Position numbers and translations under genes: made by a program. From Oscillospiraceae bacterium (GTDB lineage Bacteria > Bacillota > Clostridia > UBA1381 > UBA9506), in contig SVKI01000002.1 in NCBI GenBank assembly GCA_015068555.1, positions 1-64,000 of the forward strand: a stretch of DNA of 64,000 nucleotides, in the 5' to 3' direction. The notes under the pieces were generated by a model. That model saw only the letters and a program-made list of their open reading frames with translations. It had not been told where the DNA came from and did not search any database. Within the stretch, counting starts at the first letter, position 1. Each line of letters starts with the position of its first letter. Below are positions 1 through 64,000 of this stretch, one piece after another.

Positions 1-1677
1 TATCCTGTCAACCAAAACACTCCCGTAGATGCAGTGGCAGGACTAAACAGTGTTTCTCACTCAAGCGCAATCTGGACTGCCGCTTACACACTTCTTGCCT
101 ATCAGCAAGGTGCCTACAGCATTGGAACGCAGGAAGCAGATTTAGTTGATGCACTTTTAGATGCACAAATTGATGAGAACGGCGGTTGGACCGCTTGGGA
201 AACAGCAGAGGCAGATGCTACAGGTATGGCTATCCTGGCACTTGCTAAATACTACAATGATAATGCTGATGTTAAGAATGCTGTCGATAAGGCAGTTTCA
301 TACCTTAGTGAAGTTCAGCTCAGTAACGGTGGCTTTGGCGGAACATGGGGTGAGAATGCCAACAATTCTGCCTGTGTTATTATGGGACTTAGTGCGATGG
401 GCATCAACCCTGACACCGATATCCGTTTCATCAAGAATGGAAACAGTGCCCTTGATCGCCTTTTAGATTTTGCATTGGAAAATAATAGCGGTTTTGTACT
501 TAATGTCGGAGATACCACAATAAATGCTTATGCTACACAACAGGGCTTTCCTGCTCTTATTGCAGCATATCAAATGATTAAAAACGGTACAGCCTGCAAT
601 GTCTATGACTTTAGCGGTAACAGTTTGACTCCGGGCCGTGCTACAGGTAAAGGTACCGTTACAACTCCGTCTGCTCCAAGTGGAGACAACATTAGAGTCA
701 CCTTAACCATAAAGGCTGATACAGGTTATTGGCTCAATAACAAATCTGTTACCATATCCGGTACCGGTGCTACCGTATATCATGCCCTTATAAAAGCACT
801 TGAAAACAGTGGCATCACTCAGGAGGGCGCTGAAAGTGGATATGTTAAATCCATGACAAAAGGCGGTAGCACGCTGACTGAGTTTGACGATGGTAAAGAC
901 TCCGGTTGGATGTATAAAGTAAATGGTGCTTTGCCGAATGTGGGACTGACCGAATGCGAAATTGATGACGGAGATAAAATTGTTTGGTTCTTTACTAATG
1001 ACTGGACAACTGTTCCGGGCACAACAGGTTCCTTTGTAGGAAAAGGAACTTCTTCTAAAAAAGATACAAATGAGGAAGAAGCCAAAAAGGAAGATGCCGA
1101 ATCTTTAGAAAAACCTGCTTTCAAAGAAACAACATTTGCTGATGTTAAAAAAGACAATTGGCATTATGAATCTGTAAAGTACGTGTACGAAAATAATCTT
1201 ATGCAAGGCACAGATAACGGGTTTGAGCCTGAAAGCAAGATGTCAAGGTCTATGCTCGTAACCGTTCTTTACAGAATGGCAAAACCTGAAGAAAAAGCGA
1301 ATAATCATAACTTTGCAGATGTACCTGAAGGTCAGTGGTATTTTGATGCAGTTGCTTGGGCAGCAGAGAATAATATTGTGAACGGAGTGAGTGAGAACAA
1401 ATTTGCTCCTGATGAAGATATTACTCGTGAACAAATGGCGCTTATTATCTATCGTTTTGCAAAGATGCAGGGTTATGATGTAACTAATAAGGCAGACATT
1501 TCAAGCTTTATAGATACAGATGATGTAAGCGATTGGGCACTTGATGCACTTTCTTGGGCAAACAAAACAGAACTCGTCAATGGTACAAGTGAAACCACAC
1601 TTTCGCCGAAGGCTACGGCAACCCGTGCTCAGGTTGCAGCAATTCTCATGCGTTTCTGTGAGAATACAGCAAAATAA
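1..1677 (+). CDS. SLH-anchored protein: alpha/alpha-barrel (prenyltransferase/squalene-oxidase-repeat-like) + DUF4430 + three SLH repeats; 5' end lies outside the window
   Basis: Frame is open to base 1 (YPVNQNTPVDAVAG...). Repeats such as DENGGWTAWETAEADATGMAILALAKY and SNGGFGGTWGENANNSACVIMGL; DUF4430 motif SGWMYKVNGALPNVGLTECEIDDGDKIVWFFTNDW; SLH motifs FADVKKDNWHYESVKYVYENNLMQGT..., FADVPEGQWYFDAVAWAAENNIVNG... Confidence 0.85.
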   Translation, partial: YPVNQNTPVDAVAGLNSVSHSSAIWTAAYTLLAYQQGAYSIGTQEADLVDALLDAQIDENGGWTAWETAEADATGMAILALAKYYNDNADVKNAVDKAVSYLSEVQLSNGGFGGTWGENANNSACVIMGLSAMGINPDTDIRFIKNGNSALDRLLDFALENNSGFVLNVGDTTINAYATQQGFPALIAAYQMIKNGTACNVYDFSGNSLTPGRATGKGTVTTPSAPSGDNIRVTLTIKADTGYWLNNKSVTISGTGATVYHALIKALENSGITQEGAESGYVKSMTKGGSTLTEFDDGKDSGWMYKVNGALPNVGLTECEIDDGDKIVWFFTNDWTTVPGTTGSFVGKGTSSKKDTNEEEAKKEDAESLEKPAFKETTFADVKKDNWHYESVKYVYENNLMQGTDNGFEPESKMSRSMLVTVLYRMAKPEEKANNHNFADVPEGQWYFDAVAWAAENNIVNGVSENKFAPDEDITREQMALIIYRFAKMQGYDVTNKADISSFIDTDDVSDWALDALSWANKTELVNGTSETTLSPKATATRAQVAAILMRFCENTAK

Positions 1678-1752
1678 AATTCACGGTAATCAGCGAACAG
1701 TCAGCCTAAAAACTGACTGCTCGCTAATACTGTTTTAAAAGGAGCATTAAGA

Positions 1753-3360
1753 ATGAAGAAATTTATAGGACTACTATTATCTTTGACAATTCTTTTCAGC
1801 TTTTCATCAGAGGTTTTCGCTTTTGATACGGATCATGTAAATGCTACTTTAGAAAGCGTTGGAAATTATTTATATGAAACTGTAAAAGAGCCGATTATAG
1901 GCTCTATTGGTGGCGAATGGTCGGTTTTAGGTCTTGCACGAAGTGATATGGATATTCCCGATGAATATTTTGAAAATTACTATCAGAGGGTTACAAAATA
2001 TGTGAAAGACTGTGGCGGTGTACTCCATAACAAAAAATATACCGAAAATTCAAGAGTGATAGTCGCTCTCACCTCTATCGGCAAAAACCCTGCTGATATT
2101 GCAGGTTACAATCTTTTAACGGCACTTTCTGATTATGAAAAAACAATATGGCAGGGCGTAAACGGAGCTATATGGGCACTCATTGCACTTGACAGCGGAC
2201 ATTATGACATGCCAAATAACCCAAATGCCAAGATTCAGGCAACAAGAGAAATGTATATACATCATATTCTTGAAAAGCAAACCTCTGATGGCGGATGGGC
2301 ATTATCGGGAGAAATGGCGAATCCTGATGTTACCGGAATGGCACTTCAGGCACTTTCCAAATATCAGGATAACGACAAGGTTAAGTCAGCAACAGAAAAA
2401 GCACTTAATTGCTTATCTAAAATGCAGAAAGAAAACGGTGGATTTTCAAGTTATGAAACAGAAAACTGCGAAAGTAGTGTTCAGGTGCTTGTTGCCTTTT
2501 GCGAGCTCGGTATCCCGATTGATGATACGCGCTTTGTAAAAAACGGAAAGTCTGTGCTTGATAATCTTTTTTCATTCTACGATAACGGAAAAGGCTTTAA
2601 GCATATACACGGAGATTCTACAAACTTAATGGCAACAGAACAATGTTTTTATGCTCTTGTTGCATTAAAACGTACAAGTGAAGGTAAGACCTCACTTTAT
2701 GATATGAGTGATGCTAAGAGGCTTAATGTTAGTTCAGGTGCAACAGAACTTGCGGGAAAAAATGCAGATGTGAAGAAAATGAATGTTATAAACCCCGGCA
2801 AGACCTTTGCAGATATTGTCGGCCATAAAGATAAAACAGCAATTGAAGCCTTGGCTTCAAGAGGAATTATAAACGGCAAGACAGAAAATGGTTTTGAGCC
2901 AAACAGTACAATGACAAGAGCTGAATTTGCAACCATTATTGCAAGAGGACTCGGACTTCCGCAAAAGCGCAGTAATGTTTTCCAAGATGTGACTGAAAAC
3001 GATTGGTTTTATAACTATGTGGGTACTGCATACGCTTACGGAATTATAAAAGGCGTATCTGAAAATGAATTTAACCCTAACGGTACAATAACCCGCGAAG
3101 AAGCGGCAGTAATGGTTACAAGGGCAGCTTCGCTTTGCGGAATGGATACTGAAATGGACGCACTTAGCATTCGTGATAGCTTGGCACAGTTTTTTGATTA
3201 TGTAAAAGTATCTGATTGGTCGCAAAGCTCACTTGCTTTTTGCTATAATGAAAAAATCCTTGATGACAGCGTTATGGATATAAAGTCTAAAGAAGCCGTT
3301 ACAAGAGCAGAAATAGCATCTATGCTTTACAATATGCTTTTGTCTGCAAAGCTCATGTAA
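1753..3360 (+). CDS. Secreted alpha/alpha-barrel (prenyltransferase-like repeat) protein with C-terminal SLH repeats
   Basis: Signal peptide MKKFIGLLLSLTILFSFSSEVFA; TSDGGWALSGEMANPDVTGMALQAL and ENGGFSSYETENCESSVQVLVAF repeats; SLH repeats FADIVGHKDKTAIEALASRGIINGK..., FQDVTENDWFYNYVGTAYAYGIIKG... Confidence 0.82.
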   Translation: MKKFIGLLLSLTILFSFSSEVFAFDTDHVNATLESVGNYLYETVKEPIIGSIGGEWSVLGLARSDMDIPDEYFENYYQRVTKYVKDCGGVLHNKKYTENSRVIVALTSIGKNPADIAGYNLLTALSDYEKTIWQGVNGAIWALIALDSGHYDMPNNPNAKIQATREMYIHHILEKQTSDGGWALSGEMANPDVTGMALQALSKYQDNDKVKSATEKALNCLSKMQKENGGFSSYETENCESSVQVLVAFCELGIPIDDTRFVKNGKSVLDNLFSFYDNGKGFKHIHGDSTNLMATEQCFYALVALKRTSEGKTSLYDMSDAKRLNVSSGATELAGKNADVKKMNVINPGKTFADIVGHKDKTAIEALASRGIINGKTENGFEPNSTMTRAEFATIIARGLGLPQKRSNVFQDVTENDWFYNYVGTAYAYGIIKGVSENEFNPNGTITREEAAVMVTRAASLCGMDTEMDALSIRDSLAQFFDYVKVSDWSQSSLAFCYNEKILDDSVMDIKSKEAVTRAEIASMLYNMLLSAKLM

Positions 3361-3371
3361 GGAGGAATTCG

Positions 3372-4262
3372 ATGAGAAAACATAAAAATAAAGTTATAGC
3401 AGGTGTTGTTATCGCAATTCTTTTAGCTTTTGTCTTTTGGTATGGCGGTGATGCACCGAGACTTCGTGGGTGGCCTCCTCAGTCTAAAGAAACTGCCACA
3501 GTAGTCCAAAATGACGAACCTACTAAAGAAGAAATTGCAGAGGCGGAAAAAGCTATCAGCGATATTTCGATTAAGAAAGAAAACGCACCTGCCACAGAAG
3601 AAAATAAACCACAAAAGCAAGACGGAGCACCCATGACTCCGGCGGAGAAAATTGCTATGGCACAAAAAATTGCTGAAAGCACACAATCCGCTACCAAAAT
3701 TAAACCAAGCAACGAAGAATATTCCGAAGAACAAGGAATGGTGATAAACGAGGGTACGGGCAAAGGCCAATATAGAACCGGTCCTGTTCCTGATGGAAAA
3801 CCGCTGCCAATTGAACCTGAAAATATTGTCATTACAGATAAAGAGAGTACTTGCACTTTATCTATAAGATGTGATACAATTCTTAATAACATTGCCTGGC
3901 TTGATAGAGAAAAGGTTGACATTGTTCCGAAAGACGGCGTTGTTTTTGCAGAAAAGACCGTTACATTTTATGAGGGAGAAAGTGTATTTAATCTGCTTAT
4001 GCGAGAAATGAAACGCAACAAAATACATTTAGAATTTGAAAACACCCCCATATATAACAGTGCATATATTGAGGGTATCGCAAACCTTTATGAGTTTGAA
4101 TGCGGTGAACTTTCAGGATGGATGTACAAGGTCAACGATTGGTTCCCCAATTACGGTTGCTCCCGTTATCAGCTTAAAGCAGGTGATAAGATAGAATGGG
4201 TATATACCTGTGATTTAGGTCATGATGTGGGTGGCCAATATTCGGCAAGGAATGGAAAATAA
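3372..4262 (+). CDS. Membrane-anchored DUF4430 (transcobalamin-like C-terminal domain) protein
   Basis: N-terminal TM segment (VIAGVVIAILLAFVFWYGG), charged linker, DUF4430 signature LSGWMYKVNDWFPNYGCSRYQLKAGDKIEWVYTCDLGHDVGG. Confidence 0.82.
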   Translation: MRKHKNKVIAGVVIAILLAFVFWYGGDAPRLRGWPPQSKETATVVQNDEPTKEEIAEAEKAISDISIKKENAPATEENKPQKQDGAPMTPAEKIAMAQKIAESTQSATKIKPSNEEYSEEQGMVINEGTGKGQYRTGPVPDGKPLPIEPENIVITDKESTCTLSIRCDTILNNIAWLDREKVDIVPKDGVVFAEKTVTFYEGESVFNLLMREMKRNKIHLEFENTPIYNSAYIEGIANLYEFECGELSGWMYKVNDWFPNYGCSRYQLKAGDKIEWVYTCDLGHDVGGQYSARNGK

Positions 4263-4278
4263 ATCAGGAGTTTATGTT

Positions 4279-4791
4279 ATGATACAAACTTATTTTGGAA
4301 ACGGAAAAGGAAAAACAACTGCTGCTGTCGGCTCGGCTGTGAGATGTGCCGGATGCGGTAATAAAGTTTTATTTGTGCAGTTTCTAAAAAATAATGATTC
4401 CGCAGAATTTAAGGCTTTAAAAGAAATTAAAGGCATAGATGTTTTATATTCATACGAACATTATGAGCTTTATGACAACCTGAATAAAGACCGCACATCT
4501 GCACTTGCTAAAGCATACAACAAACTTCTTTTTGAAGATGCAAAAAGTAAAGCAGCCTCTTATCAAATGATTATTTTAGATGAGATACTCGATGCAGCCC
4601 GATACGGGTATATAAATGAAGAGGCGTTATTAGAGTTGCTTTCTGAACTGAAGGCACAGTCAGAAATTATACTTACCGGACACAATCTTACAGAAAAAAT
4701 AGCAGATGTATCAGACTATATCTCTGAAATCAAGGAGATAAGTCATCCATATACAAAAGGTGTTTCACCACGAGAAGGAATTGAATTTTAA
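4279..4791 (+). CDS. Cob(I)yrinic acid a,c-diamide adenosyltransferase-like P-loop ATPase (CobO/BtuR family)
   Basis: MIQTYFGNGKGKTTAAVGSAVRCAGCGNKVLFVQFLK Walker A typical of CobO/CobA; IILDEILDAARYGYI; start chosen at 4279 after AGGAG. Confidence 0.8.
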   Translation: MIQTYFGNGKGKTTAAVGSAVRCAGCGNKVLFVQFLKNNDSAEFKALKEIKGIDVLYSYEHYELYDNLNKDRTSALAKAYNKLLFEDAKSKAASYQMIILDEILDAARYGYINEEALLELLSELKAQSEIILTGHNLTEKIADVSDYISEIKEISHPYTKGVSPREGIEF

Positions 4792-4792
4792 C

Positions 4793-5680
4793 ATGAGCGA
4801 ATTTAAAACATATCACCCGATTGTAAATTTCGTGTACTTCGTATTTGTAATCGGGTTCAGTTGCTTTTTTATGCATCCCGTAAGTCTTTGTATTTCACTT
4901 GTGAGTGGTTTTACATATTCTGTGATGCTGAAAGGCAAGAAAACAATTAAAAACAACTTAATCTATATGCTTCCGATGCTTGTGGTAATGGCACTTATAA
5001 ACCCTGCCTTTAATCACGAAGGTGTTACCATTATAGAGTATTTGCCGAGCGGAAACCCATTGACACTTGAATCAATCGTTTATGGAATTTGTGCAGCCAC
5101 AATGATTGTGAGCGTTATCTGTCATTTCTCTTGCTACAATGAGGTTATGACGAGCGATAAGTTCATCTATCTGTTCGGTAAAATCATACCTGCTATGTCG
5201 CTTATTATATCTATGACACTTCGATTTGTTCCAAAGTTTTCAGCACAGCTTAAAGTGGTAACAAACGCACAAAGGTGCATGGGGCGTGATGTTTCAAACG
5301 GAAGTATGATTAAACGCGCGAAAAACGGACTGAATATCTTGTCGATTATGACAACGTGGTCGCTTGAAAACGCCATTGAAACCGCAGACAGTATGAAATC
5401 CCGTGGCTACGGCATACCGGGCAGAACGGCGTTTTCAATATTTACTTTTGATAAGAGAGATAAAAAAGCCCTTGTTTGTATTTTGCTTTTAGGTATATAT
5501 ACACTTGTGGGAAACTTGATGGGAGAAACAGCTTTCAGCTTCTTTCCGTCAATACAAGCGGCGAAGGTCTCACCGTTCGGCATAAGCGTATTTTTAGCAT
5601 ATTTACTGCTTTGTATATGTCCTGTAATAATTGAATTGTGGGAGGTGAGAAAATGGAAAGCTTTAAGATCGAAAAATTAA
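4793..5680 (+). CDS. Energy-coupling factor transporter transmembrane protein (EcfT/CbiQ-like)
   Basis: Multi-TM; EcfT motifs NAQRCMGRD and ETADSMKSRGYG. Confidence 0.85.
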   Translation: MSEFKTYHPIVNFVYFVFVIGFSCFFMHPVSLCISLVSGFTYSVMLKGKKTIKNNLIYMLPMLVVMALINPAFNHEGVTIIEYLPSGNPLTLESIVYGICAATMIVSVICHFSCYNEVMTSDKFIYLFGKIIPAMSLIISMTLRFVPKFSAQLKVVTNAQRCMGRDVSNGSMIKRAKNGLNILSIMTTWSLENAIETADSMKSRGYGIPGRTAFSIFTFDKRDKKALVCILLLGIYTLVGNLMGETAFSFFPSIQAAKVSPFGISVFLAYLLLCICPVIIELWEVRKWKALRSKN

Positions 5681-8328
5681 GTTTTAGTTATCCTGCCAGA
5701 TGCGATAAAGTTCTTGAAGATATAAACTTCACAGTAAATCAAGGTGAATTCGTTTTGTTTTGCGGCAAATCGGGTTGCGGTAAGACAACGCTTTTAAGAT
5801 TATTAAAATCATCGCTTGCACCACACGGTGAAATAAGCGGAAATATTTGGTTTAATGGTAAACCTCTTGCAGACTATGACACAAAGGAACAAGCATCGGG
5901 CATTGGCTTTGTGATGCAGAATCCTGATAATCAGATTGTCACTGACAAGGTATGGCACGAGCTTGCGTTTGGACTCGAGAGCCTTGGGTACAAACAAACC
6001 GAAATCAGGACAAGAGTTTCTGAAATGGCATCGTTTTTCGGCATACAGACCTGGTTTTATAAAAAAGTGACAGAACTTTCAGGCGGTCAGAAGCAACTTT
6101 TGAACCTTGCGTCTGTTATGGCTATGCAGCCGTCTGTCCTTATATTGGATGAGCCTACAAGTCAGCTTGATCCAATCGCTGCCGGGGGGTTTTTGAAAAC
6201 ACTTGAAAAGATAAACCGTGACCTTGGGACAACCATTATTCTCGCAGAACATCGTTTGGAAGAGGCCTTCCCGATGGCTGACAGGGTTGTCATTATGGAT
6301 GGTGGCAAAATCATCGCAGATGAAGTGCCGAATGAGGTTGGCAAAATTCTTAAAACGAAAAATCATGATATGTATAAAGCGCTTCCAACGCCCATGAAAG
6401 TTCACGGCGCAGTGGCAAATGCGCAGCCGTGTCCGTTGACGGTAAGAGACGGCAGAGTATGGCTTGAAGAATATGCAAAGGAAAATGATTTACATTCTGA
6501 TGTTATCCCCGATGATACCTTAAAAGATAATGGCGATGTTGTTATTGAAATTAAAGATGCTTGGTTCAGATACGAAAAGGATCTGCCCGATGTTATAAAA
6601 GGGTTAAATCTGCAGGTGAGGAAGGGAGAACTATTGTGCCTTGTCGGCGGTAACGGCACGGGAAAGTCAACGGCGCTTTCGCTTATATCGGGGCTCAACA
6701 CGCCATACAGAGGTAGTATAGAGATAAAAAGACAAGGCATTTCTGAAATCAAGAATTTGTATGATGGGCTTTTAGGTGTTCTTCCACAGAATCCGCAGAG
6801 TGTGTTTGTTAAAAAGACGGTGTATCTTGACCTGATGTCAATACTCACCGACAAGACATATACCAAGGAAGAAAAAGAACAAAAGGTACATAACATAGCT
6901 GTACTTTGCAGAATAGAAAAACTTTTAGAAAGCCATCCTTATGATTTATCAGGCGGCGAACAACAAAGAGCAGCACTTGCTAAAATACTCCTTATGGAGC
7001 CTGAAATACTGCTCCTTGACGAGCCGACTAAAGGAATGGATGCTCATTTCAAAGAAGAATTTGCAGAGATTCTCTCGGACTTAAAGGCAAACGATGTTAC
7101 AATTCTTATGGTATCTCACGATATTGAGTTCTGTGCTGAATTCGCCGACAGATGCGCCCTTGTTTTTGACGGCAGCATAACCTCGGTTGATACACCGAGA
7201 GAATTCTTCAAGGGTAAGAACTTCTATACCACAGCTGCAAATCGTATGGCAAGAACTTGTCTTCCTGATGCGGTTTTAGCTGAAGATATTATTCTTGCTT
7301 GCGGTGGTAAAGCAGAAAAGAGAGAAAGACAATCTCGAACTATAGAATTACATAAGGTTCAAAATGAAAATAAGCCACGAAAAGAGAAAATACAAAAACT
7401 GACACCTGTCAGAATGATTATCGGCAGTGTTTTTGCTTTGCTTTTTGTGCTGACATCAGTATCCTTTATAATCGATATTGATGTGTTGGGGTTTGCAAAA
7501 ATAAGGTTCTTAGGTCTTGATACATTGCAGATAATCGCAGTTATTGAAATAGCAATTAGTTGTTTTTGTTTCTTCCCGCAAAAAGATATTGGAATCGAAG
7601 TAATACAGGTTCCCAAGTCGGACAGAAAACTGACCAAAAGAACTCTTATGGCGTTGTTTCTGATACTGCTCATAATACCTGCTACAATATACATCGGCGT
7701 TTTCTTCTTGGGTGACAGGAAGTATTATTTTACAAGCCTTTTAATCATACTCGAGACGATCATACCGTTTCTAATGGTGTTTGAGTCGAGAAAGCCAAAA
7801 GCGAGAGAGCTTATTGTAATAAGTGTACTTTGCGCTATTGCAGTCGCAGGCAGGGCGGCATTTTTTATGTTGCCACAATTCAAACCTGTTGTTGCACTTG
7901 TCATTATTGCAGGTGTTTGCTTTGGAGGTGAAACAGGTTTTCTGGTTGGAGCAGTAACCGGATTTGTTTCAAACTTTTTCTTTGGACAAGGTCCATGGGC
8001 ACCGTGGCAAATGTTTGCCTTTGGAATTATCGGTTTTATTGCAGGAATACTTTTCAAAAAAGGTTTTCTTCGTAAAACAAAAGCTTCTCTTTGTATTTTT
8101 GGATTTTTAGCAACCTTTGTTATCTACGGTGGAATTATGAATCCTTCATCTGTTATTATGTGGCAGAGCAAAATTACATGGGATATGATTGAATCTGCCT
8201 ATATTATGGGAATGCCATTTGATTTAATCCATGCACTCGGAACGGCCTTTTTCCTTTGGTTTATATCCACGCCCATGATAGAAAAACTTGAAAGAATCAA
8301 AGTTAAATATGGTTTGATTGAAAGATAA
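5653..8328 (+). CDS. Fused ECF transporter: two ABC ATPase domains (EcfA-EcfA') plus C-terminal S-component-like membrane domain
   Basis: Two Walker A (GKSGCGKTT, GGNGTGKST), two signatures (LSGGQKQ, LSGGEQQR), then C-terminal hydrophobic domain RELIVISVLCAIAVAGRAAFFMLPQFKPVVALVIIAGVCFGGETGFLVGAVTGFVSNFFFGQGPWAPWQM. Confidence 0.87.
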   Translation: MESFKIEKLSFSYPARCDKVLEDINFTVNQGEFVLFCGKSGCGKTTLLRLLKSSLAPHGEISGNIWFNGKPLADYDTKEQASGIGFVMQNPDNQIVTDKVWHELAFGLESLGYKQTEIRTRVSEMASFFGIQTWFYKKVTELSGGQKQLLNLASVMAMQPSVLILDEPTSQLDPIAAGGFLKTLEKINRDLGTTIILAEHRLEEAFPMADRVVIMDGGKIIADEVPNEVGKILKTKNHDMYKALPTPMKVHGAVANAQPCPLTVRDGRVWLEEYAKENDLHSDVIPDDTLKDNGDVVIEIKDAWFRYEKDLPDVIKGLNLQVRKGELLCLVGGNGTGKSTALSLISGLNTPYRGSIEIKRQGISEIKNLYDGLLGVLPQNPQSVFVKKTVYLDLMSILTDKTYTKEEKEQKVHNIAVLCRIEKLLESHPYDLSGGEQQRAALAKILLMEPEILLLDEPTKGMDAHFKEEFAEILSDLKANDVTILMVSHDIEFCAEFADRCALVFDGSITSVDTPREFFKGKNFYTTAANRMARTCLPDAVLAEDIILACGGKAEKRERQSRTIELHKVQNENKPRKEKIQKLTPVRMIIGSVFALLFVLTSVSFIIDIDVLGFAKIRFLGLDTLQIIAVIEIAISCFCFFPQKDIGIEVIQVPKSDRKLTKRTLMALFLILLIIPATIYIGVFFLGDRKYYFTSLLIILETIIPFLMVFESRKPKARELIVISVLCAIAVAGRAAFFMLPQFKPVVALVIIAGVCFGGETGFLVGAVTGFVSNFFFGQGPWAPWQMFAFGIIGFIAGILFKKGFLRKTKASLCIFGFLATFVIYGGIMNPSSVIMWQSKITWDMIESAYIMGMPFDLIHALGTAFFLWFISTPMIEKLERIKVKYGLIER

Positions 8329-8398
8329 TAAGAATCTCACGAAATTCTAACAAACTAAAGTTTGAGAATTTCGAAGAACCTTGTTGCGTTCGCAATAA
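8327..8398. repeat. 72-bp dispersed hairpin repeat, copy 1
   Basis: aataagaatctcacgaaattctaacaaactaaagtttgagaatttcgaagaaccttgttgcgttcgcaataa; near-identical copy at 53560-53631. Confidence 0.8.
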
Positions 8399-8400
8399 AA

Positions 8401-8445
8401 AACCGTGATGAACACTTGTAATTACAACGAGCATCACGGTTTTTG
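8401..8445 (+). terminator. Rho-independent terminator-like hairpin
   Basis: AACCGTGATG...CATCACGGTTTTTG. Confidence 0.7.
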
Positions 8446-8450
8446 TATAT

Positions 8451-8485
8451 AAGAAAAAGGGTGAACAGTTTAAACTGTTCACCCT
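8451..8485 (-). terminator. Terminator of rpmB (28-nt perfect palindrome followed by T-tract on minus strand)
   Basis: AGGGTGAACAGTTTAAACTGTTCACCCT at 8458-8485, then CCTTTTTCTT on minus strand. Confidence 0.75.
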
Positions 8486-8503
8486 ACTTTCGCACCTGTT
8501 AGA

Positions 8504-8692
8504 TTAGACAGCTCTTGTTACCTTGTTAGAACGAAGGCATCTGGAGCAAACACTAATGGTCTTCGGTGTGCCACCCACCATGGCCTTAACTTTTCTGAGG
8601 TTGGGCTTCCAGGTTCTGTTGCTTCTTCTGTGAGAATGGCTGACTTTAATTCCAAACACCATGCTCTTACCGCAAACTTCACATTTTGCCAT
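8504..8692 (-). CDS. rpmB: 50S ribosomal protein L28
   Basis: MAKCEVCGKSMVFGIKVSHSHRRSNRTWKPNLRKV. Confidence 0.95.
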   Translation of the reverse strand: MAKCEVCGKSMVFGIKVSHSHRRSNRTWKPNLRKVKAMVGGTPKTISVCSRCLRSNKVTRAV

Positions 8693-8863
8693 TTATCGTA
8701 CACCTCCCATAATTCACAAAACAATAATCAATCAAACAAATGAAAATCATTTACTTTGATAATACACTCTTTGTATCAGCGCATCATAGCGCAAACAAAT
8801 CAGCAAAAGCTATTATATCAAAAAAATATGAAAAAAGCAAGCTTTTTTTATTATTTTTTCAAA

Positions 8864-9724
8864 TTATTTCTCGTTGTGGTGTAATAGTGCCGCTTTCACT
8901 GTGTTTTTCATTAACATGGCGATTGTCATGGGGCCAACACCGCCGGGAACAGGTGTGATAGCCTCTGCCTTTTCGGCAGCACTTTCAAAGTGAACATCGC
9001 CTGTTAGGCGACCATCTGGCAGGCGGTTCATGCCAACATCAATCACAACGGCACCTTCTTTAACCATATCACCTGTGATGAGCTCGGGAACGCCCACAGC
9101 GGCGACCACAATATCAGCGCGTCGAACTGTTTCGGCCAGGTCTTTTGTTTTAGAGTGGCAAATGGTCACAGTTCCGTGGTCGTGTAACAATAACATAGCC
9201 ATAGGCTTGCCGACAATGTTGCTGCGGCCGATTACCACACATTCCTTACCTTTAATGTCAATGCCGCTTTCGTAAATCAGTTCCATAACGCCGGCGGGTG
9301 TGCAGGGCAGGAAGTCATAATCACCAATCATAATTTTGCCGACATTAACAGCGTGGAAGGCATCCACATCTTTGTCGGGGGAAATGGCGGCGATAACGGC
9401 CTTTTCGTCAATATGCTTCGGCAGGGGTAACTGGCACAGGATGCCATCTAAGGCATCGTTTTGATTTAATTCATCGATAAGTGCAAGAAGTTCTGCCTGT
9501 GTGGTTTCGGCAGGCAGAGCGTATTCTTCGGAGCGAATGCCGATATATTCACAGGCCTTTTTCTTGTTGTTTACATAGATTCTCGAAGCCGGATCATCGC
9601 CCACGATGATGACGGCCAGACCCGGATGAATGCCCTTTGCCTTCAAATTGCTTACTTCTCCCTGCAGTTCGTTTTTGATTCTCTGAGATACGGCTTTTCC
9701 GTCCAGAATTTTTGCTTTTGTCAT
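8864..9724 (-). CDS. folD: Bifunctional methylenetetrahydrofolate dehydrogenase/cyclohydrolase
   Basis: [61 protein letters not shown]; start at 9724 after AGGAGG. Confidence 0.95.
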
Positions 9725-11537
9725 GTTTGTTTCCTCCTGTTGCCGGGAGTATGAGGCATTGCGGTCCAAAGCCGATTAAGTCCTCGCGTCCGGCTTGTTT
9801 TAGTGCTTTTATAACCTGCGCCCTGTTGGCAGGAAGAAAAGCTTGCAACAAAGCTCGTTGCATTACCTTTTCTTCTCCTTTGGGCACATGTATGGGTTTC
9901 ATGGTAAAGGGGTCGACACCGGTGTAGTACATAGCCGTTGAAACAGAGCCCGGTGTGGGATAAAAGTCTTGCACCTGTTCGGGTCGGATTTTCTCTTTGC
10001 GCAGATATTCGGCAAGCTGTATCGCTTCCTTTAGGGTAGAGCCGGGATGACCCGACATCAAATAGGGTACAACAAACTGTTGTTTGCCCAGTTCCTTGTT
10101 AATTTTGTCAAACTGGTCTTTAAAGCGACGGTACACATCGTGGGCGGGCTTGCCCATAGCAGAAAGAACGGCGTTTGCCACATGTTCCGGCGCGACCTTT
10201 AACTGTCCGCTGACATGGTGTTGTAAAAGCTCACGAAAAAAGGTTTTGTCGGTGTCTGCTAACAGATAGTCAAAGCGAATGCCCGAACGAATAAAAACTT
10301 TTTTAATATAAGGCAAAGCGCGCAACTTTCTAAGAAGCGCAAGGTAGTCGTTATGGTCGATTTGCATTGCACGACAGGGCGTCGGATACAGGCATCGCTT
10401 ATCGGCGCAAACGCCTTGTGTTTTTTGCTTTGTGCAGGCCGGTTTTCGAAAGTTAGCAGTCGGTCCGCCCACATCGTGAATATAGCCTTTAAAACCGGGC
10501 AAGTCTTTTATGATTTCAGCTTCTTTTAAAATGGAAGCGTGGCTGCGAGATGTAACGCATCTTCCCTGATGGAAGGTCAACGAGCAGAAATTGCACGAGC
10601 CAAAACAACCGCGTGAGGAGGTGATACTGAATTGCACCTCAGCCAGACCCGGTACGCCGCCCATACTTTCATACATAGGATGGGCGCGGCGCGTGTAGGG
10701 CAGTTCATACACAGCATCCAGTTCTGCACCCGAAAGGGGAGGCATCGGCGGATTCTGTACGAGATATCTGTCCCCGTGGGGTTGTGCTAATATTTTGCCG
10801 CGAATGGCGTCCTGTTCGAAAAAAGTGATACGCGTTGCATCGGCGTAGCGTACTTTATCCTTGCATATGTCTTCATAAGAAGGCAACATCAGCGCTTTAT
10901 CGGGCAGGTCATTTTTACCTGCTATATAGCAGGTGCCGCGAATGTTTTTAAGGTCTGCAACATTCTTTCCGGCAGCTATGGCATCTGCCACTTCCACCAC
11001 GGCTTTTTCGCCCATGCCATAGAGCAAAAGGTCGGCGCGGCTATCAAATAAGATAGAGCGGCGCAAGGCATCTTGCCAATAATCATAATGTGCAAAACGG
11101 CGTAAACTTGCTTCAATGCCACCGATCATGATGGGGACGCCGGGAAAAGCTTCTTTCACGCGGTTGCAGTATACCAAGGTAGCCCTGTCCGGCCGTTTTC
11201 CGGCTACGCCGCCGGGCGAATATAAGTCCTGGCTGCGTGGCTTTTTGGCTGCTGTGTAGTGGGCGACCATGGAATCTAAATTGCCGGCGCCGATCATTAC
11301 GGCAAGCTTGGGTCGGCCAAGAACGGTAAATGCTTCAAGGCTATGCCAATCGGGTTGGGCAATTACGCCAACGCGGTATCCGGCCGCCGTCAGCACGCGG
11401 GTGATGACCGAAACGGCAAAGGAAGGGTGATCAACATAAGCGTCACCCGAAATGTATACGATATCGACGGCATCCCAGCCGAGTTCCTTCATATCATGAG
11501 CGGAAACCGGCAGAAATCCGGAAGATATGCCGGTCAT
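9594..11537 (-). CDS. ygiQ: YgiQ family radical SAM protein; 3' end overlaps folD
   Basis: [45 protein letters not shown] radical SAM Cys motif; [18 protein letters not shown]. Confidence 0.92.
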
Positions 11538-14026
11538 GATTGAATGCTCATTTCTAAATAATCTTCTTTGGACAGTAAAACCTCTCTGGGTTTACTGCCG
11601 TCTTGCGGGCCAACCCAGCCGCGTTCCTCCATCTGGTCAACGATGCGGGCGGCTCTTGAAAAGCCGATTTTCAGTCTTCTTTGCAAATAAGAAGCTGACA
11701 CCTTACCTGTATCAACCGCGATTTCAATTGCGCGGGGAAGCAGCTCGTCATTATCACCAGGGTCATTATCGTTACCGGAAATGTTAACGGTTTTTCCGTT
11801 TTCAATGGATTCTATCACATCTTCATCATAGTGGGCGTTAGAACCGCTTTTGATAAATTCAACAATTCGTTCCACTTCCTGGTCGGAGATAAAGGCGCCC
11901 TGCAGACGCGTGGGCTTAGAGGAGCCAATGGGGGAGAACAGCATATCACCGCGACCCAAAAGCTTATCAGCACCGCCGGCATCCAAAATGGTTCGGCTAT
12001 CGATTTGCGAGGATACGGCAAAAGCTATACGAGAAGGCACATTGGCCTTGATTAAGCCGGTGATAACATCCACCGAAGGTCTTTGCGTGGCAATCACAAG
12101 GTGCATGCCGGCAGCACGCGCCATTTGTGCAAGACGGCAGATGGAATCTTCCACCTCGCCGGGTGCCACCATCATCAGATCTGCAAGCTCATCGATGATG
12201 ATCACAATGTGGGGCAGTGTATTTTCCCCGCCGTTTTCTGTAATCATGCGGTTATAGCCTTTTAAATCACGCACATTGTTTTCAGCAAACATGGCATAGC
12301 GGCGCGTCATTTCCTGCACGGCCCAGTAGAGGGCACCGGAAGCGCGTCGCGGGTCGGTTACAACAGGAATCATCAGATGTGGAATGCCGTTATAAACACT
12401 CAGTTCCACCACTTTGGGGTCAACCATCAAAAGCTTCACTTCGTTGGGGTCTGCCTTATAAATCAAACTGGTAATTAATGTGTTGATGCACACACTTTTA
12501 CCCGAACCTGTAGAGCCGGCAATCAAAAGGTGGGGCATCTTGCCTAGGTCAACCACAACATTTTTACCTGCAATGTCCTTACCTAAAGCAAAAGCAAGCT
12601 TGGAAGGGAAGCTTTCAAATTCTTCAGAATCTAACACCTCTTTAATGTTGACAGTATCCACCGTTTTATTAGGCACCTCAATACCGATGGCTTCTTTGTT
12701 GGGGATAGGCGCTTCTATACGTACACCGGTGGTGGCCAGGCGCAAAGCCAGGTCGTCGGCAAGACCGACGATCTTGCTGACCTTAACGCCCTCGCCGGGC
12801 TTTAATTCGTAGCGTGTAACGGTAGGTCCTTTGCTCACATTCAAAAGCTTGGCTTCTATATTAAAGTTCTTCAGCGTGTTAATCAATTTGGTTGCTGTTT
12901 CCTTTAATTCCATGCGTGAGTCGGCCGAATCACCGTTGTTATCAGGATCGTTCAATAAATCCAAAGTGGGGTAGGTATACGGAATTTTCTCGAAGGCTTC
13001 TTCTAATTCCTGTGCGATTTCAGCATTTTCTTCTGCCGAAAGGGATTCTGCCTTTGTTTCGACAGGTGTGCCTGCCGGCTTTTCATCTTCGTCGTCTTCA
13101 TCATAGGCGCTGACAGAATCAAGCGGATGTGCAGTGGTAGCTGTATCGGTTTTGACGGGAGACTCAGGCAGAACTTTGTTTAAAATGTCGTCCAGCTCGG
13201 AAAAGTCATAGTCGTGTGTCTCGTTTTCATTATCTAAAGGGATGTTTCTGATAGCTTCGGGAATGTAATTTTCGTCATCGTAAGGCTTTTGCATCACGGC
13301 ATCTGTCACATCGTTTTTAGAACGAACGACTTCTTCGTCAGAAAAGTTGGCAATCGCTTTTTTGGGAGACTCTTTCGGAGTGGGATAATTATCCACATGC
13401 ATTTGTGACTGCACTTCTTTTTTTACGGTTTTTACATCCATAAAGCACTTCACAATCAAGCGGAGCAGCGCCTTTAAGGGTGACCATTTGGTAACCATCA
13501 TAATCAGCATGATCAGCAGCGTGAACAAAATAATGCCGGCAGCGATACGGCCGATAGTATTGGCAAATATGTCACATAAAATACCGCCCAAAACGCCGCC
13601 GCCCAGACCATCGGTTCCGTAATTCCAGTAGGTGCCTATGCTGCGGGGTAGAATCGGATTGATGGCGCCTAAACCGCAGAACAGGTGAAAAATACCGCTA
13701 AGCACCAAAAGAGAGATCGCGCATTGCGTATATTTGGCTTTGTTTTCCTCGTAGCCCTTTCCAATAACTCTGTGAACGCCGTTGGTCAGCACCAAAATGG
13801 GCAGAAAATAAGCGGGAATACCCCAAAGCCCTAAAAACAGGCTTTTGATCCAATCGCCTAAAACACCGCTCGGTGCATATAAAAATACGCCCAAAAGCAA
13901 CCCTCCGACAATAATAAAGAGGGAGAGCAGTTCGTTTTTTATAACAGAATCTGTTGTTTTTTTTGTTTTTTTGGCAGGCGCTTTTGAAGCCTTTTTTTTC
14001 TTTGTGGCAGCCATATGTATATTCAT
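11534..14026 (-). CDS. ftsK: DNA translocase FtsK/SpoIIIE
   Basis: N-terminal TM region; HLLIAGSTGSGKSVCINTLI, VKLLMVDPKVVELSVYNGIPHL; C-terminal gamma domain SASYLQRRLKIGFSRAARIVDQMEERGWVGP. Confidence 0.95.
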   Translation of the reverse strand: MNIHMAATKKKKASKAPAKKTKKTTDSVIKNELLSLFIIVGGLLLGVFLYAPSGVLGDWIKSLFLGLWGIPAYFLPILVLTNGVHRVIGKGYEENKAKYTQCAISLLVLSGIFHLFCGLGAINPILPRSIGTYWNYGTDGLGGGVLGGILCDIFANTIGRIAAGIILFTLLIMLIMMVTKWSPLKALLRLIVKCFMDVKTVKKEVQSQMHVDNYPTPKESPKKAIANFSDEEVVRSKNDVTDAVMQKPYDDENYIPEAIRNIPLDNENETHDYDFSELDDILNKVLPESPVKTDTATTAHPLDSVSAYDEDDEDEKPAGTPVETKAESLSAEENAEIAQELEEAFEKIPYTYPTLDLLNDPDNNGDSADSRMELKETATKLINTLKNFNIEAKLLNVSKGPTVTRYELKPGEGVKVSKIVGLADDLALRLATTGVRIEAPIPNKEAIGIEVPNKTVDTVNIKEVLDSEEFESFPSKLAFALGKDIAGKNVVVDLGKMPHLLIAGSTGSGKSVCINTLITSLIYKADPNEVKLLMVDPKVVELSVYNGIPHLMIPVVTDPRRASGALYWAVQEMTRRYAMFAENNVRDLKGYNRMITENGGENTLPHIVIIIDELADLMMVAPGEVEDSICRLAQMARAAGMHLVIATQRPSVDVITGLIKANVPSRIAFAVSSQIDSRTILDAGGADKLLGRGDMLFSPIGSSKPTRLQGAFISDQEVERIVEFIKSGSNAHYDEDVIESIENGKTVNISGNDNDPGDNDELLPRAIEIAVDTGKVSASYLQRRLKIGFSRAARIVDQMEERGWVGPQDGSKPREVLLSKEDYLEMSIQS

Positions 14027-14188
14027 TCTCCTTTATGTTAACACAAACTTCTTGAGTATTTTGCTATAAAATAACCCATCTTATATAATTTTACCACAAA
14101 TTCATCCTGTTTTCCACTCTTTTTTTCAAAAAATAAAAAGAATTTTTAAGCTGTTATTGTTTTTTATACAATGTTTTTGCAAGAATGC

Positions 14189-14219
14189 ATCTTGATTATC
14201 TTGCAAATTTGTGATATAC
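14189..14219 (+). promoter_or_regulatory. Putative dnaA promoter
   Basis: TTGATT - 17 nt (atcttgcaaatttgtga) - TATACT. Confidence 0.5.
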
Positions 14220-14316
14220 TCATAAAGTGGTGTTTTTTGCACTGACTGATTACCGCGATCAGAAACATAAGAATGCAATTATATATGACTATAAATTCAA
14301 TTGGGGGAACTTTTCC

Positions 14317-15651
14317 ATGCAGGCGCAGTTATCATCAATCTGGTATAAAGTACTTAAAATTTTAAAGGACAAGCAGGAGGTCAGCCAATCGGCTTATGAC
14401 CATTGGATCGAACCGCTTCTGCCTGTTGGCATGACGGAGGATGCCATCTATCTGCGCATGCCTTCAGAGGTGCATTTAGAGATTGTAAAATCCATGCATT
14501 ATCAGGTCATCCAGGAGGCTATCAATCAGGTTACCGATGGCTTTTATAAGCTTGAACTGTTAGATTGTAACGACCCTTTGCCGGCGATTTTAGGCATTCG
14601 GGCGATGCATCCTTCCCGGACAGACGGTGCCACAACCTTAAACCCCCGCTATACCTTTGCTTCCTTTGTAGTCGGAGATTCAAACCGCGTGGCCCATGCA
14701 GCTTCGCTTGCTGTTTCTGACCGTCCGGCCGATGCATTTAACCCGCTGTTTATCTATGGCGGTTCTGGCTTAGGCAAAACGCATCTGGTGCAGGCTATCG
14801 GCAATAGAATTAAAGAACAAAATCCTGCTGCGCAGGTTATGTATGTGACCAGCGAAGATTTTACCAATGAGTTTATTAATACACTGCTTGACAAAAAAAC
14901 AGTTGATTTCAGAAATAAATACAGAGCCTGTGATGTGTTGATTGTTGATGATATTCAGTTTATCTCCAACAAAGACCAAACCCAGGTAGAGTTTTTTAAT
15001 ACCTTTAACACGCTGTATGAGAGTAATAAGCAAATCATTTTGACCTCTGACCGTCCGCCAAAGGAAATTAAAGAGTTAGAGGACAGAATGCGTACCCGTT
15101 TTGAATGGGGTCTGATTATGGACATTAAACCGCCGGATTTAGAAACGCGTGTGGCCATTTTAAAGAAAAAAGCCAGCGAAGAGAATTTTGAAGTGCCGGA
15201 TGAAATTTTATTTTACATTGCAGAAAATTTAAAATCAAACATTCGTAATCTGGAAGGTGTATTAAAACGTTTAACGGCTTATAATGTTTTAATGGAACGC
15301 CCTATCACCATGCAACTGGCTGATGAAGCTATTAAAGAATTTTTAAACAAATCGGATGACCCGCATATTAACACAGAATATATCCTTTCGATTGTAGCGA
15401 ATTACTTCAATCTCACATCCGATGAAATTCTTTCCTCCAAGCGCACGCAGGAACTTTCTTATGCCCGTCATATAGCCATGTATCTGATGCGCGAATTTAC
15501 GGGGCTTTCTCTGCCTAAGATCGGTAAGGAATTCGGCAGAAACCATGCCACCATTTTAAACGGTATTAAAAACATCAAAACCAGTATGGAAAATAACGAA
15601 GATACCAAAAAAATTGTAGAAGAACTGATTTCTAACCTGGAAAACAGATAG
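14317..15651 (+). CDS. dnaA: Chromosomal replication initiator protein DnaA
   Basis: NPLFIYGGSGLGKTHLVQAIGN, VLIVDDIQFISNKDQTQVEFFNTFN, ELEDRMRTRFEWGL, domain IV ELSYARHIAMYLMREFTGLSLPKIGKEFGRNHATI. Confidence 0.95.
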   Translation: MQAQLSSIWYKVLKILKDKQEVSQSAYDHWIEPLLPVGMTEDAIYLRMPSEVHLEIVKSMHYQVIQEAINQVTDGFYKLELLDCNDPLPAILGIRAMHPSRTDGATTLNPRYTFASFVVGDSNRVAHAASLAVSDRPADAFNPLFIYGGSGLGKTHLVQAIGNRIKEQNPAAQVMYVTSEDFTNEFINTLLDKKTVDFRNKYRACDVLIVDDIQFISNKDQTQVEFFNTFNTLYESNKQIILTSDRPPKEIKELEDRMRTRFEWGLIMDIKPPDLETRVAILKKKASEENFEVPDEILFYIAENLKSNIRNLEGVLKRLTAYNVLMERPITMQLADEAIKEFLNKSDDPHINTEYILSIVANYFNLTSDEILSSKRTQELSYARHIAMYLMREFTGLSLPKIGKEFGRNHATILNGIKNIKTSMENNEDTKKIVEELISNLENR

Positions 15652-15657
15652 AGCGGA

Positions 15658-15882
15658 GTGAACATTTTGAAGGTAAAAATTGAAACCGAATACATCAAGC
15701 TGGATCAACTTTTAAAATATGCGGGCATTTGTTCTTCGGGCAGTGAAGCGAAGGAGCTTATTTTAGAAGAAGTTGTCAGCGTGAATGAAGAAATCTGCAC
15801 CATGCGCGGTAAAAAGCTCTATCCCGGGGATGAGGTTTTACTGGAGCTGGGCGAGGAATATATTGAAATCACGGTGGAATGA
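15658..15882 (+). CDS. S4-domain RNA-binding protein (YaaA/RlbA-like)
   Basis: [46 protein letters not shown]; sits between dnaA and recF. Confidence 0.8.
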
Positions 15883-15885
15883 GCC

Positions 15886-16962
15886 ATGTACATCAAAAGT
15901 CTGCGTTTGCAGAATTTTCGTAATTATGTTGAACAGGAACTTTTTTTTGACCCGACAACCAACGTGTTTTGCGGTGGTAACGCACAGGGGAAGACCAATT
16001 TGCTCGAGGTGCTATATCTGTTTTCCATGGGCAAGTCCTTCCGCACCCAACAGGATGCGGAGCTGATTCGCTTTGGAACGGACTTCACCCGTGCAGAGCT
16101 TGTTTTTTGTGACAGAAACCGTGAACAAACACTTGAAATTATTATTTTGCGCGACAGAAAAAAGCAGATTAAAATCAATGGGCTTTCGATCAGCAAACTC
16201 AGCGAGTTAATCGGTAATTTGCATGTCGTTCTTTTTTACCCCGAAGAGCTTGGCCTGGTGAAGGATGGCCCCTATGCACGGCGTCGGTTCATGGATGTGG
16301 CGCTGAGCCAGCTGCGGCCGGCCTATTACCATGTTTTGGGACAATATCACAGAACACTTGAACAACGCAATAAACTCATTAAAAAAATACGCTTTTCAGA
16401 AAGCGAAGCCATGCGTGACACGGTTTTTGTGTGGAATGAAAAGTTAGTGGATTACGGCATAGAGCTCATAGCGTATCGCACCGCCTTTATGGAGGAGTTG
16501 CAGGCGCTTGCCCAAAAGACGCATTATGAAGCGTCAAAAGAAGAGTTGACACTTTCCTACCGGCCGCGTTTTTCTGACAGACAATCGTTTTTAGATAAAC
16601 TGGAAAGCAGTTTTTCGCGTGAGGTAGAGCAGGGGTGCACCTTATATGGCCCTCACAGAGATGATTTTGAAATTTTCATTAATGGAAAAGATGCCAAATC
16701 GTTTGCCTCACAGGGCCAGCAGAGAAGCGCTGTATTATCGCTGAAGTTGGCTCAGGCAGATTTGTTATTTAAAGAATATGGAGAGTACCCGGTTTTGCTT
16801 TTAGATGATATTATGAGTGAGCTTGACAAAGAGCGCAGAGCATACTTGGCCGGGCGCATTCCCGATAAGCAGGTGTTTATCACCTGTACGGATTTAGACG
16901 GTTTGTTAGAACGCGGTAAGGTGTTTACCGTCACAAACGGCTGTGCAACGGAAAATAAATAA
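15886..16962 (+). CDS. recF: DNA replication and repair protein RecF
   Basis: MYIKSLRLQNFRNYVEQEL...GGNAQGKTNLLEVLYLFSMGKSFR; FASQGQQRSAVLSLKLAQ; LLLDDIMSELD. Confidence 0.95.
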   Translation: MYIKSLRLQNFRNYVEQELFFDPTTNVFCGGNAQGKTNLLEVLYLFSMGKSFRTQQDAELIRFGTDFTRAELVFCDRNREQTLEIIILRDRKKQIKINGLSISKLSELIGNLHVVLFYPEELGLVKDGPYARRRFMDVALSQLRPAYYHVLGQYHRTLEQRNKLIKKIRFSESEAMRDTVFVWNEKLVDYGIELIAYRTAFMEELQALAQKTHYEASKEELTLSYRPRFSDRQSFLDKLESSFSREVEQGCTLYGPHRDDFEIFINGKDAKSFASQGQQRSAVLSLKLAQADLLFKEYGEYPVLLLDDIMSELDKERRAYLAGRIPDKQVFITCTDLDGLLERGKVFTVTNGCATENK

Positions 16963-16974
16963 AGGGGAAACGAT

Positions 16975-17238
16975 ATGTTTTTGCATTTGGGCGCAGATGT
17001 GGTTGTCAATATGAAAGATGTGATTGCAATACTGGATTTGGATGTGACCAGCACATCGAAAATCACCCGCGAATTTTTGCGCGTGGCAGAGGATGAAGGC
17101 TTTGTTGTCAATGTTTCTGACGATTTGCCTAAATCTTTCGTGATAACAGAGATTGATAAAGAAAGCCGAGTGTTTGTTTCGCCGATATCTACAGCGACCT
17201 TGCTCAAACGTTCAAAAGAAAACGGCGGAATCTTATAG
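16975..17238 (+). CDS. DUF370 / RemB-like extracellular matrix regulatory protein
   Basis: MFLHLGADVVVNMKDVIAILDLD; position immediately after recF. Confidence 0.85.
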   Translation: MFLHLGADVVVNMKDVIAILDLDVTSTSKITREFLRVAEDEGFVVNVSDDLPKSFVITEIDKESRVFVSPISTATLLKRSKENGGIL

Positions 17239-17244
17239 GTGCAT

Positions 17245-17287
17245 AAAACGAAGGCCTGTAACCAAGAGTTGCGGGCCTTCGTTTTAC
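17245..17287. terminator. Strong (bidirectional) terminator
   Basis: AAAACGAAGGCC...GGCCTTCGTTTT. Confidence 0.85.
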
Positions 17288-17363
17288 ATATGGATGCTAT
17301 GATTTTGGGGGCTGTTTCCGCGTTTTATGGCGCGAAACTGCGTCGAAATATCGCTTTTTTTGC

Positions 17364-17392
17364 TTGACAATTCGGGCTTTTTGTAATACAAT
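17364..17392 (+). promoter_or_regulatory. Sigma-A-like promoter of carD-family gene
   Basis: TTGACA - 17 nt - TACAAT. Confidence 0.75.
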
Positions 17393-17434
17393 ATAAATAA
17401 TGGATGACATACCCTGAGATGGAGGTCCTTAACA

Positions 17435-17926
17435 ATGCAGTATCAAATAGGCTCAAAAGTCGTTTATCCGATGCACGGTGCCGGCGTGATTGAAGCAATT
17501 GAAGAACGCGAGATTATGGGCGTCAAACAGAATTATTACATCATGCGTATTCCTGTTGGAGACATGAAGGTCATGGTGCCTATGCTGACGGCCGAAGAAA
17601 TTGGCCTGCGGGATGTGATTGATGAAGCAGAAGCAGACCGCGTTCTGTCAGAATTCAAGGCATGTCCTGTTGTCATGGATTCCAATTGGAACAAACGCTA
17701 TCGCGAAAACATGGAACGCATTAAAAGCGGTAATATCTATGATGTGGTTTATGTGGTCAAGAATTTAATGTTGCGCGATAAAGCACGCGGACTTTCCACA
17801 GGGGAGAGGAAAATGCTGTCTAATGCCAAGCAGATTCTTGTCAGCGAGCTTGTGGTAGCTAAGGCAAAAAAACAGCATGAAATTGAACAGGTTATGAATG
17901 ATATCATTGAGGCAGAGCTTGCCTGA
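17435..17926 (+). CDS. CarD family transcriptional regulator
   Basis: MQYQIGSKVVYPMHGAGVIEAIEEREIMGVKQNYYIMRIPVGDMKVMVP. Confidence 0.9.
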   Translation: MQYQIGSKVVYPMHGAGVIEAIEEREIMGVKQNYYIMRIPVGDMKVMVPMLTAEEIGLRDVIDEAEADRVLSEFKACPVVMDSNWNKRYRENMERIKSGNIYDVVYVVKNLMLRDKARGLSTGERKMLSNAKQILVSELVVAKAKKQHEIEQVMNDIIEAELA

Positions 17927-17972
17927 GTTTTCCCCATCACTCATGCCACAGGGTGGCAGAGAGGAGGCATAT

Positions 17973-18272
17973 ATGGCCAACATGAATAAATTGACGGTTA
18001 AAATCAATGGTCAGGAATATACGCTTACATCAGAAGAATCAAGGGAATACATGCTCAGTGTGGCAGATTTGGTAGATAAAAAAATGCGTCAGATCATGCA
18101 GAATGATATGGGCCTTTCCACCTCCAGAACTGCGATGCTCACAGCCTTGAATTTGGCTGATGAAAATCTTCGGTTAAAGCATTCTAACGATGCCTTAACC
18201 AAAAGCATTGTGCGTTACACAGAACGTATAAAAGCGTTAGAAGATAAGTTACATCAAAATCATTTACAATAA
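17973..18272 (+). CDS. zapA: Cell division protein ZapA
   Basis: KLTVKINGQEYTLTSEESREYMLSVADLVDKKMRQI...TAMLTALNLADE; GAGGAGG RBS before ATG 17973. Confidence 0.85.
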   Translation: MANMNKLTVKINGQEYTLTSEESREYMLSVADLVDKKMRQIMQNDMGLSTSRTAMLTALNLADENLRLKHSNDALTKSIVRYTERIKALEDKLHQNHLQ

Positions 18273-18430
18273 CAGGTATGCCTCCTTGCAGGAGGCATCT
18301 TTCATTTCTTGATACGCATTCACATGCGAACGGGAGTAATTTAAAAAAATAGCTGTTTTGTTACTTTTTTTTAATCTTTATGTAGTATGATGGTAGTATA
18401 AAAGAGCCAAGAAGAAGGGCAGGTATAACT

Positions 18431-19363
18431 ATGAAAAAAAGAATGATTGTATTATGTCTTGCTTTTTTGTTATTATTCTCCGGCTGTTCTTTTTTTAAAC
18501 AGAAGCCGACAAATGATTTTACAGATTTAAGCCAGACGAAAGCAGTATTATATTTTTCCAATAAAGATGGCACCGATTTGATTGCGGTTGACCTGAATGT
18601 GGAAGGTAAGCAAAGGGAAGAGTTGCCTCGATTTATTATGGAAAGTTTGTTATCCGGACCGACAAGTACAGAACTTTCTCAACCAATTCGCACGGGCACA
18701 CGGCTTTTGTCTGTTTCCGCTTATGACGGCATGGCGATTGTGGATTTGTCAAAAGAGTTTTACCATGAAGAAAGCATTTATGACGTGCTGGCAACGGCTT
18801 CCGTTGTTAAGTCGTTATGTTCCATCAAGGGCATCAGTCAGGTTATGATGTTGATTGAGGGTAAGTCTCTTCAGAACGCAAGCGGTGAGGAAATGGGTGT
18901 TTTGAAGGAGACTGATGTGGTGTTTGATGCAGATGCATTAATGCAGGACGAATCCAATATCACGCTCTATTTCTCAGATGCCAATGCGGAAGCCCTCGTA
19001 AGAGAGATCCGCCGTGTGAAGGTTACGCGTGGTGATTCTATGGAAAAGCTTGTTGTGGCGGAATTGATTGACGGTCCTAAGAATCAAGGTGCAGTGCAAA
19101 CGGTTCCCAAGGAAACAAAGATTCTTTCCATAGAAACAAAGGATGCTGTATGCTTTGTCAATCTCACATCTGATTTCATTCCTAAAAATACGATGGGAAC
19201 GGCTGTAGAACGAATGGTGATCTATTCGATTGTAAACTCTTTGACAGAACTTTCCAATGTGGAAAAAGTTCAGTTTTTAATTGAAGGTGAAAAAAGAGAA
19301 GTGTATCACCACATGATATTCAACGAGCCCATTGCGCGTGATATCAGCATGATTCAAAAGTAA
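18431..19363 (+). CDS. GerMN domain lipoprotein (two GerMN-type repeats)
   Basis: Lipobox LLLFSGCSFF; TKAVLYFSNKDGTDLIAV... and ITLYFSDANAEALVREIRRVKV... repeats. Confidence 0.85.
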   Translation: MKKRMIVLCLAFLLLFSGCSFFKQKPTNDFTDLSQTKAVLYFSNKDGTDLIAVDLNVEGKQREELPRFIMESLLSGPTSTELSQPIRTGTRLLSVSAYDGMAIVDLSKEFYHEESIYDVLATASVVKSLCSIKGISQVMMLIEGKSLQNASGEEMGVLKETDVVFDADALMQDESNITLYFSDANAEALVREIRRVKVTRGDSMEKLVVAELIDGPKNQGAVQTVPKETKILSIETKDAVCFVNLTSDFIPKNTMGTAVERMVIYSIVNSLTELSNVEKVQFLIEGEKREVYHHMIFNEPIARDISMIQK

Positions 19364-19371
19364 AAGTAAAT

Positions 19372-19410
19372 GGGATTGCGTCAATTTGGCGTAATCCCAA
19401 AAATTTTTTT
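19372..19410 (+). terminator. Terminator after GerMN gene
   Basis: GGGATTGCGTC aattt GGCGTAATCCC then T-rich tract. Confidence 0.7.
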
Positions 19411-19429
19411 AAAAATTTGCATTTTTTAT

Positions 19430-19458
19430 TTGACAAATCCAAAATAATGTAGTATACT
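19430..19458 (+). promoter_or_regulatory. tRNA-Pro promoter
   Basis: TTGACA - 17 nt - TATACT just upstream of the tRNA. Confidence 0.75.
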
Positions 19459-19479
19459 ATCATAGTCAGCTTAATATAT

Positions 19480-19556
<77 letters not shown>

Positions 19557-19591
19557 AAAATCGGCAAGATTCATTGAATCTTGTCGATTTT
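19557..19591 (+). terminator. Hairpin/terminator downstream of tRNA-Pro
   Basis: AAAATCGGCAAGATTCA TTGAATCTTGTCGATTTT. Confidence 0.7.
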
Positions 19592-19661
19592 ACTTTATAT
19601 CATGCAGTTTCTGCAAACAAATACCATCCGTACAGAAAACTGTAAATTTTTTGGAGGAACG

Positions 19662-20321
19662 ATGGAGAGCATCAATGTTTATGTGGCTTCTGCGTTGCCG
19701 CTTCAAAATGAAGAATTTTTTTCCAAGGTGTATGGCGCGGTCTCAGAAGTAAGACGCCGAAAAACAGACAGATATCAGCTCAGGCAGGATAAAAATCTCT
19801 CTCTTGCGGCCGAATATTTGCTGTTGCGTGCAGCTCGGGAAATGGGAATAGAGCAGTTTGAAATCGCATATAGCGACCATGGTAAACCGTATTTTCTCGG
19901 TGCACCATACCAATTCAGCTTATCTCATTCTCATGAGCGCGTGCTGTGCGCTATCGGCAAGCAGGCAGTAGGCTGTGATGTTGAATACATTCGCGATATA
20001 GACATCACGATAGCCAAACGCATGTTTACGGAAGATGAATATAAAATTTTAGCACAGGCAAAGAACGAGGAAGAGCAGAAGATGCTGTTTTTTCGTTTGT
20101 GGACGCTGAAAGAAAGCTATGCTAAAATGATGGGGGAAGGTATTAAGAAAACACCTGATAGCTGTGGTATTGACCTTTTCGGTGACAGACCTCGCATGAT
20201 GCACAATCATGACAAATGCAGTTTTGAAGAATTCTTTCTGCATGATGAGTATGCGTATTCTGTCTGCAGCAAATCGCCATATACAAGCAAGTTTATGCAG
20301 GTGGATTTAATATCTATATAA
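19662..20321 (+). CDS. 4'-phosphopantetheinyl transferase superfamily protein (Sfp-type)
   Basis: QFSLSHSHERVLCAIGKQAVGCDVEYIR; FFRLWTLKESYAKMMGEGI. Confidence 0.9.
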   Translation: MESINVYVASALPLQNEEFFSKVYGAVSEVRRRKTDRYQLRQDKNLSLAAEYLLLRAAREMGIEQFEIAYSDHGKPYFLGAPYQFSLSHSHERVLCAIGKQAVGCDVEYIRDIDITIAKRMFTEDEYKILAQAKNEEEQKMLFFRLWTLKESYAKMMGEGIKKTPDSCGIDLFGDRPRMMHNHDKCSFEEFFLHDEYAYSVCSKSPYTSKFMQVDLISI

Positions 20322-20353
20322 AAAAGGCTGTAGCATATTGCTACAGCCTTTTT
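20321..20353. terminator. Bidirectional terminator
   Basis: AAAAAGGCTGTAGC atatt GCTACAGCCTTTTT between convergent genes. Confidence 0.85.
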
Positions 20354-20354
20354 G

Positions 20355-21212
20355 CTACTTAGCAGTATGGCTCATTCTATATTGTTTTGGCGTGGTGCTT
20401 GTCATGGATTCAAAGGCCGTTAAAAACCCACGAAAGGACTTATAGCCGACCCGCTCGGCAATTTGTGAGACGGAGAGTTTGGTTTCTTTTAAAAATTGCT
20501 TTGCGACCTGAATGCGCATTTCTGTTTTTACCTGGCGAAAACTTTTTCCATAAAGTGATTTGATCAGCACAGAGATGCGTTTGGGTGAAAGATATAAAGC
20601 TTTTGCAACAAAAGCAAGGTCAATATCTTTGGCGTAGTTCTGTGAAAGCAATGTGTCAATTTCATACCGATATTGCATGCCGGCTTTGGCAGGCACTGTA
20701 GAAAAGGGAAGGGTATGCTTTTGTTTTCCAAGTGCATCGTAAATAGCAAAAATCAATTCGGTAAAACCGGCTTGTAACCGCTCTGTTTTACAAAAACAGT
20801 CTGACAGAATAACGCTGTGAAGCGCCAGCAGTTTTTCGCCTATTTTTGATGCGCGAAAAATCGGCTCAATCGTAATATTCGAAAAAACCCTTGTAAATTC
20901 AGCGTATACATCTGTGCCGCTGTTTCGTTTTTTGGTTTGAATGAACGATAAATAAACGCTGATTTTTTTCGAGTCACTGTCTGTGATGGTTCGGTGGTAG
21001 CGGGTTGGTGCAATTAAAAGAGCCTGATTTTTATATAAGGTATACTCTTGCTCTTCGGTTTTGACAACAACTTCACCTTTTGGCACAAAAAAGAGTTCAT
21101 AGTTACTGTGTGTGTGGCTGCGCGATGTGATATTGGGTATATAAGAATGGTCGTCGATGGTTAATTTAAATCGTGCATTACCCAAAACAAGCTCAATTTC
21201 TTGCTGAATCAT
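20355..21212 (-). CDS. AraC family transcriptional regulator (cupin + HTH)
   Basis: Cupin-like N-term SHTHSNYELFFVPKGEVVV; C-term KQFLKETKLSVSQIAERVGYKSFRGFLTAFESMTSTTPKQYR. Confidence 0.88.
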   Translation of the reverse strand: MIQQEIELVLGNARFKLTIDDHSYIPNITSRSHTHSNYELFFVPKGEVVVKTEEQEYTLYKNQALLIAPTRYHRTITDSDSKKISVYLSFIQTKKRNSGTDVYAEFTRVFSNITIEPIFRASKIGEKLLALHSVILSDCFCKTERLQAGFTELIFAIYDALGKQKHTLPFSTVPAKAGMQYRYEIDTLLSQNYAKDIDLAFVAKALYLSPKRISVLIKSLYGKSFRQVKTEMRIQVAKQFLKETKLSVSQIAERVGYKSFRGFLTAFESMTSTTPKQYRMSHTAK

Positions 21213-21368
21213 CTGTCTGCCTCCTGATTTAATGAGAAAAAAGGAATCAATTTATATCATATTGGTCGTTCTATCTCACTTGAAAAAAATCGAATTATAT
21301 ACTAACATTATAATAGAATTGCATATAAAATGCAAGACTTCAAATAAACGATGAACGGAGAGATGGTT

Positions 21369-22250
21369 ATGAAATTAAACAAAGGTTTTTACACAGCACT
21401 GGGTACGCCGGTTGACGCAAACGGTAATTTAGTTGAAGGTTCGCTTCGCAAGCACATTAACCAGCAGATTGATGCAGGTGCAGCAGGACTTCTTGTTATG
21501 GGAAGTATGGGCAATGAAGCGACTATCAAGCTGTCAACTTACAGAGAAATTGTTCGTGTTGCTGCAGAGGAAGTAGCAGGCAGTGTGCCCCTTTTTGTTG
21601 GTGCTATGGATACATCTATTGTAAAGGTTATGGAAAAAATTGAAACTATGGCCGGCGCAAAGATTGACGGCGTTGTGCTTACCACTCCTTTTTATGGCAC
21701 ACCTTCTGACGATGATGCCTTAACTTGGTTTTTAACAATTGCAGATAAATCACCATATCCCATTTATCTGTATGACCTTGCCGTTACGGTTAAATATAAA
21801 ATGACAATTGGTTTTATTGATAAACTGATACAGCATCCCAACATCCGGGGCATCAAAACGGCTGACTGGGAGCTTATCCACAAAATCAACAGAAAATATC
21901 CCGAAAAGCAATTTGAATGTCTTTACAGCGGTCTTGACAGCTTTGATTATGCAAACATGATGGGCATTGACAAAAATCTTGACGGTATGTTTTCGTGCAC
22001 ACCTAAAAATGCAACAAAAATGTATGAGTGTGTAAACAAAGGCGACTTCGCCGGCGCAAGAGCATATCTTGACAACATCTTACTCCTTCGTGACACCATG
22101 CTTGCTTACCGCTTGATGCCGTGCTTTACAATCTGCATGAATCTGCTTGGTTGCGATGGCTGGTATCATCGAGACTTCTGCGCGCCCGCAAAAGATGGTG
22201 CACAGAGTGCTATGGAAGAAGTAATGAAGAAAATCGGCGAAATTGACTAA
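21369..22250 (+). CDS. Dihydrodipicolinate synthase/N-acetylneuraminate lyase family protein
   Basis: GFYTALGTPVDANGNLVEGSLRKHINQQIDAGAAGLLVMGSMGNEAT; YPIYLYDLAV; RGIKTADWE. Confidence 0.85.
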   Translation: MKLNKGFYTALGTPVDANGNLVEGSLRKHINQQIDAGAAGLLVMGSMGNEATIKLSTYREIVRVAAEEVAGSVPLFVGAMDTSIVKVMEKIETMAGAKIDGVVLTTPFYGTPSDDDALTWFLTIADKSPYPIYLYDLAVTVKYKMTIGFIDKLIQHPNIRGIKTADWELIHKINRKYPEKQFECLYSGLDSFDYANMMGIDKNLDGMFSCTPKNATKMYECVNKGDFAGARAYLDNILLLRDTMLAYRLMPCFTICMNLLGCDGWYHRDFCAPAKDGAQSAMEEVMKKIGEID

Positions 22251-22265
22251 AAGGAGTAGGTTATA

Positions 22266-23246
22266 ATGATTTCATGTACAGAATTCATTCCGCTATACAG
22301 TGAATTTTTCAAGTTTTTAGAAAAAAAAGGCGGCTACGATGCTGTTATGCAGTATTGGATTCACCTTTCCGATACCAGCATCGGCGATAAAACAAACCCT
22401 AACAGTCTTGCTTCTAATTGCGAGCTTTACGGAGGCTTTGGTGGCGCTAAGGCGTATTGGGGTCACACCTTAACGGAGGAAGCCTGTGACTTTTTAAAAT
22501 TGTTTGATTATAAAAACAAATATATTTTTAGCCACATGCGTCATTGTCCTTCCAAAGGTATGCTGAATGACTTAGAACATGTAGAGCCCTATGAGCATTA
22601 CTGCGATCACTGTAATATCATTTATACAAGAATTCTAAATCAATACGGAATGGAATTTATCCGTGACCATTCAAAGGTAGACCATGCCGAGTGTCGCTCA
22701 CTCATTTTTGAGAAGGGAAACATGCCGGATATTGATTGGAAGAATATTACAGACGACGAAGCGAGATGTATGGCCAAGGAAGAGGACAGAGATTTAATTG
22801 ACCTCAAAACTGAGGATAATAAATATCTCCATCGTGATTTCCACTTAATCGGTGATAATGGTCTCAAATATTGTGCAGAAACCTATGGCGAAGAAGGTGC
22901 TCGTGAATTCTTAACCGACTATGTGAATCACTACTATGCGCCTCGTATTAAGGAGATTAATGAAAATGGTCTGCCTGCTTTACAAGCATGGATAGAAAAG
23001 GTGTATGAGATTGAAGAAGCAAGCGAGGTTTTACATACGGATCTTTCGGGCAATAAGCTGACGGTTACCATTGATAAGTCACCTGTTATCGAATATATGC
23101 ATTCGTTAAATCAGGAACCTTCTGCTTACTACATTGAAGAAACAAGAACACTTTATAAAACCATTGCTGAAGCCTGCAGCTTAGACTTCACCCTTCATTA
23201 CTATAACGAAGACGGCGGCACAAAGTTTGAGTTTGTTGCGCCTTAA
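22266..23246 (+). CDS. Conserved protein, possibly L-2-amino-thiazoline-4-carboxylic acid hydrolase-like
   Basis: Cys/His-rich HMRHCPSKGMLNDLEHVEPYEHYCDHCNIIYTRILNQYGMEFIRDHSKVDHAECRSLIFEKG; family call is weak. Confidence 0.35.
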   Translation: MISCTEFIPLYSEFFKFLEKKGGYDAVMQYWIHLSDTSIGDKTNPNSLASNCELYGGFGGAKAYWGHTLTEEACDFLKLFDYKNKYIFSHMRHCPSKGMLNDLEHVEPYEHYCDHCNIIYTRILNQYGMEFIRDHSKVDHAECRSLIFEKGNMPDIDWKNITDDEARCMAKEEDRDLIDLKTEDNKYLHRDFHLIGDNGLKYCAETYGEEGAREFLTDYVNHYYAPRIKEINENGLPALQAWIEKVYEIEEASEVLHTDLSGNKLTVTIDKSPVIEYMHSLNQEPSAYYIEETRTLYKTIAEACSLDFTLHYYNEDGGTKFEFVAP

Positions 23247-23273
23247 TCGAAAAACTGTATGTACATAAAAACT

Positions 23274-23312
23274 GCAAAACCCCTTGATTTTAGTGAAATC
23301 AAGGGGTTTTGC
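23274..23312 (+). terminator. Terminator
   Basis: GCAAAACCCCTTGATTT tagtg AAATCAAGGGGTTTTGC. Confidence 0.8.
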
Positions 23313-23392
23313 GTCTTTTAAATCGGCATCGCTACTACCGATCTTTTTGTCATGGGAAATAATTGCAATGTTTTGACCTTTATGATATAATG

Positions 23393-23600
23393 ATTTCAAG
23401 CGAAGCTTGAAATTGTCGATATGAATTCTGACGAATTCTCGATATGTCTTGCGGACTCGATATGTGCTGTCGCACTCGATATGTCGCTGATGCGACGAGA
23501 ATTCATATCATATCGAGTTTGAGCATAGCGAAAACATATCGATTTTGCGGTAGCAAAAATATCGAGCAAACGAAGTTTGCATATCGACAAAAATTTTGTC
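23393..23600. repeat. Array of short hairpins separated by TCGATAT / ATATCGA linkers
   Basis: TCGATAT at 23416, 23439, 23457, 23476; ATATCGA at 23536, 23559, 23581 and within catatcga near 23510; different perfect small hairpins lie between linkers. Confidence 0.85.
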
Positions 23601-23657
23601 CCTAACTTGACAAAATCATAAAAAACCTATAAAAATTATATGAAATGAGGAGAAAAA

Positions 23658-24092
23658 ATGAAAAGGAAACTATTAAATCTGATTTGTTGTTTTATGGTCA
23701 TTGTTTTATCTTTTAGCACTTCAGGCTGCAATCGTCAAGAGACTGTGACAGACCTATGGGAAGACGCCATTTACAAAGAAGATGCGGAACTTGGCGGTGG
23801 GGCAAAAACTGTTATGGTAGAAGTTGTTGTTGAAGATAAATCAGTTACATTTACAATTCATTCAGATAAAGCCACGCTTGGAGATGCATTAGTTGAGCAT
23901 AACTTGATTGAAGGCGAGCAAGGTGCTTACGGTCTTTATGTAAAAAAGGTCAACGGTATCACAGCAGATTATGACATCAACAGATGCTATTGGGGCGTTA
24001 ATAAAAACGGCGAAGGTCTTATGAGTGGTGTTGACGCCATAGAGCTTGAAGAAGGTGAGCACTACGAGTTTATCTATGTAAAGCCGGAATGA
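23658..24092 (+). CDS. Small DUF4430 domain lipoprotein
   Basis: Lipobox STSGCNRQ; TFTIHSDKATLGDALVEHNLIEGEQGAYGLYVKKVNGITADYDINRCYWGVNKNGEGLMSGVDAIELEEGEHYEFIYV. Confidence 0.85.
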   Translation: MKRKLLNLICCFMVIVLSFSTSGCNRQETVTDLWEDAIYKEDAELGGGAKTVMVEVVVEDKSVTFTIHSDKATLGDALVEHNLIEGEQGAYGLYVKKVNGITADYDINRCYWGVNKNGEGLMSGVDAIELEEGEHYEFIYVKPE

Positions 24093-24160
24093 TTTTTATA
24101 CAAATTCTGTAACTTGTATCAAACTTTACATATCATCTGTTTTCAACAAGGAGAAAAGCT

Positions 24161-25093
24161 ATGAGCAAAAAAGCATATTTTTACATAGATGACGTTGTTT
24201 GGCCTTTTCGCGATATTACGAGAGAAAAACCGGCATCTATTTTTGACCAAACTCTTTTAAAAATGTTAAAAGAAGCCCACGATCAATATGGCATAAAGGT
24301 TGTGCTGAATGCTTTCTATCGCACAGACTATTATTACGGTGATGACGAGTTCAGCCTGGCAGACATGACGGATGCCTATAAAGCAGAGTGGGAGGCGAAT
24401 TCTGATTGGTTAAAAATCGGCTTTCACGCAAAGCAGGAATTTCCTGATTATCCCCATGTGAACATCGATTACGATGATATGAAGAAGATGTATGTGCGTT
24501 TTAAGAATGAGGTGATTCGCTTTGCAGGTGAGAAAACCCTTACTACTGCCTTTAATCCTCATTGGTCTCCTGTGAGCCGGGAAGGCCTAAAGGCGATGGT
24601 GGAAGAGGGAATCACAATGGTTTCTGTGACAGCCGGGGAAAGAAAAGAGTACAACGGCGACCCGTCAACACTTCCTTTTGGACATGCTGGCAGACTCTTA
24701 AATAACAGAAAAGCGGAAACTGCTATTTTTTTCAGAAATTTGAAGGGTGATGAAGCAATCAATGATTCTCTTTGTGGTTATAACCACATTTCAACAGAAG
24801 ATTATGAAAGAACCCTTTATACTCAGGAAGTTATCTATAACGAGGAAGTGGGTGTTTATTACAAAGTGTTCTCTAATGCTGCTTGTCTGAATCTTTCTCC
24901 TCTTGATGAGATTGAAGAAGATATGTCAAAGGCATTAGGTCAGGAATATATTTGCATGGCAACTCATGAACAGTATTCATACCCTGATTATTTTGCGTAT
25001 CAACCCGAGAGCCGTGACAAACTTATGAAGGCATGTGAATGCATAAATAAATATGGTTATGAGTACATATTTGTTGAGGATATGGCGAAATAA
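24161..25093 (+). CDS. Polysaccharide deacetylase-like (NodB-fold) protein
   Basis: YFYIDDVVWPFRDITREKP...IGFHAKQEFPDYPHVNIDYDDMKKMYVRFKNEVIRFAGEKTLTTAFNPHW; family inferred by pattern. Confidence 0.55.
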   Translation: MSKKAYFYIDDVVWPFRDITREKPASIFDQTLLKMLKEAHDQYGIKVVLNAFYRTDYYYGDDEFSLADMTDAYKAEWEANSDWLKIGFHAKQEFPDYPHVNIDYDDMKKMYVRFKNEVIRFAGEKTLTTAFNPHWSPVSREGLKAMVEEGITMVSVTAGERKEYNGDPSTLPFGHAGRLLNNRKAETAIFFRNLKGDEAINDSLCGYNHISTEDYERTLYTQEVIYNEEVGVYYKVFSNAACLNLSPLDEIEEDMSKALGQEYICMATHEQYSYPDYFAYQPESRDKLMKACECINKYGYEYIFVEDMAK

Positions 25094-25103
25094 GGGTGAC
25101 GAT

Positions 25104-25808
25104 ATGAATCATAAAGTTTGTATAATAACAGGTGCCGGCGGTGGCATCGGTTCTGCTATTGCAGAGAGTCTGTTCACTATCGGGTGTAAGCTTGTTTTAA
25201 TGGGGCGAAATGAAGAAAAACTTAAAAAAACAGCAAATGGACGTGACTGTCTGATTATTCCCGGAGACCTGTGTGATGATGGTTACATAGAAAAGGCAAT
25301 TGAAAAAACCGTTAAAGCCTATGGTGGCATTGATGTTTTAATCAATAATGCCGGTATTGCACAATCCAAGCCGTTTGCAGAAATCACGATGGAAGAATAT
25401 GACAGGGTTATGAACACAAACGCAAGAGCACCGTTTTTAATGTGTCAGAAGGCTCTTCCGTATCTGCAAAAATCATCATGTGGAACGATTATTAACATTG
25501 CATCTGTAACGGCCCACCACGGCTATGCCCTGCAAAGCGCCTATGCTGCTTCTAAGCATGCTTTGCTGGGGTTTAGTAAAGCGCTAAGCAAGGAATACTA
25601 TCATCAGGGTGTACGCGTGCACGTGATCAGCCCCGGAGCTGTGTTTACCGACATGGTTAAAATCTCCCGTCCTGATTTAACCGGTGAGGGTATGCTGCTT
25701 CCTGCGGATATTGCCGAGACGGTTTTATATTTGCTTGCGATGCGCAAAACGGCCTCAGTTGCAGATGAAATTCAGCTACACAGAGAAACAAAAGAACCAT
25801 TTATGTAA
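25104..25808 (+). CDS. SDR family oxidoreductase
   Basis: VCIITGAGGGIGSAIAESLF; NNAGIAQ; YAASKHALLGFSKAL. Confidence 0.92.
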   Translation: MNHKVCIITGAGGGIGSAIAESLFTIGCKLVLMGRNEEKLKKTANGRDCLIIPGDLCDDGYIEKAIEKTVKAYGGIDVLINNAGIAQSKPFAEITMEEYDRVMNTNARAPFLMCQKALPYLQKSSCGTIINIASVTAHHGYALQSAYAASKHALLGFSKALSKEYYHQGVRVHVISPGAVFTDMVKISRPDLTGEGMLLPADIAETVLYLLAMRKTASVADEIQLHRETKEPFM

Positions 25809-25832
25809 GTATTATATAAGGAGATGTGACAA

Positions 25833-26126
25833 ATGAGTGATTTTACGTATGAATTAGAAGAATTTACAGGCACACCTCTTTTCATTGTTCTCACGACCCA
25901 CATCAATGAAACCAGAAAAAATCGTGTGATTATAAGAAACAAAGCTGCTTTAGAGGTTGCCGAGCGCTATGGCTTACCGGTTATTGATTTATATTCAGTT
26001 GCACTTGAAAATGCTCATTTTTTAGATGAAGGCGGTATTCATTTTTCGGCAGAAGGATACAAACAGCTTGCGAAGAAAAATGTTGAAAGGATAACGGAAA
26101 CCGTACCGGAATTAAACATTTTATAA
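25833..26126 (+). CDS. Short SGNH/GDSL hydrolase-like protein (C-terminal part only)
   Basis: GLPVIDLYSVALENAHFLDEGGIHFSAEGYKQLAKK resembles SGNH block V; no GDS(L) block. Confidence 0.55.
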   Translation: MSDFTYELEEFTGTPLFIVLTTHINETRKNRVIIRNKAALEVAERYGLPVIDLYSVALENAHFLDEGGIHFSAEGYKQLAKKNVERITETVPELNIL

Positions 26127-26196
26127 TGTGAATTCGTTTGGTAGGAGGACGCTTGCAAGAACTACAATAAAACATCTACACTATAAGGAGAAAAAC

Positions 26197-27564
26197 ATGA
26201 ACAGAGAAAAGTTTTCTTCCCGTCTGGGATTTATTTTGATATCGGCAGGCTGTGCGATAGGCCTTGGCAATGTGTATCGCTTCCCGATTATGACAGGGTC
26301 ATATGGTGGTGCCTTGTTTGTTTTGATTTACATCGGCTTTTTACTTTTGATGGGTCTTCCCATTATGACCATGGAGCTTTCGGTTGGTCGCGCAAGCCAA
26401 AGAAGCATTGCTTCTTCGTTTGATACCTTGGAAAAACCGGGTCAAAAGTGGCACTGGCTTAAATATATGGGCATTGCCGGCAACTACCTTTTGATGATGT
26501 TTTACACAACCATTTCGGCCTGGATGGTAATTTACTTTTTCAAGTATGCCGGCGGCAGCATTATGCAATATAAAACTGCAGAAGAGCTTGGCAATGTGTT
26601 TGGCAGCGTGGTCAACAACAGCGGTTTACTGATAGGCGTTAACGTGCTTGTTATTTTGCTCTGCTTTGGTGTTTGCTCGCTTGGTTTACAAAACGGAGTT
26701 GAAAAAATAACCAAGGGTATGATGATTGCTTTGTTTGCCCTGATGCTTGGCCTGGCTATTTATGCTTGCACTCTTAATAACGCGGCAGAAGGCCTCAAAT
26801 TTTACCTGATTCCCAATCTTGACGGTGTGCGTGAGCACGGCCTGTGGACGGTTATTTCAGCCGCTATGGGTCAGTCCTTCTTTACCTTAAGCGTCGGTAT
26901 TGGCTCCGTTGCTATTTTTGGCAGCTATATCAGCAAGGACAGAAGTCTTTCAGGAGAAGCGCTGACTATTATGTCGCTTGATACTCTGGTTGCACTGATG
27001 TCCGGTCTAATCATTTTTCCTGCCTGCTTTACCTATAATAACGGCGTGACGGCAGATGCTTCTGCGGTTGGAGCAAGTTTTTTATTCACAACGCTTTCCA
27101 GCATTTTTAATGCTATGCCGGGTGGCAGAGTTGTGGGCGCTTTGTTTTTTGTGTTTATGATTTTCGCAGCTTTTTCAACCGTAATTGCGGTGTTTGAAAA
27201 TATCGTATCCTTCTGGTTAGAGCTAACCAAGATGAAGAGAGGAAGGATTGCACTAATCAACATTGTGCTCCTTTTTGTTTTATCACTTCCCTGTATATTA
27301 GGCTTTACCGTCTGGAGCGATTTCCAGATTGCAGGCAAGAGCATTATGGATTTAGAAGACTTTACGGTTTCTAACATCATGTTGCCTTTGGGTAGCCTTT
27401 TCTATGTCTTTTTCTGTACAAGCCGGTACGGCTGGGGCTGGGACTCTTACTTTGCAGAAGTCAATACCGGTAAAGGTATGAAGCTGGCCAAGTGGCTCAG
27501 ACCTTATCTTGCATATGTGTTACCGGTTATCTTGATGGTTGTCTTTTTGGTGTCAGTTCTTTAA
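26197..27564 (+). CDS. Sodium-dependent transporter, neurotransmitter:sodium symporter (SNF) family
   Basis: REKFSSRLGFILISAGCAIGLGNVYRFPIMTGSYGGALFVLIYIGFLLLMGLPIMTMELSVGRAS. Confidence 0.92.
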   Translation: MNREKFSSRLGFILISAGCAIGLGNVYRFPIMTGSYGGALFVLIYIGFLLLMGLPIMTMELSVGRASQRSIASSFDTLEKPGQKWHWLKYMGIAGNYLLMMFYTTISAWMVIYFFKYAGGSIMQYKTAEELGNVFGSVVNNSGLLIGVNVLVILLCFGVCSLGLQNGVEKITKGMMIALFALMLGLAIYACTLNNAAEGLKFYLIPNLDGVREHGLWTVISAAMGQSFFTLSVGIGSVAIFGSYISKDRSLSGEALTIMSLDTLVALMSGLIIFPACFTYNNGVTADASAVGASFLFTTLSSIFNAMPGGRVVGALFFVFMIFAAFSTVIAVFENIVSFWLELTKMKRGRIALINIVLLFVLSLPCILGFTVWSDFQIAGKSIMDLEDFTVSNIMLPLGSLFYVFFCTSRYGWGWDSYFAEVNTGKGMKLAKWLRPYLAYVLPVILMVVFLVSVL

Positions 27565-27598
27565 AAAAGCCTTTGTTTTTACAGTAGGAGAGTTTACA

Positions 27599-28399
27599 GT
27601 GGTTACAAAAGATGATATAATAAAGGAGCTGGAGTCGTTTTCTGTCGCAAAGGGTAAAACTGTGACGGTGCACACCTCATTAAAGGCCGTTGGTGAAATA
27701 GATGGCGGTGGTGAAACACTGCTGGATGCCTTGATTGAATATTTCACGCAGGATGGCGGACTTTTATGCATCCCCACCCATACCTGGAACAGCGACGTAT
27801 ATGACCTGCGCAAAGCGGAAAGTTGTACAGGCGTTCTCTCATGTCTTGCGGCAAGCCGCAAAGATGCGGTGCGTTCGCTTCATCCCACGCATTCCGTGGC
27901 AATTTTTGGCGATAGAAAAAAGGCAGAAGATTTTGTAAAGGACGATGCCTTTGTAAACACCCCGATAAGCCCGATCGGTTGTTACGGGAAGCTATATGCA
28001 GAAGCGGGTTATGTGCTTTTAATTGGGGTTGGGCATAATAAAAATACCTATCTGCATTGCGTGGAAGAAATGCTTGATGTGCCCGGGAGATTAACGGATT
28101 ACAAAGTGGAAAAGACAGTTATTCTGCCTGACGGAACTAAAACGGTTCGGTCAATCTATTGGCTGGATGAAACGATTTGTGATGTGTCATGTTACTTTCC
28201 AAAATTTGAAAAGCCATTTCGATTTTTTAACTGTATCACTGATGGACATATCGGCCACGCGCCGACGCAACTGTGCGATGCAAGAAAGATGAAGAGCGTT
28301 ATCGAGCGTATCTATCAAAACAATCAATATAAAGAATTGTTACACGATGATAAGCCCGTAGATGAGGCCTTATATAAAAATGAGGTCATTTGCGATTAA
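27599..28399 (+). CDS. AAC(3) family N-acetyltransferase
   Basis: VTVHTSLKAVGEIDGGGETLLDALIEYFTQDGGLLCIPTHTWN; HPTHSVAIFG; GVGHNKNTYLHCVEEM; GTG start after TAGGAGAG. Confidence 0.88.
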   Translation: MVTKDDIIKELESFSVAKGKTVTVHTSLKAVGEIDGGGETLLDALIEYFTQDGGLLCIPTHTWNSDVYDLRKAESCTGVLSCLAASRKDAVRSLHPTHSVAIFGDRKKAEDFVKDDAFVNTPISPIGCYGKLYAEAGYVLLIGVGHNKNTYLHCVEEMLDVPGRLTDYKVEKTVILPDGTKTVRSIYWLDETICDVSCYFPKFEKPFRFFNCITDGHIGHAPTQLCDARKMKSVIERIYQNNQYKELLHDDKPVDEALYKNEVICD

Positions 28400-28441
28400 A
28401 CTACATTACATGTAAATAAACAATACGAAAAGGGTGGAAAA

Positions 28442-29899
28442 ATGGACGAAAAACTGAACTTAACCATGCTGGTGGATTTCTATGAATTCACCATGGCAAA
28501 CGGCTATTTTGTAAAGGACTTTAAGGATCAGATCGCGTATTTTGATATGTTTTTCAGAAAGGTGCCTGATGGTGGCGGCTTTGCCATTATGGCCGGCGTA
28601 GAGCAATTGATTGATTACATCAAACATCTGAAGTTTGACGATGAGGATATTCGTTATCTGCGCAGCAAAGGTATTTTTAATGAAGAGTTTTTAGAATATC
28701 TGAGTAATTTTGAGTTCTCCTGTGATGTTTGGTGTATTCCGGAAGGCACACCCATTTTTCCCATGGAACCAATTGTAACGGTGCGTGGTCCTATCATTGA
28801 AGCGCAGTTTATTGAAACCATGCTTCTTTTAACCATTAACCATCAGTCGTTGATTGCGACCAAGGCCAATCGTATCGTTCGTGCGGCGCAGGGCAGAAGC
28901 GTGATGGAATTTGGTTCGCGGCGTGCACAGGGCTACCACGGCGCTATTTTTGGCGCTCGTGCGGCTTATATTGCCGGCTGTAGCGGAACGGCCTGTGCAT
29001 ATTCTGATAGAAATTTCGGAATTCCGGCTCTGGGAACGATGGCGCACAGTTGGGTGCAGTTGTTTGACAGTGAATATGAAGCCTTTAAGGCGTATGCCGA
29101 GGTGTATCCCGAAAACTGCATTCTACTGGTGGATACCTATAATGTGTTAGCCTCCGGTGTGCCAAATGCGATTAAGGTATTTAACGAGGTAATTCTTCCC
29201 AAGGGATATCGTCCCAAGGGCATCCGTATTGATAGCGGTGACATTACATATCTATCCAAAAAGGCGAGAAAAATGCTGGATGATGCCGGCTTTAGTGATG
29301 TAACCATAACGGCGTCTAACTCTTTGGATGAGTACATCATTCGCGATACCCTGATGCAGGGCGCACAGATTGATATGTACGGCGTTGGTGAACGCCTGAT
29401 TACTTCGCGCTCTGAGCCTGTCTTTGGCGGCGTGTATAAGTTGGCTGCTGTTGAAAAAGACGGACAGATTATTCCTAAAATTAAAATCAGCGAAAACACG
29501 GCGAAAATTACAAATCCCGGTTTTAAGCAGGTCTATCGTTTGTATTCTAACGAAACAGGCGAGGCTTTTGCCGATGTTATGACGATGTTTGATGAAACGA
29601 TTGATGATTCAAAGCCCTATGAAATCTTCCATCCGGAACACACGTGGAAAAGAAAAAAAGTTGGTGATTTTACGGCTAAAAAACTACTTGTACCGGTTTT
29701 TGAAAAGGGCAAGTGCGTCTATGAAAGCCCCGATGTACATGAAATCAAGAGGTTTTGTCAGGAACAGATAGACAAGCTGTGGGATGAGGTGAAACGCTTT
29801 GAAAATCCCCATTGCTACTATGTTGATTTATCGCCAACCCTTTGGAAGATGAAAGAAGAATTATTAGAAAAATTTGCAGGGCAGGGTGAGGAACGATGA
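28442..29899 (+). CDS. pncB: Nicotinate phosphoribosyltransferase
   Basis: LNLTMLVDFYEFTMANGYF; MEFGSRRAQGYHGAI; GTMAHSWVQLF; LLVDTYNVLASGVPNAI; GIRIDSGD. Confidence 0.93.
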   Translation: MDEKLNLTMLVDFYEFTMANGYFVKDFKDQIAYFDMFFRKVPDGGGFAIMAGVEQLIDYIKHLKFDDEDIRYLRSKGIFNEEFLEYLSNFEFSCDVWCIPEGTPIFPMEPIVTVRGPIIEAQFIETMLLLTINHQSLIATKANRIVRAAQGRSVMEFGSRRAQGYHGAIFGARAAYIAGCSGTACAYSDRNFGIPALGTMAHSWVQLFDSEYEAFKAYAEVYPENCILLVDTYNVLASGVPNAIKVFNEVILPKGYRPKGIRIDSGDITYLSKKARKMLDDAGFSDVTITASNSLDEYIIRDTLMQGAQIDMYGVGERLITSRSEPVFGGVYKLAAVEKDGQIIPKIKISENTAKITNPGFKQVYRLYSNETGEAFADVMTMFDETIDDSKPYEIFHPEHTWKRKKVGDFTAKKLLVPVFEKGKCVYESPDVHEIKRFCQEQIDKLWDEVKRFENPHCYYVDLSPTLWKMKEELLEKFAGQGEER

Positions 29900-30672
29900 A
29901 AGCGCTGATCACAGGTGCCAGCTCCGGCATGGGCAGAGATATGGCACGCATTCTGTCAAAGCAAGGTTATGACTTGGTGCTCGTCGCAAGACGCAGAGAC
30001 AGACTGGAAGAATTAAAAAACGAATTGGGCGGAAACGTAGAAATCCTTTCTTTGGATATTTCCAGGGAAGAAAACTGCCATGAGGTGTACCGCGCTGCGG
30101 GCGACATTGATGTGCTGATTAACAATGCAGGCTTTGGCGCATTTGGCGAATTTTCAGAAACAGATCTTGCAACGGAAATGAATATGCTGGATGTGAATGT
30201 GCGTGCTATGCATATTTTAATGAAATTGTTCTTGAATGATTTTATAAAGAAAGACCATGGCAATATTTTAAACGTTGCCTCGGCGGCAGCTTTTATGCCG
30301 GGAGGCCCTTTGCTTGATTCGTATTATGCCGGAAAGGCCTATATACTTTCGCTTACGCGTGGTGTCAGCAAGGAGCTTAAAAAGGCAAAAAGCAAGGTTC
30401 GCGTTGCGGCCCTTTGCCCCGGCCCAGTGCAGACAGAATTTGAAATGGTTGCAGGGGTTGACTTTAGTTCGGTCGGCTTAAAGAGTGAGTATGTAGCAAG
30501 GTATGCCCTTGATAAATTATTTAAGGGAAAAACGGTCATTGTCCCCGGCGTTTTGGTCAAAATCGGTCGGTTTATAACGCGCATGTTGCCGGATTGTGCT
30601 TTGCTTTCAGCGGCCTATATCATTCAGGCTCCCAGAAGACGAATTGCCGGAAAGGCGGATCAACATGAATAA
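29896..30672 (+). CDS. SDR family oxidoreductase
   Basis: ALITGASSGMGRDMARILSKQGYDLVLVARR; NNAGFGAFG; YYAGKAYILSLTRGVSKEL. Confidence 0.92.
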   Translation: MKALITGASSGMGRDMARILSKQGYDLVLVARRRDRLEELKNELGGNVEILSLDISREENCHEVYRAAGDIDVLINNAGFGAFGEFSETDLATEMNMLDVNVRAMHILMKLFLNDFIKKDHGNILNVASAAAFMPGGPLLDSYYAGKAYILSLTRGVSKELKKAKSKVRVAALCPGPVQTEFEMVAGVDFSSVGLKSEYVARYALDKLFKGKTVIVPGVLVKIGRFITRMLPDCALLSAAYIIQAPRRRIAGKADQHE

Positions 30673-31243
30673 AAAAGAAAAATTTATCAATCTGTTTAAA
30701 AGTGAGATACAAAGAGAAGGCGCCGATAAGCTGTTAGACTATCTTTGCTCTACTGCCAGCGATTTTTTCACGGCGCCGGCAAGCACGAGATACCACGGCT
30801 CTTATCCGGGCGGCTTGGTGGAGCATAGTCTTAATGTGTATGACTGCTTAAAAGCCTATTTAGAGCGCCCCAGAGTGCAGGAAATATATGGGCTTGAGGT
30901 GGAGCCGGAATCGATTGCCATTGTGGCCCTCTTGCATGATTTGTGCAAGGTTAACTGCTATCGCGAGAGCACACGCAATGTTAAGGATAAAAACGGTCAA
31001 TGGACAACGGTGCCCTTTTATGAGTTTAACGACGAGCTTCCTTATGGACATGGGGAAAAGTCCGTATATATCATTACAGGCTTTATGCGCCTGACTCGTG
31101 AAGAAGCCTTTGCTATTCGCTATCACATGGGTTTTTCGGAGGATGAAAGCAAACGCAATGTGGGCAAGGCATTCGAGCTCTATCCGTTAGGCTTTGCACT
31201 ACATACAGCAGATATGGAAGCAACCTATTTCCTTGAAAAATAG
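30665..31243 (+). CDS. HD domain hydrolase
   Basis: TRYHGSYPGGLVEHSLNVYDCLKAYLERP...SIAIVALLHDLCKVNCYRES. Confidence 0.88.
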   Translation: MNKKEKFINLFKSEIQREGADKLLDYLCSTASDFFTAPASTRYHGSYPGGLVEHSLNVYDCLKAYLERPRVQEIYGLEVEPESIAIVALLHDLCKVNCYRESTRNVKDKNGQWTTVPFYEFNDELPYGHGEKSVYIITGFMRLTREEAFAIRYHMGFSEDESKRNVGKAFELYPLGFALHTADMEATYFLEK

Positions 31244-31459
31244 TATAAGATACATCTCCCTCTGAGAAGGAACTCTTATGTGGTAAAAGCTTTGTCCTGA
31301 CTTAATATGAGACTAGTAAGATTGTCGATTTTTGACGAAATAAAAAAAGTCTTCCCCTCAAGGGGAAGCCTTAAAGAAAACAAATTTTTTTGTCCCTAAC
31401 TTGACAAAATCAAGTAAGGAAATTCAAATTTGGCGAAAGGCACATTAGAGGAGAAGAAA

Positions 31460-32140
31460 ATGAAAAAATACTACAAAACTGAACTTCACACACATACTAA
31501 TCCGGTTAGTGGTTGTAGTGATATTGAGGCAAAACAATTGGTAAACATATATAAAGAAAAAGGGTATGACAGTGTTGTTCTCACGAATCATTTTACGATA
31601 CAGATGCAAGGCGAAACGATTCAAGAAAAAATAAAATGGTATTTAGAAGATTATTATAAATGTTTTGAGCAAGGCGCACTCGTTGGGTTAAATGTTATTT
31701 TGGGCGCAGAAATAAGATTTACCGAAAATAATAATGACTACCTGATTTTTGGGATATGTCCGGATGATTTGTTTGAAGTATATAAGTTGTTGCCTTGTGG
31801 AATTGATAATTTTTATAGAGAATTCAAAACTAAAACGAATATCATTATTCAGGCACATCCTTTTCGCGATGGGATGGAGAACGCAACGCCAAAATCTTTA
31901 GACGGTATAGAGGTTTTTAATTTGCATCCAAACCACAATTCGCGTATAGGTTTGGCAGCCAGATATGCATGTGAAAATAATATGATTGTAACCTGCGGCA
32001 GTGATTTTCACCATTATGGTCAGGAATGTCTATGCGGAATTTTGACAAAAAAACCATTGAAAAATTCTTACGATGTATCCAATGTATTAAAAAGTGGTGA
32101 TTATAATATAAGTATTGGAGATTATTTGATTAACATATAA
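31460..32140 (+). CDS. PHP domain-containing protein
   Basis: YYKTELHTHTNPVSGCSDIEAKQLVNIYKEKGYDSVVLTNHFT; IIQAHPFRDG; VTCGSDFHHYG. Confidence 0.85.
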   Translation: MKKYYKTELHTHTNPVSGCSDIEAKQLVNIYKEKGYDSVVLTNHFTIQMQGETIQEKIKWYLEDYYKCFEQGALVGLNVILGAEIRFTENNNDYLIFGICPDDLFEVYKLLPCGIDNFYREFKTKTNIIIQAHPFRDGMENATPKSLDGIEVFNLHPNHNSRIGLAARYACENNMIVTCGSDFHHYGQECLCGILTKKPLKNSYDVSNVLKSGDYNISIGDYLINI

Positions 32141-32232
32141 TTTTTACCCTGACTTGACACGAGTAAGAATTGTGTCGAATGATGGTGAAAAATGAGTGAA
32201 TTCGAAGAAAAATTTTATTAAGGAGTTATATA

Positions 32233-33849
32233 ATGAAATTAGTTTTACCAAAGTCAAAAAATGCTAATCAAACCGAGGAAATAGAGATCGATAATAATTC
32301 GCTGATTATTATAGGTTCCAATGGATCTGGCAAAAGTAAGCTTGGATGTTGGATTGAGAAAAAACAGCCAGATAATGTACATAGAATTAGTGCTCAACGA
32401 TCATTAAATTTTGGAACTTATATTCAACAAAAAAGCTACGAACAAGCGACTAACTTGTTGTTATATGGTAGGGAAAACAAGCAACACGATCATGATAGTC
32501 GTTGGAACTGGGATGGGGAAAAATTTGCTTATACATCATTAGATGATTATGAGAATGTTTTATCTCTGTTGGTAGCATTAAAAAATTTCCAACAAGAAAA
32601 ATACATTGCAGAATGCAGAAATAAAGACAAGTTGAACGTGCCTCATGATGCAGTTCCCGAAATGGTTGACGAAACATTAAAAAATATATGGAATTCGGTG
32701 TTCCCACATCGCGGTATAGATGTTTTAGATGGAAAAGTTTTGGCAAACATGATGGAAAATGGAGATACTAAAGAGTATAATGGTAAAGAAATGAGTGATG
32801 GTGAAAGGGTTGCCTTGTATTTGATTGCTCAAGCTCTTTGCGTTCCAAAAGACAAAATAATAATTATAGATGAACCTGAAATTCATTTGCATAGATCGAT
32901 AATGAATAGATTGTGGGGTGAAATTGAAAAAGCAAGACCTGATTGCCTTTTTGTATATATAACTCATGATACTCAATTTGCAGCGAATCATAAGCAGACA
33001 AAGAAAATTTGGATGAGGGGATATGATGGTGCTAATTGGGAATATGAATTTGTATTGGAAAGTCAGTTGCCTGAACAATTATTACTCGATTTATTAGGCA
33101 ATAGAAAACCGGTAATATTTGTTGAAGGAACAACGGATAGCTATGACACAAAGTTATATTCCGAAATTTACAAAGACTATTATATAGTACCTTGTGGTAG
33201 TTGTAGTTCAGTTATTTCGCAAACAAAAGCGATGCGAAATAATGCACAATTGCATGATTTAATATGTTACGGAATCATTGATAAGGATTATAGAACTGAA
33301 TATGAATGCGAACAGTATAAAACAGATGGAATTTATACTCTGAAAGTAGCAGAAGTGGAAAATTTATTTCTAACAGAAGAATTGTTAGGAGTGGTGAATT
33401 CAATAATGGGATTTGATAATATTGAAAACATACACGAGACTAAAAAATATATAATTGAAGAACGGTTTGAAAAACAAATTAACAGACAGATATGTCAGGC
33501 GGTTGTATCGGAAATTAAGTACTTGCTTACGACTACTACTATTTCTAATAATAGTGAAGAAGAATCTAAAATTGCTCTACAAAATTTAACGCAAACTATA
33601 AATTATGATGAAATAAAAAATAGACACGAAGAAAAGTTTAGAAGTATATTACGGTCAAGAGAATATAAAAAGGTACTGGAAGTATTCAATGCAAAGTCAT
33701 TATCGACATCGACAGGTAATTTTTTTGGCATAAATAATAAAGGGTATTGCGATTTTGTTATACGCCATTTAAGAACAGAAAAACGTTCCGATATACTGAA
33801 TGCAATTATTCCATATTTGCCAGAGGAGATAGCGTTGAATATAGATTAA
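32233..33849 (+). CDS. AAA (ABC-type) ATPase fused to TOPRIM/DUF4435-like domain (PARIS AriA-AriB fusion-like candidate defence protein)
   Basis: Walker A IIIGSNGSGKSKLG; signature EMSDGERVALYLIAQAL; Walker B IIIIDEPEIHLHRS; TOPRIM-like VIFVEGTTDSYDTKLY...YGIIDKDYR...KVAEVENLFL. Confidence 0.8.
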   Translation: MKLVLPKSKNANQTEEIEIDNNSLIIIGSNGSGKSKLGCWIEKKQPDNVHRISAQRSLNFGTYIQQKSYEQATNLLLYGRENKQHDHDSRWNWDGEKFAYTSLDDYENVLSLLVALKNFQQEKYIAECRNKDKLNVPHDAVPEMVDETLKNIWNSVFPHRGIDVLDGKVLANMMENGDTKEYNGKEMSDGERVALYLIAQALCVPKDKIIIIDEPEIHLHRSIMNRLWGEIEKARPDCLFVYITHDTQFAANHKQTKKIWMRGYDGANWEYEFVLESQLPEQLLLDLLGNRKPVIFVEGTTDSYDTKLYSEIYKDYYIVPCGSCSSVISQTKAMRNNAQLHDLICYGIIDKDYRTEYECEQYKTDGIYTLKVAEVENLFLTEELLGVVNSIMGFDNIENIHETKKYIIEERFEKQINRQICQAVVSEIKYLLTTTTISNNSEEESKIALQNLTQTINYDEIKNRHEEKFRSILRSREYKKVLEVFNAKSLSTSTGNFFGINNKGYCDFVIRHLRTEKRSDILNAIIPYLPEEIALNID

Positions 33850-33891
33850 ACACTTTAATAAATAGTTTGCCGATAATAAATATTTACATAT

Positions 33892-34056
33892 CGGGCAGGA
33901 AAATCTAACATTCCTGCGGGTTCTGATGAAAGGTAATGCAGAAAAAACAGTGAAAGTTAGTAGGTCCTAATACGAGCTTGCGAGTATCAAGGTTCTCGGG
34001 TACCCAACAGAAATCTGCGATTTCGTGTTGGGTGATGGTTCTTATTATTCACTGTT
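33892..34056 (+). ncRNA. Candidate structured RNA (unassigned multi-hairpin leader)
   Basis: Closing helix AACAGTGAA (33946-33954)/TTCACTGTT (34048-34056); hairpin CCCAACAGAAATC tgc GATTTCgTGTTGGG (34003-34032); GCAGGAA/TTCCTGC (33895-33917); TTCTG/CAGAA (33921-33943). Confidence 0.5.
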
Positions 34057-34151
34057 CTCCTGACTTGACACGAGTCTGGTGCAATTCCTTGTATGTTGCA
34101 TTATAAAAAGAGTGTCGAATAATGTCTAAATGATTTATTGGTGGTGATACA

Positions 34152-34697
34152 ATGAAGGAATTTTCATTATGTAAAACGAATATTCAAAAGATTGTGTTTT
34201 CTGCGGTGTTTTTAGCACTTGGGATGGTATTGCCGTTTTTGACAGGGCAAATTAAAGAAATAGGAGATACATTACTTCCAATGCACTTTCCTGTTATGCT
34301 TTGTGGGATAATATGCGGTTGTAAATATGGATTTGCCGTTGGGCTTATTCTTCCTTTTTTAAGATCCGTGACAGTTGGGATGCCGCCAATTTATCCTAAT
34401 GCCGTATGGATGTCGGCAGAACTTGCTACATATGGTTTTATGATTGGATTCTTATATTTCTCTTTTTGTAAAAAACAGATGTGGTGGTTATATTGTTGTC
34501 TATTCATATCCATGATTAGCGGACGCGTTGTATGGGGTGTTACAAAGGCTGTTTTGCTCGGGATAGGTGGCAAAGCATTTACAGTTCAGGCATTTATAGC
34601 AGGTGGGATATTGGATTCGTTTCCAGGGATTCTATTGCAGTTTATTCTTATTCCTGTTATAATTAAATTAATCAATATTCATTTAGAAAGGCAGTGA
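34152..34697 (+). CDS. ECF transporter S component-like membrane protein
   Basis: IVFSAVFLALGMVLPFLTGQIKEIGDTLLPMHFPVMLCGIICGCKYGFAVGLILPFLRSVTVGMPPIYPNAVWMSAELATYGFMIG. Confidence 0.8.
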   Translation: MKEFSLCKTNIQKIVFSAVFLALGMVLPFLTGQIKEIGDTLLPMHFPVMLCGIICGCKYGFAVGLILPFLRSVTVGMPPIYPNAVWMSAELATYGFMIGFLYFSFCKKQMWWLYCCLFISMISGRVVWGVTKAVLLGIGGKAFTVQAFIAGGILDSFPGILLQFILIPVIIKLINIHLERQ

Positions 34698-34705
34698 CTA
34701 TACTT

Positions 34706-35983
34706 ATGCAAGAAATACTGTTTCCATACGGAAAAGAAAAATTAAGTTATCAGTTTGAGAAGCAAGAACTTTCCGGAGTTTTGACATCTTCTATTGAAGA
34801 ATACGAACCGGAATTTGACGAAACTGTGTTGGTGAAAAATGCATTAGAAAATCCTGTTGGTTCTGTTAAACTATCTGAACTAGCAAGGGGAAAGCGTAAT
34901 ATTGTTATTATAGCGAGCGACCATACTCGTCCGGTTCCCAGTAAAATTATCATGCCGCTGATGCTTGCAGAAATACGCAAAGGAAATCCCGAAGCAAGTA
35001 TTACCATTCTAATAGCAACAGGATGCCACAGAGGAACAACCAAAGAAGAATTAATTTCAAAATTTGGTGAAGAAATTGTAAAAAACGAAAACATATATAT
35101 TCATGATTGTGATGAAAAAGAAAAACTGGTTAATATAGGTATATTGCCGTCCGGCGGAGATTGTGAAATTAACTCGATTGCGATTAATGCAGACCTTTTG
35201 GTGGCAGAAGGATTTATCGAGCCTCATTTCTTTGCAGGTTTTTCCGGTGGAAGAAAGAGTGTACTACCTGGTATAGCAGGGCGCAGAACGGTGCTTGCAA
35301 ATCACTGTTCGGAGTTTATTAATCATGATAATGCCCGTACAGGTGTTTTGGAAAATAACCCTATTCATGAAGATATGTTGTGGGCTGCTAAGAAGGCTAA
35401 ATTACAATTCATTGTAAATGTGGTTTTAAATGCTGAAAAAGAAGTGATTTATGCAGTTGCCGGAGATGTGGAAAAAGCTCATAGAAAGGGAACGGAGTTC
35501 CTGTCGGCGCAATGTGGTGCAAAGGCAGTCTCTTCGGATATTGTTATTTCCACGAATGGAGGATATCCGCTGGACCAAAATGTATATCAGGCGGTAAAAG
35601 GGATGACTGCAGCAGAAGCAACGGTCAAACAAGGTGGAGTTATTATTATGATTGCATCGTCAACTGACGGTATTGGAGGCGACCATTTTTATCATCAACT
35701 TGCAGATGAGGCTGATATAAGCAAGACGATGGAGATATTTTTGAAACGCGGTCGTAATGAAACAGTACCTGACCAGTGGCAGACACAGATTATGCTCAGA
35801 GTTCTTATGCGTGCAAGCGTCATTTATATTTCAGAGATGGCTGATGATGTGGTAGAAAAAATGCATATGATTCCGGCTCATTCAATCGGAGAGGCAATCA
35901 AAAAAGCAAAAGAAATTTTAAGAAAAGAAGATGTTACGATAACGGCTATTCCGGACGGCGTATCGGTAGTTGTACAAAAATAA
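34706..35983 (+). CDS. LarA family protein (nickel-dependent lactate racemase-like, DUF2088)
   Basis: IVIIASDHTRPVPSKIIMPLMLAEI; ILIATGCHRGTTKEEL; EPHFFAGFSGGRKSVLPGIAGRRTVLANH; NPIHEDML. Confidence 0.9.
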   Translation: MQEILFPYGKEKLSYQFEKQELSGVLTSSIEEYEPEFDETVLVKNALENPVGSVKLSELARGKRNIVIIASDHTRPVPSKIIMPLMLAEIRKGNPEASITILIATGCHRGTTKEELISKFGEEIVKNENIYIHDCDEKEKLVNIGILPSGGDCEINSIAINADLLVAEGFIEPHFFAGFSGGRKSVLPGIAGRRTVLANHCSEFINHDNARTGVLENNPIHEDMLWAAKKAKLQFIVNVVLNAEKEVIYAVAGDVEKAHRKGTEFLSAQCGAKAVSSDIVISTNGGYPLDQNVYQAVKGMTAAEATVKQGGVIIMIASSTDGIGGDHFYHQLADEADISKTMEIFLKRGRNETVPDQWQTQIMLRVLMRASVIYISEMADDVVEKMHMIPAHSIGEAIKKAKEILRKEDVTITAIPDGVSVVVQK

Positions 35984-36067
35984 AATGATTTTGCCGACAA
36001 CTAAAAAACCCGATACGAGCCCAGCGAGAATATGCTGAATATTGTTGAAAAAGAGAGGAAAGTAATC

Positions 36068-37216
36068 ATGAAAAAAATTGTAGTTGCGATAGATTCCTTC
36101 AAAGGAAGTCTTTCAACATTTGAAGCGGGGAAGGCAATAGAGGAAGCTGCAAAAGAAGTGTATGAAAAGGTGGAAGTTAGTATATCTCCAATTGCAGATG
36201 GGGGAGAAGGTACAGTTGAAGCAATCATATCCGCAACCAATGGAGAACTTGTGAGAACTGTTGTATGCAATCCTCTTGGCGAGAAGATTGAGGCTACATA
36301 TGGTTTTATACCTCATACAAAAACTGCAATTATCGAAATGTCTGCTGCAGCAGGTATTACGTTAATAAGCAAAAGTGAACGCAATCCCATGAACACAACA
36401 ACTTTTGGCGTTGGCGAAATGATTTTGGACGCAATATCAAAAGGATGTCGTAAGTTTTTGATAGGGATAGGTGGCAGTGCAACTAATGATGGTGGTGTCG
36501 GAATGCTACAAGCTCTTGGTTTTGAGTTTTTGGATAAAAATGGAAACCAAGTTTTGCTTGGGGCTAAAGGACTTAAAGATATTGCTGTAATTAAGACAGA
36601 AAACGCAGTCAAAGAATTAAAAGAATGTTATTTTTGTGTTGCGTGCGATGTAAAAAATGTTTTATGTGGTGAAAATGGTTGTAGTGCTGTTTATGGTCCT
36701 CAAAAAGGGGCAACACCTGAAATGATAAGAGATATGGACTCGTGGCTTGAACAATATGCTGAGTTGACAAAGAAAGTTATTCAGGCAGCTGATGCTAATT
36801 TACCAGGAACAGGAGCTGCGGGAGGATTAGGATTTGCATTTATGTCATATTTGGATGCAACTCTTGAATCGGGCATTGAACTCGTTATGAAAGAAACAGA
36901 ACTTGAAAGCTATATAAAGGATGCTGATATAGTGGTTACCGGAGAAGGTCGGCTTGACGGGCAATCGTATATGGGCAAGGCTCCTGTTGGGGTTGCAAAA
37001 CTTGCAAAAAAATATAATAAACCGGTTATAGCCTTTTCGGGATGTGTAACAGAAGATGCTATTACTTGTAATGAACATGGAATTGATGCGTTTTTCCCGA
37101 TTGTAAGAAAACCGTGTACATTGGATGAGGCTATGGATATTAATCATGCCTATAAGAATTTAAAAGATACTGCTTACCAGGTATTTAGGCTTATAAAAAT
37201 ATACGAGAACAAATAA
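36068..37216 (+). CDS. Glycerate kinase (GarK/GlxK type)
   Basis: MKKIVVAIDSFKGSLSTFEAGKAIEEA; SPIADGGEGTVEAI; GIGGSATNDGGVGMLQALG; GTGAAGGLGFAF. Confidence 0.94.
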   Translation: MKKIVVAIDSFKGSLSTFEAGKAIEEAAKEVYEKVEVSISPIADGGEGTVEAIISATNGELVRTVVCNPLGEKIEATYGFIPHTKTAIIEMSAAAGITLISKSERNPMNTTTFGVGEMILDAISKGCRKFLIGIGGSATNDGGVGMLQALGFEFLDKNGNQVLLGAKGLKDIAVIKTENAVKELKECYFCVACDVKNVLCGENGCSAVYGPQKGATPEMIRDMDSWLEQYAELTKKVIQAADANLPGTGAAGGLGFAFMSYLDATLESGIELVMKETELESYIKDADIVVTGEGRLDGQSYMGKAPVGVAKLAKKYNKPVIAFSGCVTEDAITCNEHGIDAFFPIVRKPCTLDEAMDINHAYKNLKDTAYQVFRLIKIYENK

Positions 37217-37260
37217 AATAGCATTAAGGTTTCTATGGTATTTAATATTTAATTTTAAGC

Positions 37261-37303
37261 AACGAAACTGACATCGCATTTCTTGCGGTGTCAGTTTCGT
37301 TTT
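37261..37303. terminator. Bidirectional terminator
   Basis: AACGAAACTGACATCGCA tttct TGCGGTGTCAGTTTCGTTTTT between convergent genes. Confidence 0.8.
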
Positions 37304-37324
37304 TATCAAAATCTGCTAAGTTCT

Positions 37325-37756
37325 TTACAGCTTATTAACATCCGCCGCTGTGATGAGTTTAAATCCTGCTTTTGTGAGTGCTGTTTCTGCGGCTTCGTTA
37401 TCTTCAACGCGGAGTACTACATAGGCGTGCTTTTCCGTGCGGGCCATAAAAGCATAGAGATATTCCACGTTGATATCCGCTTTGTCAAGAACATCAAGAG
37501 CCGCCGTGAGTTTGCCCGGTTCATCACCGATTTTCACACCCACTATATCTACGACTTTAATGAGATATCCCTGATCATTCAAAACTTTTTCTGCTGCTTT
37601 CTCATCATTTACGATAAGACGAAGAATACCGAAATCTTCTGTCTCTGCAATAGAAAGTGCTCTGATATTAATACTGTTCTTCGCGAGAATGTCTGTAACC
37701 GCAACGATTGTACCCTTTCTGTTTGGAACAAAAACCGTTAATTGTTTAATAGCCAT
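37325..37756 (-). CDS. ACT domain-containing protein (tandem ACT)
   Basis: KQLTVFVPNRKGTIVAVTDILAKNSINIRALSIAETEDFGILRLIV...; VGVKIGDEPGKLTAALDVLDKADINVEYLYAF. Confidence 0.88.
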   Translation of the reverse strand: MAIKQLTVFVPNRKGTIVAVTDILAKNSINIRALSIAETEDFGILRLIVNDEKAAEKVLNDQGYLIKVVDIVGVKIGDEPGKLTAALDVLDKADINVEYLYAFMARTEKHAYVVLRVEDNEAAETALTKAGFKLITAADVNKL

Positions 37757-37772
37757 TTTTAAAACTCCTTCC

Positions 37773-39080
37773 TTATATCAACTTACGCTTATCAATCACA
37801 CGAACTGCTTTGCCTTCGCTTCTTGCTATGGTTTTCGGTGCGACAAGGTGAACTGTCGGGTTGATACCCAACATTGTCTTCATAGCGTTTGCAAGCATCT
37901 TTTCCATTGCCAGCACGTCGCTTACCTTGTCTGTGAATTGTTCGGGAGACATTTCAACATTAACCTCAAAGGTATCTGTATTATTTGCTCTATCCACAAC
38001 AATCTGATAGTTTGGCTGATAGCCTTCATTTAAAAGAACTGTTTCAATCTGGCTGGGGAATACATTGACACCTCTAATGATGAGCATATCATCTGTTCTG
38101 CCCATAGGTTTCGCCATTTTGATAAGAGTTCTTCCACAGGAGCACTTCTTTCTTGAAAGAACACAGATATCTCTTGTTCTGTATCTGAGTAGGGGGAAGG
38201 CTTCTTTATCAAGAGCCGTGAATACCAGTTCACCTTTTTCACCTTCCGGAAGCACTTCGCCTGTATCAGGATCGATAATTTCTGCGATAAAGTGGTCTTC
38301 GTTAATGTGCATACCCGTCTGTTCACTGCATTCAAAAGCGACACCGGGGCCACTGGTTTCTGTAAGACCATATATATCATATGCCTTGATACCAAGAGTT
38401 TCTTCGATACTTCTGCGCATTTCTTCTGTCCAGGGTTCTGCACCAAAGATACCGGCTTTAAGCGGAATATCTTCCGGTTTATATCCTTGTTCTTTTAATG
38501 TTTCGCCAATGTATGCCGCATAAGACGGTGTACAGCAAAGGATCGTTGCGTTTAAATCGGTCATAAACTGAATTTGACGCTCTGTGTTGCCTGATGACAT
38601 GGGAAGTGTCAAACATCCAACCTTATGAGAACCGCCGTTTAGACCGGGACCGCCTGTAAAAAGTCCATACCCATATGCAACCTGACAAACATCTTTGCTA
38701 CTGCCGCCGGCAGCGACAATAGCACGAGCACAACAATCTTCCCAAAGGTCAACGTCGTTTTGTGTGTAAAAAGCGACTACACGACGACCTGTTGTGCCTG
38801 ATGTCGACTGAATGCGCACACAATCTTCAAGAGGCTTTGCCAATAATCCGTAAGGATAAGCATCTCTTAAATCTGTTTTTGTAAGGAATGGGAGCTTATG
38901 TAGATCGTGGATTCCTTTGATGTCTTCGGGCTTGACACCTTTTTCATCCATGAGTTTTTTGTAGTAAGGCACATTTTCGTAAACGTGCCTTACCTGCTTT
39001 ACCAATTTTTCTGATTGAAGGTTTTGCATTTCGGGGAGCGACATAGTTTCGATTTCTTTCTGGTAGTAATTCTGAGCCAT
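37773..39080 (-). CDS. paaK: Phenylacetate-CoA ligase
   Basis: IQSTSGTTGRRVVAFYTQNDVDLWED; YDIYGLTETSGPGVAFEC; RYRTRDIC; GRTDDMLIIRGVNVFPSQIE. Confidence 0.92.
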   Translation of the reverse strand: MAQNYYQKEIETMSLPEMQNLQSEKLVKQVRHVYENVPYYKKLMDEKGVKPEDIKGIHDLHKLPFLTKTDLRDAYPYGLLAKPLEDCVRIQSTSGTTGRRVVAFYTQNDVDLWEDCCARAIVAAGGSSKDVCQVAYGYGLFTGGPGLNGGSHKVGCLTLPMSSGNTERQIQFMTDLNATILCCTPSYAAYIGETLKEQGYKPEDIPLKAGIFGAEPWTEEMRRSIEETLGIKAYDIYGLTETSGPGVAFECSEQTGMHINEDHFIAEIIDPDTGEVLPEGEKGELVFTALDKEAFPLLRYRTRDICVLSRKKCSCGRTLIKMAKPMGRTDDMLIIRGVNVFPSQIETVLLNEGYQPNYQIVVDRANNTDTFEVNVEMSPEQFTDKVSDVLAMEKMLANAMKTMLGINPTVHLVAPKTIARSEGKAVRVIDKRKLI

Positions 39081-39145
39081 TTCTTGTTCATCCTTTCCAT
39101 TTCGCTTAAATTTTGTTCTGACAGGTTTGCAGTATTAGAAAAACA

Positions 39146-39430
39146 AAAAAGCCCTCTGCAATCCTATACAGGATACAGAGGACGAAAATATCATTTCCGT
39201 GGTACCACCTCAGTTCGTCGCTATCTCACGGTAGCGACCTTATCAGGTACAAACATACCTTAGTTCTGTGACGGGAACTCCCGTTGCCTCCTACTTAAGA
39301 TGAATCTTGTTCAGTGCACTGCTAACAGAAGGAATTCGAGAAGGACACCCCATTTGCCTCGCACCGACCGGCAACTCTCTCCATGTTCGTTCCAACCTAC
39401 TGGTTTCTGCTCTCCGCATTTAAATTATGT
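39146..39430 (-). promoter_or_regulatory. T-box leader (tRNA-sensing) upstream of paaK-ACT operon
   Basis: Minus strand carries AACTGAGGTGGTACCACGG (T-box), then terminator CCTCTGTATCCTGTATAGGATTGCAGAGGGCTTTTTT; Stem I with AGTA and GAATTCCTTCTG segments. Confidence 0.88.
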
Positions 39431-39865
39431 AATTATACCATAACCTTTTTTTATTATACTACATGAAAAAGGGGAAGTCAATACCTATTCATTAAAAATA
39501 TACGTAATAAAAAGATGATGCTTGCAAACACGAATAGCAGGAAAGAATCAGTTCAATATGCAGGATTTAATTTTTTTTCTATCTACTATCCGTTTTATGG
39601 TACACTCTTTTCTGTATTATCATAGTAGAAACACTCAGGGAGAAATGTGAAATGCTCTTAATGGAAGTCATCAAAGGAGATTGAGTATTGTAGGTTAATG
39701 GAACGGCTCAAGGAAGAAGATTACAGAATAAGGAGGTGATATTGCCAAATGAGGTGTTTTTATACTAAAAATTTTCCTTATAAAATAAGTTGATTTTTTC
39801 TCGATTTTCTTTGACACTAAGAGCCTTTCTATGATAAAATTATCTTAAAATTAAAAGAGGAGCGT

Positions 39866-40801
39866 ATGGATATGAAAAAAATTTTATGTTTGGTAGCAGT
39901 ATTTTGCATGATGGCATCTGTTTGGTGCTGTCCGGTATCAGCAGAAGGTGCGTTTTATGACTTTTATGAACACATAGATGTGCCTTTTGACTACGATCTT
40001 AACGGCGATGGTGTAGAAGATACTTTTTCTGTAGATCATTATGTAAATTATTTCGGTCGTTTTGCCTTTAACATCAATGACAGACCTTTTGTTTTTCAAA
40101 CTGTTCGTCATGGGTATTATACATCCTTTGCTGTCGTGGATATTAACGAAACAGATGCTTTTTTGGATATTGTTGTTATCGGTACATATAAAGGTATCTG
40201 GGCGGAGGTATATCGTTATGACGGCGCAACGATGTATGAACTTAGCGATGTGATTCAGCTGTCGGATGAGCGGGATTATGATTTGGTGAGTGAATATCTT
40301 GAAACCATGAGCGTTTCTGCAGGTGGCGGAAAGCTACAAATTAAATTTGGTCCGGACGTGATTACACAGGATTCCTTTTCATTTATAGAAATGGAAAGAC
40401 CTGTCGACAGTGAATATATGGCAGATGGAATCAGTAACTGTTACCATATTATAATTGACGGAGAAGCCATAGAATTTGATCAATATCCCGTTAATAAAAA
40501 AGACCATCTTTTGGTGCCGGTGCGTGCCATTTTTGAAAAACTGGGTTATGGTTTAAGTTGGGATGCAGAAACAAGAACTGCTCATGCTTTGAGCAAGGAA
40601 AATTCTATGAGCGTACAAATCGGGAATAAGACAATTTTTTATACTGTAGATGGGGTTTCGGAGCAGTATGAATGTGAAATTGCACCCCAATTGATCAGCG
40701 ACAGAACGATGGTTCCCTTGCGCGGTGTGGCAGAGAGTGCCGGCTGTCGTGTGGAATGGAATGAAGAAACCGGCACGGTGCACATTTTCACGGCAGAATA
40801 A
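39866..40801 (+). CDS. Secreted copper amine oxidase N-terminal (stalk) domain protein
   Basis: Signal peptide; IDGEAIEFDQYPVNKKDHLLVPVRAIFEKLGYGLSWDAETRTAHA...; RTMVPLRGVAESAGCRVEWNEETGTVHIF. Confidence 0.85.
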   Translation: MDMKKILCLVAVFCMMASVWCCPVSAEGAFYDFYEHIDVPFDYDLNGDGVEDTFSVDHYVNYFGRFAFNINDRPFVFQTVRHGYYTSFAVVDINETDAFLDIVVIGTYKGIWAEVYRYDGATMYELSDVIQLSDERDYDLVSEYLETMSVSAGGGKLQIKFGPDVITQDSFSFIEMERPVDSEYMADGISNCYHIIIDGEAIEFDQYPVNKKDHLLVPVRAIFEKLGYGLSWDAETRTAHALSKENSMSVQIGNKTIFYTVDGVSEQYECEIAPQLISDRTMVPLRGVAESAGCRVEWNEETGTVHIFTAE

Positions 40802-40845
40802 TCAGGCAAAATCTGTCGAAAAACAGGGGAAATTTGTAAAATCAC

Positions 40846-40874
40846 TTGACAAAACAGCGATTTTCCTGTATGCT
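40846..40874 (+). promoter_or_regulatory. Promoter of lysine riboswitch transcript
   Basis: TTGACA - 17 nt - TATGCT. Confidence 0.6.
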
Positions 40875-40907
40875 TTTAGAAGAAATACACAAATTTTGAA
40901 AAAACAT

Positions 40908-41067
40908 GATAGAGGTGCGTTATTTATCAGTATGATGCCGCGGTAACAGGAATACGGCATCAGAAAGGAAATGACGCCGAAGTGGTGCGTTCTGTCCTGT
41001 AACAGGCGCATTGCTGGTGCAATGCAAAATATGTCTTGCACTGTCACGAAAGTGGAGCGCTATCTTG
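40908..41067 (+). promoter_or_regulatory. Lysine riboswitch (L-box)
   Basis: gatagaggtgcg...agtatgatgccg...cagaaaggaaatgacgccgaagtgg...gctggtgcaatgcaaaatatgtcttgcactgtcacgaaagtggagcgctatc matches L-box conserved blocks in order. Confidence 0.92.
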
Positions 41068-41091
41068 CTTTAATAAATGATTTATTAAATT

Positions 41092-41144
41092 AAGAACACC
41101 TCCATGCTGTCATGAATTTTCGCATTATGGAGGTGTTCTTTTTG
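41092..41144 (+). terminator. Riboswitch-controlled terminator that also contains the RBS
   Basis: AAGAACACCTCCAT...ATGGAGGTGTTCTTTTT; GGAGG of the next gene lies in the 3' arm. Confidence 0.8.
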
Positions 41145-42830
41145 AAAAAAAAGACATTGTTAATCATCCTGATGTCGGTGATTGTGGTTGTATTATTAGC
41201 CGGCATTGCTATGTGGGGCGGTAATCCCAATGCAACAGTTGCATGTGCTGATTGTGAAGGTGCAGGCATGCTTGAAGAAGTGGCTTGTGAAGCCTGTGAG
41301 GGTACAGGCAATGTAGCAGCAGACACGCCGTTTTACGGAACATGGGTTGCTCTTTTAGCACCCGTTATCGCCATTGTTCTGGCACTGATTACCAAAGAGG
41401 TGTATTCTTCTTTAACAATTGGTATTATTATCGGTGGCTTGTTAGCCGGTAGCTTTAACCCGGTTAAAACGCTAGATAATGTGGTTCAGGAAGGCTTCAT
41501 CAGCGCGGTATCCGGAACGGCAGGTATCTTCTGTTTCCTGGTAATTTTAGGTATTATGGTTGCGCTTGTTAATAAAGCCGGCGGTTCGGCGGCTTTTGGC
41601 AGATGGGCAAAAACCCATATTAAAACCAAAACCGGTGCTACGCTTTGCACCTTTGTTTTAGGTGTTTTGATTTTTATTGACGACTATTTCAACTGTCTGA
41701 CAGTTGGCGGCGTTATGCGTCCTGTGACCGATTCCAAACAGATTTCCCGTGCTAAACTTGCTTTCTTAATTGATGCAACAGCAGCACCCATCTGCATGAT
41801 TGCACCGATTTCTTCCTGGGCTGCAGCTGTATCCAGCTACGCAGCAGAAGGCGAAGGCATCAAGTTGTTTGTGCAGGCGATTCCTTATAATCTGTATTCC
41901 TTGTTGATGCTTGCCTTTATCATCATCATGGCTATCATGAAGTTCGATTTCGGCCCTATGCGCCACTTTGAATTAAAGGCGGAGCAGGGTAACCTTGGCG
42001 AGCTTGAAGTTTCAGAGAACACAGAAGAAGTTGCAAACAGCAAGGGTAGAGTGATTGATTTGATTCTGCCTGTGTTGGTGTTGGTTTTGGTTTGCGTTAT
42101 AGCCCTTATCTATGTGGGTGGCTTCTTTGAAGCCGGCGGCGATTACTTTATGGATTTTGTCGGCTCATTTGGTAACACAGATGCCACGGTCGGCCTGCCT
42201 TTAGGCGGATTTGTTGCCCTGGTATTTACAATGGTTTATCTACTTTGCAGAAAAATTGTTACCTTTAAAGAAGCAACGGATGCCATTCCTAAAGGCTTTA
42301 TTGCTATGGTGCCCGCGATCTTGATTTTAACAATGGCAACCGCTTTAAAGAACACAACCGGACTTTTAGGTGCACAGCAATATGTTAAGGTGTTAATGGA
42401 CGGTGCAGCAGCCGGTCTTGCAAACTTCCTGCCAGCTATCATTTTCTTAGTGGCTGTTGGTCTTTCTTTCTCAACCGGCACATCCTGGGGTACCTTTGGT
42501 ATCTTAATCCCAATCGTTTGCAGCATTTTCCCTGTTGGAAGCGAATTGCTTATCATCGGCATTTCAGCTTGCTTGGCTGGTTCTGTGTGCGGTGACCATT
42601 GCTCACCCATTTCCGATACCACCATCATGTCTTCTGCCGGTGCACAGTGCAACCATGTGGACCACGTTTCCACCCAGTTGCCGTATGCTTTGCTGGTAGC
42701 AGGCATCAGCTTTATTGGTTATCTCATTGCCGGTCTGGTGCAGAATGTGTTTGTTGTTTTAGGTGTAAGCCTTGTGATTTTACTTGCTGTACTTTTTGTA
42801 CTTCGTGCATTAAATAAGAAGCAGGCATAA
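41142..42830 (+). CDS. Na+/H+ antiporter NhaC family transporter (LysW-type, predicted lysine transporter) with N-terminal CxxCxGxG pair
   Basis: Multi-TM; FIDDYFNCLTVGGVMRPVTD, STGTSWGTFGILIPI, CGDHCSPISDTTIMSSAGAQCNHVDHVSTQLPYAL; N-terminal CADCEGAG...CEACEGTG; TTG start 41142 chosen from RBS spacing. Confidence 0.88.
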   Translation: MKKKTLLIILMSVIVVVLLAGIAMWGGNPNATVACADCEGAGMLEEVACEACEGTGNVAADTPFYGTWVALLAPVIAIVLALITKEVYSSLTIGIIIGGLLAGSFNPVKTLDNVVQEGFISAVSGTAGIFCFLVILGIMVALVNKAGGSAAFGRWAKTHIKTKTGATLCTFVLGVLIFIDDYFNCLTVGGVMRPVTDSKQISRAKLAFLIDATAAPICMIAPISSWAAAVSSYAAEGEGIKLFVQAIPYNLYSLLMLAFIIIMAIMKFDFGPMRHFELKAEQGNLGELEVSENTEEVANSKGRVIDLILPVLVLVLVCVIALIYVGGFFEAGGDYFMDFVGSFGNTDATVGLPLGGFVALVFTMVYLLCRKIVTFKEATDAIPKGFIAMVPAILILTMATALKNTTGLLGAQQYVKVLMDGAAAGLANFLPAIIFLVAVGLSFSTGTSWGTFGILIPIVCSIFPVGSELLIIGISACLAGSVCGDHCSPISDTTIMSSAGAQCNHVDHVSTQLPYALLVAGISFIGYLIAGLVQNVFVVLGVSLVILLAVLFVLRALNKKQA

Positions 42831-42842
42831 ATGTAAATGAGG

Positions 42843-42882
42843 AAAAAGCCCCGATGCATGTATCGTGCATCGGGGCTTTTTT
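42843..42882 (+). terminator. Terminator
   Basis: AAAAAGCCCCGATGCA tgtatcg TGCATCGGGGCTTTTTT. Confidence 0.85.
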
Positions 42883-42907
42883 GACTGTGAAAACAAAAGG
42901 ATTCTAT

Positions 42908-43969
42908 TTATATTCTTGTCAGGGTTTTATTGCTTTCTCTGTATTTCTTCGGCGTTACGCCGGTATATTCTTTAAATATTTTGCCAAAGTAGCTTCTGTT
43001 TTCGTATCCAACCATGCTGGAGACCTTTTCAATGTTAATTTCTGGATTTAATAGAAGTTTTTTAGATTTTTCGATTCTGACTTTATTTAGGTACTCATTA
43101 AAAGATATTCCGAGAGTTTCCTTAAACACTTTTGAGAAGTAAGAAGGACTTAGATATACATGAGACGCCACATGATTCTGTGTGATATGCTCTGCGTAAT
43201 GTAGATTCATATATTCTGAGGCTTTGTGGATTAAGGAAGCATGTTTTTGAGAATACGGACAGAAAACAGACGAGATGAACCGATGTATGGAAAGGTCAAT
43301 GCATTGCTTTAAATCGCTGATAGAAGAGGCATGGATCCACATTAAAAAGGGCGTATCCTCGGCTATGTCAGTTTGAAACGAAGCGTGGGTGTCGGTAAGC
43401 TCGTTAAAGATGAATAAAAGGGCTAAGGAACGGTTCTTTAACGCAGAAAAGTCCAGTCCGTTTTCGGAAATCATTTCTTCCAGACAATGCATCACGAGGG
43501 CACTGGCCTGACCAGGGTTGTCGTTAGAAATCTCTCGCGTCAGTAAGGCTATTAAATGTTTGTCGTTTTGAGAAAAGTGCGGAATAGCACACTGTAGAGA
43601 CAAGCGAAAAAGCTGTGCCGTTTTACAGATTATGTCGGCCGACAGGGTTGGGTGTGGAGCGTTATGCGGCGGGATTTTTGAAAAAGAAACGGGTTCAGAG
43701 AGTATGGCGCCGTGTAATTGCTCTGTTGTGACAACAGGCACAATAATATGAAAGCATCCTTTATGACAGGAGAAAATGCTGCTTTTGTTTTGCGTAATCA
43801 TGGAGGCACATATGCTATATAATTGTTCTCCGCAGGTGCAATCTGCGCAGGCGTTATGTGGTTTTGCTTTTATATTCTTTTCAAAGGGAAAATAATGTAG
43901 ATGAAGACCGCTTATCTGTGTATAAAGCGGCAAGGATTTTTCGATTTGATCAATGAAATCAGTGTGCAT
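42908..43969 (-). CDS. AraC family regulator with PocR-like Cys-rich sensory domain
   Basis: N-term HNACADCTCGEQLYSICASMITQNKSSIFSCHKGCFHIIVPVV; C-term HVYLSPSYFSKVFKETLGISFNEYLNKVRIEKSKKLLLNPEINIEKVSSMVGYENRSYFGKIFKEYTGVTPKKYRES. Confidence 0.85.
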   Translation of the reverse strand: MHTDFIDQIEKSLPLYTQISGLHLHYFPFEKNIKAKPHNACADCTCGEQLYSICASMITQNKSSIFSCHKGCFHIIVPVVTTEQLHGAILSEPVSFSKIPPHNAPHPTLSADIICKTAQLFRLSLQCAIPHFSQNDKHLIALLTREISNDNPGQASALVMHCLEEMISENGLDFSALKNRSLALLFIFNELTDTHASFQTDIAEDTPFLMWIHASSISDLKQCIDLSIHRFISSVFCPYSQKHASLIHKASEYMNLHYAEHITQNHVASHVYLSPSYFSKVFKETLGISFNEYLNKVRIEKSKKLLLNPEINIEKVSSMVGYENRSYFGKIFKEYTGVTPKKYRESNKTLTRI

Positions 43970-44091
43970 ACAAACATCTCCCTTTGCTATAGCAGTTTTC
44001 CCATTGTAACAAAAAGAATTTTGCTTTTCAAGGGGAAAAAAGAAGATATTTGTCGTTTAAAAAAATTTTTTTAAAGCTTTGTAAAAAGAGC

Positions 44092-44135
44092 AATCCGGCC
44101 GAAATGCTCCATCTCAAATCGGCCGGATTTTTTTA
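44092..44135. terminator. Terminator-like hairpin
   Basis: AATCCGGCCGA...TCGGCCGGATTTTTTT. Confidence 0.7.
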
Positions 44136-44708
44136 TAATAAAACGGGTTGCAATTGTTTTTCCATCAGTGCAAGGCGTAAGGTTTCCTCAATTTGTGACA
44201 TGTCGGCAACCAGAGAGTTGTTTTTAGTAATCGGGTCGTCCTGTGTGAAGGGAACAAAATATATGAGCTTGGTGTTGAGTAAACACCCAATGTTTCTTGC
44301 GCTTGCCCCTAAACCGTCGTTGGTAGAAGGTGCAATAATAAGTGGATTTTTATTTCTTAATGTGGCTTTTGCTGCCATTGTTACCGATGTATCGGTTATG
44401 CCGTTTGCAAGTTTAGCAAGTGTATTGCCGGTGCAGGGTGCGATGATTAGTGCATCCAATAGATTTTTAGGCCCAATAGGTTCGGCACCTGAAATGGTGT
44501 GAATCACCTTTTCGCCAGTTATGGTTTCAATTTGATGTATAAAATCTTCTGCCTTCCCAAATCGCGTATCCGTATGATATGCGGTTTCTGACAGGATGGG
44601 TATAATTTTTGCACCGGTGCTCCGTTGTAGGGCTTCTAACGATGCAATCACTTTCTTAAATGTACAAAAAGAGCCGGTTAAGGCAAAACCAAGGGTTTTA
44701 TCTTTCAT
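44133..44708 (-). CDS. dpaB: Dipicolinate synthase subunit B (SpoVFB)
   Basis: LGFALTGSFCTFKKVIASLEAL; SGAEPIGPKNLLDALIIAPCTGNTLAKLANGITDTSVTMAAKATLRN. Confidence 0.93.
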   Translation of the reverse strand: MKDKTLGFALTGSFCTFKKVIASLEALQRSTGAKIIPILSETAYHTDTRFGKAEDFIHQIETITGEKVIHTISGAEPIGPKNLLDALIIAPCTGNTLAKLANGITDTSVTMAAKATLRNKNPLIIAPSTNDGLGASARNIGCLLNTKLIYFVPFTQDDPITKNNSLVADMSQIEETLRLALMEKQLQPVLL

Positions 44709-45577
44709 ATTTTCACCTCTGATTCTTGAATGATATTTAAAACTGTTTCGCAAATAATTTTCCCAGCCGTGAGAGGTGCTGTTTTTCCCGGGAGGGACAG
44801 CGCGTGGATGACATGTTTACCCATGTTTTCAGCACTTGAAAAATCAACGCCGCCCGGTCTTGAAGCAAGGTCAATCAGCAGGGCGTCTTGTTTCATGTTG
44901 TGCAAAACTTCTCGGCTAAAGATCGTGGCTGGCACAGTGTTATATATAAGGTCAAAGTGTTGGATGTTTTCGGCTATGCGACAAATTGGAAAAAAACTAT
45001 AACCATAGGCCTGCATCCACGCAAGGTCACTCTGTTTGCGGGCAGTTACGGTTACATGGGCTCCCATAGCCTGCAGTATGTTTGCAAGTAGTTTTGCAAT
45101 ACGGCCAAAGCCTGTTATTAAAACGTGGAGGCCATTTACGGTGACGGGGAGCGTATCAAGCGCAATGGCAAGAGCACCTTCGGCCGTTGCTACAGCATTT
45201 AAAACAGTCAGTTCTTCGCGATTTGCATAATCATAAAAACAAATGCCGCGTTGCAATAACATATCGGCAAAGTCTGAATCTATTTTACCGCCCAAAACCG
45301 TTTGATTTTTGGAAAGCGATGATACGACATCGGTTAGTTTGACAGCTTCTTTATGCATCGGTGCGTTCAGACAGGAATCGCCGGATGAACAGGGCATAGG
45401 AAGGATGACATAGTCTGCATCAGATATAGCTGACGCAAGCGTTTTACAAGTTGCAGCCGGTTCGTTTTTTGCCTCACCGTTACACCCAAAAAGAGTCACA
45501 GAAAACCCATGAAGACTAAGTTCCTTTGCGATAACAATGCTTCGATGATCGCCGCCTAAAATAGAAAAGTTCTTCAT
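44705..45577 (-). CDS. dpaA: Dipicolinate synthase subunit A (SpoVFA)
   Basis: FSILGGDHRSIVIAKEL; ILPMPCS; VLITGFGRIAKLLANILQAMGAHVTVTAR; DLASRPGGVDFSSAE. Confidence 0.93.
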   Translation of the reverse strand: MKNFSILGGDHRSIVIAKELSLHGFSVTLFGCNGEAKNEPAATCKTLASAISDADYVILPMPCSSGDSCLNAPMHKEAVKLTDVVSSLSKNQTVLGGKIDSDFADMLLQRGICFYDYANREELTVLNAVATAEGALAIALDTLPVTVNGLHVLITGFGRIAKLLANILQAMGAHVTVTARKQSDLAWMQAYGYSFFPICRIAENIQHFDLIYNTVPATIFSREVLHNMKQDALLIDLASRPGGVDFSSAENMGKHVIHALSLPGKTAPLTAGKIICETVLNIIQESEVKI

Positions 45578-45818
45578 TTTTTGTATGCCTCCGTTTGTCA
45601 ATAACAGACTTTTACTATATTATATGACGGATGGTAGGCAATGGTTCAAAAAATAAAAACCCAATATTTTGTGTTGTCAAATTTATATATGGTCAGTATT
45701 TTGCGGTTTTTGTGTTTTTTTTCTTGCCAAAATCTGCGAAATGTGATACAATACTATGTATCTATATTGAAAAATGATTTTGGACATAAAGTGCCACAGG
45801 ACGGATTGGAGAGCAGAA

Positions 45819-47541
45819 TGCAAAAAAAGAGATGGAGGTTACTCAGTACACAAGCGGATAAAGAAGCAATTCGCGAGCTGAGTCAACGATATGGAATACC
45901 GCCTGTTGTTACAACAATTTTGTTAAAACGCGGTTTGGAATCCTTTGAGGATTATGTTTTCCCCCATACAGATAAGCTGCACGACCCCTATTTGATGAAG
46001 GGTATGAAGGCGGCTATTATACGAATTATAGAGGCTCTTAACCGTCATGAAAAGATTATGGTATACGGCGATTATGATGTAGACGGCATTACCTCAACAG
46101 CTTTATTGGTTCGTTATTTGCGTTCACGCGGGGGCGATGTTTCATATTATATTCCTGACCGTTTACAGGAAGGCTATGGTATAAATTTGGCTGCAATTGA
46201 CTATATTGTGAGTCAGGGAGCTACTTTAATGGTAACGGTAGACTGCGGTATCACGGCAGTCAGCGAGGTGGCCTATGCAGCATCCAAGGGACTGGATGTG
46301 GTGGTGACAGACCACCATGAATGTAAAGACGAGGTGCCCCGGGCGGTTGCGGTTTTAAATCCCAAGCAGGAAGGCTGCGCGTATCCGTTTAAAAACTGGC
46401 GGGCGTGGGCGTTGTTTTTAAGCTTCTGCAAGGATTAACCATTGAAACCAAGTGCCACCAACGTGAGTTTCTGGACTCTTATATGGACCTGGTTTCTATG
46501 GGAACAGTAGCCGATGTGATGCCCTTAATCGGCGAAAATAGAATTATTGTTAAAAACGGTTTAGAGCATCTGCGCTATACCGAAAATAAAGGCCTGCGCG
46601 CTTTGATGCATCAGGCAGGGATTGAGGATACGAATATTACAACGGGCACGATTGGCTTTGTGCTGGCGCCGCGCATTAACGCGGCCGGCAGAGTGGGTGA
46701 CCCCAAATGTGCCGTCGAGCTTCTGTTGGCTCCGGATGATCACACAGCATCGCGCCTTGCGCAGCAGTTAGATGATGAAAACAGAGAGCGCCAGGCAACA
46801 GAGCAAAGGATTTATGAAGAAGCACTATCCATGCTGGAAACGGATACAAGATTTAAAGACGATTCTGTTTTGGTGCTGGCAAGTGAAAACTGGCATCACG
46901 GAATTATCGGGATTGTGGCTTCAAAATTAACAGAGAAATTTAATAAACCAACTATCTTAATCAGTCTTTCTGACAGTGAAGGAAAGGGCTCAGGCAGAAG
47001 CATTAAAGGCTTCAATCTGTTTGCAGCCCTGCAAACCTGTAACGATGATTTGATTCGTTTTGGCGGTCATGAGCTGGCTGCCGGTTTAACGGTTAACCGT
47101 GAGAAATTGGAGACGTTCCGCGCGCATATCAACCAGCATGCAAAAGAGACGCTGACACAAGAAGACTTTGTTCCTGAATTAGTGATCGATGCGGAGCTCC
47201 CCGTAGAATACTTACATTTAAACACGGTTGATAAGCTTATGGTTATGGCGCCCTATGGCATGGGAAATGCATCGCCAATGTTTTTGTGCAGAAGATTACG
47301 GGTTTCTGCCATGCGACCGATGAGCGACGGCAAGCATTTGCGTTTATGCCTGACGGACGGTCATTATGTGATTGATGCGGTTGGTTTTTCCATGGGTGAC
47401 TATTTGGAAAAACTGGCCGTCAATGATTGTATAGATATTGTGTTTCATTTAGAAGGAAATGTATATCGTGGCGAAAGAAGAGTGCAGGTTTTACTGAAAG
47501 ACCTGCGACATTCGCCGCAGACAGGAGATTGCCATGGATGA
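45819..47541 (+). pseudogene. recJ: Single-stranded-DNA-specific exonuclease RecJ, split by a frameshift near 46391-46396
   Basis: ORF 1 ends ...VYGDYDVDGITSTALL...VVVTDHHE...NPKQEGCAYPFKNWRAWALF; ORF 2 (46405 on) continues GVVFKLLQGLTIETK...GFVLAPRINAAGRVGDP...GSGRSIKGFNLF; -1 shift at TTTAAAAACTG restores K-L-A-G-V-G-V-V-F-K. Confidence 0.85.
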
Positions 47542-49717
47542 TACCTTCAAGGCCCTAGTCGAAAAGATACAGAGCTACAATGCAAAATTTGATATTGAAA
47601 AGCTGACGGCCGCCTACGAGCTTGCCAAACATGCGCATGAAGGTCAGCTTCGTAATTCGGGTGAACCGTACATCATTCACCCTCTTAATGTTGCGCACAT
47701 TTTGGCTGACTTAGAGCTTGATGAAGACACCCTGGTGGGCGCCTTGCTGCATGATGTGGTCGAGGACACGGAGTACACAATTGCAGACATTTCCCGTCAG
47801 TTTGGTGACGGTGTTGGTATCATTGTAGATGGTGTAACCAAGCTGAGCAAAATTCAATATACCACCAAAGAAGAGCAACAAATTGAAAACCTGCGAAAAA
47901 TGTTTTTGGCCATGGCAAAAGACGTGCGCGTTATCTTAATCAAGCTGGCCGACCGTTTGCATAACATGCGAACATTAAAGGCCATGACGGAAGAAAAGCA
48001 ACGCGAAAAAGCAAGAGAAACCTTGGAGGTTTATGCGGCTTTAGCGCACCGATTAGGCATGTCGAAAATTAAATGGGAGCTGGAGGATTTATCTCTCCGT
48101 TATCTTGACCCCGTTGCCTACCGCGAAATCACGGAATCCATCAGCCAGAAGCGCAAAGAGCGTGAAGAGTACATTGAAGATATTATGGATAACATCCGGC
48201 AAAAGCTTTCCGAACTCGGCATTCGTGCACAGCTCATGGGTCGTGCCAAGCATTTTTACAGCATTTTCAGAAAAATGTTTACACAGAATAAAAATATTGA
48301 TGAAATCTATGATTTGTTTGCTGTACGTGCCATTGTTGACAGTGTGAAGGACTGCTACGCCGTTTTGGGTATGGTTCATGAACTGTATTATCCGATTCCC
48401 GGCCGCTTTAAAGATTATATAGCCATGCCCAAGCCCAACATGTATCAATCTTTGCATACGACAGTTATGGGTCCGCACGGTATTCCGTTTGAAATTCAAA
48501 TTCGCACGCAGGAGATGCATAAGGTGGCCGAATATGGTATCGCGGCACACTGGAAGTATAAAGAGGGCGTCAGCGGCTCGTCGGATATGGATGAAAAGCT
48601 TGCCTGGATTGGAAAAATTTTAGAGATTCAGAACGATGCCGTGGATTCTGATGATTTTATGCGTACGCTTAAAATTGACCTGTTTGCCGATGAAGTTTTC
48701 GTGTTTACGCCAAAGGGTGATGTGATTAACTTACCTGCCGGTTCAACACCGATCGACTTCGCTTTTGCCATTCACAGTGCAGTTGGCTGTCGTATGGCGG
48801 GCGTGCGTGTAAACGGTAAAATTGCCACGCTTGACTATATTTTGCAGAACGGCGATATAGTCGATATCATGACGTCTTCCGCCGTTCACGGTCCCAGTCG
48901 CGACTGGCTTAAGATTTGTAAAACCTCGCAGGCACGAACCAAAATCAATCAATGGTTTAAAAAAGAACGCCGTGAGGAGAACATTCTGCGCGGCAAAGAC
49001 ATGATTGAAAAGGAAATCAAGCATTTAGGTTATAGTGTAAATCAGCTGTTAAAACCCGAGTGGCTTGAGTCTCTTTTGAAAAAATACGGTATTCAAACGC
49101 TTGATGATATGTTTGCAGCCGTTGGCTATGGCGGATTGACTGTGAACAAGGTTGTAAGCCGCCTAAAAGAAGAGTATAAGCTTGCCAATAAAGCAGAGGT
49201 TACGGCCCAACTGCCGCAAACCGTACAGACACCAGCAAAAAAGAAGAAAAATTCAACTAACGGCATTGTTGTAGCGGGCATTGAAAACTGCCTGGTGCGT
49301 TTGTCGCATTGTTGTAATCCCGTGCCGGGCGATGCAATTGTGGGCTATATCACACGCGGCAGAGGTGTTTCCGTTCATCGTGCGGATTGCCCGAACTTAA
49401 AGGCAGAAGAAAAGATGCCGAAGGCTAACGCAAGGCTGATACAGGTTTACTGGGAAGAAGAATATACAAGTGGCTCTTCCTATCAGACAGAATTGCAGAT
49501 TGCCGCCTACGACAGACAAGGCTTGCTGGCTGAAATTACCAGTATTTTGTATGACATGAAAATCCTTTTAAAAGCGGTTCATACCAAAACAACCAAGGAG
49601 CAAATTGCCGTGATTAACATAACGCTTGAAATTGCCAGCAAAGAACAGCTTGACATGATAACCAAAAAGCTGTCTCGTTTAGGCGGCGTATTTGAGGTTA
49701 CAAGAAATAATGCATGA
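47534..49717 (+). CDS. relA: (p)ppGpp synthetase/hydrolase, RelA/SpoT family
   Basis: HD: ALLHDVVEDTEYT; synthetase YSIFRKMF...DLFAVRAIV; TGS, CC-rich and ACT domains C-terminal. Confidence 0.95.
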   Translation: MDDTFKALVEKIQSYNAKFDIEKLTAAYELAKHAHEGQLRNSGEPYIIHPLNVAHILADLELDEDTLVGALLHDVVEDTEYTIADISRQFGDGVGIIVDGVTKLSKIQYTTKEEQQIENLRKMFLAMAKDVRVILIKLADRLHNMRTLKAMTEEKQREKARETLEVYAALAHRLGMSKIKWELEDLSLRYLDPVAYREITESISQKRKEREEYIEDIMDNIRQKLSELGIRAQLMGRAKHFYSIFRKMFTQNKNIDEIYDLFAVRAIVDSVKDCYAVLGMVHELYYPIPGRFKDYIAMPKPNMYQSLHTTVMGPHGIPFEIQIRTQEMHKVAEYGIAAHWKYKEGVSGSSDMDEKLAWIGKILEIQNDAVDSDDFMRTLKIDLFADEVFVFTPKGDVINLPAGSTPIDFAFAIHSAVGCRMAGVRVNGKIATLDYILQNGDIVDIMTSSAVHGPSRDWLKICKTSQARTKINQWFKKERREENILRGKDMIEKEIKHLGYSVNQLLKPEWLESLLKKYGIQTLDDMFAAVGYGGLTVNKVVSRLKEEYKLANKAEVTAQLPQTVQTPAKKKKNSTNGIVVAGIENCLVRLSHCCNPVPGDAIVGYITRGRGVSVHRADCPNLKAEEKMPKANARLIQVYWEEEYTSGSSYQTELQIAAYDRQGLLAEITSILYDMKILLKAVHTKTTKEQIAVINITLEIASKEQLDMITKKLSRLGGVFEVTRNNA

Positions 49718-49731
49718 TGGGATGTTGCAGG

Positions 49732-50385
49732 ATGATTTTGGATTGTGTTACAGTGGGGGATATGGGCGTCAATTGTTATTTGGTTGGAGATGCAAACGAG
49801 CTCATTATAATAGACCCGGGCGATGATGCGGCGCACATCATAGAGCATATTGAAGATAATGGCTACGGGGTGCGCTATGTGGTTTTAACCCATTGCCATT
49901 TCGACCATATCGGCGCTGTTTGGGAGGTTTGCCAAAGAACCGGTGCCCGGCTTTTAATTGGGGAAAAAGAAGCAGATAATTATGCAGACAGAAAGGTCAC
50001 TCTTTGCGGTTATTTTTCTTCTATGCCAAAGATGAAAGAGCCTGATGCATATTTAGCGGAAGGTGATGTGGTGCAATCCGGCAACTTTGCTTTCCGTGTG
50101 CTTGAAACGCCCGGCCATACAAGCGGCTCGATTTGCCTGCTATGTGAGGACTGCTTACTCTCGGGTGACACGTTATTTCGCGGGAGTATTGGCCGTGCGG
50201 ATTTCCCAACCGGAGATTTACGCACATTAATTGCCAGCATTACTGACAAGTTGTTTACCTTGCCGGATTATACAAAGGTCTATCCCGGTCATGGCGAAAG
50301 TAGCACAATAGGATACGAAAAGGAGCATAATGAGGTTTATGAATGGGAGCGAAGAAGTTGTGAATCCATGGGGCGGTCTTCATAA
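49732..50385 (+). CDS. MBL-fold metallo-hydrolase (glyoxalase II-like)
   Basis: THCHFDHIGAV; TPGHTSGSICLL; SGDTLFRGSIGRADF; VYPGHGE. Confidence 0.93.
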   Translation: MILDCVTVGDMGVNCYLVGDANELIIIDPGDDAAHIIEHIEDNGYGVRYVVLTHCHFDHIGAVWEVCQRTGARLLIGEKEADNYADRKVTLCGYFSSMPKMKEPDAYLAEGDVVQSGNFAFRVLETPGHTSGSICLLCEDCLLSGDTLFRGSIGRADFPTGDLRTLIASITDKLFTLPDYTKVYPGHGESSTIGYEKEHNEVYEWERRSCESMGRSS

Positions 50386-51523
50386 TGTGCGCCCTGTGAA
50401 ACGAGTGGTGGGCATGCTGGAAAGCGGTATGTCTCCTAATGAAATCAAAGAATCACTCAAAGAAGAGTTTCAGGTTTCTGATAGTAAAATAGATTTGTCT
50501 TTGGCAATTGCAGAAGAGGAAATGCAGGTTTTAAGCTGTATGAAACCGCGAGATGCGGCGATTTACATTGACATTCCGTTTTGCCCTTCCAAGTGTACAT
50601 ATTGTTCCTTTGCGTCGCTTCCGGCGGATAAGCTCAAGCAGTTTGCTGAGCCATATTTGGCCGCACTATACAGAGAGATGGAGCATGTGGCGCCCATCAT
50701 CAAAAATCTTGGCTTTACGATTCGCTCTGTATATATCGGCGGCGGCACACCGACAACTTTGATGGCTATTGAACTGGATAATTTGTTATATGAAATCAAT
50801 AAAGTGTTTGATTTATCAAAGATCTGGGAGTTTTCAGTAGAAGCCGGCCGACCGGATACGATTACGGGGGCTAAGCTTTCAGCTATGAGAAAACACGGCG
50901 TGAACCGCATCAGCGTGAATCCGCAAAGCATCCATGAAAAAACGCTTCGCCGTATCGGAAGAAAACATAGCTTTGAAGCCATTGTTTCGGCAGTTGATAT
51001 GGTGAGAAAATTTGATTTTTCTGTTTTAAATATGGATGTGATAGCGGGACTCCCGGGTGAAAGTTTAGAGGATTTTAAAGAAACTGTGCAGGCTGTTTCT
51101 GCACTAAAACCGGAAAACATAACTGTACATACCATGCATTTTAAACGAGCTTCTAAACTTAAAACCGAGTTTTTACAACCCACCGATGAGGAACACTTAC
51201 AAACCGTTGAGATGCTGGATTATGCTTATCAATATCTGGCAGATTTAAACTATAAAGCTTATTACCTTTACAGGCAGAAAAACACCATGGGCAACCTGGA
51301 AAATACAGGCCTTTGCCAGCCTGGTACACCGTGCGTGTATAACATTGGGATGATGGAAGAAACCATGCCGGTTTTCGGCTTTGGCGTCGGCGGTGTTACA
51401 AAGATGGTAAGCGGCAACAGGATTGAGAGAATCTATAATGTGAAGGATGTTCAGGAATATTTAAACCGGCAGCAGGAAATGCGCGAGAAAAAGAACTATT
51501 TATATGAGTTTTATGCTGAGTAA
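50330..51523 (+). CDS. hemZ: Coproporphyrinogen dehydrogenase HemZ-like radical SAM protein, apparently missing the N-terminal domain
   Basis: PWGGLHNVRPVKRVVGMLESGMSPNEIKESLKEEFQVSDSKIDLSLAIAEEEM; YIDIPFCPSKCTYCSFAS; YIGGGTPTTL. Confidence 0.85.
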   Translation: MRFMNGSEEVVNPWGGLHNVRPVKRVVGMLESGMSPNEIKESLKEEFQVSDSKIDLSLAIAEEEMQVLSCMKPRDAAIYIDIPFCPSKCTYCSFASLPADKLKQFAEPYLAALYREMEHVAPIIKNLGFTIRSVYIGGGTPTTLMAIELDNLLYEINKVFDLSKIWEFSVEAGRPDTITGAKLSAMRKHGVNRISVNPQSIHEKTLRRIGRKHSFEAIVSAVDMVRKFDFSVLNMDVIAGLPGESLEDFKETVQAVSALKPENITVHTMHFKRASKLKTEFLQPTDEEHLQTVEMLDYAYQYLADLNYKAYYLYRQKNTMGNLENTGLCQPGTPCVYNIGMMEETMPVFGFGVGGVTKMVSGNRIERIYNVKDVQEYLNRQQEMREKKNYLYEFYAE

Positions 51524-51564
51524 CAGAATATCAAACATAAGATGTACAAAAGGAGTGACAGCAC

Positions 51565-52017
51565 ATGAAGTGCCCGTATTGTGATTACGAAGAAAGTAAG
51601 GTCATTGACTCCCGTCCGACAGATGAACATGAGGCGATTCGCCGCAGGAGAGAATGTCTTTCCTGCAATAAGCGTTTCACCACCTATGAAAAGGTGGAAA
51701 GCATTCCCCTGATGGTGATTAAGAAGGACGGTTCCCGTCAGATGTTTGACAGGGTTAAGCTTTTAAACGGCATTATGCGTGCTTGTGAAAAACGCCCCGT
51801 TCCCACAACAGAGATGGAACATATTACAAATGAAATTGAAATTGCGGCACAGAACTTATTAGAACGTGAAATTCAAAGTGACCAGATTGGCGAAATGGTT
51901 ATGGATAAGCTGAAGGATATTGATGAAGTGGCCTATGTGCGTTTTGCTTCTGTGTATCGGCAGTTTAAAGATATCAACACCTTTGTTGAAGAAGTAAACA
52001 AACTTTTAAAGAGGTAA
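51565..52017 (+). CDS. nrdR: Transcriptional repressor NrdR
   Basis: [45 protein letters not shown]. Confidence 0.96.
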
Positions 52018-52020
52018 GCC

Positions 52021-52692
52021 ATGTTGCAAATAGGAAACTCGTGGGATACGGTGCTTGCTGATGAAGTGAAAAAGCCATATTTTGCAGATTTGATGCAAAA
52101 GGTATCGAAAGAATATGAAAAGGCGACGGTGTATCCTCCCAAAGAAAATATATATAACGCATTACGGCTGACGCCCTATGAAAAGGTAAAAATTCTGCTC
52201 TTGGGGCAGGATCCCTATCACGGGGAAGGACAGGCTCACGGGCTTGCTTTTTCTGTTTTGCCCGGCGTGCCTTGTCCGCCTTCGTTGCAGAACATGTTTA
52301 AAGAATTACAGAGCGATTTGGGCATTCCCGTTTCCACAAATGGATGCTTAACTGCCTGGGGAGAGCAGGGAGTGCTGTTGCTTAACACCGTGCTGACGGT
52401 GCGCGAGGGTGAACCAAACTCACACAAGAATCTGGGTTGGACGACCTTTACCGATGCCGTGATTCGCTCGCTGAACGACCGCGAAGACCCTGTTATTTTC
52501 CTGTTGTGGGGCGCAAACGCCAAAGAAAAACTTCCGCTCATTACCAATAGCAGGCATTATGTTTTATCTGCGCCACATCCAAGTCCGCTTTCAGCACACC
52601 GCGGATTTTTTGGTTGCAAGCACTTCAGCAAATGCAATCTTATTTTACAAAGGCAAAATAAAGCGCCAATCAACTGGCAGCTTTCATTTTAA
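52021..52692 (+). CDS. ung: Uracil-DNA glycosylase
   Basis: VKILLLGQDPYHGEGQAHGLAFSV; HPSPLSAHRGFFGCKHFS. Confidence 0.95.
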   Translation: MLQIGNSWDTVLADEVKKPYFADLMQKVSKEYEKATVYPPKENIYNALRLTPYEKVKILLLGQDPYHGEGQAHGLAFSVLPGVPCPPSLQNMFKELQSDLGIPVSTNGCLTAWGEQGVLLLNTVLTVREGEPNSHKNLGWTTFTDAVIRSLNDREDPVIFLLWGANAKEKLPLITNSRHYVLSAPHPSPLSAHRGFFGCKHFSKCNLILQRQNKAPINWQLSF

Positions 52693-52709
52693 CCGGAAAG
52701 GTTGTTACC

Positions 52710-53555
52710 ATGGAATATATTATTTTTGATTTGGAATGGTCGCGCAATGTGCGGCATGTAATTCCGAAATGCCCGGATGAAATTATTCAAATCGGTGCTG
52801 TAAAATATGATAAGAATTTACAATATAAGGGTAGTTTTAACCGCTTTATCAAGCCCAGTGTTTATAACGGCGTAGATGCAAAGGTAACAGAACTGACAGG
52901 CATCACCAAGCATCACCTGGAGCGGTTTGGCGTTCCCTTTGTGGAGGCATTTCGTGAGTTTAAAGCCTTTATGGGCAGAGAATATGTGTTGATGTCATGG
53001 GGTACGCAGGATATTCAGATACTTAGAACGAATGCACAGTATTATAATAAAAATATAAAACTTAACTTCATGCAAAGTTTTGCTGATCTGCAAAAATATG
53101 CGGCGCTGAAGCTGCGCGACGGTGACAAACAACAGCTTGGCCTTCAGACAGCAGCTGATTTATGCCAGATTTCCTACGACGCGGAGACCTTGCACGATGC
53201 ACATGTTGATGCTGAAATTTCAGGCGAAGTGTTTGTGCATATTTTTGATAAAAAGGACTTTGCGCCTTTTGTGTGTGATATGAGCAAGCCGAAGGTAGCG
53301 CAACAGCCGCAGGAAAATCCGTTATCCAATGTTAAGAAAGATGCTGAAAAGTTTAAACTAACCTGTCAAGATTGCGGCAGACCGCTGAAAAATAAAACCG
53401 GCTGGTTTTGTGACGGACGAAACTTCTTCTCGTTTATGCGTTGTAATACCTGTAAAAAGAATGTTTTTGCCATGGTGGAAACGATAACTGGGCGGGACGG
53501 AAAACCGAGATATAAAAGAAAACTGCGTTTTGTTGATAAGGTTAAGGGATTATAA
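52710..53555 (+). CDS. 3'-5' exonuclease (DEDD/KapD-like) with C-terminal zinc-ribbon-like Cys cluster
   Basis: YIIFDLEWSRN...EIIQIGAVKY; HDAHVDAEISGEVF; CQDCGRPLKNKTGWFCDGRNFFSFMRCNTCKKN. Confidence 0.85.
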   Translation: MEYIIFDLEWSRNVRHVIPKCPDEIIQIGAVKYDKNLQYKGSFNRFIKPSVYNGVDAKVTELTGITKHHLERFGVPFVEAFREFKAFMGREYVLMSWGTQDIQILRTNAQYYNKNIKLNFMQSFADLQKYAALKLRDGDKQQLGLQTAADLCQISYDAETLHDAHVDAEISGEVFVHIFDKKDFAPFVCDMSKPKVAQQPQENPLSNVKKDAEKFKLTCQDCGRPLKNKTGWFCDGRNFFSFMRCNTCKKNVFAMVETITGRDGKPRYKRKLRFVDKVKGL

Positions 53556-53559
53556 AGAG

Positions 53560-53631
53560 AATAAGAACCTCACGAAATTCTGGCAAACTAAAGTTTGAGA
53601 ATTTTGGAGAACCTGATTGTATTCACAATAA
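53560..53631. repeat. 72-bp dispersed hairpin repeat, copy 2
   Basis: aataagaacctcacgaaattctggcaaactaaagtttgagaattttggagaacctgattgtattcacaataa; matches 8327-8398. Confidence 0.8.
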
Positions 53632-53663
53632 GATGTGCCAAAAGCATAGATAGGAGAGATATC

Positions 53664-54926
53664 ATGATACAGTTTGATGCGATTATGCAGGAAAAAAATG
53701 CAGAAACCCGCTTACAAATGCTTGCGGATATGAAGGCAGCGGGCACCTTTGATGCATGTGAAAAAACCGAGAAGGTCAATAACCATATTCATACCATTTA
53801 TTCTTTCTCGCCGTATTCGCCAACGGTTGCCCTGGCAAAAGCCTATGAAGCCGGTCTTTGTACAGCAGGCATTATGGACCATGATTCCATTAGCGGTGCA
53901 CACGAATTTCTGGCCGCCGGCGAAATCCTTAATATGAAAACCACCATCGGTGCTGAGTGCCGTGCCAGCATGGAAGGTACAGCAATTGAGGATAAACGCA
54001 TCAATAACCCCGACCAGAAGGGTGTTATTTATATGGCTTTGCATGGCATTCCCCATACGCAAATTGACAAGGTGACGGAATTCTTTAAGCCTTACACCGA
54101 AGCCCGCAATGCACGGAACAGAAAAATGGTGGAAAACATCAACAATCTGTTTCAGGCTTATGGCGTTGTGCTGAGCTTTGATGATGATGTGTTACCAATC
54201 TCAATGTATCACATGGGCGGCTCGGTTACAGAGCGTCACGTGCTTTTCGCGCTGAGCTTAAAAATCATTTCTGTTTTTGGTAAGGGTGCCGGTTGCATCA
54301 GCTTTTTGAAGAACACACTAAGCATTCCCATTTCAGAAAAAATTGAGAGCTATTTGCTGGATGAAAATAACCCGCATTATGCCTATGACCTGCTTGGCGT
54401 GTTGAAGAGCGATTTAATCAGCAAAATCTATATTGACGCGACGGATGAGTGCCCTAAAATTCAGGACGTGATTGCTTTTTCAAAAGAGATTGGTGCCATT
54501 TCTGCTTATGCTTACCTGGGTGACGTGGGTCAGAGTGTGACCGGTGACAAAAAGGCACAAAAGTTTGAGGATGATTATATAGAGCTGTTATTTAAAACCA
54601 TCAGTGAACTTGGTTTTGACGCCGTGACCTACATGCCGTCAAGAAACACACCGGAGCAGCTCACAAAGGTCATGGCTTTTTGTGACCAGTATAATCTGTT
54701 CCAGATCAGCGGTGAAGATATCAATAGCCCGCGCCAAAGCTTTATCTGCGAAAAACTGGATGATCCTTCCTTTGCCCATTTAATTGACGCAACCTGGGCG
54801 CTGATTGGCCATGAAACCATGGCAACGGAAGCCCTTTCCAAAGGTATGTTTTCTCAGGAAACAAAATCCATGTACCCGGATATTAAAGAGAGAATTAAAG
54901 TGTATAAAGAATACGGATTGCGCTAA
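53664..54926 (+). CDS. PHP domain-containing protein
   Basis: NNHIHTIYSFSPYSPTVALAKAYEAGLCTAGIMDHDSISGAHEFLAAGEI. Confidence 0.85.
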   Translation: MIQFDAIMQEKNAETRLQMLADMKAAGTFDACEKTEKVNNHIHTIYSFSPYSPTVALAKAYEAGLCTAGIMDHDSISGAHEFLAAGEILNMKTTIGAECRASMEGTAIEDKRINNPDQKGVIYMALHGIPHTQIDKVTEFFKPYTEARNARNRKMVENINNLFQAYGVVLSFDDDVLPISMYHMGGSVTERHVLFALSLKIISVFGKGAGCISFLKNTLSIPISEKIESYLLDENNPHYAYDLLGVLKSDLISKIYIDATDECPKIQDVIAFSKEIGAISAYAYLGDVGQSVTGDKKAQKFEDDYIELLFKTISELGFDAVTYMPSRNTPEQLTKVMAFCDQYNLFQISGEDINSPRQSFICEKLDDPSFAHLIDATWALIGHETMATEALSKGMFSQETKSMYPDIKERIKVYKEYGLR

Positions 54927-54986
54927 AAAAAGCAGCTGTCGCCATAATAGACGTACTGTTAAGGACGGTAAACGGAGCAGTGATTT

Positions 54987-55331
54987 TCACCACTCCGTTT
55001 CGCTATTATAAAAACAATCGAATTTCCATTTTGAAGGGTTTGTGTCTATATATTCCCATATTTTTTGATAATCTATTTCACCACGAATTATGTGGTCGTG
55101 ATAAGACCTTTGCCATACAGAATAACCAATTTCTTTCGTTGCCATTCTTTTAAATGAACGAACAATGGTTTTAATATTCTTTGTAGGGGACGATGCCCTC
55201 ATCGTCCCGTCAAGAAATAGAATCATATGAATATGGTTAGGCATTATTACATATTTGTCAACTGTTACATGTTCGTATTTAATGTTTATATGATTAATAT
55301 ATGTATCACATATCAAACCGATTTCAGACAA
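54987..55331 (-). pseudogene. REP-associated tyrosine transposase (Y1_Tnp/IS200-like, RAYT), N-terminally truncated
   Basis: VDKYVIMPNHIHMILFLDG HUH motif; SVWQRSYHDHIIRGEIDYQKIWEYIDTNPSKWKFD; frame continues upstream as VGDDAHIVPQNNLSEIGL without the usual N-terminus. Confidence 0.8.
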
Positions 55332-55369
55332 ATTATTTTGCGGGACGATGTGGGCATCGTCCCCTACAA
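55183..55369. repeat. Inverted pair of REP-like palindromes (REPIN-like)
   Basis: TTGTAGGGGACGATGCCCTCATCGTCCCG at 55181-55209 and its inverted copy CGGGACGATGTGGGCATCGTCCCCTACAA at 55341-55369. Confidence 0.7.
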
Positions 55370-55370
55370 T

Positions 55371-55406
55371 AAAAGGCTGAACGAAATCAATCGTTCAGCC
55401 TTTTAA
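55371..55406. terminator. Terminator-like hairpin
   Basis: AAAAGGCTGAACGA aatcaa TCGTTCAGCCTTTT. Confidence 0.75.
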
Positions 55407-55452
55407 TCTTACTGTCCTTTAGAGTACACCCCATATCATCCGCCTTATTTTT

Positions 55453-56568
55453 TTATCGAAGCATACGCTTGGTTACAACATTTAATTTATAATGTTCACG
55501 ATGTGTTTCGCGGCCGGTTTCTTTTTCGTAGGTGATAACATCAATGCCGAGAATACCGTTTCGCAAGTCAGTCAGCACGGTTTGCTTCGTCAGGGTTTCT
55601 GATTCCGGTTCATAGAATATACTGTTATCAATGACGTTACGAAGGCTCATGGATGCATCATAATCCAAAAAGCCGGTTTGCATATCAATAGCCATGATGT
55701 TTTGGTACTGTGCAATCCAGCCTCTGTTTTTCAAGCTGTTAATGGTAAGCTCGGTGAATATCATATTGCTGCAGGGATAATCAAGATACCGACCCAGTTT
55801 CTCATTTATTACATTAAATTGCCACAGAGATTTATGCATTGAGGCGCCGCTTTGAATGGTGAAGAATAAAAACTGGCTATCGCTCTTTTCCAGGCTGTTT
55901 TCCACATATTCAATGGTGTGCTTTTTGTTTTCTTCTTCAGGCTGGGGCATGCTGAGCAGACGCTGGCTATTACCATTTTTATCTTCGCGCCATAAAACCA
56001 AGGACATGGAGCCCTCAAGAGGCATGTGACCTGCATAGTAATTCCAGTCGTTTGCCGTGACAAAAAAGGTTTTATCCGTTGCGTTCTCCGTTCCAATGAT
56101 GTGCTTGGGCGGGTTCTTAGCGGTGACCTCCGGGTCACCTTCCCGGTTTCCGCCTTCTGCTGCGGTATACAGGCTAAGCTTTTCAAAGGCTGCATCCCAA
56201 TCCTCTATTTTAATAGGATTTGCTTCTTTTTTGTGTGAGGCATAGCGCTTGCCTTCCTGACACAGGTTGCCTTCCTCATCCATGTAAAATGCCATGGTTA
56301 CTTCATCATATGTTAAAAGAGAGATTAAATATTTATGCACATGGTCTGCTTTGCAGGAATCGTTACGTTTTAGCGTGCCGGTCAGCTGCGCCAGCAAGTC
56401 TTCAAACCCTTCGGTTTCCATACCGATGGTGACAAGTCCCTGATCAGCAAGGCGGCCAATGCGAATCTGAGAATACAGATCAGATTTTGCTACCATATTG
56501 TGCGTACAGCCGGTCAACTGTAAAATCAGGATAAGAATTAATGTTACAAGCGTGATGCGTTTCAACAT
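55453..56568 (-). CDS. Lipoprotein of unknown function
   Basis: Signal peptide and lipobox MLKRITLVTLILILILQLTGCTHN. Confidence 0.75.
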   Translation of the reverse strand: MLKRITLVTLILILILQLTGCTHNMVAKSDLYSQIRIGRLADQGLVTIGMETEGFEDLLAQLTGTLKRNDSCKADHVHKYLISLLTYDEVTMAFYMDEEGNLCQEGKRYASHKKEANPIKIEDWDAAFEKLSLYTAAEGGNREGDPEVTAKNPPKHIIGTENATDKTFFVTANDWNYYAGHMPLEGSMSLVLWREDKNGNSQRLLSMPQPEEENKKHTIEYVENSLEKSDSQFLFFTIQSGASMHKSLWQFNVINEKLGRYLDYPCSNMIFTELTINSLKNRGWIAQYQNIMAIDMQTGFLDYDASMSLRNVIDNSIFYEPESETLTKQTVLTDLRNGILGIDVITYEKETGRETHREHYKLNVVTKRMLR

Positions 56569-56706
56569 AATACCCCCAAAATATAAACTACTTTATAAGA
56601 CTATCACATTTTTTGCGCTTTTGCAAGATAAAGAAAATATTTTTAAAAAACTTAAAAATTTGACTTGACAAATAAAAAAAGAGTGCTATAATTAAATTAG
56701 TAATCG

Positions 56707-56720
56707 ATAATAATTATTAT
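56707..56720. promoter_or_regulatory. Candidate PerR/Fur-type operator
   Basis: Perfect palindrome ATAATAATTATTAT between the TTGACA-type promoter (near 56664) and rubrerythrin. Confidence 0.5.
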
Positions 56721-56746
56721 TTTTGTTTTATCAAGGAGGACGAATC

Positions 56747-57286
56747 ATGAAAGAATTAAAAGGTTCTAAAACAGAGGCAAATTTAATGGCGGCATTTGCC
56801 GGTGAGTCACAGGCCAGAAACAAATATACGTATTATGCATCCAAAGCGAAAAAAGATGGTTATGAGCAAATTGCAAAGCTATTTTTAAAAACAGCAGAAA
56901 ATGAAAAAGAACATGCAAAGCTATGGTTTAAATTGCTGCATGGCGGTATTGCCGGAACAGCAGAGAATTTAGCAGATGCTGCCGCCGGTGAGAACTATGA
57001 ATGGACAGACATGTATGCATCCTTTGCCAAAGAGGCTCGCGAGGAAGGCTTTGACGAAATCGCAGACCTGTTTGAAGGCGTTGCAAAAATTGAAAAAGCA
57101 CACGAAGAACGCTATCGCAAGCTGCTTGCTAATGTTGAAGGTGGTCTCGTGTTCTCTAAAGATGGCGAAATGATTTGGGAATGCGGCAACTGCGGTCACA
57201 TTCATGTGGGTAAAGAAGCGCCGGAACTCTGCCCCGTATGTGCGCATCCCAAGGCTTATTTTGAACTGGCAGCAGAAAACTATTAA
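56747..57286 (+). CDS. Rubrerythrin
   Basis: [37 protein letters not shown]-terminal rubredoxin-like [31 protein letters not shown]. Confidence 0.95.
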
Positions 57287-57321
57287 AAGATTCTTTCTGA
57301 AAAATCAAAAGGACCGTGATT

Positions 57322-57378
57322 TGAACTGACCCCCAAAAGTTAGACCCAAAATCTAACGATTGGGAGGTCGGTTTTTTT
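57322..57378. mobile_element. Solo IS3/IS150-type terminal end (remnant)
   Basis: tgaactgacccccaaaagttagacccaaaatctaacgattgggaggtcggttttttt resembles IS150-group ends; no transposase ORF beside it. Confidence 0.6.
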
Positions 57379-57563
57379 GTATAACGAAAACTATGCGATA
57401 GTCGCGTAGTTCAATAAAGCTTAACCGATGAACCAAAAATCATAGTAAAATGATGTAAAAATTTTAATGTGTAATAAGTATGGCAAGTTTGGCCAAAACC
57501 GACTTCTCCTTAAGAAGCACCCCCGTTATACGGGGGGTATTTATTAATACACATATAAGCGTC

Positions 57564-58694
57564 TCATATTCTGGTAGCGAGTTTTTCAACGTGTTCTGCG
57601 CGATACTCCTCAAATCGGTTTTCCTCAATACTTTGACGGATTTCGGCCATCAGATTATTGTAAAAATACAAATTATGCAAAACAGCAAGTCGCATACCCA
57701 GCATTTCTCCCGCCTTCATTAAGTGACGCAGATACGCGCGACTATGATGCCGGCAAGTGGGGCATTGGCAATCCGGGTCAAGAGGCAATGGGTCTGTTTC
57801 GTATTTTTTATTCATAATGTTCATCACGCCATGCTTGGTGAAAATATGTCCGTGGCGGGCATTTCTGGCCGGCAGCACACAGTCAAAAAAGTCAACGCCG
57901 CGGGCAACTGCCTCAATGATGTTAGCAGGTGTTCCTACGCCCATTAAATAGCGTGGCCGGTCTTCGGGCGCGTGGGGCAGCACGGCATCTAACACCTGAT
58001 ACATCTCCTCGTGTGTTTCGCCAACGGCTAAACCGCCAATGGCATAGCCCGGAAGGTCAAGCTTAGCTATCTGCTTCATATGCTCGGTGCGGATATCTAA
58101 ATGAATGCCGCCCTGATTGATACCAAACAACATCTGTTCAGGGTTCACAGCATCGGGGCCTTGGTTAAGACGCTCCATGGCTTCTTTGCAACGGTGCAAC
58201 CAGCGCAGTGTGCGGGCCGCGCTTTCTTCCGTTTCTTTGTGGCCTGTGCGTGAATTGATGCATTCATCAAAGGCCATGGCAATGGTGGAACCTAAATTGG
58301 ATTGAATCTGCATACTTTCTTCCGGTCCCATGAAGATGCGTCGGCCGTCAATATGTGAGGCAAAGGTCACGCCCTCTTCTTTTACCTGATTGATAGCGGC
58401 CAGTGAAAACACCTGAAAACCGCCGCTATCTGTCAAGATGGGTCGGTCCCAGTTCATGAACTGATGCAGTCCGCCCATGGTGCGCACAATCTCATCGCCG
58501 GGGCGCAAATGTAAATGATAAGTGTTGGATAAGGCTACCTGACAGCCAACGGTTTTTAAATCCTCGGCAGAAAGCGCACCTTTAATGGCGGCGGCCGTTG
58601 CCACATTCATAAAAACCGGGGTTTGAACCTCACCGTGCACCGTTTGAAATGTGCCGCGACGGGCCTTGTTTTCCTGAGTTAAAAGCTTAAACAC
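57564..58694 (-). CDS. tgt: tRNA-guanine transglycosylase
   Basis: GTFQTVHGEVQTPVFMNVATAAAIKG; LTDSGGFQVFSLA; DCVLPARNARHGHIFT; CxCxxC zinc site CQCPTCRHHSRAYLRHL. Confidence 0.96.
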   Translation of the reverse strand: MFKLLTQENKARRGTFQTVHGEVQTPVFMNVATAAAIKGALSAEDLKTVGCQVALSNTYHLHLRPGDEIVRTMGGLHQFMNWDRPILTDSGGFQVFSLAAINQVKEEGVTFASHIDGRRIFMGPEESMQIQSNLGSTIAMAFDECINSRTGHKETEESAARTLRWLHRCKEAMERLNQGPDAVNPEQMLFGINQGGIHLDIRTEHMKQIAKLDLPGYAIGGLAVGETHEEMYQVLDAVLPHAPEDRPRYLMGVGTPANIIEAVARGVDFFDCVLPARNARHGHIFTKHGVMNIMNKKYETDPLPLDPDCQCPTCRHHSRAYLRHLMKAGEMLGMRLAVLHNLYFYNNLMAEIRQSIEENRFEEYRAEHVEKLATRI

Positions 58695-58722
58695 AAAATT
58701 TCTCCGTTTCTTTTTGTTATTT

Positions 58723-60408
58723 TCATTTATATGCCGCGACACCTTTTCGGAAAGCGGCAATGGTTTTAGGTGATTCATCAAGGCGATAAGAGCGGGCGAC
58801 CTGCTTGTTCTTTTCAGGTCTTGGGTCTAAATCGTCGGCGTTAAACCAAACGGCGACCTTGATGCTTTCATATTTGTTAATGGTTTTAAACATATCGGTA
58901 ATCCATTGTGCCTTGTTGCCTCCGTGAGAACTGGAGGCAAATTCCGTGATAATCCAGGGAAATTTACCAAAATATCCATCGGATGTCCAATGAATGCGGT
59001 CATACAGCGTTTCAAAGGAGAGCCATTTTTCGTTGTTTTCCTTGGCATAATAGGTACCGGTGTTATAGCCGGTGATGCCAAACATGTGCACATAGCCGTT
59101 ACCGGGATAGTAGGCCAGCATGTGGTTATAGTTTTGCGGTGGGAACGAGTTGTTATTGGGGTTGAAAATCCAGATGGCATTATCTACGCCCTCTTCTTCA
59201 AAAATACGGTATACGTAATGCCACAGGTCAACAAAAACATCGGGGTCGTTGAGCGTTGCGGTTGCACCGTAGCTGACCCAGTCTGAGTTCATCTCATTGT
59301 TTAACCGGAATAGAAACGGATGGCCGAAGGCTTTGGCATCCCGGGCAAATTGGCGCAACATGTCATCGCATACGCCGTCAAGCACATCAAAACACGGGTT
59401 ATAACCGTCTAAATCTTCGTTCATGGCGTTTGAAATATGCATGGTGAACTCGACAGTTTTTCCCATTTCATAGGCATGCTGCATGCCTTCAGAGGGGAAG
59501 GGATCAAAGTGACAGCCGTATTCTAATAAAAATTGCAATTTATAATCAATTTGCGCTTCTAAAGCCTCGACATCTTCTCGGTTTTTCTCGCGCACGCCAC
59601 CTGTGATAAAGGCACCCCATTTGATTTTTTCGGCATTTGCAATTTCATTATATAAAGCCTTTGTTTCATTCGACCAGGTTTCGGAGGCGATGGGGTAGGG
59701 GTTGATGAGGTTTTTGGAAACACCCTTCACCGTGACATCTTCCGAAAAAGAATACAGGGTTGTGTAGACCTGTTCCATCAAAGCATCGCTATAAGCATCA
59801 GCTTTAAATAAGAAACGGTAAAAAACGTGGGGTTCTGTGTAGATATACCCATATACATATGTATTTTGCGTGACTGTTGATCCGGGTGCCGGGTCTCTTT
59901 CTGAAACGATCACCTGCACCTCGTTATCGCGGATGCGCATGGTTTCGTTTGCGTGCAGCGTGATGCGGTTATTCTTCAGATAAGAATCCTGCAGAATATA
60001 CTTGTTGATGTAGGTGTCCATATACTCCGACATGGTATATTCTTCGGGGATGGGTTCTCTGCTGACAGTAATGTCAGCTATTTCGCTGTGAAAGCGGACG
60101 AGCAATTCGGCAATGGATAAATCAGGTACGCTGTCAGCCGGAAGTGCCACGCTGAAGCCTTGGGAGTGGCTGACGTAGGTAAGCTTATCCTGTTCATACT
60201 GCAATTCTTTTATATCGGCATCTTCAAATGAGGGGATGCCTTCCTCTTCCCAAAGCGTGCCATCTTTATAATACACGGTTTTGGGGGCTATCGGCTCTGC
60301 GACAGGTGCTGCTTTTTCGGGCACTAAAATGCCAAGTAGCAGGCCAAAACAAAAGGCCAAAACCAGGCTACTGATAGCGGTTAAGATGTACATGTTTTTT
60401 TTGCTCAT
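58723..60408 (-). CDS. Membrane-anchored GH26-like glycoside hydrolase (beta-mannanase-like)
   Basis: N-terminal TM; HPFLFRLNNEMNSDWVSYG; NAIWIFNPNNN; YYPGNGYVHMFGITGYNTGTYY; PWIITEFASSS. Confidence 0.8.
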   Translation of the reverse strand: MSKKNMYILTAISSLVLAFCFGLLLGILVPEKAAPVAEPIAPKTVYYKDGTLWEEEGIPSFEDADIKELQYEQDKLTYVSHSQGFSVALPADSVPDLSIAELLVRFHSEIADITVSREPIPEEYTMSEYMDTYINKYILQDSYLKNNRITLHANETMRIRDNEVQVIVSERDPAPGSTVTQNTYVYGYIYTEPHVFYRFLFKADAYSDALMEQVYTTLYSFSEDVTVKGVSKNLINPYPIASETWSNETKALYNEIANAEKIKWGAFITGGVREKNREDVEALEAQIDYKLQFLLEYGCHFDPFPSEGMQHAYEMGKTVEFTMHISNAMNEDLDGYNPCFDVLDGVCDDMLRQFARDAKAFGHPFLFRLNNEMNSDWVSYGATATLNDPDVFVDLWHYVYRIFEEEGVDNAIWIFNPNNNSFPPQNYNHMLAYYPGNGYVHMFGITGYNTGTYYAKENNEKWLSFETLYDRIHWTSDGYFGKFPWIITEFASSSHGGNKAQWITDMFKTINKYESIKVAVWFNADDLDPRPEKNKQVARSYRLDESPKTIAAFRKGVAAYK

Positions 60409-60487
60409 AGGGTCAACTCCGATGAAAATGTAATGACGCAAAACACCGCAGGAGCACATGGGGCACTCCTGCGGCTTGCCTTATAGA

Positions 60488-62548
60488 TTATTCCTTTGTG
60501 CTTTCTTCAATAATTTTTTTAGCAATGTGGTCCGGCGCTTGTTCGTAGTTGCTGAACGCAAAACTGAAGCTGCCTCTGCCTTGCGTTAAAGAACGCAGGT
60601 CGGTTGCAAAGCGGGCCATTTCAGCCATGGGAACATCGGCGGTGATGGTCACCGAGCCATCATCCTGCGGTTCGCTGCCCAGCACGCGTCCGCGGCGCTT
60701 GTTGATATCGCCCATCACATCGCCCATATTGGCATTGGGGATATTAACCGTTAAGCTGCCAATGGGCTCAAGCAGTACCGGCGCAGCTTGGGCAAGACCG
60801 GCTTTATAGGCGAGGTTGGCGGCCATTTTAAAGGCCATTTCCGAAGAATCAACGCTGTGATAAGAACCATCATAGAGTGTTGCCTTTAAGCCAACCACGG
60901 GATATCCTGCCAGCACACCATGAGCCATACTGTCGCGCAGACCTTTTTCAACGGCGGGGAAGAAGTTTTTAGGAACGGCGCCGCCGAATACCTTTTCTTC
61001 AAATATTAAATCCTCAGAATCAGCAGGTTCAAATTCAATCCATACATGGCCGTATTGACCGTGACCGCCGGATTGCTTTTTATGTTTGCCTTCTGCCTTC
61101 ACGGCTTTGCGGATGGTTTCGCGGTAAGGCACCTTCGGCTCTTCTAAGCTTACATCCACGCCGTATTTTGCTTTCAGCTTGCTGATGGTGACTTCAATGT
61201 GCTGGTCGCCAATACCGCTTAATACCTGCTGTTTTGTTTCAGCGTTATTAACGAGGCGGATGGTTTTATCCTCTTCCATCATTTTAGCAAGACCGGCGCT
61301 GATCTTTTCTTCATCGCCTTTGGCCTTGGGCATGATGGCCATGCTGGTTACAGGCTCGGGGAAGGCGATGGCTTCAAAGGTAACCGGTGCGGATTTGTCG
61401 CACAGCGTGTCGCCGGTTGCGGTCACGCTCAGCTTGGGAACAGCACCAATATCGCCGGCTACGAGCTGATCGGTTTCAATTTGCTTTCTGCCGCGCATCA
61501 TATAAATGCGGCCGATTTTTTCTTCTGCTTTTTTGTTGCTGTTATAAACGGTGGAATCCTTTTTCAAGGTACCGCGATATACGCGAATGAAAGACAGGCG
61601 ACCGATAAAGGGGTCGGCAATGGTCTTAAAGCACTGTGCGGCTAAGGTACCGCTTAAATCAGCTTCTATTTCAACCGGATCACCGGTGGCGTTTTCGGCC
61701 ATTTTTAATGAAAAGTCCGGCGTCGGTAAATAGTCAATCATGGCATCTAACAACATACGTGTGCCGCGGTCTTCAACAGCACTGCCGCAAAGAACGGGAA
61801 TAATTTTTCGTGAAGCTGTGCCAAATTTAAGGCCTTTAATAATCTCGTCTCTTGTAAACTCTTCGCCGTCAAAGTATTTAGTCATTAAAGCTTCATCTGT
61901 TTCGGCAACGGCTTCCATAATCATATCACGTACCGGCTGGATTTCGTCACTCATATCATCCGGAACGGGAATATCAATACGCTGACCGTTCTCCCATCTT
62001 CTGGCGGTCATCTTAGCTACATTGACAAAACCTTCAATGGTGTCGCCGTTTTTAATGGGAACCATAAACGGCGCAATGCGCTTGCCGAATTTTTCTTTCA
62101 GTTCATTTAAAACTTTTTGATAGTCGGCTTTTTCGTCATCGACCTTATTAATATAAATAATTAATGGAAGATTATTTTTTTCACATATATTCCAGGCTTT
62201 CTCGGCACCGACACTCACGCCGGATTTTCCGCTGATAACGAGCAGGGCGCTGTCGGCGGCACTGATGGCTTCTGCCTGCGCACCAATGAAATCGAAATAT
62301 CCAGGGGTGTCAATCAAGTTGATTTTGCCGCCGCTCCAGTCAAGCGGCAGGATGGAGGCGTTAATTGAACACAGGCGTTTGATTTCTTCTGCGTCATAAT
62401 CGCTGATGGTGTTTCCTTGGGCGATACTACCCATACGCTCTGTGGCGCCGGCAGAGTGCAACAGGGCTTCTGCTAACGTTGTTTTACCTGCGCGACCGTG
62501 ACCTAAGAGCACTACGTTTTTGATGTTTGCTACCGGATATTCTTTCAT
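60488..62548 (-). CDS. Elongation factor G-like GTPase (EF-G2/FusA-like)
   Basis: NVVLLGHGRAGKTTLAEALLHSAGA; LIDTPGYFDF; domain IV HKKQSGGHGQYGHVWIEFEP; start at 62548 with GGAGGG RBS. Confidence 0.92.
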   Translation of the reverse strand: MKEYPVANIKNVVLLGHGRAGKTTLAEALLHSAGATERMGSIAQGNTISDYDAEEIKRLCSINASILPLDWSGGKINLIDTPGYFDFIGAQAEAISAADSALLVISGKSGVSVGAEKAWNICEKNNLPLIIYINKVDDEKADYQKVLNELKEKFGKRIAPFMVPIKNGDTIEGFVNVAKMTARRWENGQRIDIPVPDDMSDEIQPVRDMIMEAVAETDEALMTKYFDGEEFTRDEIIKGLKFGTASRKIIPVLCGSAVEDRGTRMLLDAMIDYLPTPDFSLKMAENATGDPVEIEADLSGTLAAQCFKTIADPFIGRLSFIRVYRGTLKKDSTVYNSNKKAEEKIGRIYMMRGRKQIETDQLVAGDIGAVPKLSVTATGDTLCDKSAPVTFEAIAFPEPVTSMAIMPKAKGDEEKISAGLAKMMEEDKTIRLVNNAETKQQVLSGIGDQHIEVTISKLKAKYGVDVSLEEPKVPYRETIRKAVKAEGKHKKQSGGHGQYGHVWIEFEPADSEDLIFEEKVFGGAVPKNFFPAVEKGLRDSMAHGVLAGYPVVGLKATLYDGSYHSVDSSEMAFKMAANLAYKAGLAQAAPVLLEPIGSLTVNIPNANMGDVMGDINKRRGRVLGSEPQDDGSVTITADVPMAEMARFATDLRSLTQGRGSFSFAFSNYEQAPDHIAKKIIEESTKE

Positions 62549-62602
62549 TCTTTTTCCCTCCATATTCTCATGCTTATGCATGTAATTTGCATTCATACAA
62601 AA

Positions 62603-63925
62603 TTATTGCTTTTGTATCCATCCAAGAAGGAACGAGCGTGAATTTTTTTCAGGATGATCCAATATATAATCTAAAGCTGCAGATAGCAATTTTCCAATTT
62701 CTTTGCCCTGATATCCCAGCTCCAACAGGTCTCCGCCGCGAATGGCCAGGTCGGATATGGAGAGGGCGTCAGCATCAGCCGTGATTTCCTCCCACAGTTT
62801 TTCTATTGCATCATAGTGGGCCAATCGCTCGTGCAAGAGGTCGGGATTCTGGCCGTGCGTATCGGCGCGTTGTAAACCGATGAGGCTTGTAAACAAATCC
62901 GGCCCCACCGAAGCTGCAAGGCGGCGTACGCTTTTTTTGCTGGCCTCGATACGTCTGTCGTGGTGGCGTATCAGCCGAAGGACATCGTCTTTTGTTTTAT
63001 TGTCAATGCGCAAACGGGTGAGCGCTTCATCGGCAAGCTCTGTGCTGCGCACATCGTGACCTTTAAAGTGGTCAACGCCATCTTCGTCGGTTGTTTTTTT
63101 ATCCGGCTTGCCAATGTCGTGTAACAAGCCACTAAGCCTCAAAACAGATGTTTTCGGCGTGTGCCGCATAACTTCTATACTATGTCGGCCTACATCATAA
63201 ATATGATATTTAATGTTTTGCTCGACTGAGAAACAACGGCTCAGTTCGGGCAATATAACAGCTAAAATGCCGGTTGTTTGCAGATGTATGATATTTTCGG
63301 GACGATCAGAAAGCAAGGTTTTAAGCAGTTCATCGCGGACGCGCTCGCTACTGATTGAAGTCAGGAGCCCCGAGAGCCTTTGCATAGCACTGAGAATGTC
63401 TTCGTGAATAGAAAAGCCGGTTTGTGCCGAAAAGCGAACAGCACGCAACATACGCAAAGCGTCTTCGTCAAAACGCACCATCGGGTCACCCACACAACGG
63501 ATGAGGCCTTTTTCAATATCAGCACGGCCGCCAAACGGGTCAATTACACCAAGTTCCGGATGATAGGCAATGGCGTTCATTGTAAAATCGCGCCGAGCCA
63601 GGTCTTCAGTCACATCCTGTGTAAAGATAATATCTTGCGGGCTGCGGTGGTTTTCGTATTTGCCGTCAACCCGGAAGGTTGTGACCTCGTAATGCCCGCC
63701 GGGCAGCACAACCGTAACCGTGCCGTGTTTAATTCCCGTCGGAATGGTTTTGGGAAAGGAAGCCATCACAACCTCGGGTGGTGCGGCTGTTGTAATATCC
63801 CAATCCATGGGGGCTTTGCCGCGGAATGAATCGCGCACGCAACCGCCAACAATAAAGGTTTGATAGTGTTGCTTATGCAACGTATATAATATATGTTGTA
63901 CCTCTTGCGGTAATGTTATCTGCAT
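62603..63925 (-). CDS. cca: CCA tRNA nucleotidyltransferase / poly(A) polymerase family with HD domain
   Basis: TFIVGGCVRDSFRGKAPMDWDITTAAPPEVV; RRDFTMNAIAYHP; EDALRMLRAVRFSAQTGFSI; HDIGKP. Confidence 0.94.
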   Translation of the reverse strand: MQITLPQEVQHILYTLHKQHYQTFIVGGCVRDSFRGKAPMDWDITTAAPPEVVMASFPKTIPTGIKHGTVTVVLPGGHYEVTTFRVDGKYENHRSPQDIIFTQDVTEDLARRDFTMNAIAYHPELGVIDPFGGRADIEKGLIRCVGDPMVRFDEDALRMLRAVRFSAQTGFSIHEDILSAMQRLSGLLTSISSERVRDELLKTLLSDRPENIIHLQTTGILAVILPELSRCFSVEQNIKYHIYDVGRHSIEVMRHTPKTSVLRLSGLLHDIGKPDKKTTDEDGVDHFKGHDVRSTELADEALTRLRIDNKTKDDVLRLIRHHDRRIEASKKSVRRLAASVGPDLFTSLIGLQRADTHGQNPDLLHERLAHYDAIEKLWEEITADADALSISDLAIRGGDLLELGYQGKEIGKLLSAALDYILDHPEKNSRSFLLGWIQKQ

Positions 63926-64000
63926 GTATGATCGCCTCAAATATATTATACTTATTTTTAACAAATCTGTCAATAGCGGGGGTAGCATTTCGTAAAAATA

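What the first reader, a model, noticed from the sequence alone, without database searches (positions are those of the whole stretch)
23393..23600. Array of covarying mini-hairpins between TCGATAT and ATATCGA linkers
About 200 bp read as perfect small hairpins separated by a constant 7-mer: ATTTCAAG/CTTGAAAT; GAATTC/GAATTC; GTC/GAC; GTGC/GCAC; GTCGC/GCGAC; then TTTTGC/GCAAAA; GCAAAC/GTTTGC; GACAAAA/TTTTGTC. The linker is TCGATAT in the left half and its reverse complement ATATCGA in the right half, so the whole block is also a large inverted repeat. Stem sequences differ while pairing is kept, which points to selection on structure or to a mechanism that generates hairpin units. It is not a CRISPR: there are no uniform spacers and the repeats are only 7 nt.
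Basis: seen in the sequence. Interest (0 to 1): 0.75.

Follow-up and report, generated by a model that had tools for sequence, protein, structure and literature searches.

The report
Dispersed ladder-RNA element with S23 partner
The block is one copy of a multi-copy genetic element of gut Clostridia whose RNA is predicted to fold into a four-rung ladder with three four-way junctions, and whose longer copies carry the gene for S23, a small protein of unknown function that appears to have evolved together with the rung sequence.

Summary
The block at 23393-23600 is a ~175-nt element. Four left-hand TCGATAT rungs pair with four right-hand ATATCGA rungs, and hairpins sit flush between them, giving a predicted ladder of three perfect four-way junctions. 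The same element recurs at seven or more other loci in this genome and in 40 of 392 genomes of its class, with strong compensatory change: 38 of 67 pairs changed on both sides, and 403 doubly changed cells against 126 in shuffles. Unit number is fixed, so it is not a growing tandem array. Full-length copies carry an S23 four-helix-bundle gene (PF05635, the protein of 23S rRNA intervening sequences) directly downstream. S23 subfamilies and rung sequences correspond exactly: six rung types, each a single clade on the S23 tree. Copies sit just after promoter -10 boxes, tRNA terminators or gene 3' ends, mostly flush with a perfect hairpin. At one locus a sister genome shows the empty site. Best reading: a small mobile element whose RNA ladder is the cis signal and S23 its trans partner; the window copy is non-autonomous. 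Neither binding nor mobility mechanism has been shown.

The parts
23363..23391 (+). sigma-70-like promoter: -35 TTGCAA (23363-23368), 17-nt spacer, -10 TATAAT (23386-23391)
   Evidence: read in sequence; 37 copies of this left-end type have a mean -10 match of 5.65/6 and a mean -35 match of 4.03/6 at 16-18 nt versus 2.58 shuffled
23392..23415 (+). left hairpin hp0 (ATTTCAAGC-GAA-GCTTGAAAT), flush with the ladder
   Evidence: a perfect stem of at least 8 bp ends at the array start in 73/113 copies versus 0.28% of control positions
23416..23422 (+). rung L1 TCGATAT (pairs with R1)
23423..23438 (+). hairpin A GAATTC-TGAC-GAATTC
23439..23445 (+). rung L2 TCGATAT (pairs with R2)
23446..23456 (+). 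hairpin B GTC-TTGCG-GAC
23457..23463 (+). rung L3 TCGATAT (pairs with R3)
23464..23475 (+). hairpin C GTGC-TGTC-GCAC
23476..23482 (+). rung L4 TCGATAT (pairs with R4)
23483..23496 (+). apical hairpin D GTCGC-TGAT-GCGAC
23497..23509 (+). centre segment GAGAATTCATATC, also complementary to L1 plus the 5' arm of hairpin A (12 nt); the complementarity is kept in other subfamilies
23510..23516 (+). rung R4 ATATCGA
   Evidence: tandem GA in 39 of 45 copies
23536..23542 (+). rung R3 ATATCGA
23543..23558 (+). hairpin F TTTTGC-GGTA-GCAAAA
23559..23565 (+). rung R2 ATATCGA
23566..23580 (+). hairpin G GCAAAC-GAA-GTTTGC
23581..23587 (+). rung R1 ATATCGA
23658..24092 (+). host gene downstream: small secreted lipoprotein-like protein with a DUF4430 domain, so the ladder lies in its leader; no S23 gene in this copy

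Best explanation
The block is a solo (non-autonomous) copy of a small mobile genetic element. SHOWN: (i) a ~175-nt ladder fold, four 7-bp rungs separated by three flush four-way junctions plus an apical hairpin, is conserved by compensatory change across genera and families; (ii) copies are dispersed at unrelated loci; (iii) full-length copies carry an S23 four-helix-bundle gene right behind the ladder with its own ribosome-binding site; (iv) each S23 clade has its own rung sequence; (v) one orthologous locus exists empty, with ladder only, and with ladder + S23; (vi) insertion points are just 3' of promoter -10 boxes, tRNA terminators or gene stop codons, mostly flush with a perfect hairpin. 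INFERRED: the ladder is the cis-acting signal of the element, most likely as RNA of the + strand. S23, probably a ring-shaped multimer, binds the repeated rungs and thereby protects, mobilises or maintains element RNA. Solo copies like the one in the window use S23 in trans. Positions behind promoters and gene ends keep the element transcribed and harmless. UNKNOWN: the catalytic step of movement; no transposase or reverse transcriptase family that was tested is consistently present.
For: Fold: z -5.45 RNA, -7.75 DNA. Covariation: A1 97.7% of cells paired, 19 pairs changed on both sides; A3, 45 copies, 96.1% paired, 38 of 67 pairs changed on both sides, 403 cells vs 126 shuffled, slid controls 24-45% paired. 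RNA strand: GU 38 vs AC 17 cells; tandem GA loop in 39/45. Dispersed: family 11/20 genomes, class 40/392, about 80 loci in ruminant-gut Clostridia MAGs, only 2 of 299 in a phylum sample, both of this class. S23: PF05635 E 2.6e-20, PDB 2RLD E 2.1e-23, present in 20/21 array-bearing genomes vs 33/150 in the phylum. Rung-S23 congruence: 6 rung types need 5 changes, the minimum; 0/200 shuffles as low. Empty site at priA-def in one genus. Insertion context. S23p of another species is a homopentamer (cited in PMC4990558).
Against: Only one locus gave a clear empty site, and no excision or transposition has been observed. The window locus itself gave none. No target-site duplication was proved; an rlmD copy hints at one. 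S23 has no known enzyme activity. G001 has ladders but no detected S23. Rung and S23 are linked in cis, so congruent trees alone do not prove binding. Nearly all genomes are MAGs. A3 was fitted to the model's structure, though A1 was not.
Confidence: 0.62

Rival explanations
1. Cis-regulatory leader: the ladder is a 5' UTR structure that controls the downstream gene (S23 binding its own leader, or a host gene such as the DUF4430 lipoprotein), spread by occasional duplication rather than active mobility.
For: Copies start at a promoter with 17-nt spacing and often end right at a ribosome-binding site. The centre segment can pair with the left end instead, so two exclusive folds exist.
Against: Downstream genes are unrelated from copy to copy, and many copies sit after tRNA terminators with no gene start close by. 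The priA-def locus exists without the ladder. Tandem copies occur (L120, L128).
Confidence: 0.2
2. A palindromic MITE of IS200/IS605 type (PATE-like): moved as single-stranded DNA by a Y1 transposase in trans; the left target motif and the matching right-end motif are its cleavage sites.
For: Insertion just 3' of a short motif (TATAAT, tRNA CCA) that recurs at the right end in several families; terminal hairpins; strong DNA fold.
Against: Y1_Tnp is found in only 13 of 21 array-bearing genomes and 10 of 17 near-complete ones, whereas S23 is in 20 of 21. The excess of GU over AC favours RNA. An S23 gene inside the element is not expected.
Confidence: 0.12
3. A retroelement moved by a reverse transcriptase in trans (diversity-generating retroelement or group II intron type), S23 being an Avd-like accessory protein.
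For: S23 and Avd share the four-helix-bundle fold (general knowledge); insertion next to hairpins resembles group IIC intron targets (general knowledge).
Against: RVT_1 was found in only 3 of 21 array-bearing genomes, 3 of 17 near-complete ones.
Confidence: 0.04
4. Chance or low-complexity AT-rich palindromes.
For: None beyond the AT-rich, partly self-complementary rung.
Against: Model matches at E 1e-49, covariation, shuffle and slide controls.
Confidence: 0.01

Closest known systems
23S rRNA intervening sequences (IVS) with an S23p ORF (Coxiella, Leptospira and others; PMC4990558)
   Same: Same protein family (PF05635); structured, selfish-looking element with paired ends. Mobility through the ORF was proposed long ago (Ralph and McClelland 1993, as cited in PMC4990558). 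The Coxiella IVS has heptameric repeats just upstream of S23p.
   Different: Not in rRNA: sits behind promoters, tRNA terminators and gene ends. Has a ladder RNA with subfamily-specific rungs, many solo copies, and a good ribosome-binding site before S23.
MITE/PATE and other dispersed palindromic repeats (BOX, REP, IS200/IS605 derivatives)
   Same: Short, multi-copy, intergenic, foldable, with ORF-less copies.
   Different: Long-range ladder with four-way junctions; the partner gene is S23, not a transposase; no consistent Y1 transposase.
Diversity-generating retroelement Avd
   Same: Four-helix-bundle protein related to S23 that works with a structured RNA (general knowledge).
   Different: No reverse transcriptase in most genomes that carry these elements.
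Structured RNAs in Rfam 15
   Same: Covariation-supported RNA fold.
   Different: No Rfam match even at E up to 1.

Membership tests
23S rRNA IVS element | inserted in a 23S rRNA helix | tested here: not met
   window copy is intergenic; other copies follow promoters, tRNAs, rlmD, priA
23S rRNA IVS element | ORF of the S23/IVP family | tested here: met
   PF05635 behind the ladder in full-length copies; absent from the window copy
23S rRNA IVS element | complementary ends forming a stem | tested here: met
   rung L1-R1, 7-8 bp, plus three further rungs
23S rRNA IVS element | excised by RNase III | not testable with these tools
   needs RNA work
MITE | no ORF, many copies | tested here: met
   solo copies
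MITE | target-site duplication | tested here: inconclusive
   no clean duplication at priA-def; a partial repeat of about 26 nt at rlmD in L098
MITE / PATE | autonomous parent with a transposase (Y1 for PATE) | tested here: not met
   full-length copies carry S23; Y1_Tnp in 13/21 genomes
CRISPR | uniform repeats with unique spacers | tested here: not met
   7-nt rungs, paired left to right, fixed hairpins
Diversity-generating retroelement | reverse transcriptase gene | tested here: not met
   RVT_1 in 3/21 genomes
Known Rfam family | model match | tested here: not met

The most novel reading that the evidence does not exclude
S23 proteins are the trans-acting partners of a previously undescribed class of mobile elements in which a ladder of RNA four-way junctions is the address label and its 7-nt rung the specificity code. 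Insertion either copies, or is guided by, complementarity to the host sequence next to it: at priA-def the host gene end forms the 5' arm of the left hairpin and the 3' arm arrives with the element.
Probability: 0.4. Interest if true: 0.92.

Novelty: new variant of a known kind. Interest (0 to 1): 0.82.

Why it matters
S23/IVP proteins are widespread and their function is unknown; whether intervening sequences are mobile has been open since the early 1990s (PMC4990558). Here the protein comes with a defined, covarying RNA partner whose sequence changes in step with it, which makes binding and mobility directly testable. A natural RNA made of several perfect four-way junctions in a row would also be an unusual structural target.

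Tried and rejected
CRISPR and variable-length tandem array: rejected, the 4+4 rung layout is fixed. Known RNA family: none. Reverse transcriptase or Y1 transposase as the general mobiliser: not consistently present. Empty site at the window locus: flanking genes are not syntenic in relatives. Ladder upstream of generic chromosomal S23 genes (FEDLxVWQ type): not found. Fully automatic rung parsing failed for subfamilies whose first rung is divergent (14 of 51 parsed), so for several of those the ladder was read by eye. An automatic table of left-end against right-end type left many copies unassigned, so the match of right-end motif to target is only suggestive. The two Exiguobacterium pattern hits (L151, L192) have no model match and are taken as chance. 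Literature searches found no paper on S23-linked hairpin arrays outside rRNA, but preprints and most subscription journals were not searchable.

Full report
WHAT IS THERE. Written out, the block is: hairpin 0, then L1-[A]-L2-[B]-L3-[C]-L4-[D]-centre-R4-[E]-R3-[F]-R2-[G]-R1. L is TCGATAT, R is ATATCGA, and the hairpins touch the rungs without spare bases. The predicted fold is a spine of four rungs separated by three four-way junctions. The fold is much more stable than shuffles (RNA z -5.45, DNA z -7.75).

IT IS A FAMILY. The linker pattern occurs 23 times in this genome and in relatives. A covariance model from ten copies finds further copies in this genome, including ones with a different rung. 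It matches 11 of 20 genomes of the family and 40 of 392 of the class. In a phylum sample of 299 it matches only this genome and one other of the same class. A scan of named genomes gives about 80 loci, almost all from Clostridia of the ruminant gut. Two human-gut contigs labelled as phage carry ladders of other rung types with S23.

STRUCTURE IS UNDER SELECTION. On the first alignment, made without the structure, 97.7% of cells pair, 19 pairs changed on both sides, and sliding the partner by one to three columns drops pairing to 24-45%. On 45 copies, 96.1% pair, 38 of 67 pairs changed on both sides, with 403 such cells against 126 in shuffles. This second alignment was fitted to the structure and leans towards it. 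The first base pair of each rung changes between T-A and G-C. One hairpin keeps a tandem GA/GA loop in 39 of 45 copies, and GU mismatches outnumber AC ones 38 to 17, which points to RNA of the + strand. Rung number is constant in most copies. In one short copy (L128, 2276-2408) one left and one right rung are missing together, leaving 3+3 (sequence).

THE PARTNER GENE. In many copies the right end runs into a ribosome-binding site and an S23 gene, confirmed as PF05635 and similar to the solved structure 2RLD. S23 genes occur in 20 of 21 ladder-bearing genomes against 33 of 150 genomes of the phylum. Looking upstream of S23 genes in relatives revealed further ladders with other rungs: GTGATAT, TGAAAT, GCTAAAT, TGAATT. 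On a tree of S23 proteins each of the six rung types is one clade, with the fewest possible changes; a few rows were assigned to a rung type by eye. Because ladder and gene travel together this is not proof of binding, but it is what a specific protein-RNA pair would give. The generic chromosomal S23 genes have no ladder.

WHERE IT INSERTS. Of 113 copies, 73 start flush with a perfect hairpin of at least 8 bp, against 0.28% of control positions. Hairpins differ: one group lies at promoters, with TATAAT immediately before it and a -35 box at 17 nt (37 copies; the window copy is one). Another is the terminator of a tRNA gene. Another is the 3' end of rlmD, where the element supplies the last codons and the stop codon. 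Others are the ends of other genes. Two tandem pairs occur.

EMPTY SITE. Between priA and def in one genus, one genome has no element (G162), one has the ladder alone (G564), one has ladder, S23 and a membrane-protein gene (G267), and one has what looks like a different S23-type element at the same point (G563). Gene names here rest on the reading of the sequence, not on a family search. In the occupied genomes the end of the upstream gene is the 5' arm of the left hairpin, and a complementary 3' arm is present only with the element. Whether this arm is copied from the target or guides insertion is open.

MECHANISM. The most economical reading is a small mobile element with an RNA ladder as cis signal and S23 as trans partner; solo copies such as the window's depend on S23 elsewhere (this genome has one S23 gene, beside another ladder copy). 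The enzyme that moves it is unknown: reverse transcriptase is in 3 of 21 genomes and Y1 transposase in 13 of 21. A purely regulatory leader is the main rival.

KNOWN RELATIVES. The nearest known thing is the 23S rRNA intervening sequence with its S23p ORF (PMC4990558). These elements are not IVS in the strict sense, because they are not in rRNA. They are not MITEs in the strict sense either, because the linked gene is not a transposase. No Rfam family matches.

LIMITS. Almost all data are MAGs; E-values of the model are rough; only one clear empty site was found; nothing was tested at the bench; preprints and much of the literature could not be searched.

Noticed in passing
L272, L274, L277, L278, L284, L285: Another S23 clade (MESPLL/MDSPLL type) sits after tRNA terminators behind a long pyrimidine/purine-rich imperfect duplex instead of a hairpin ladder; a stretch like it follows the hairpin at the priA end in G563 (L315).
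   Followed up: partly
L338, L340; Coxiella IVS in PMC4990558: S23 genes of other phyla are preceded by short tandem repeats (TTAGTGA many times in Bernardetia, GGAAAGATGAAAGT-like in Treponema, GACAGAT in Coxiella); repeats of about 7 nt upstream of S23 may be general.
   Followed up: partly
G099 and G195 (C7, C19): A reverse transcriptase lies next to a weak S23/Avd-like gene, as in diversity-generating retroelements.
   Followed up: no
L041, L115, L116: Separate dispersed repeat GTTGCGTTCATTGCACCATAAATTTCCTTGAATTAATTTTAAACGGTAAATTTATGGTATAAT next to ladder copies in this genome.
   Followed up: no
L044 right flank, L047 left flank: Another palindromic module (TTGACACATACAGAATTTTATTTC...GAGCACTGTGTCAATTGACGGCGTCGC) adjoining ladder copies in two genomes.
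   Followed up: no
L051 2348-2509: Chimeric ladder whose left end is of TGAAAT type and right part of TCGATAT type, behind a GTGATAT-type ladder.
   Followed up: no
window 39175-39423 (-), 40902-41070 (+), 19480-19553 (+): T-box leader, lysine riboswitch and a tRNA (Rfam).
   Followed up: no
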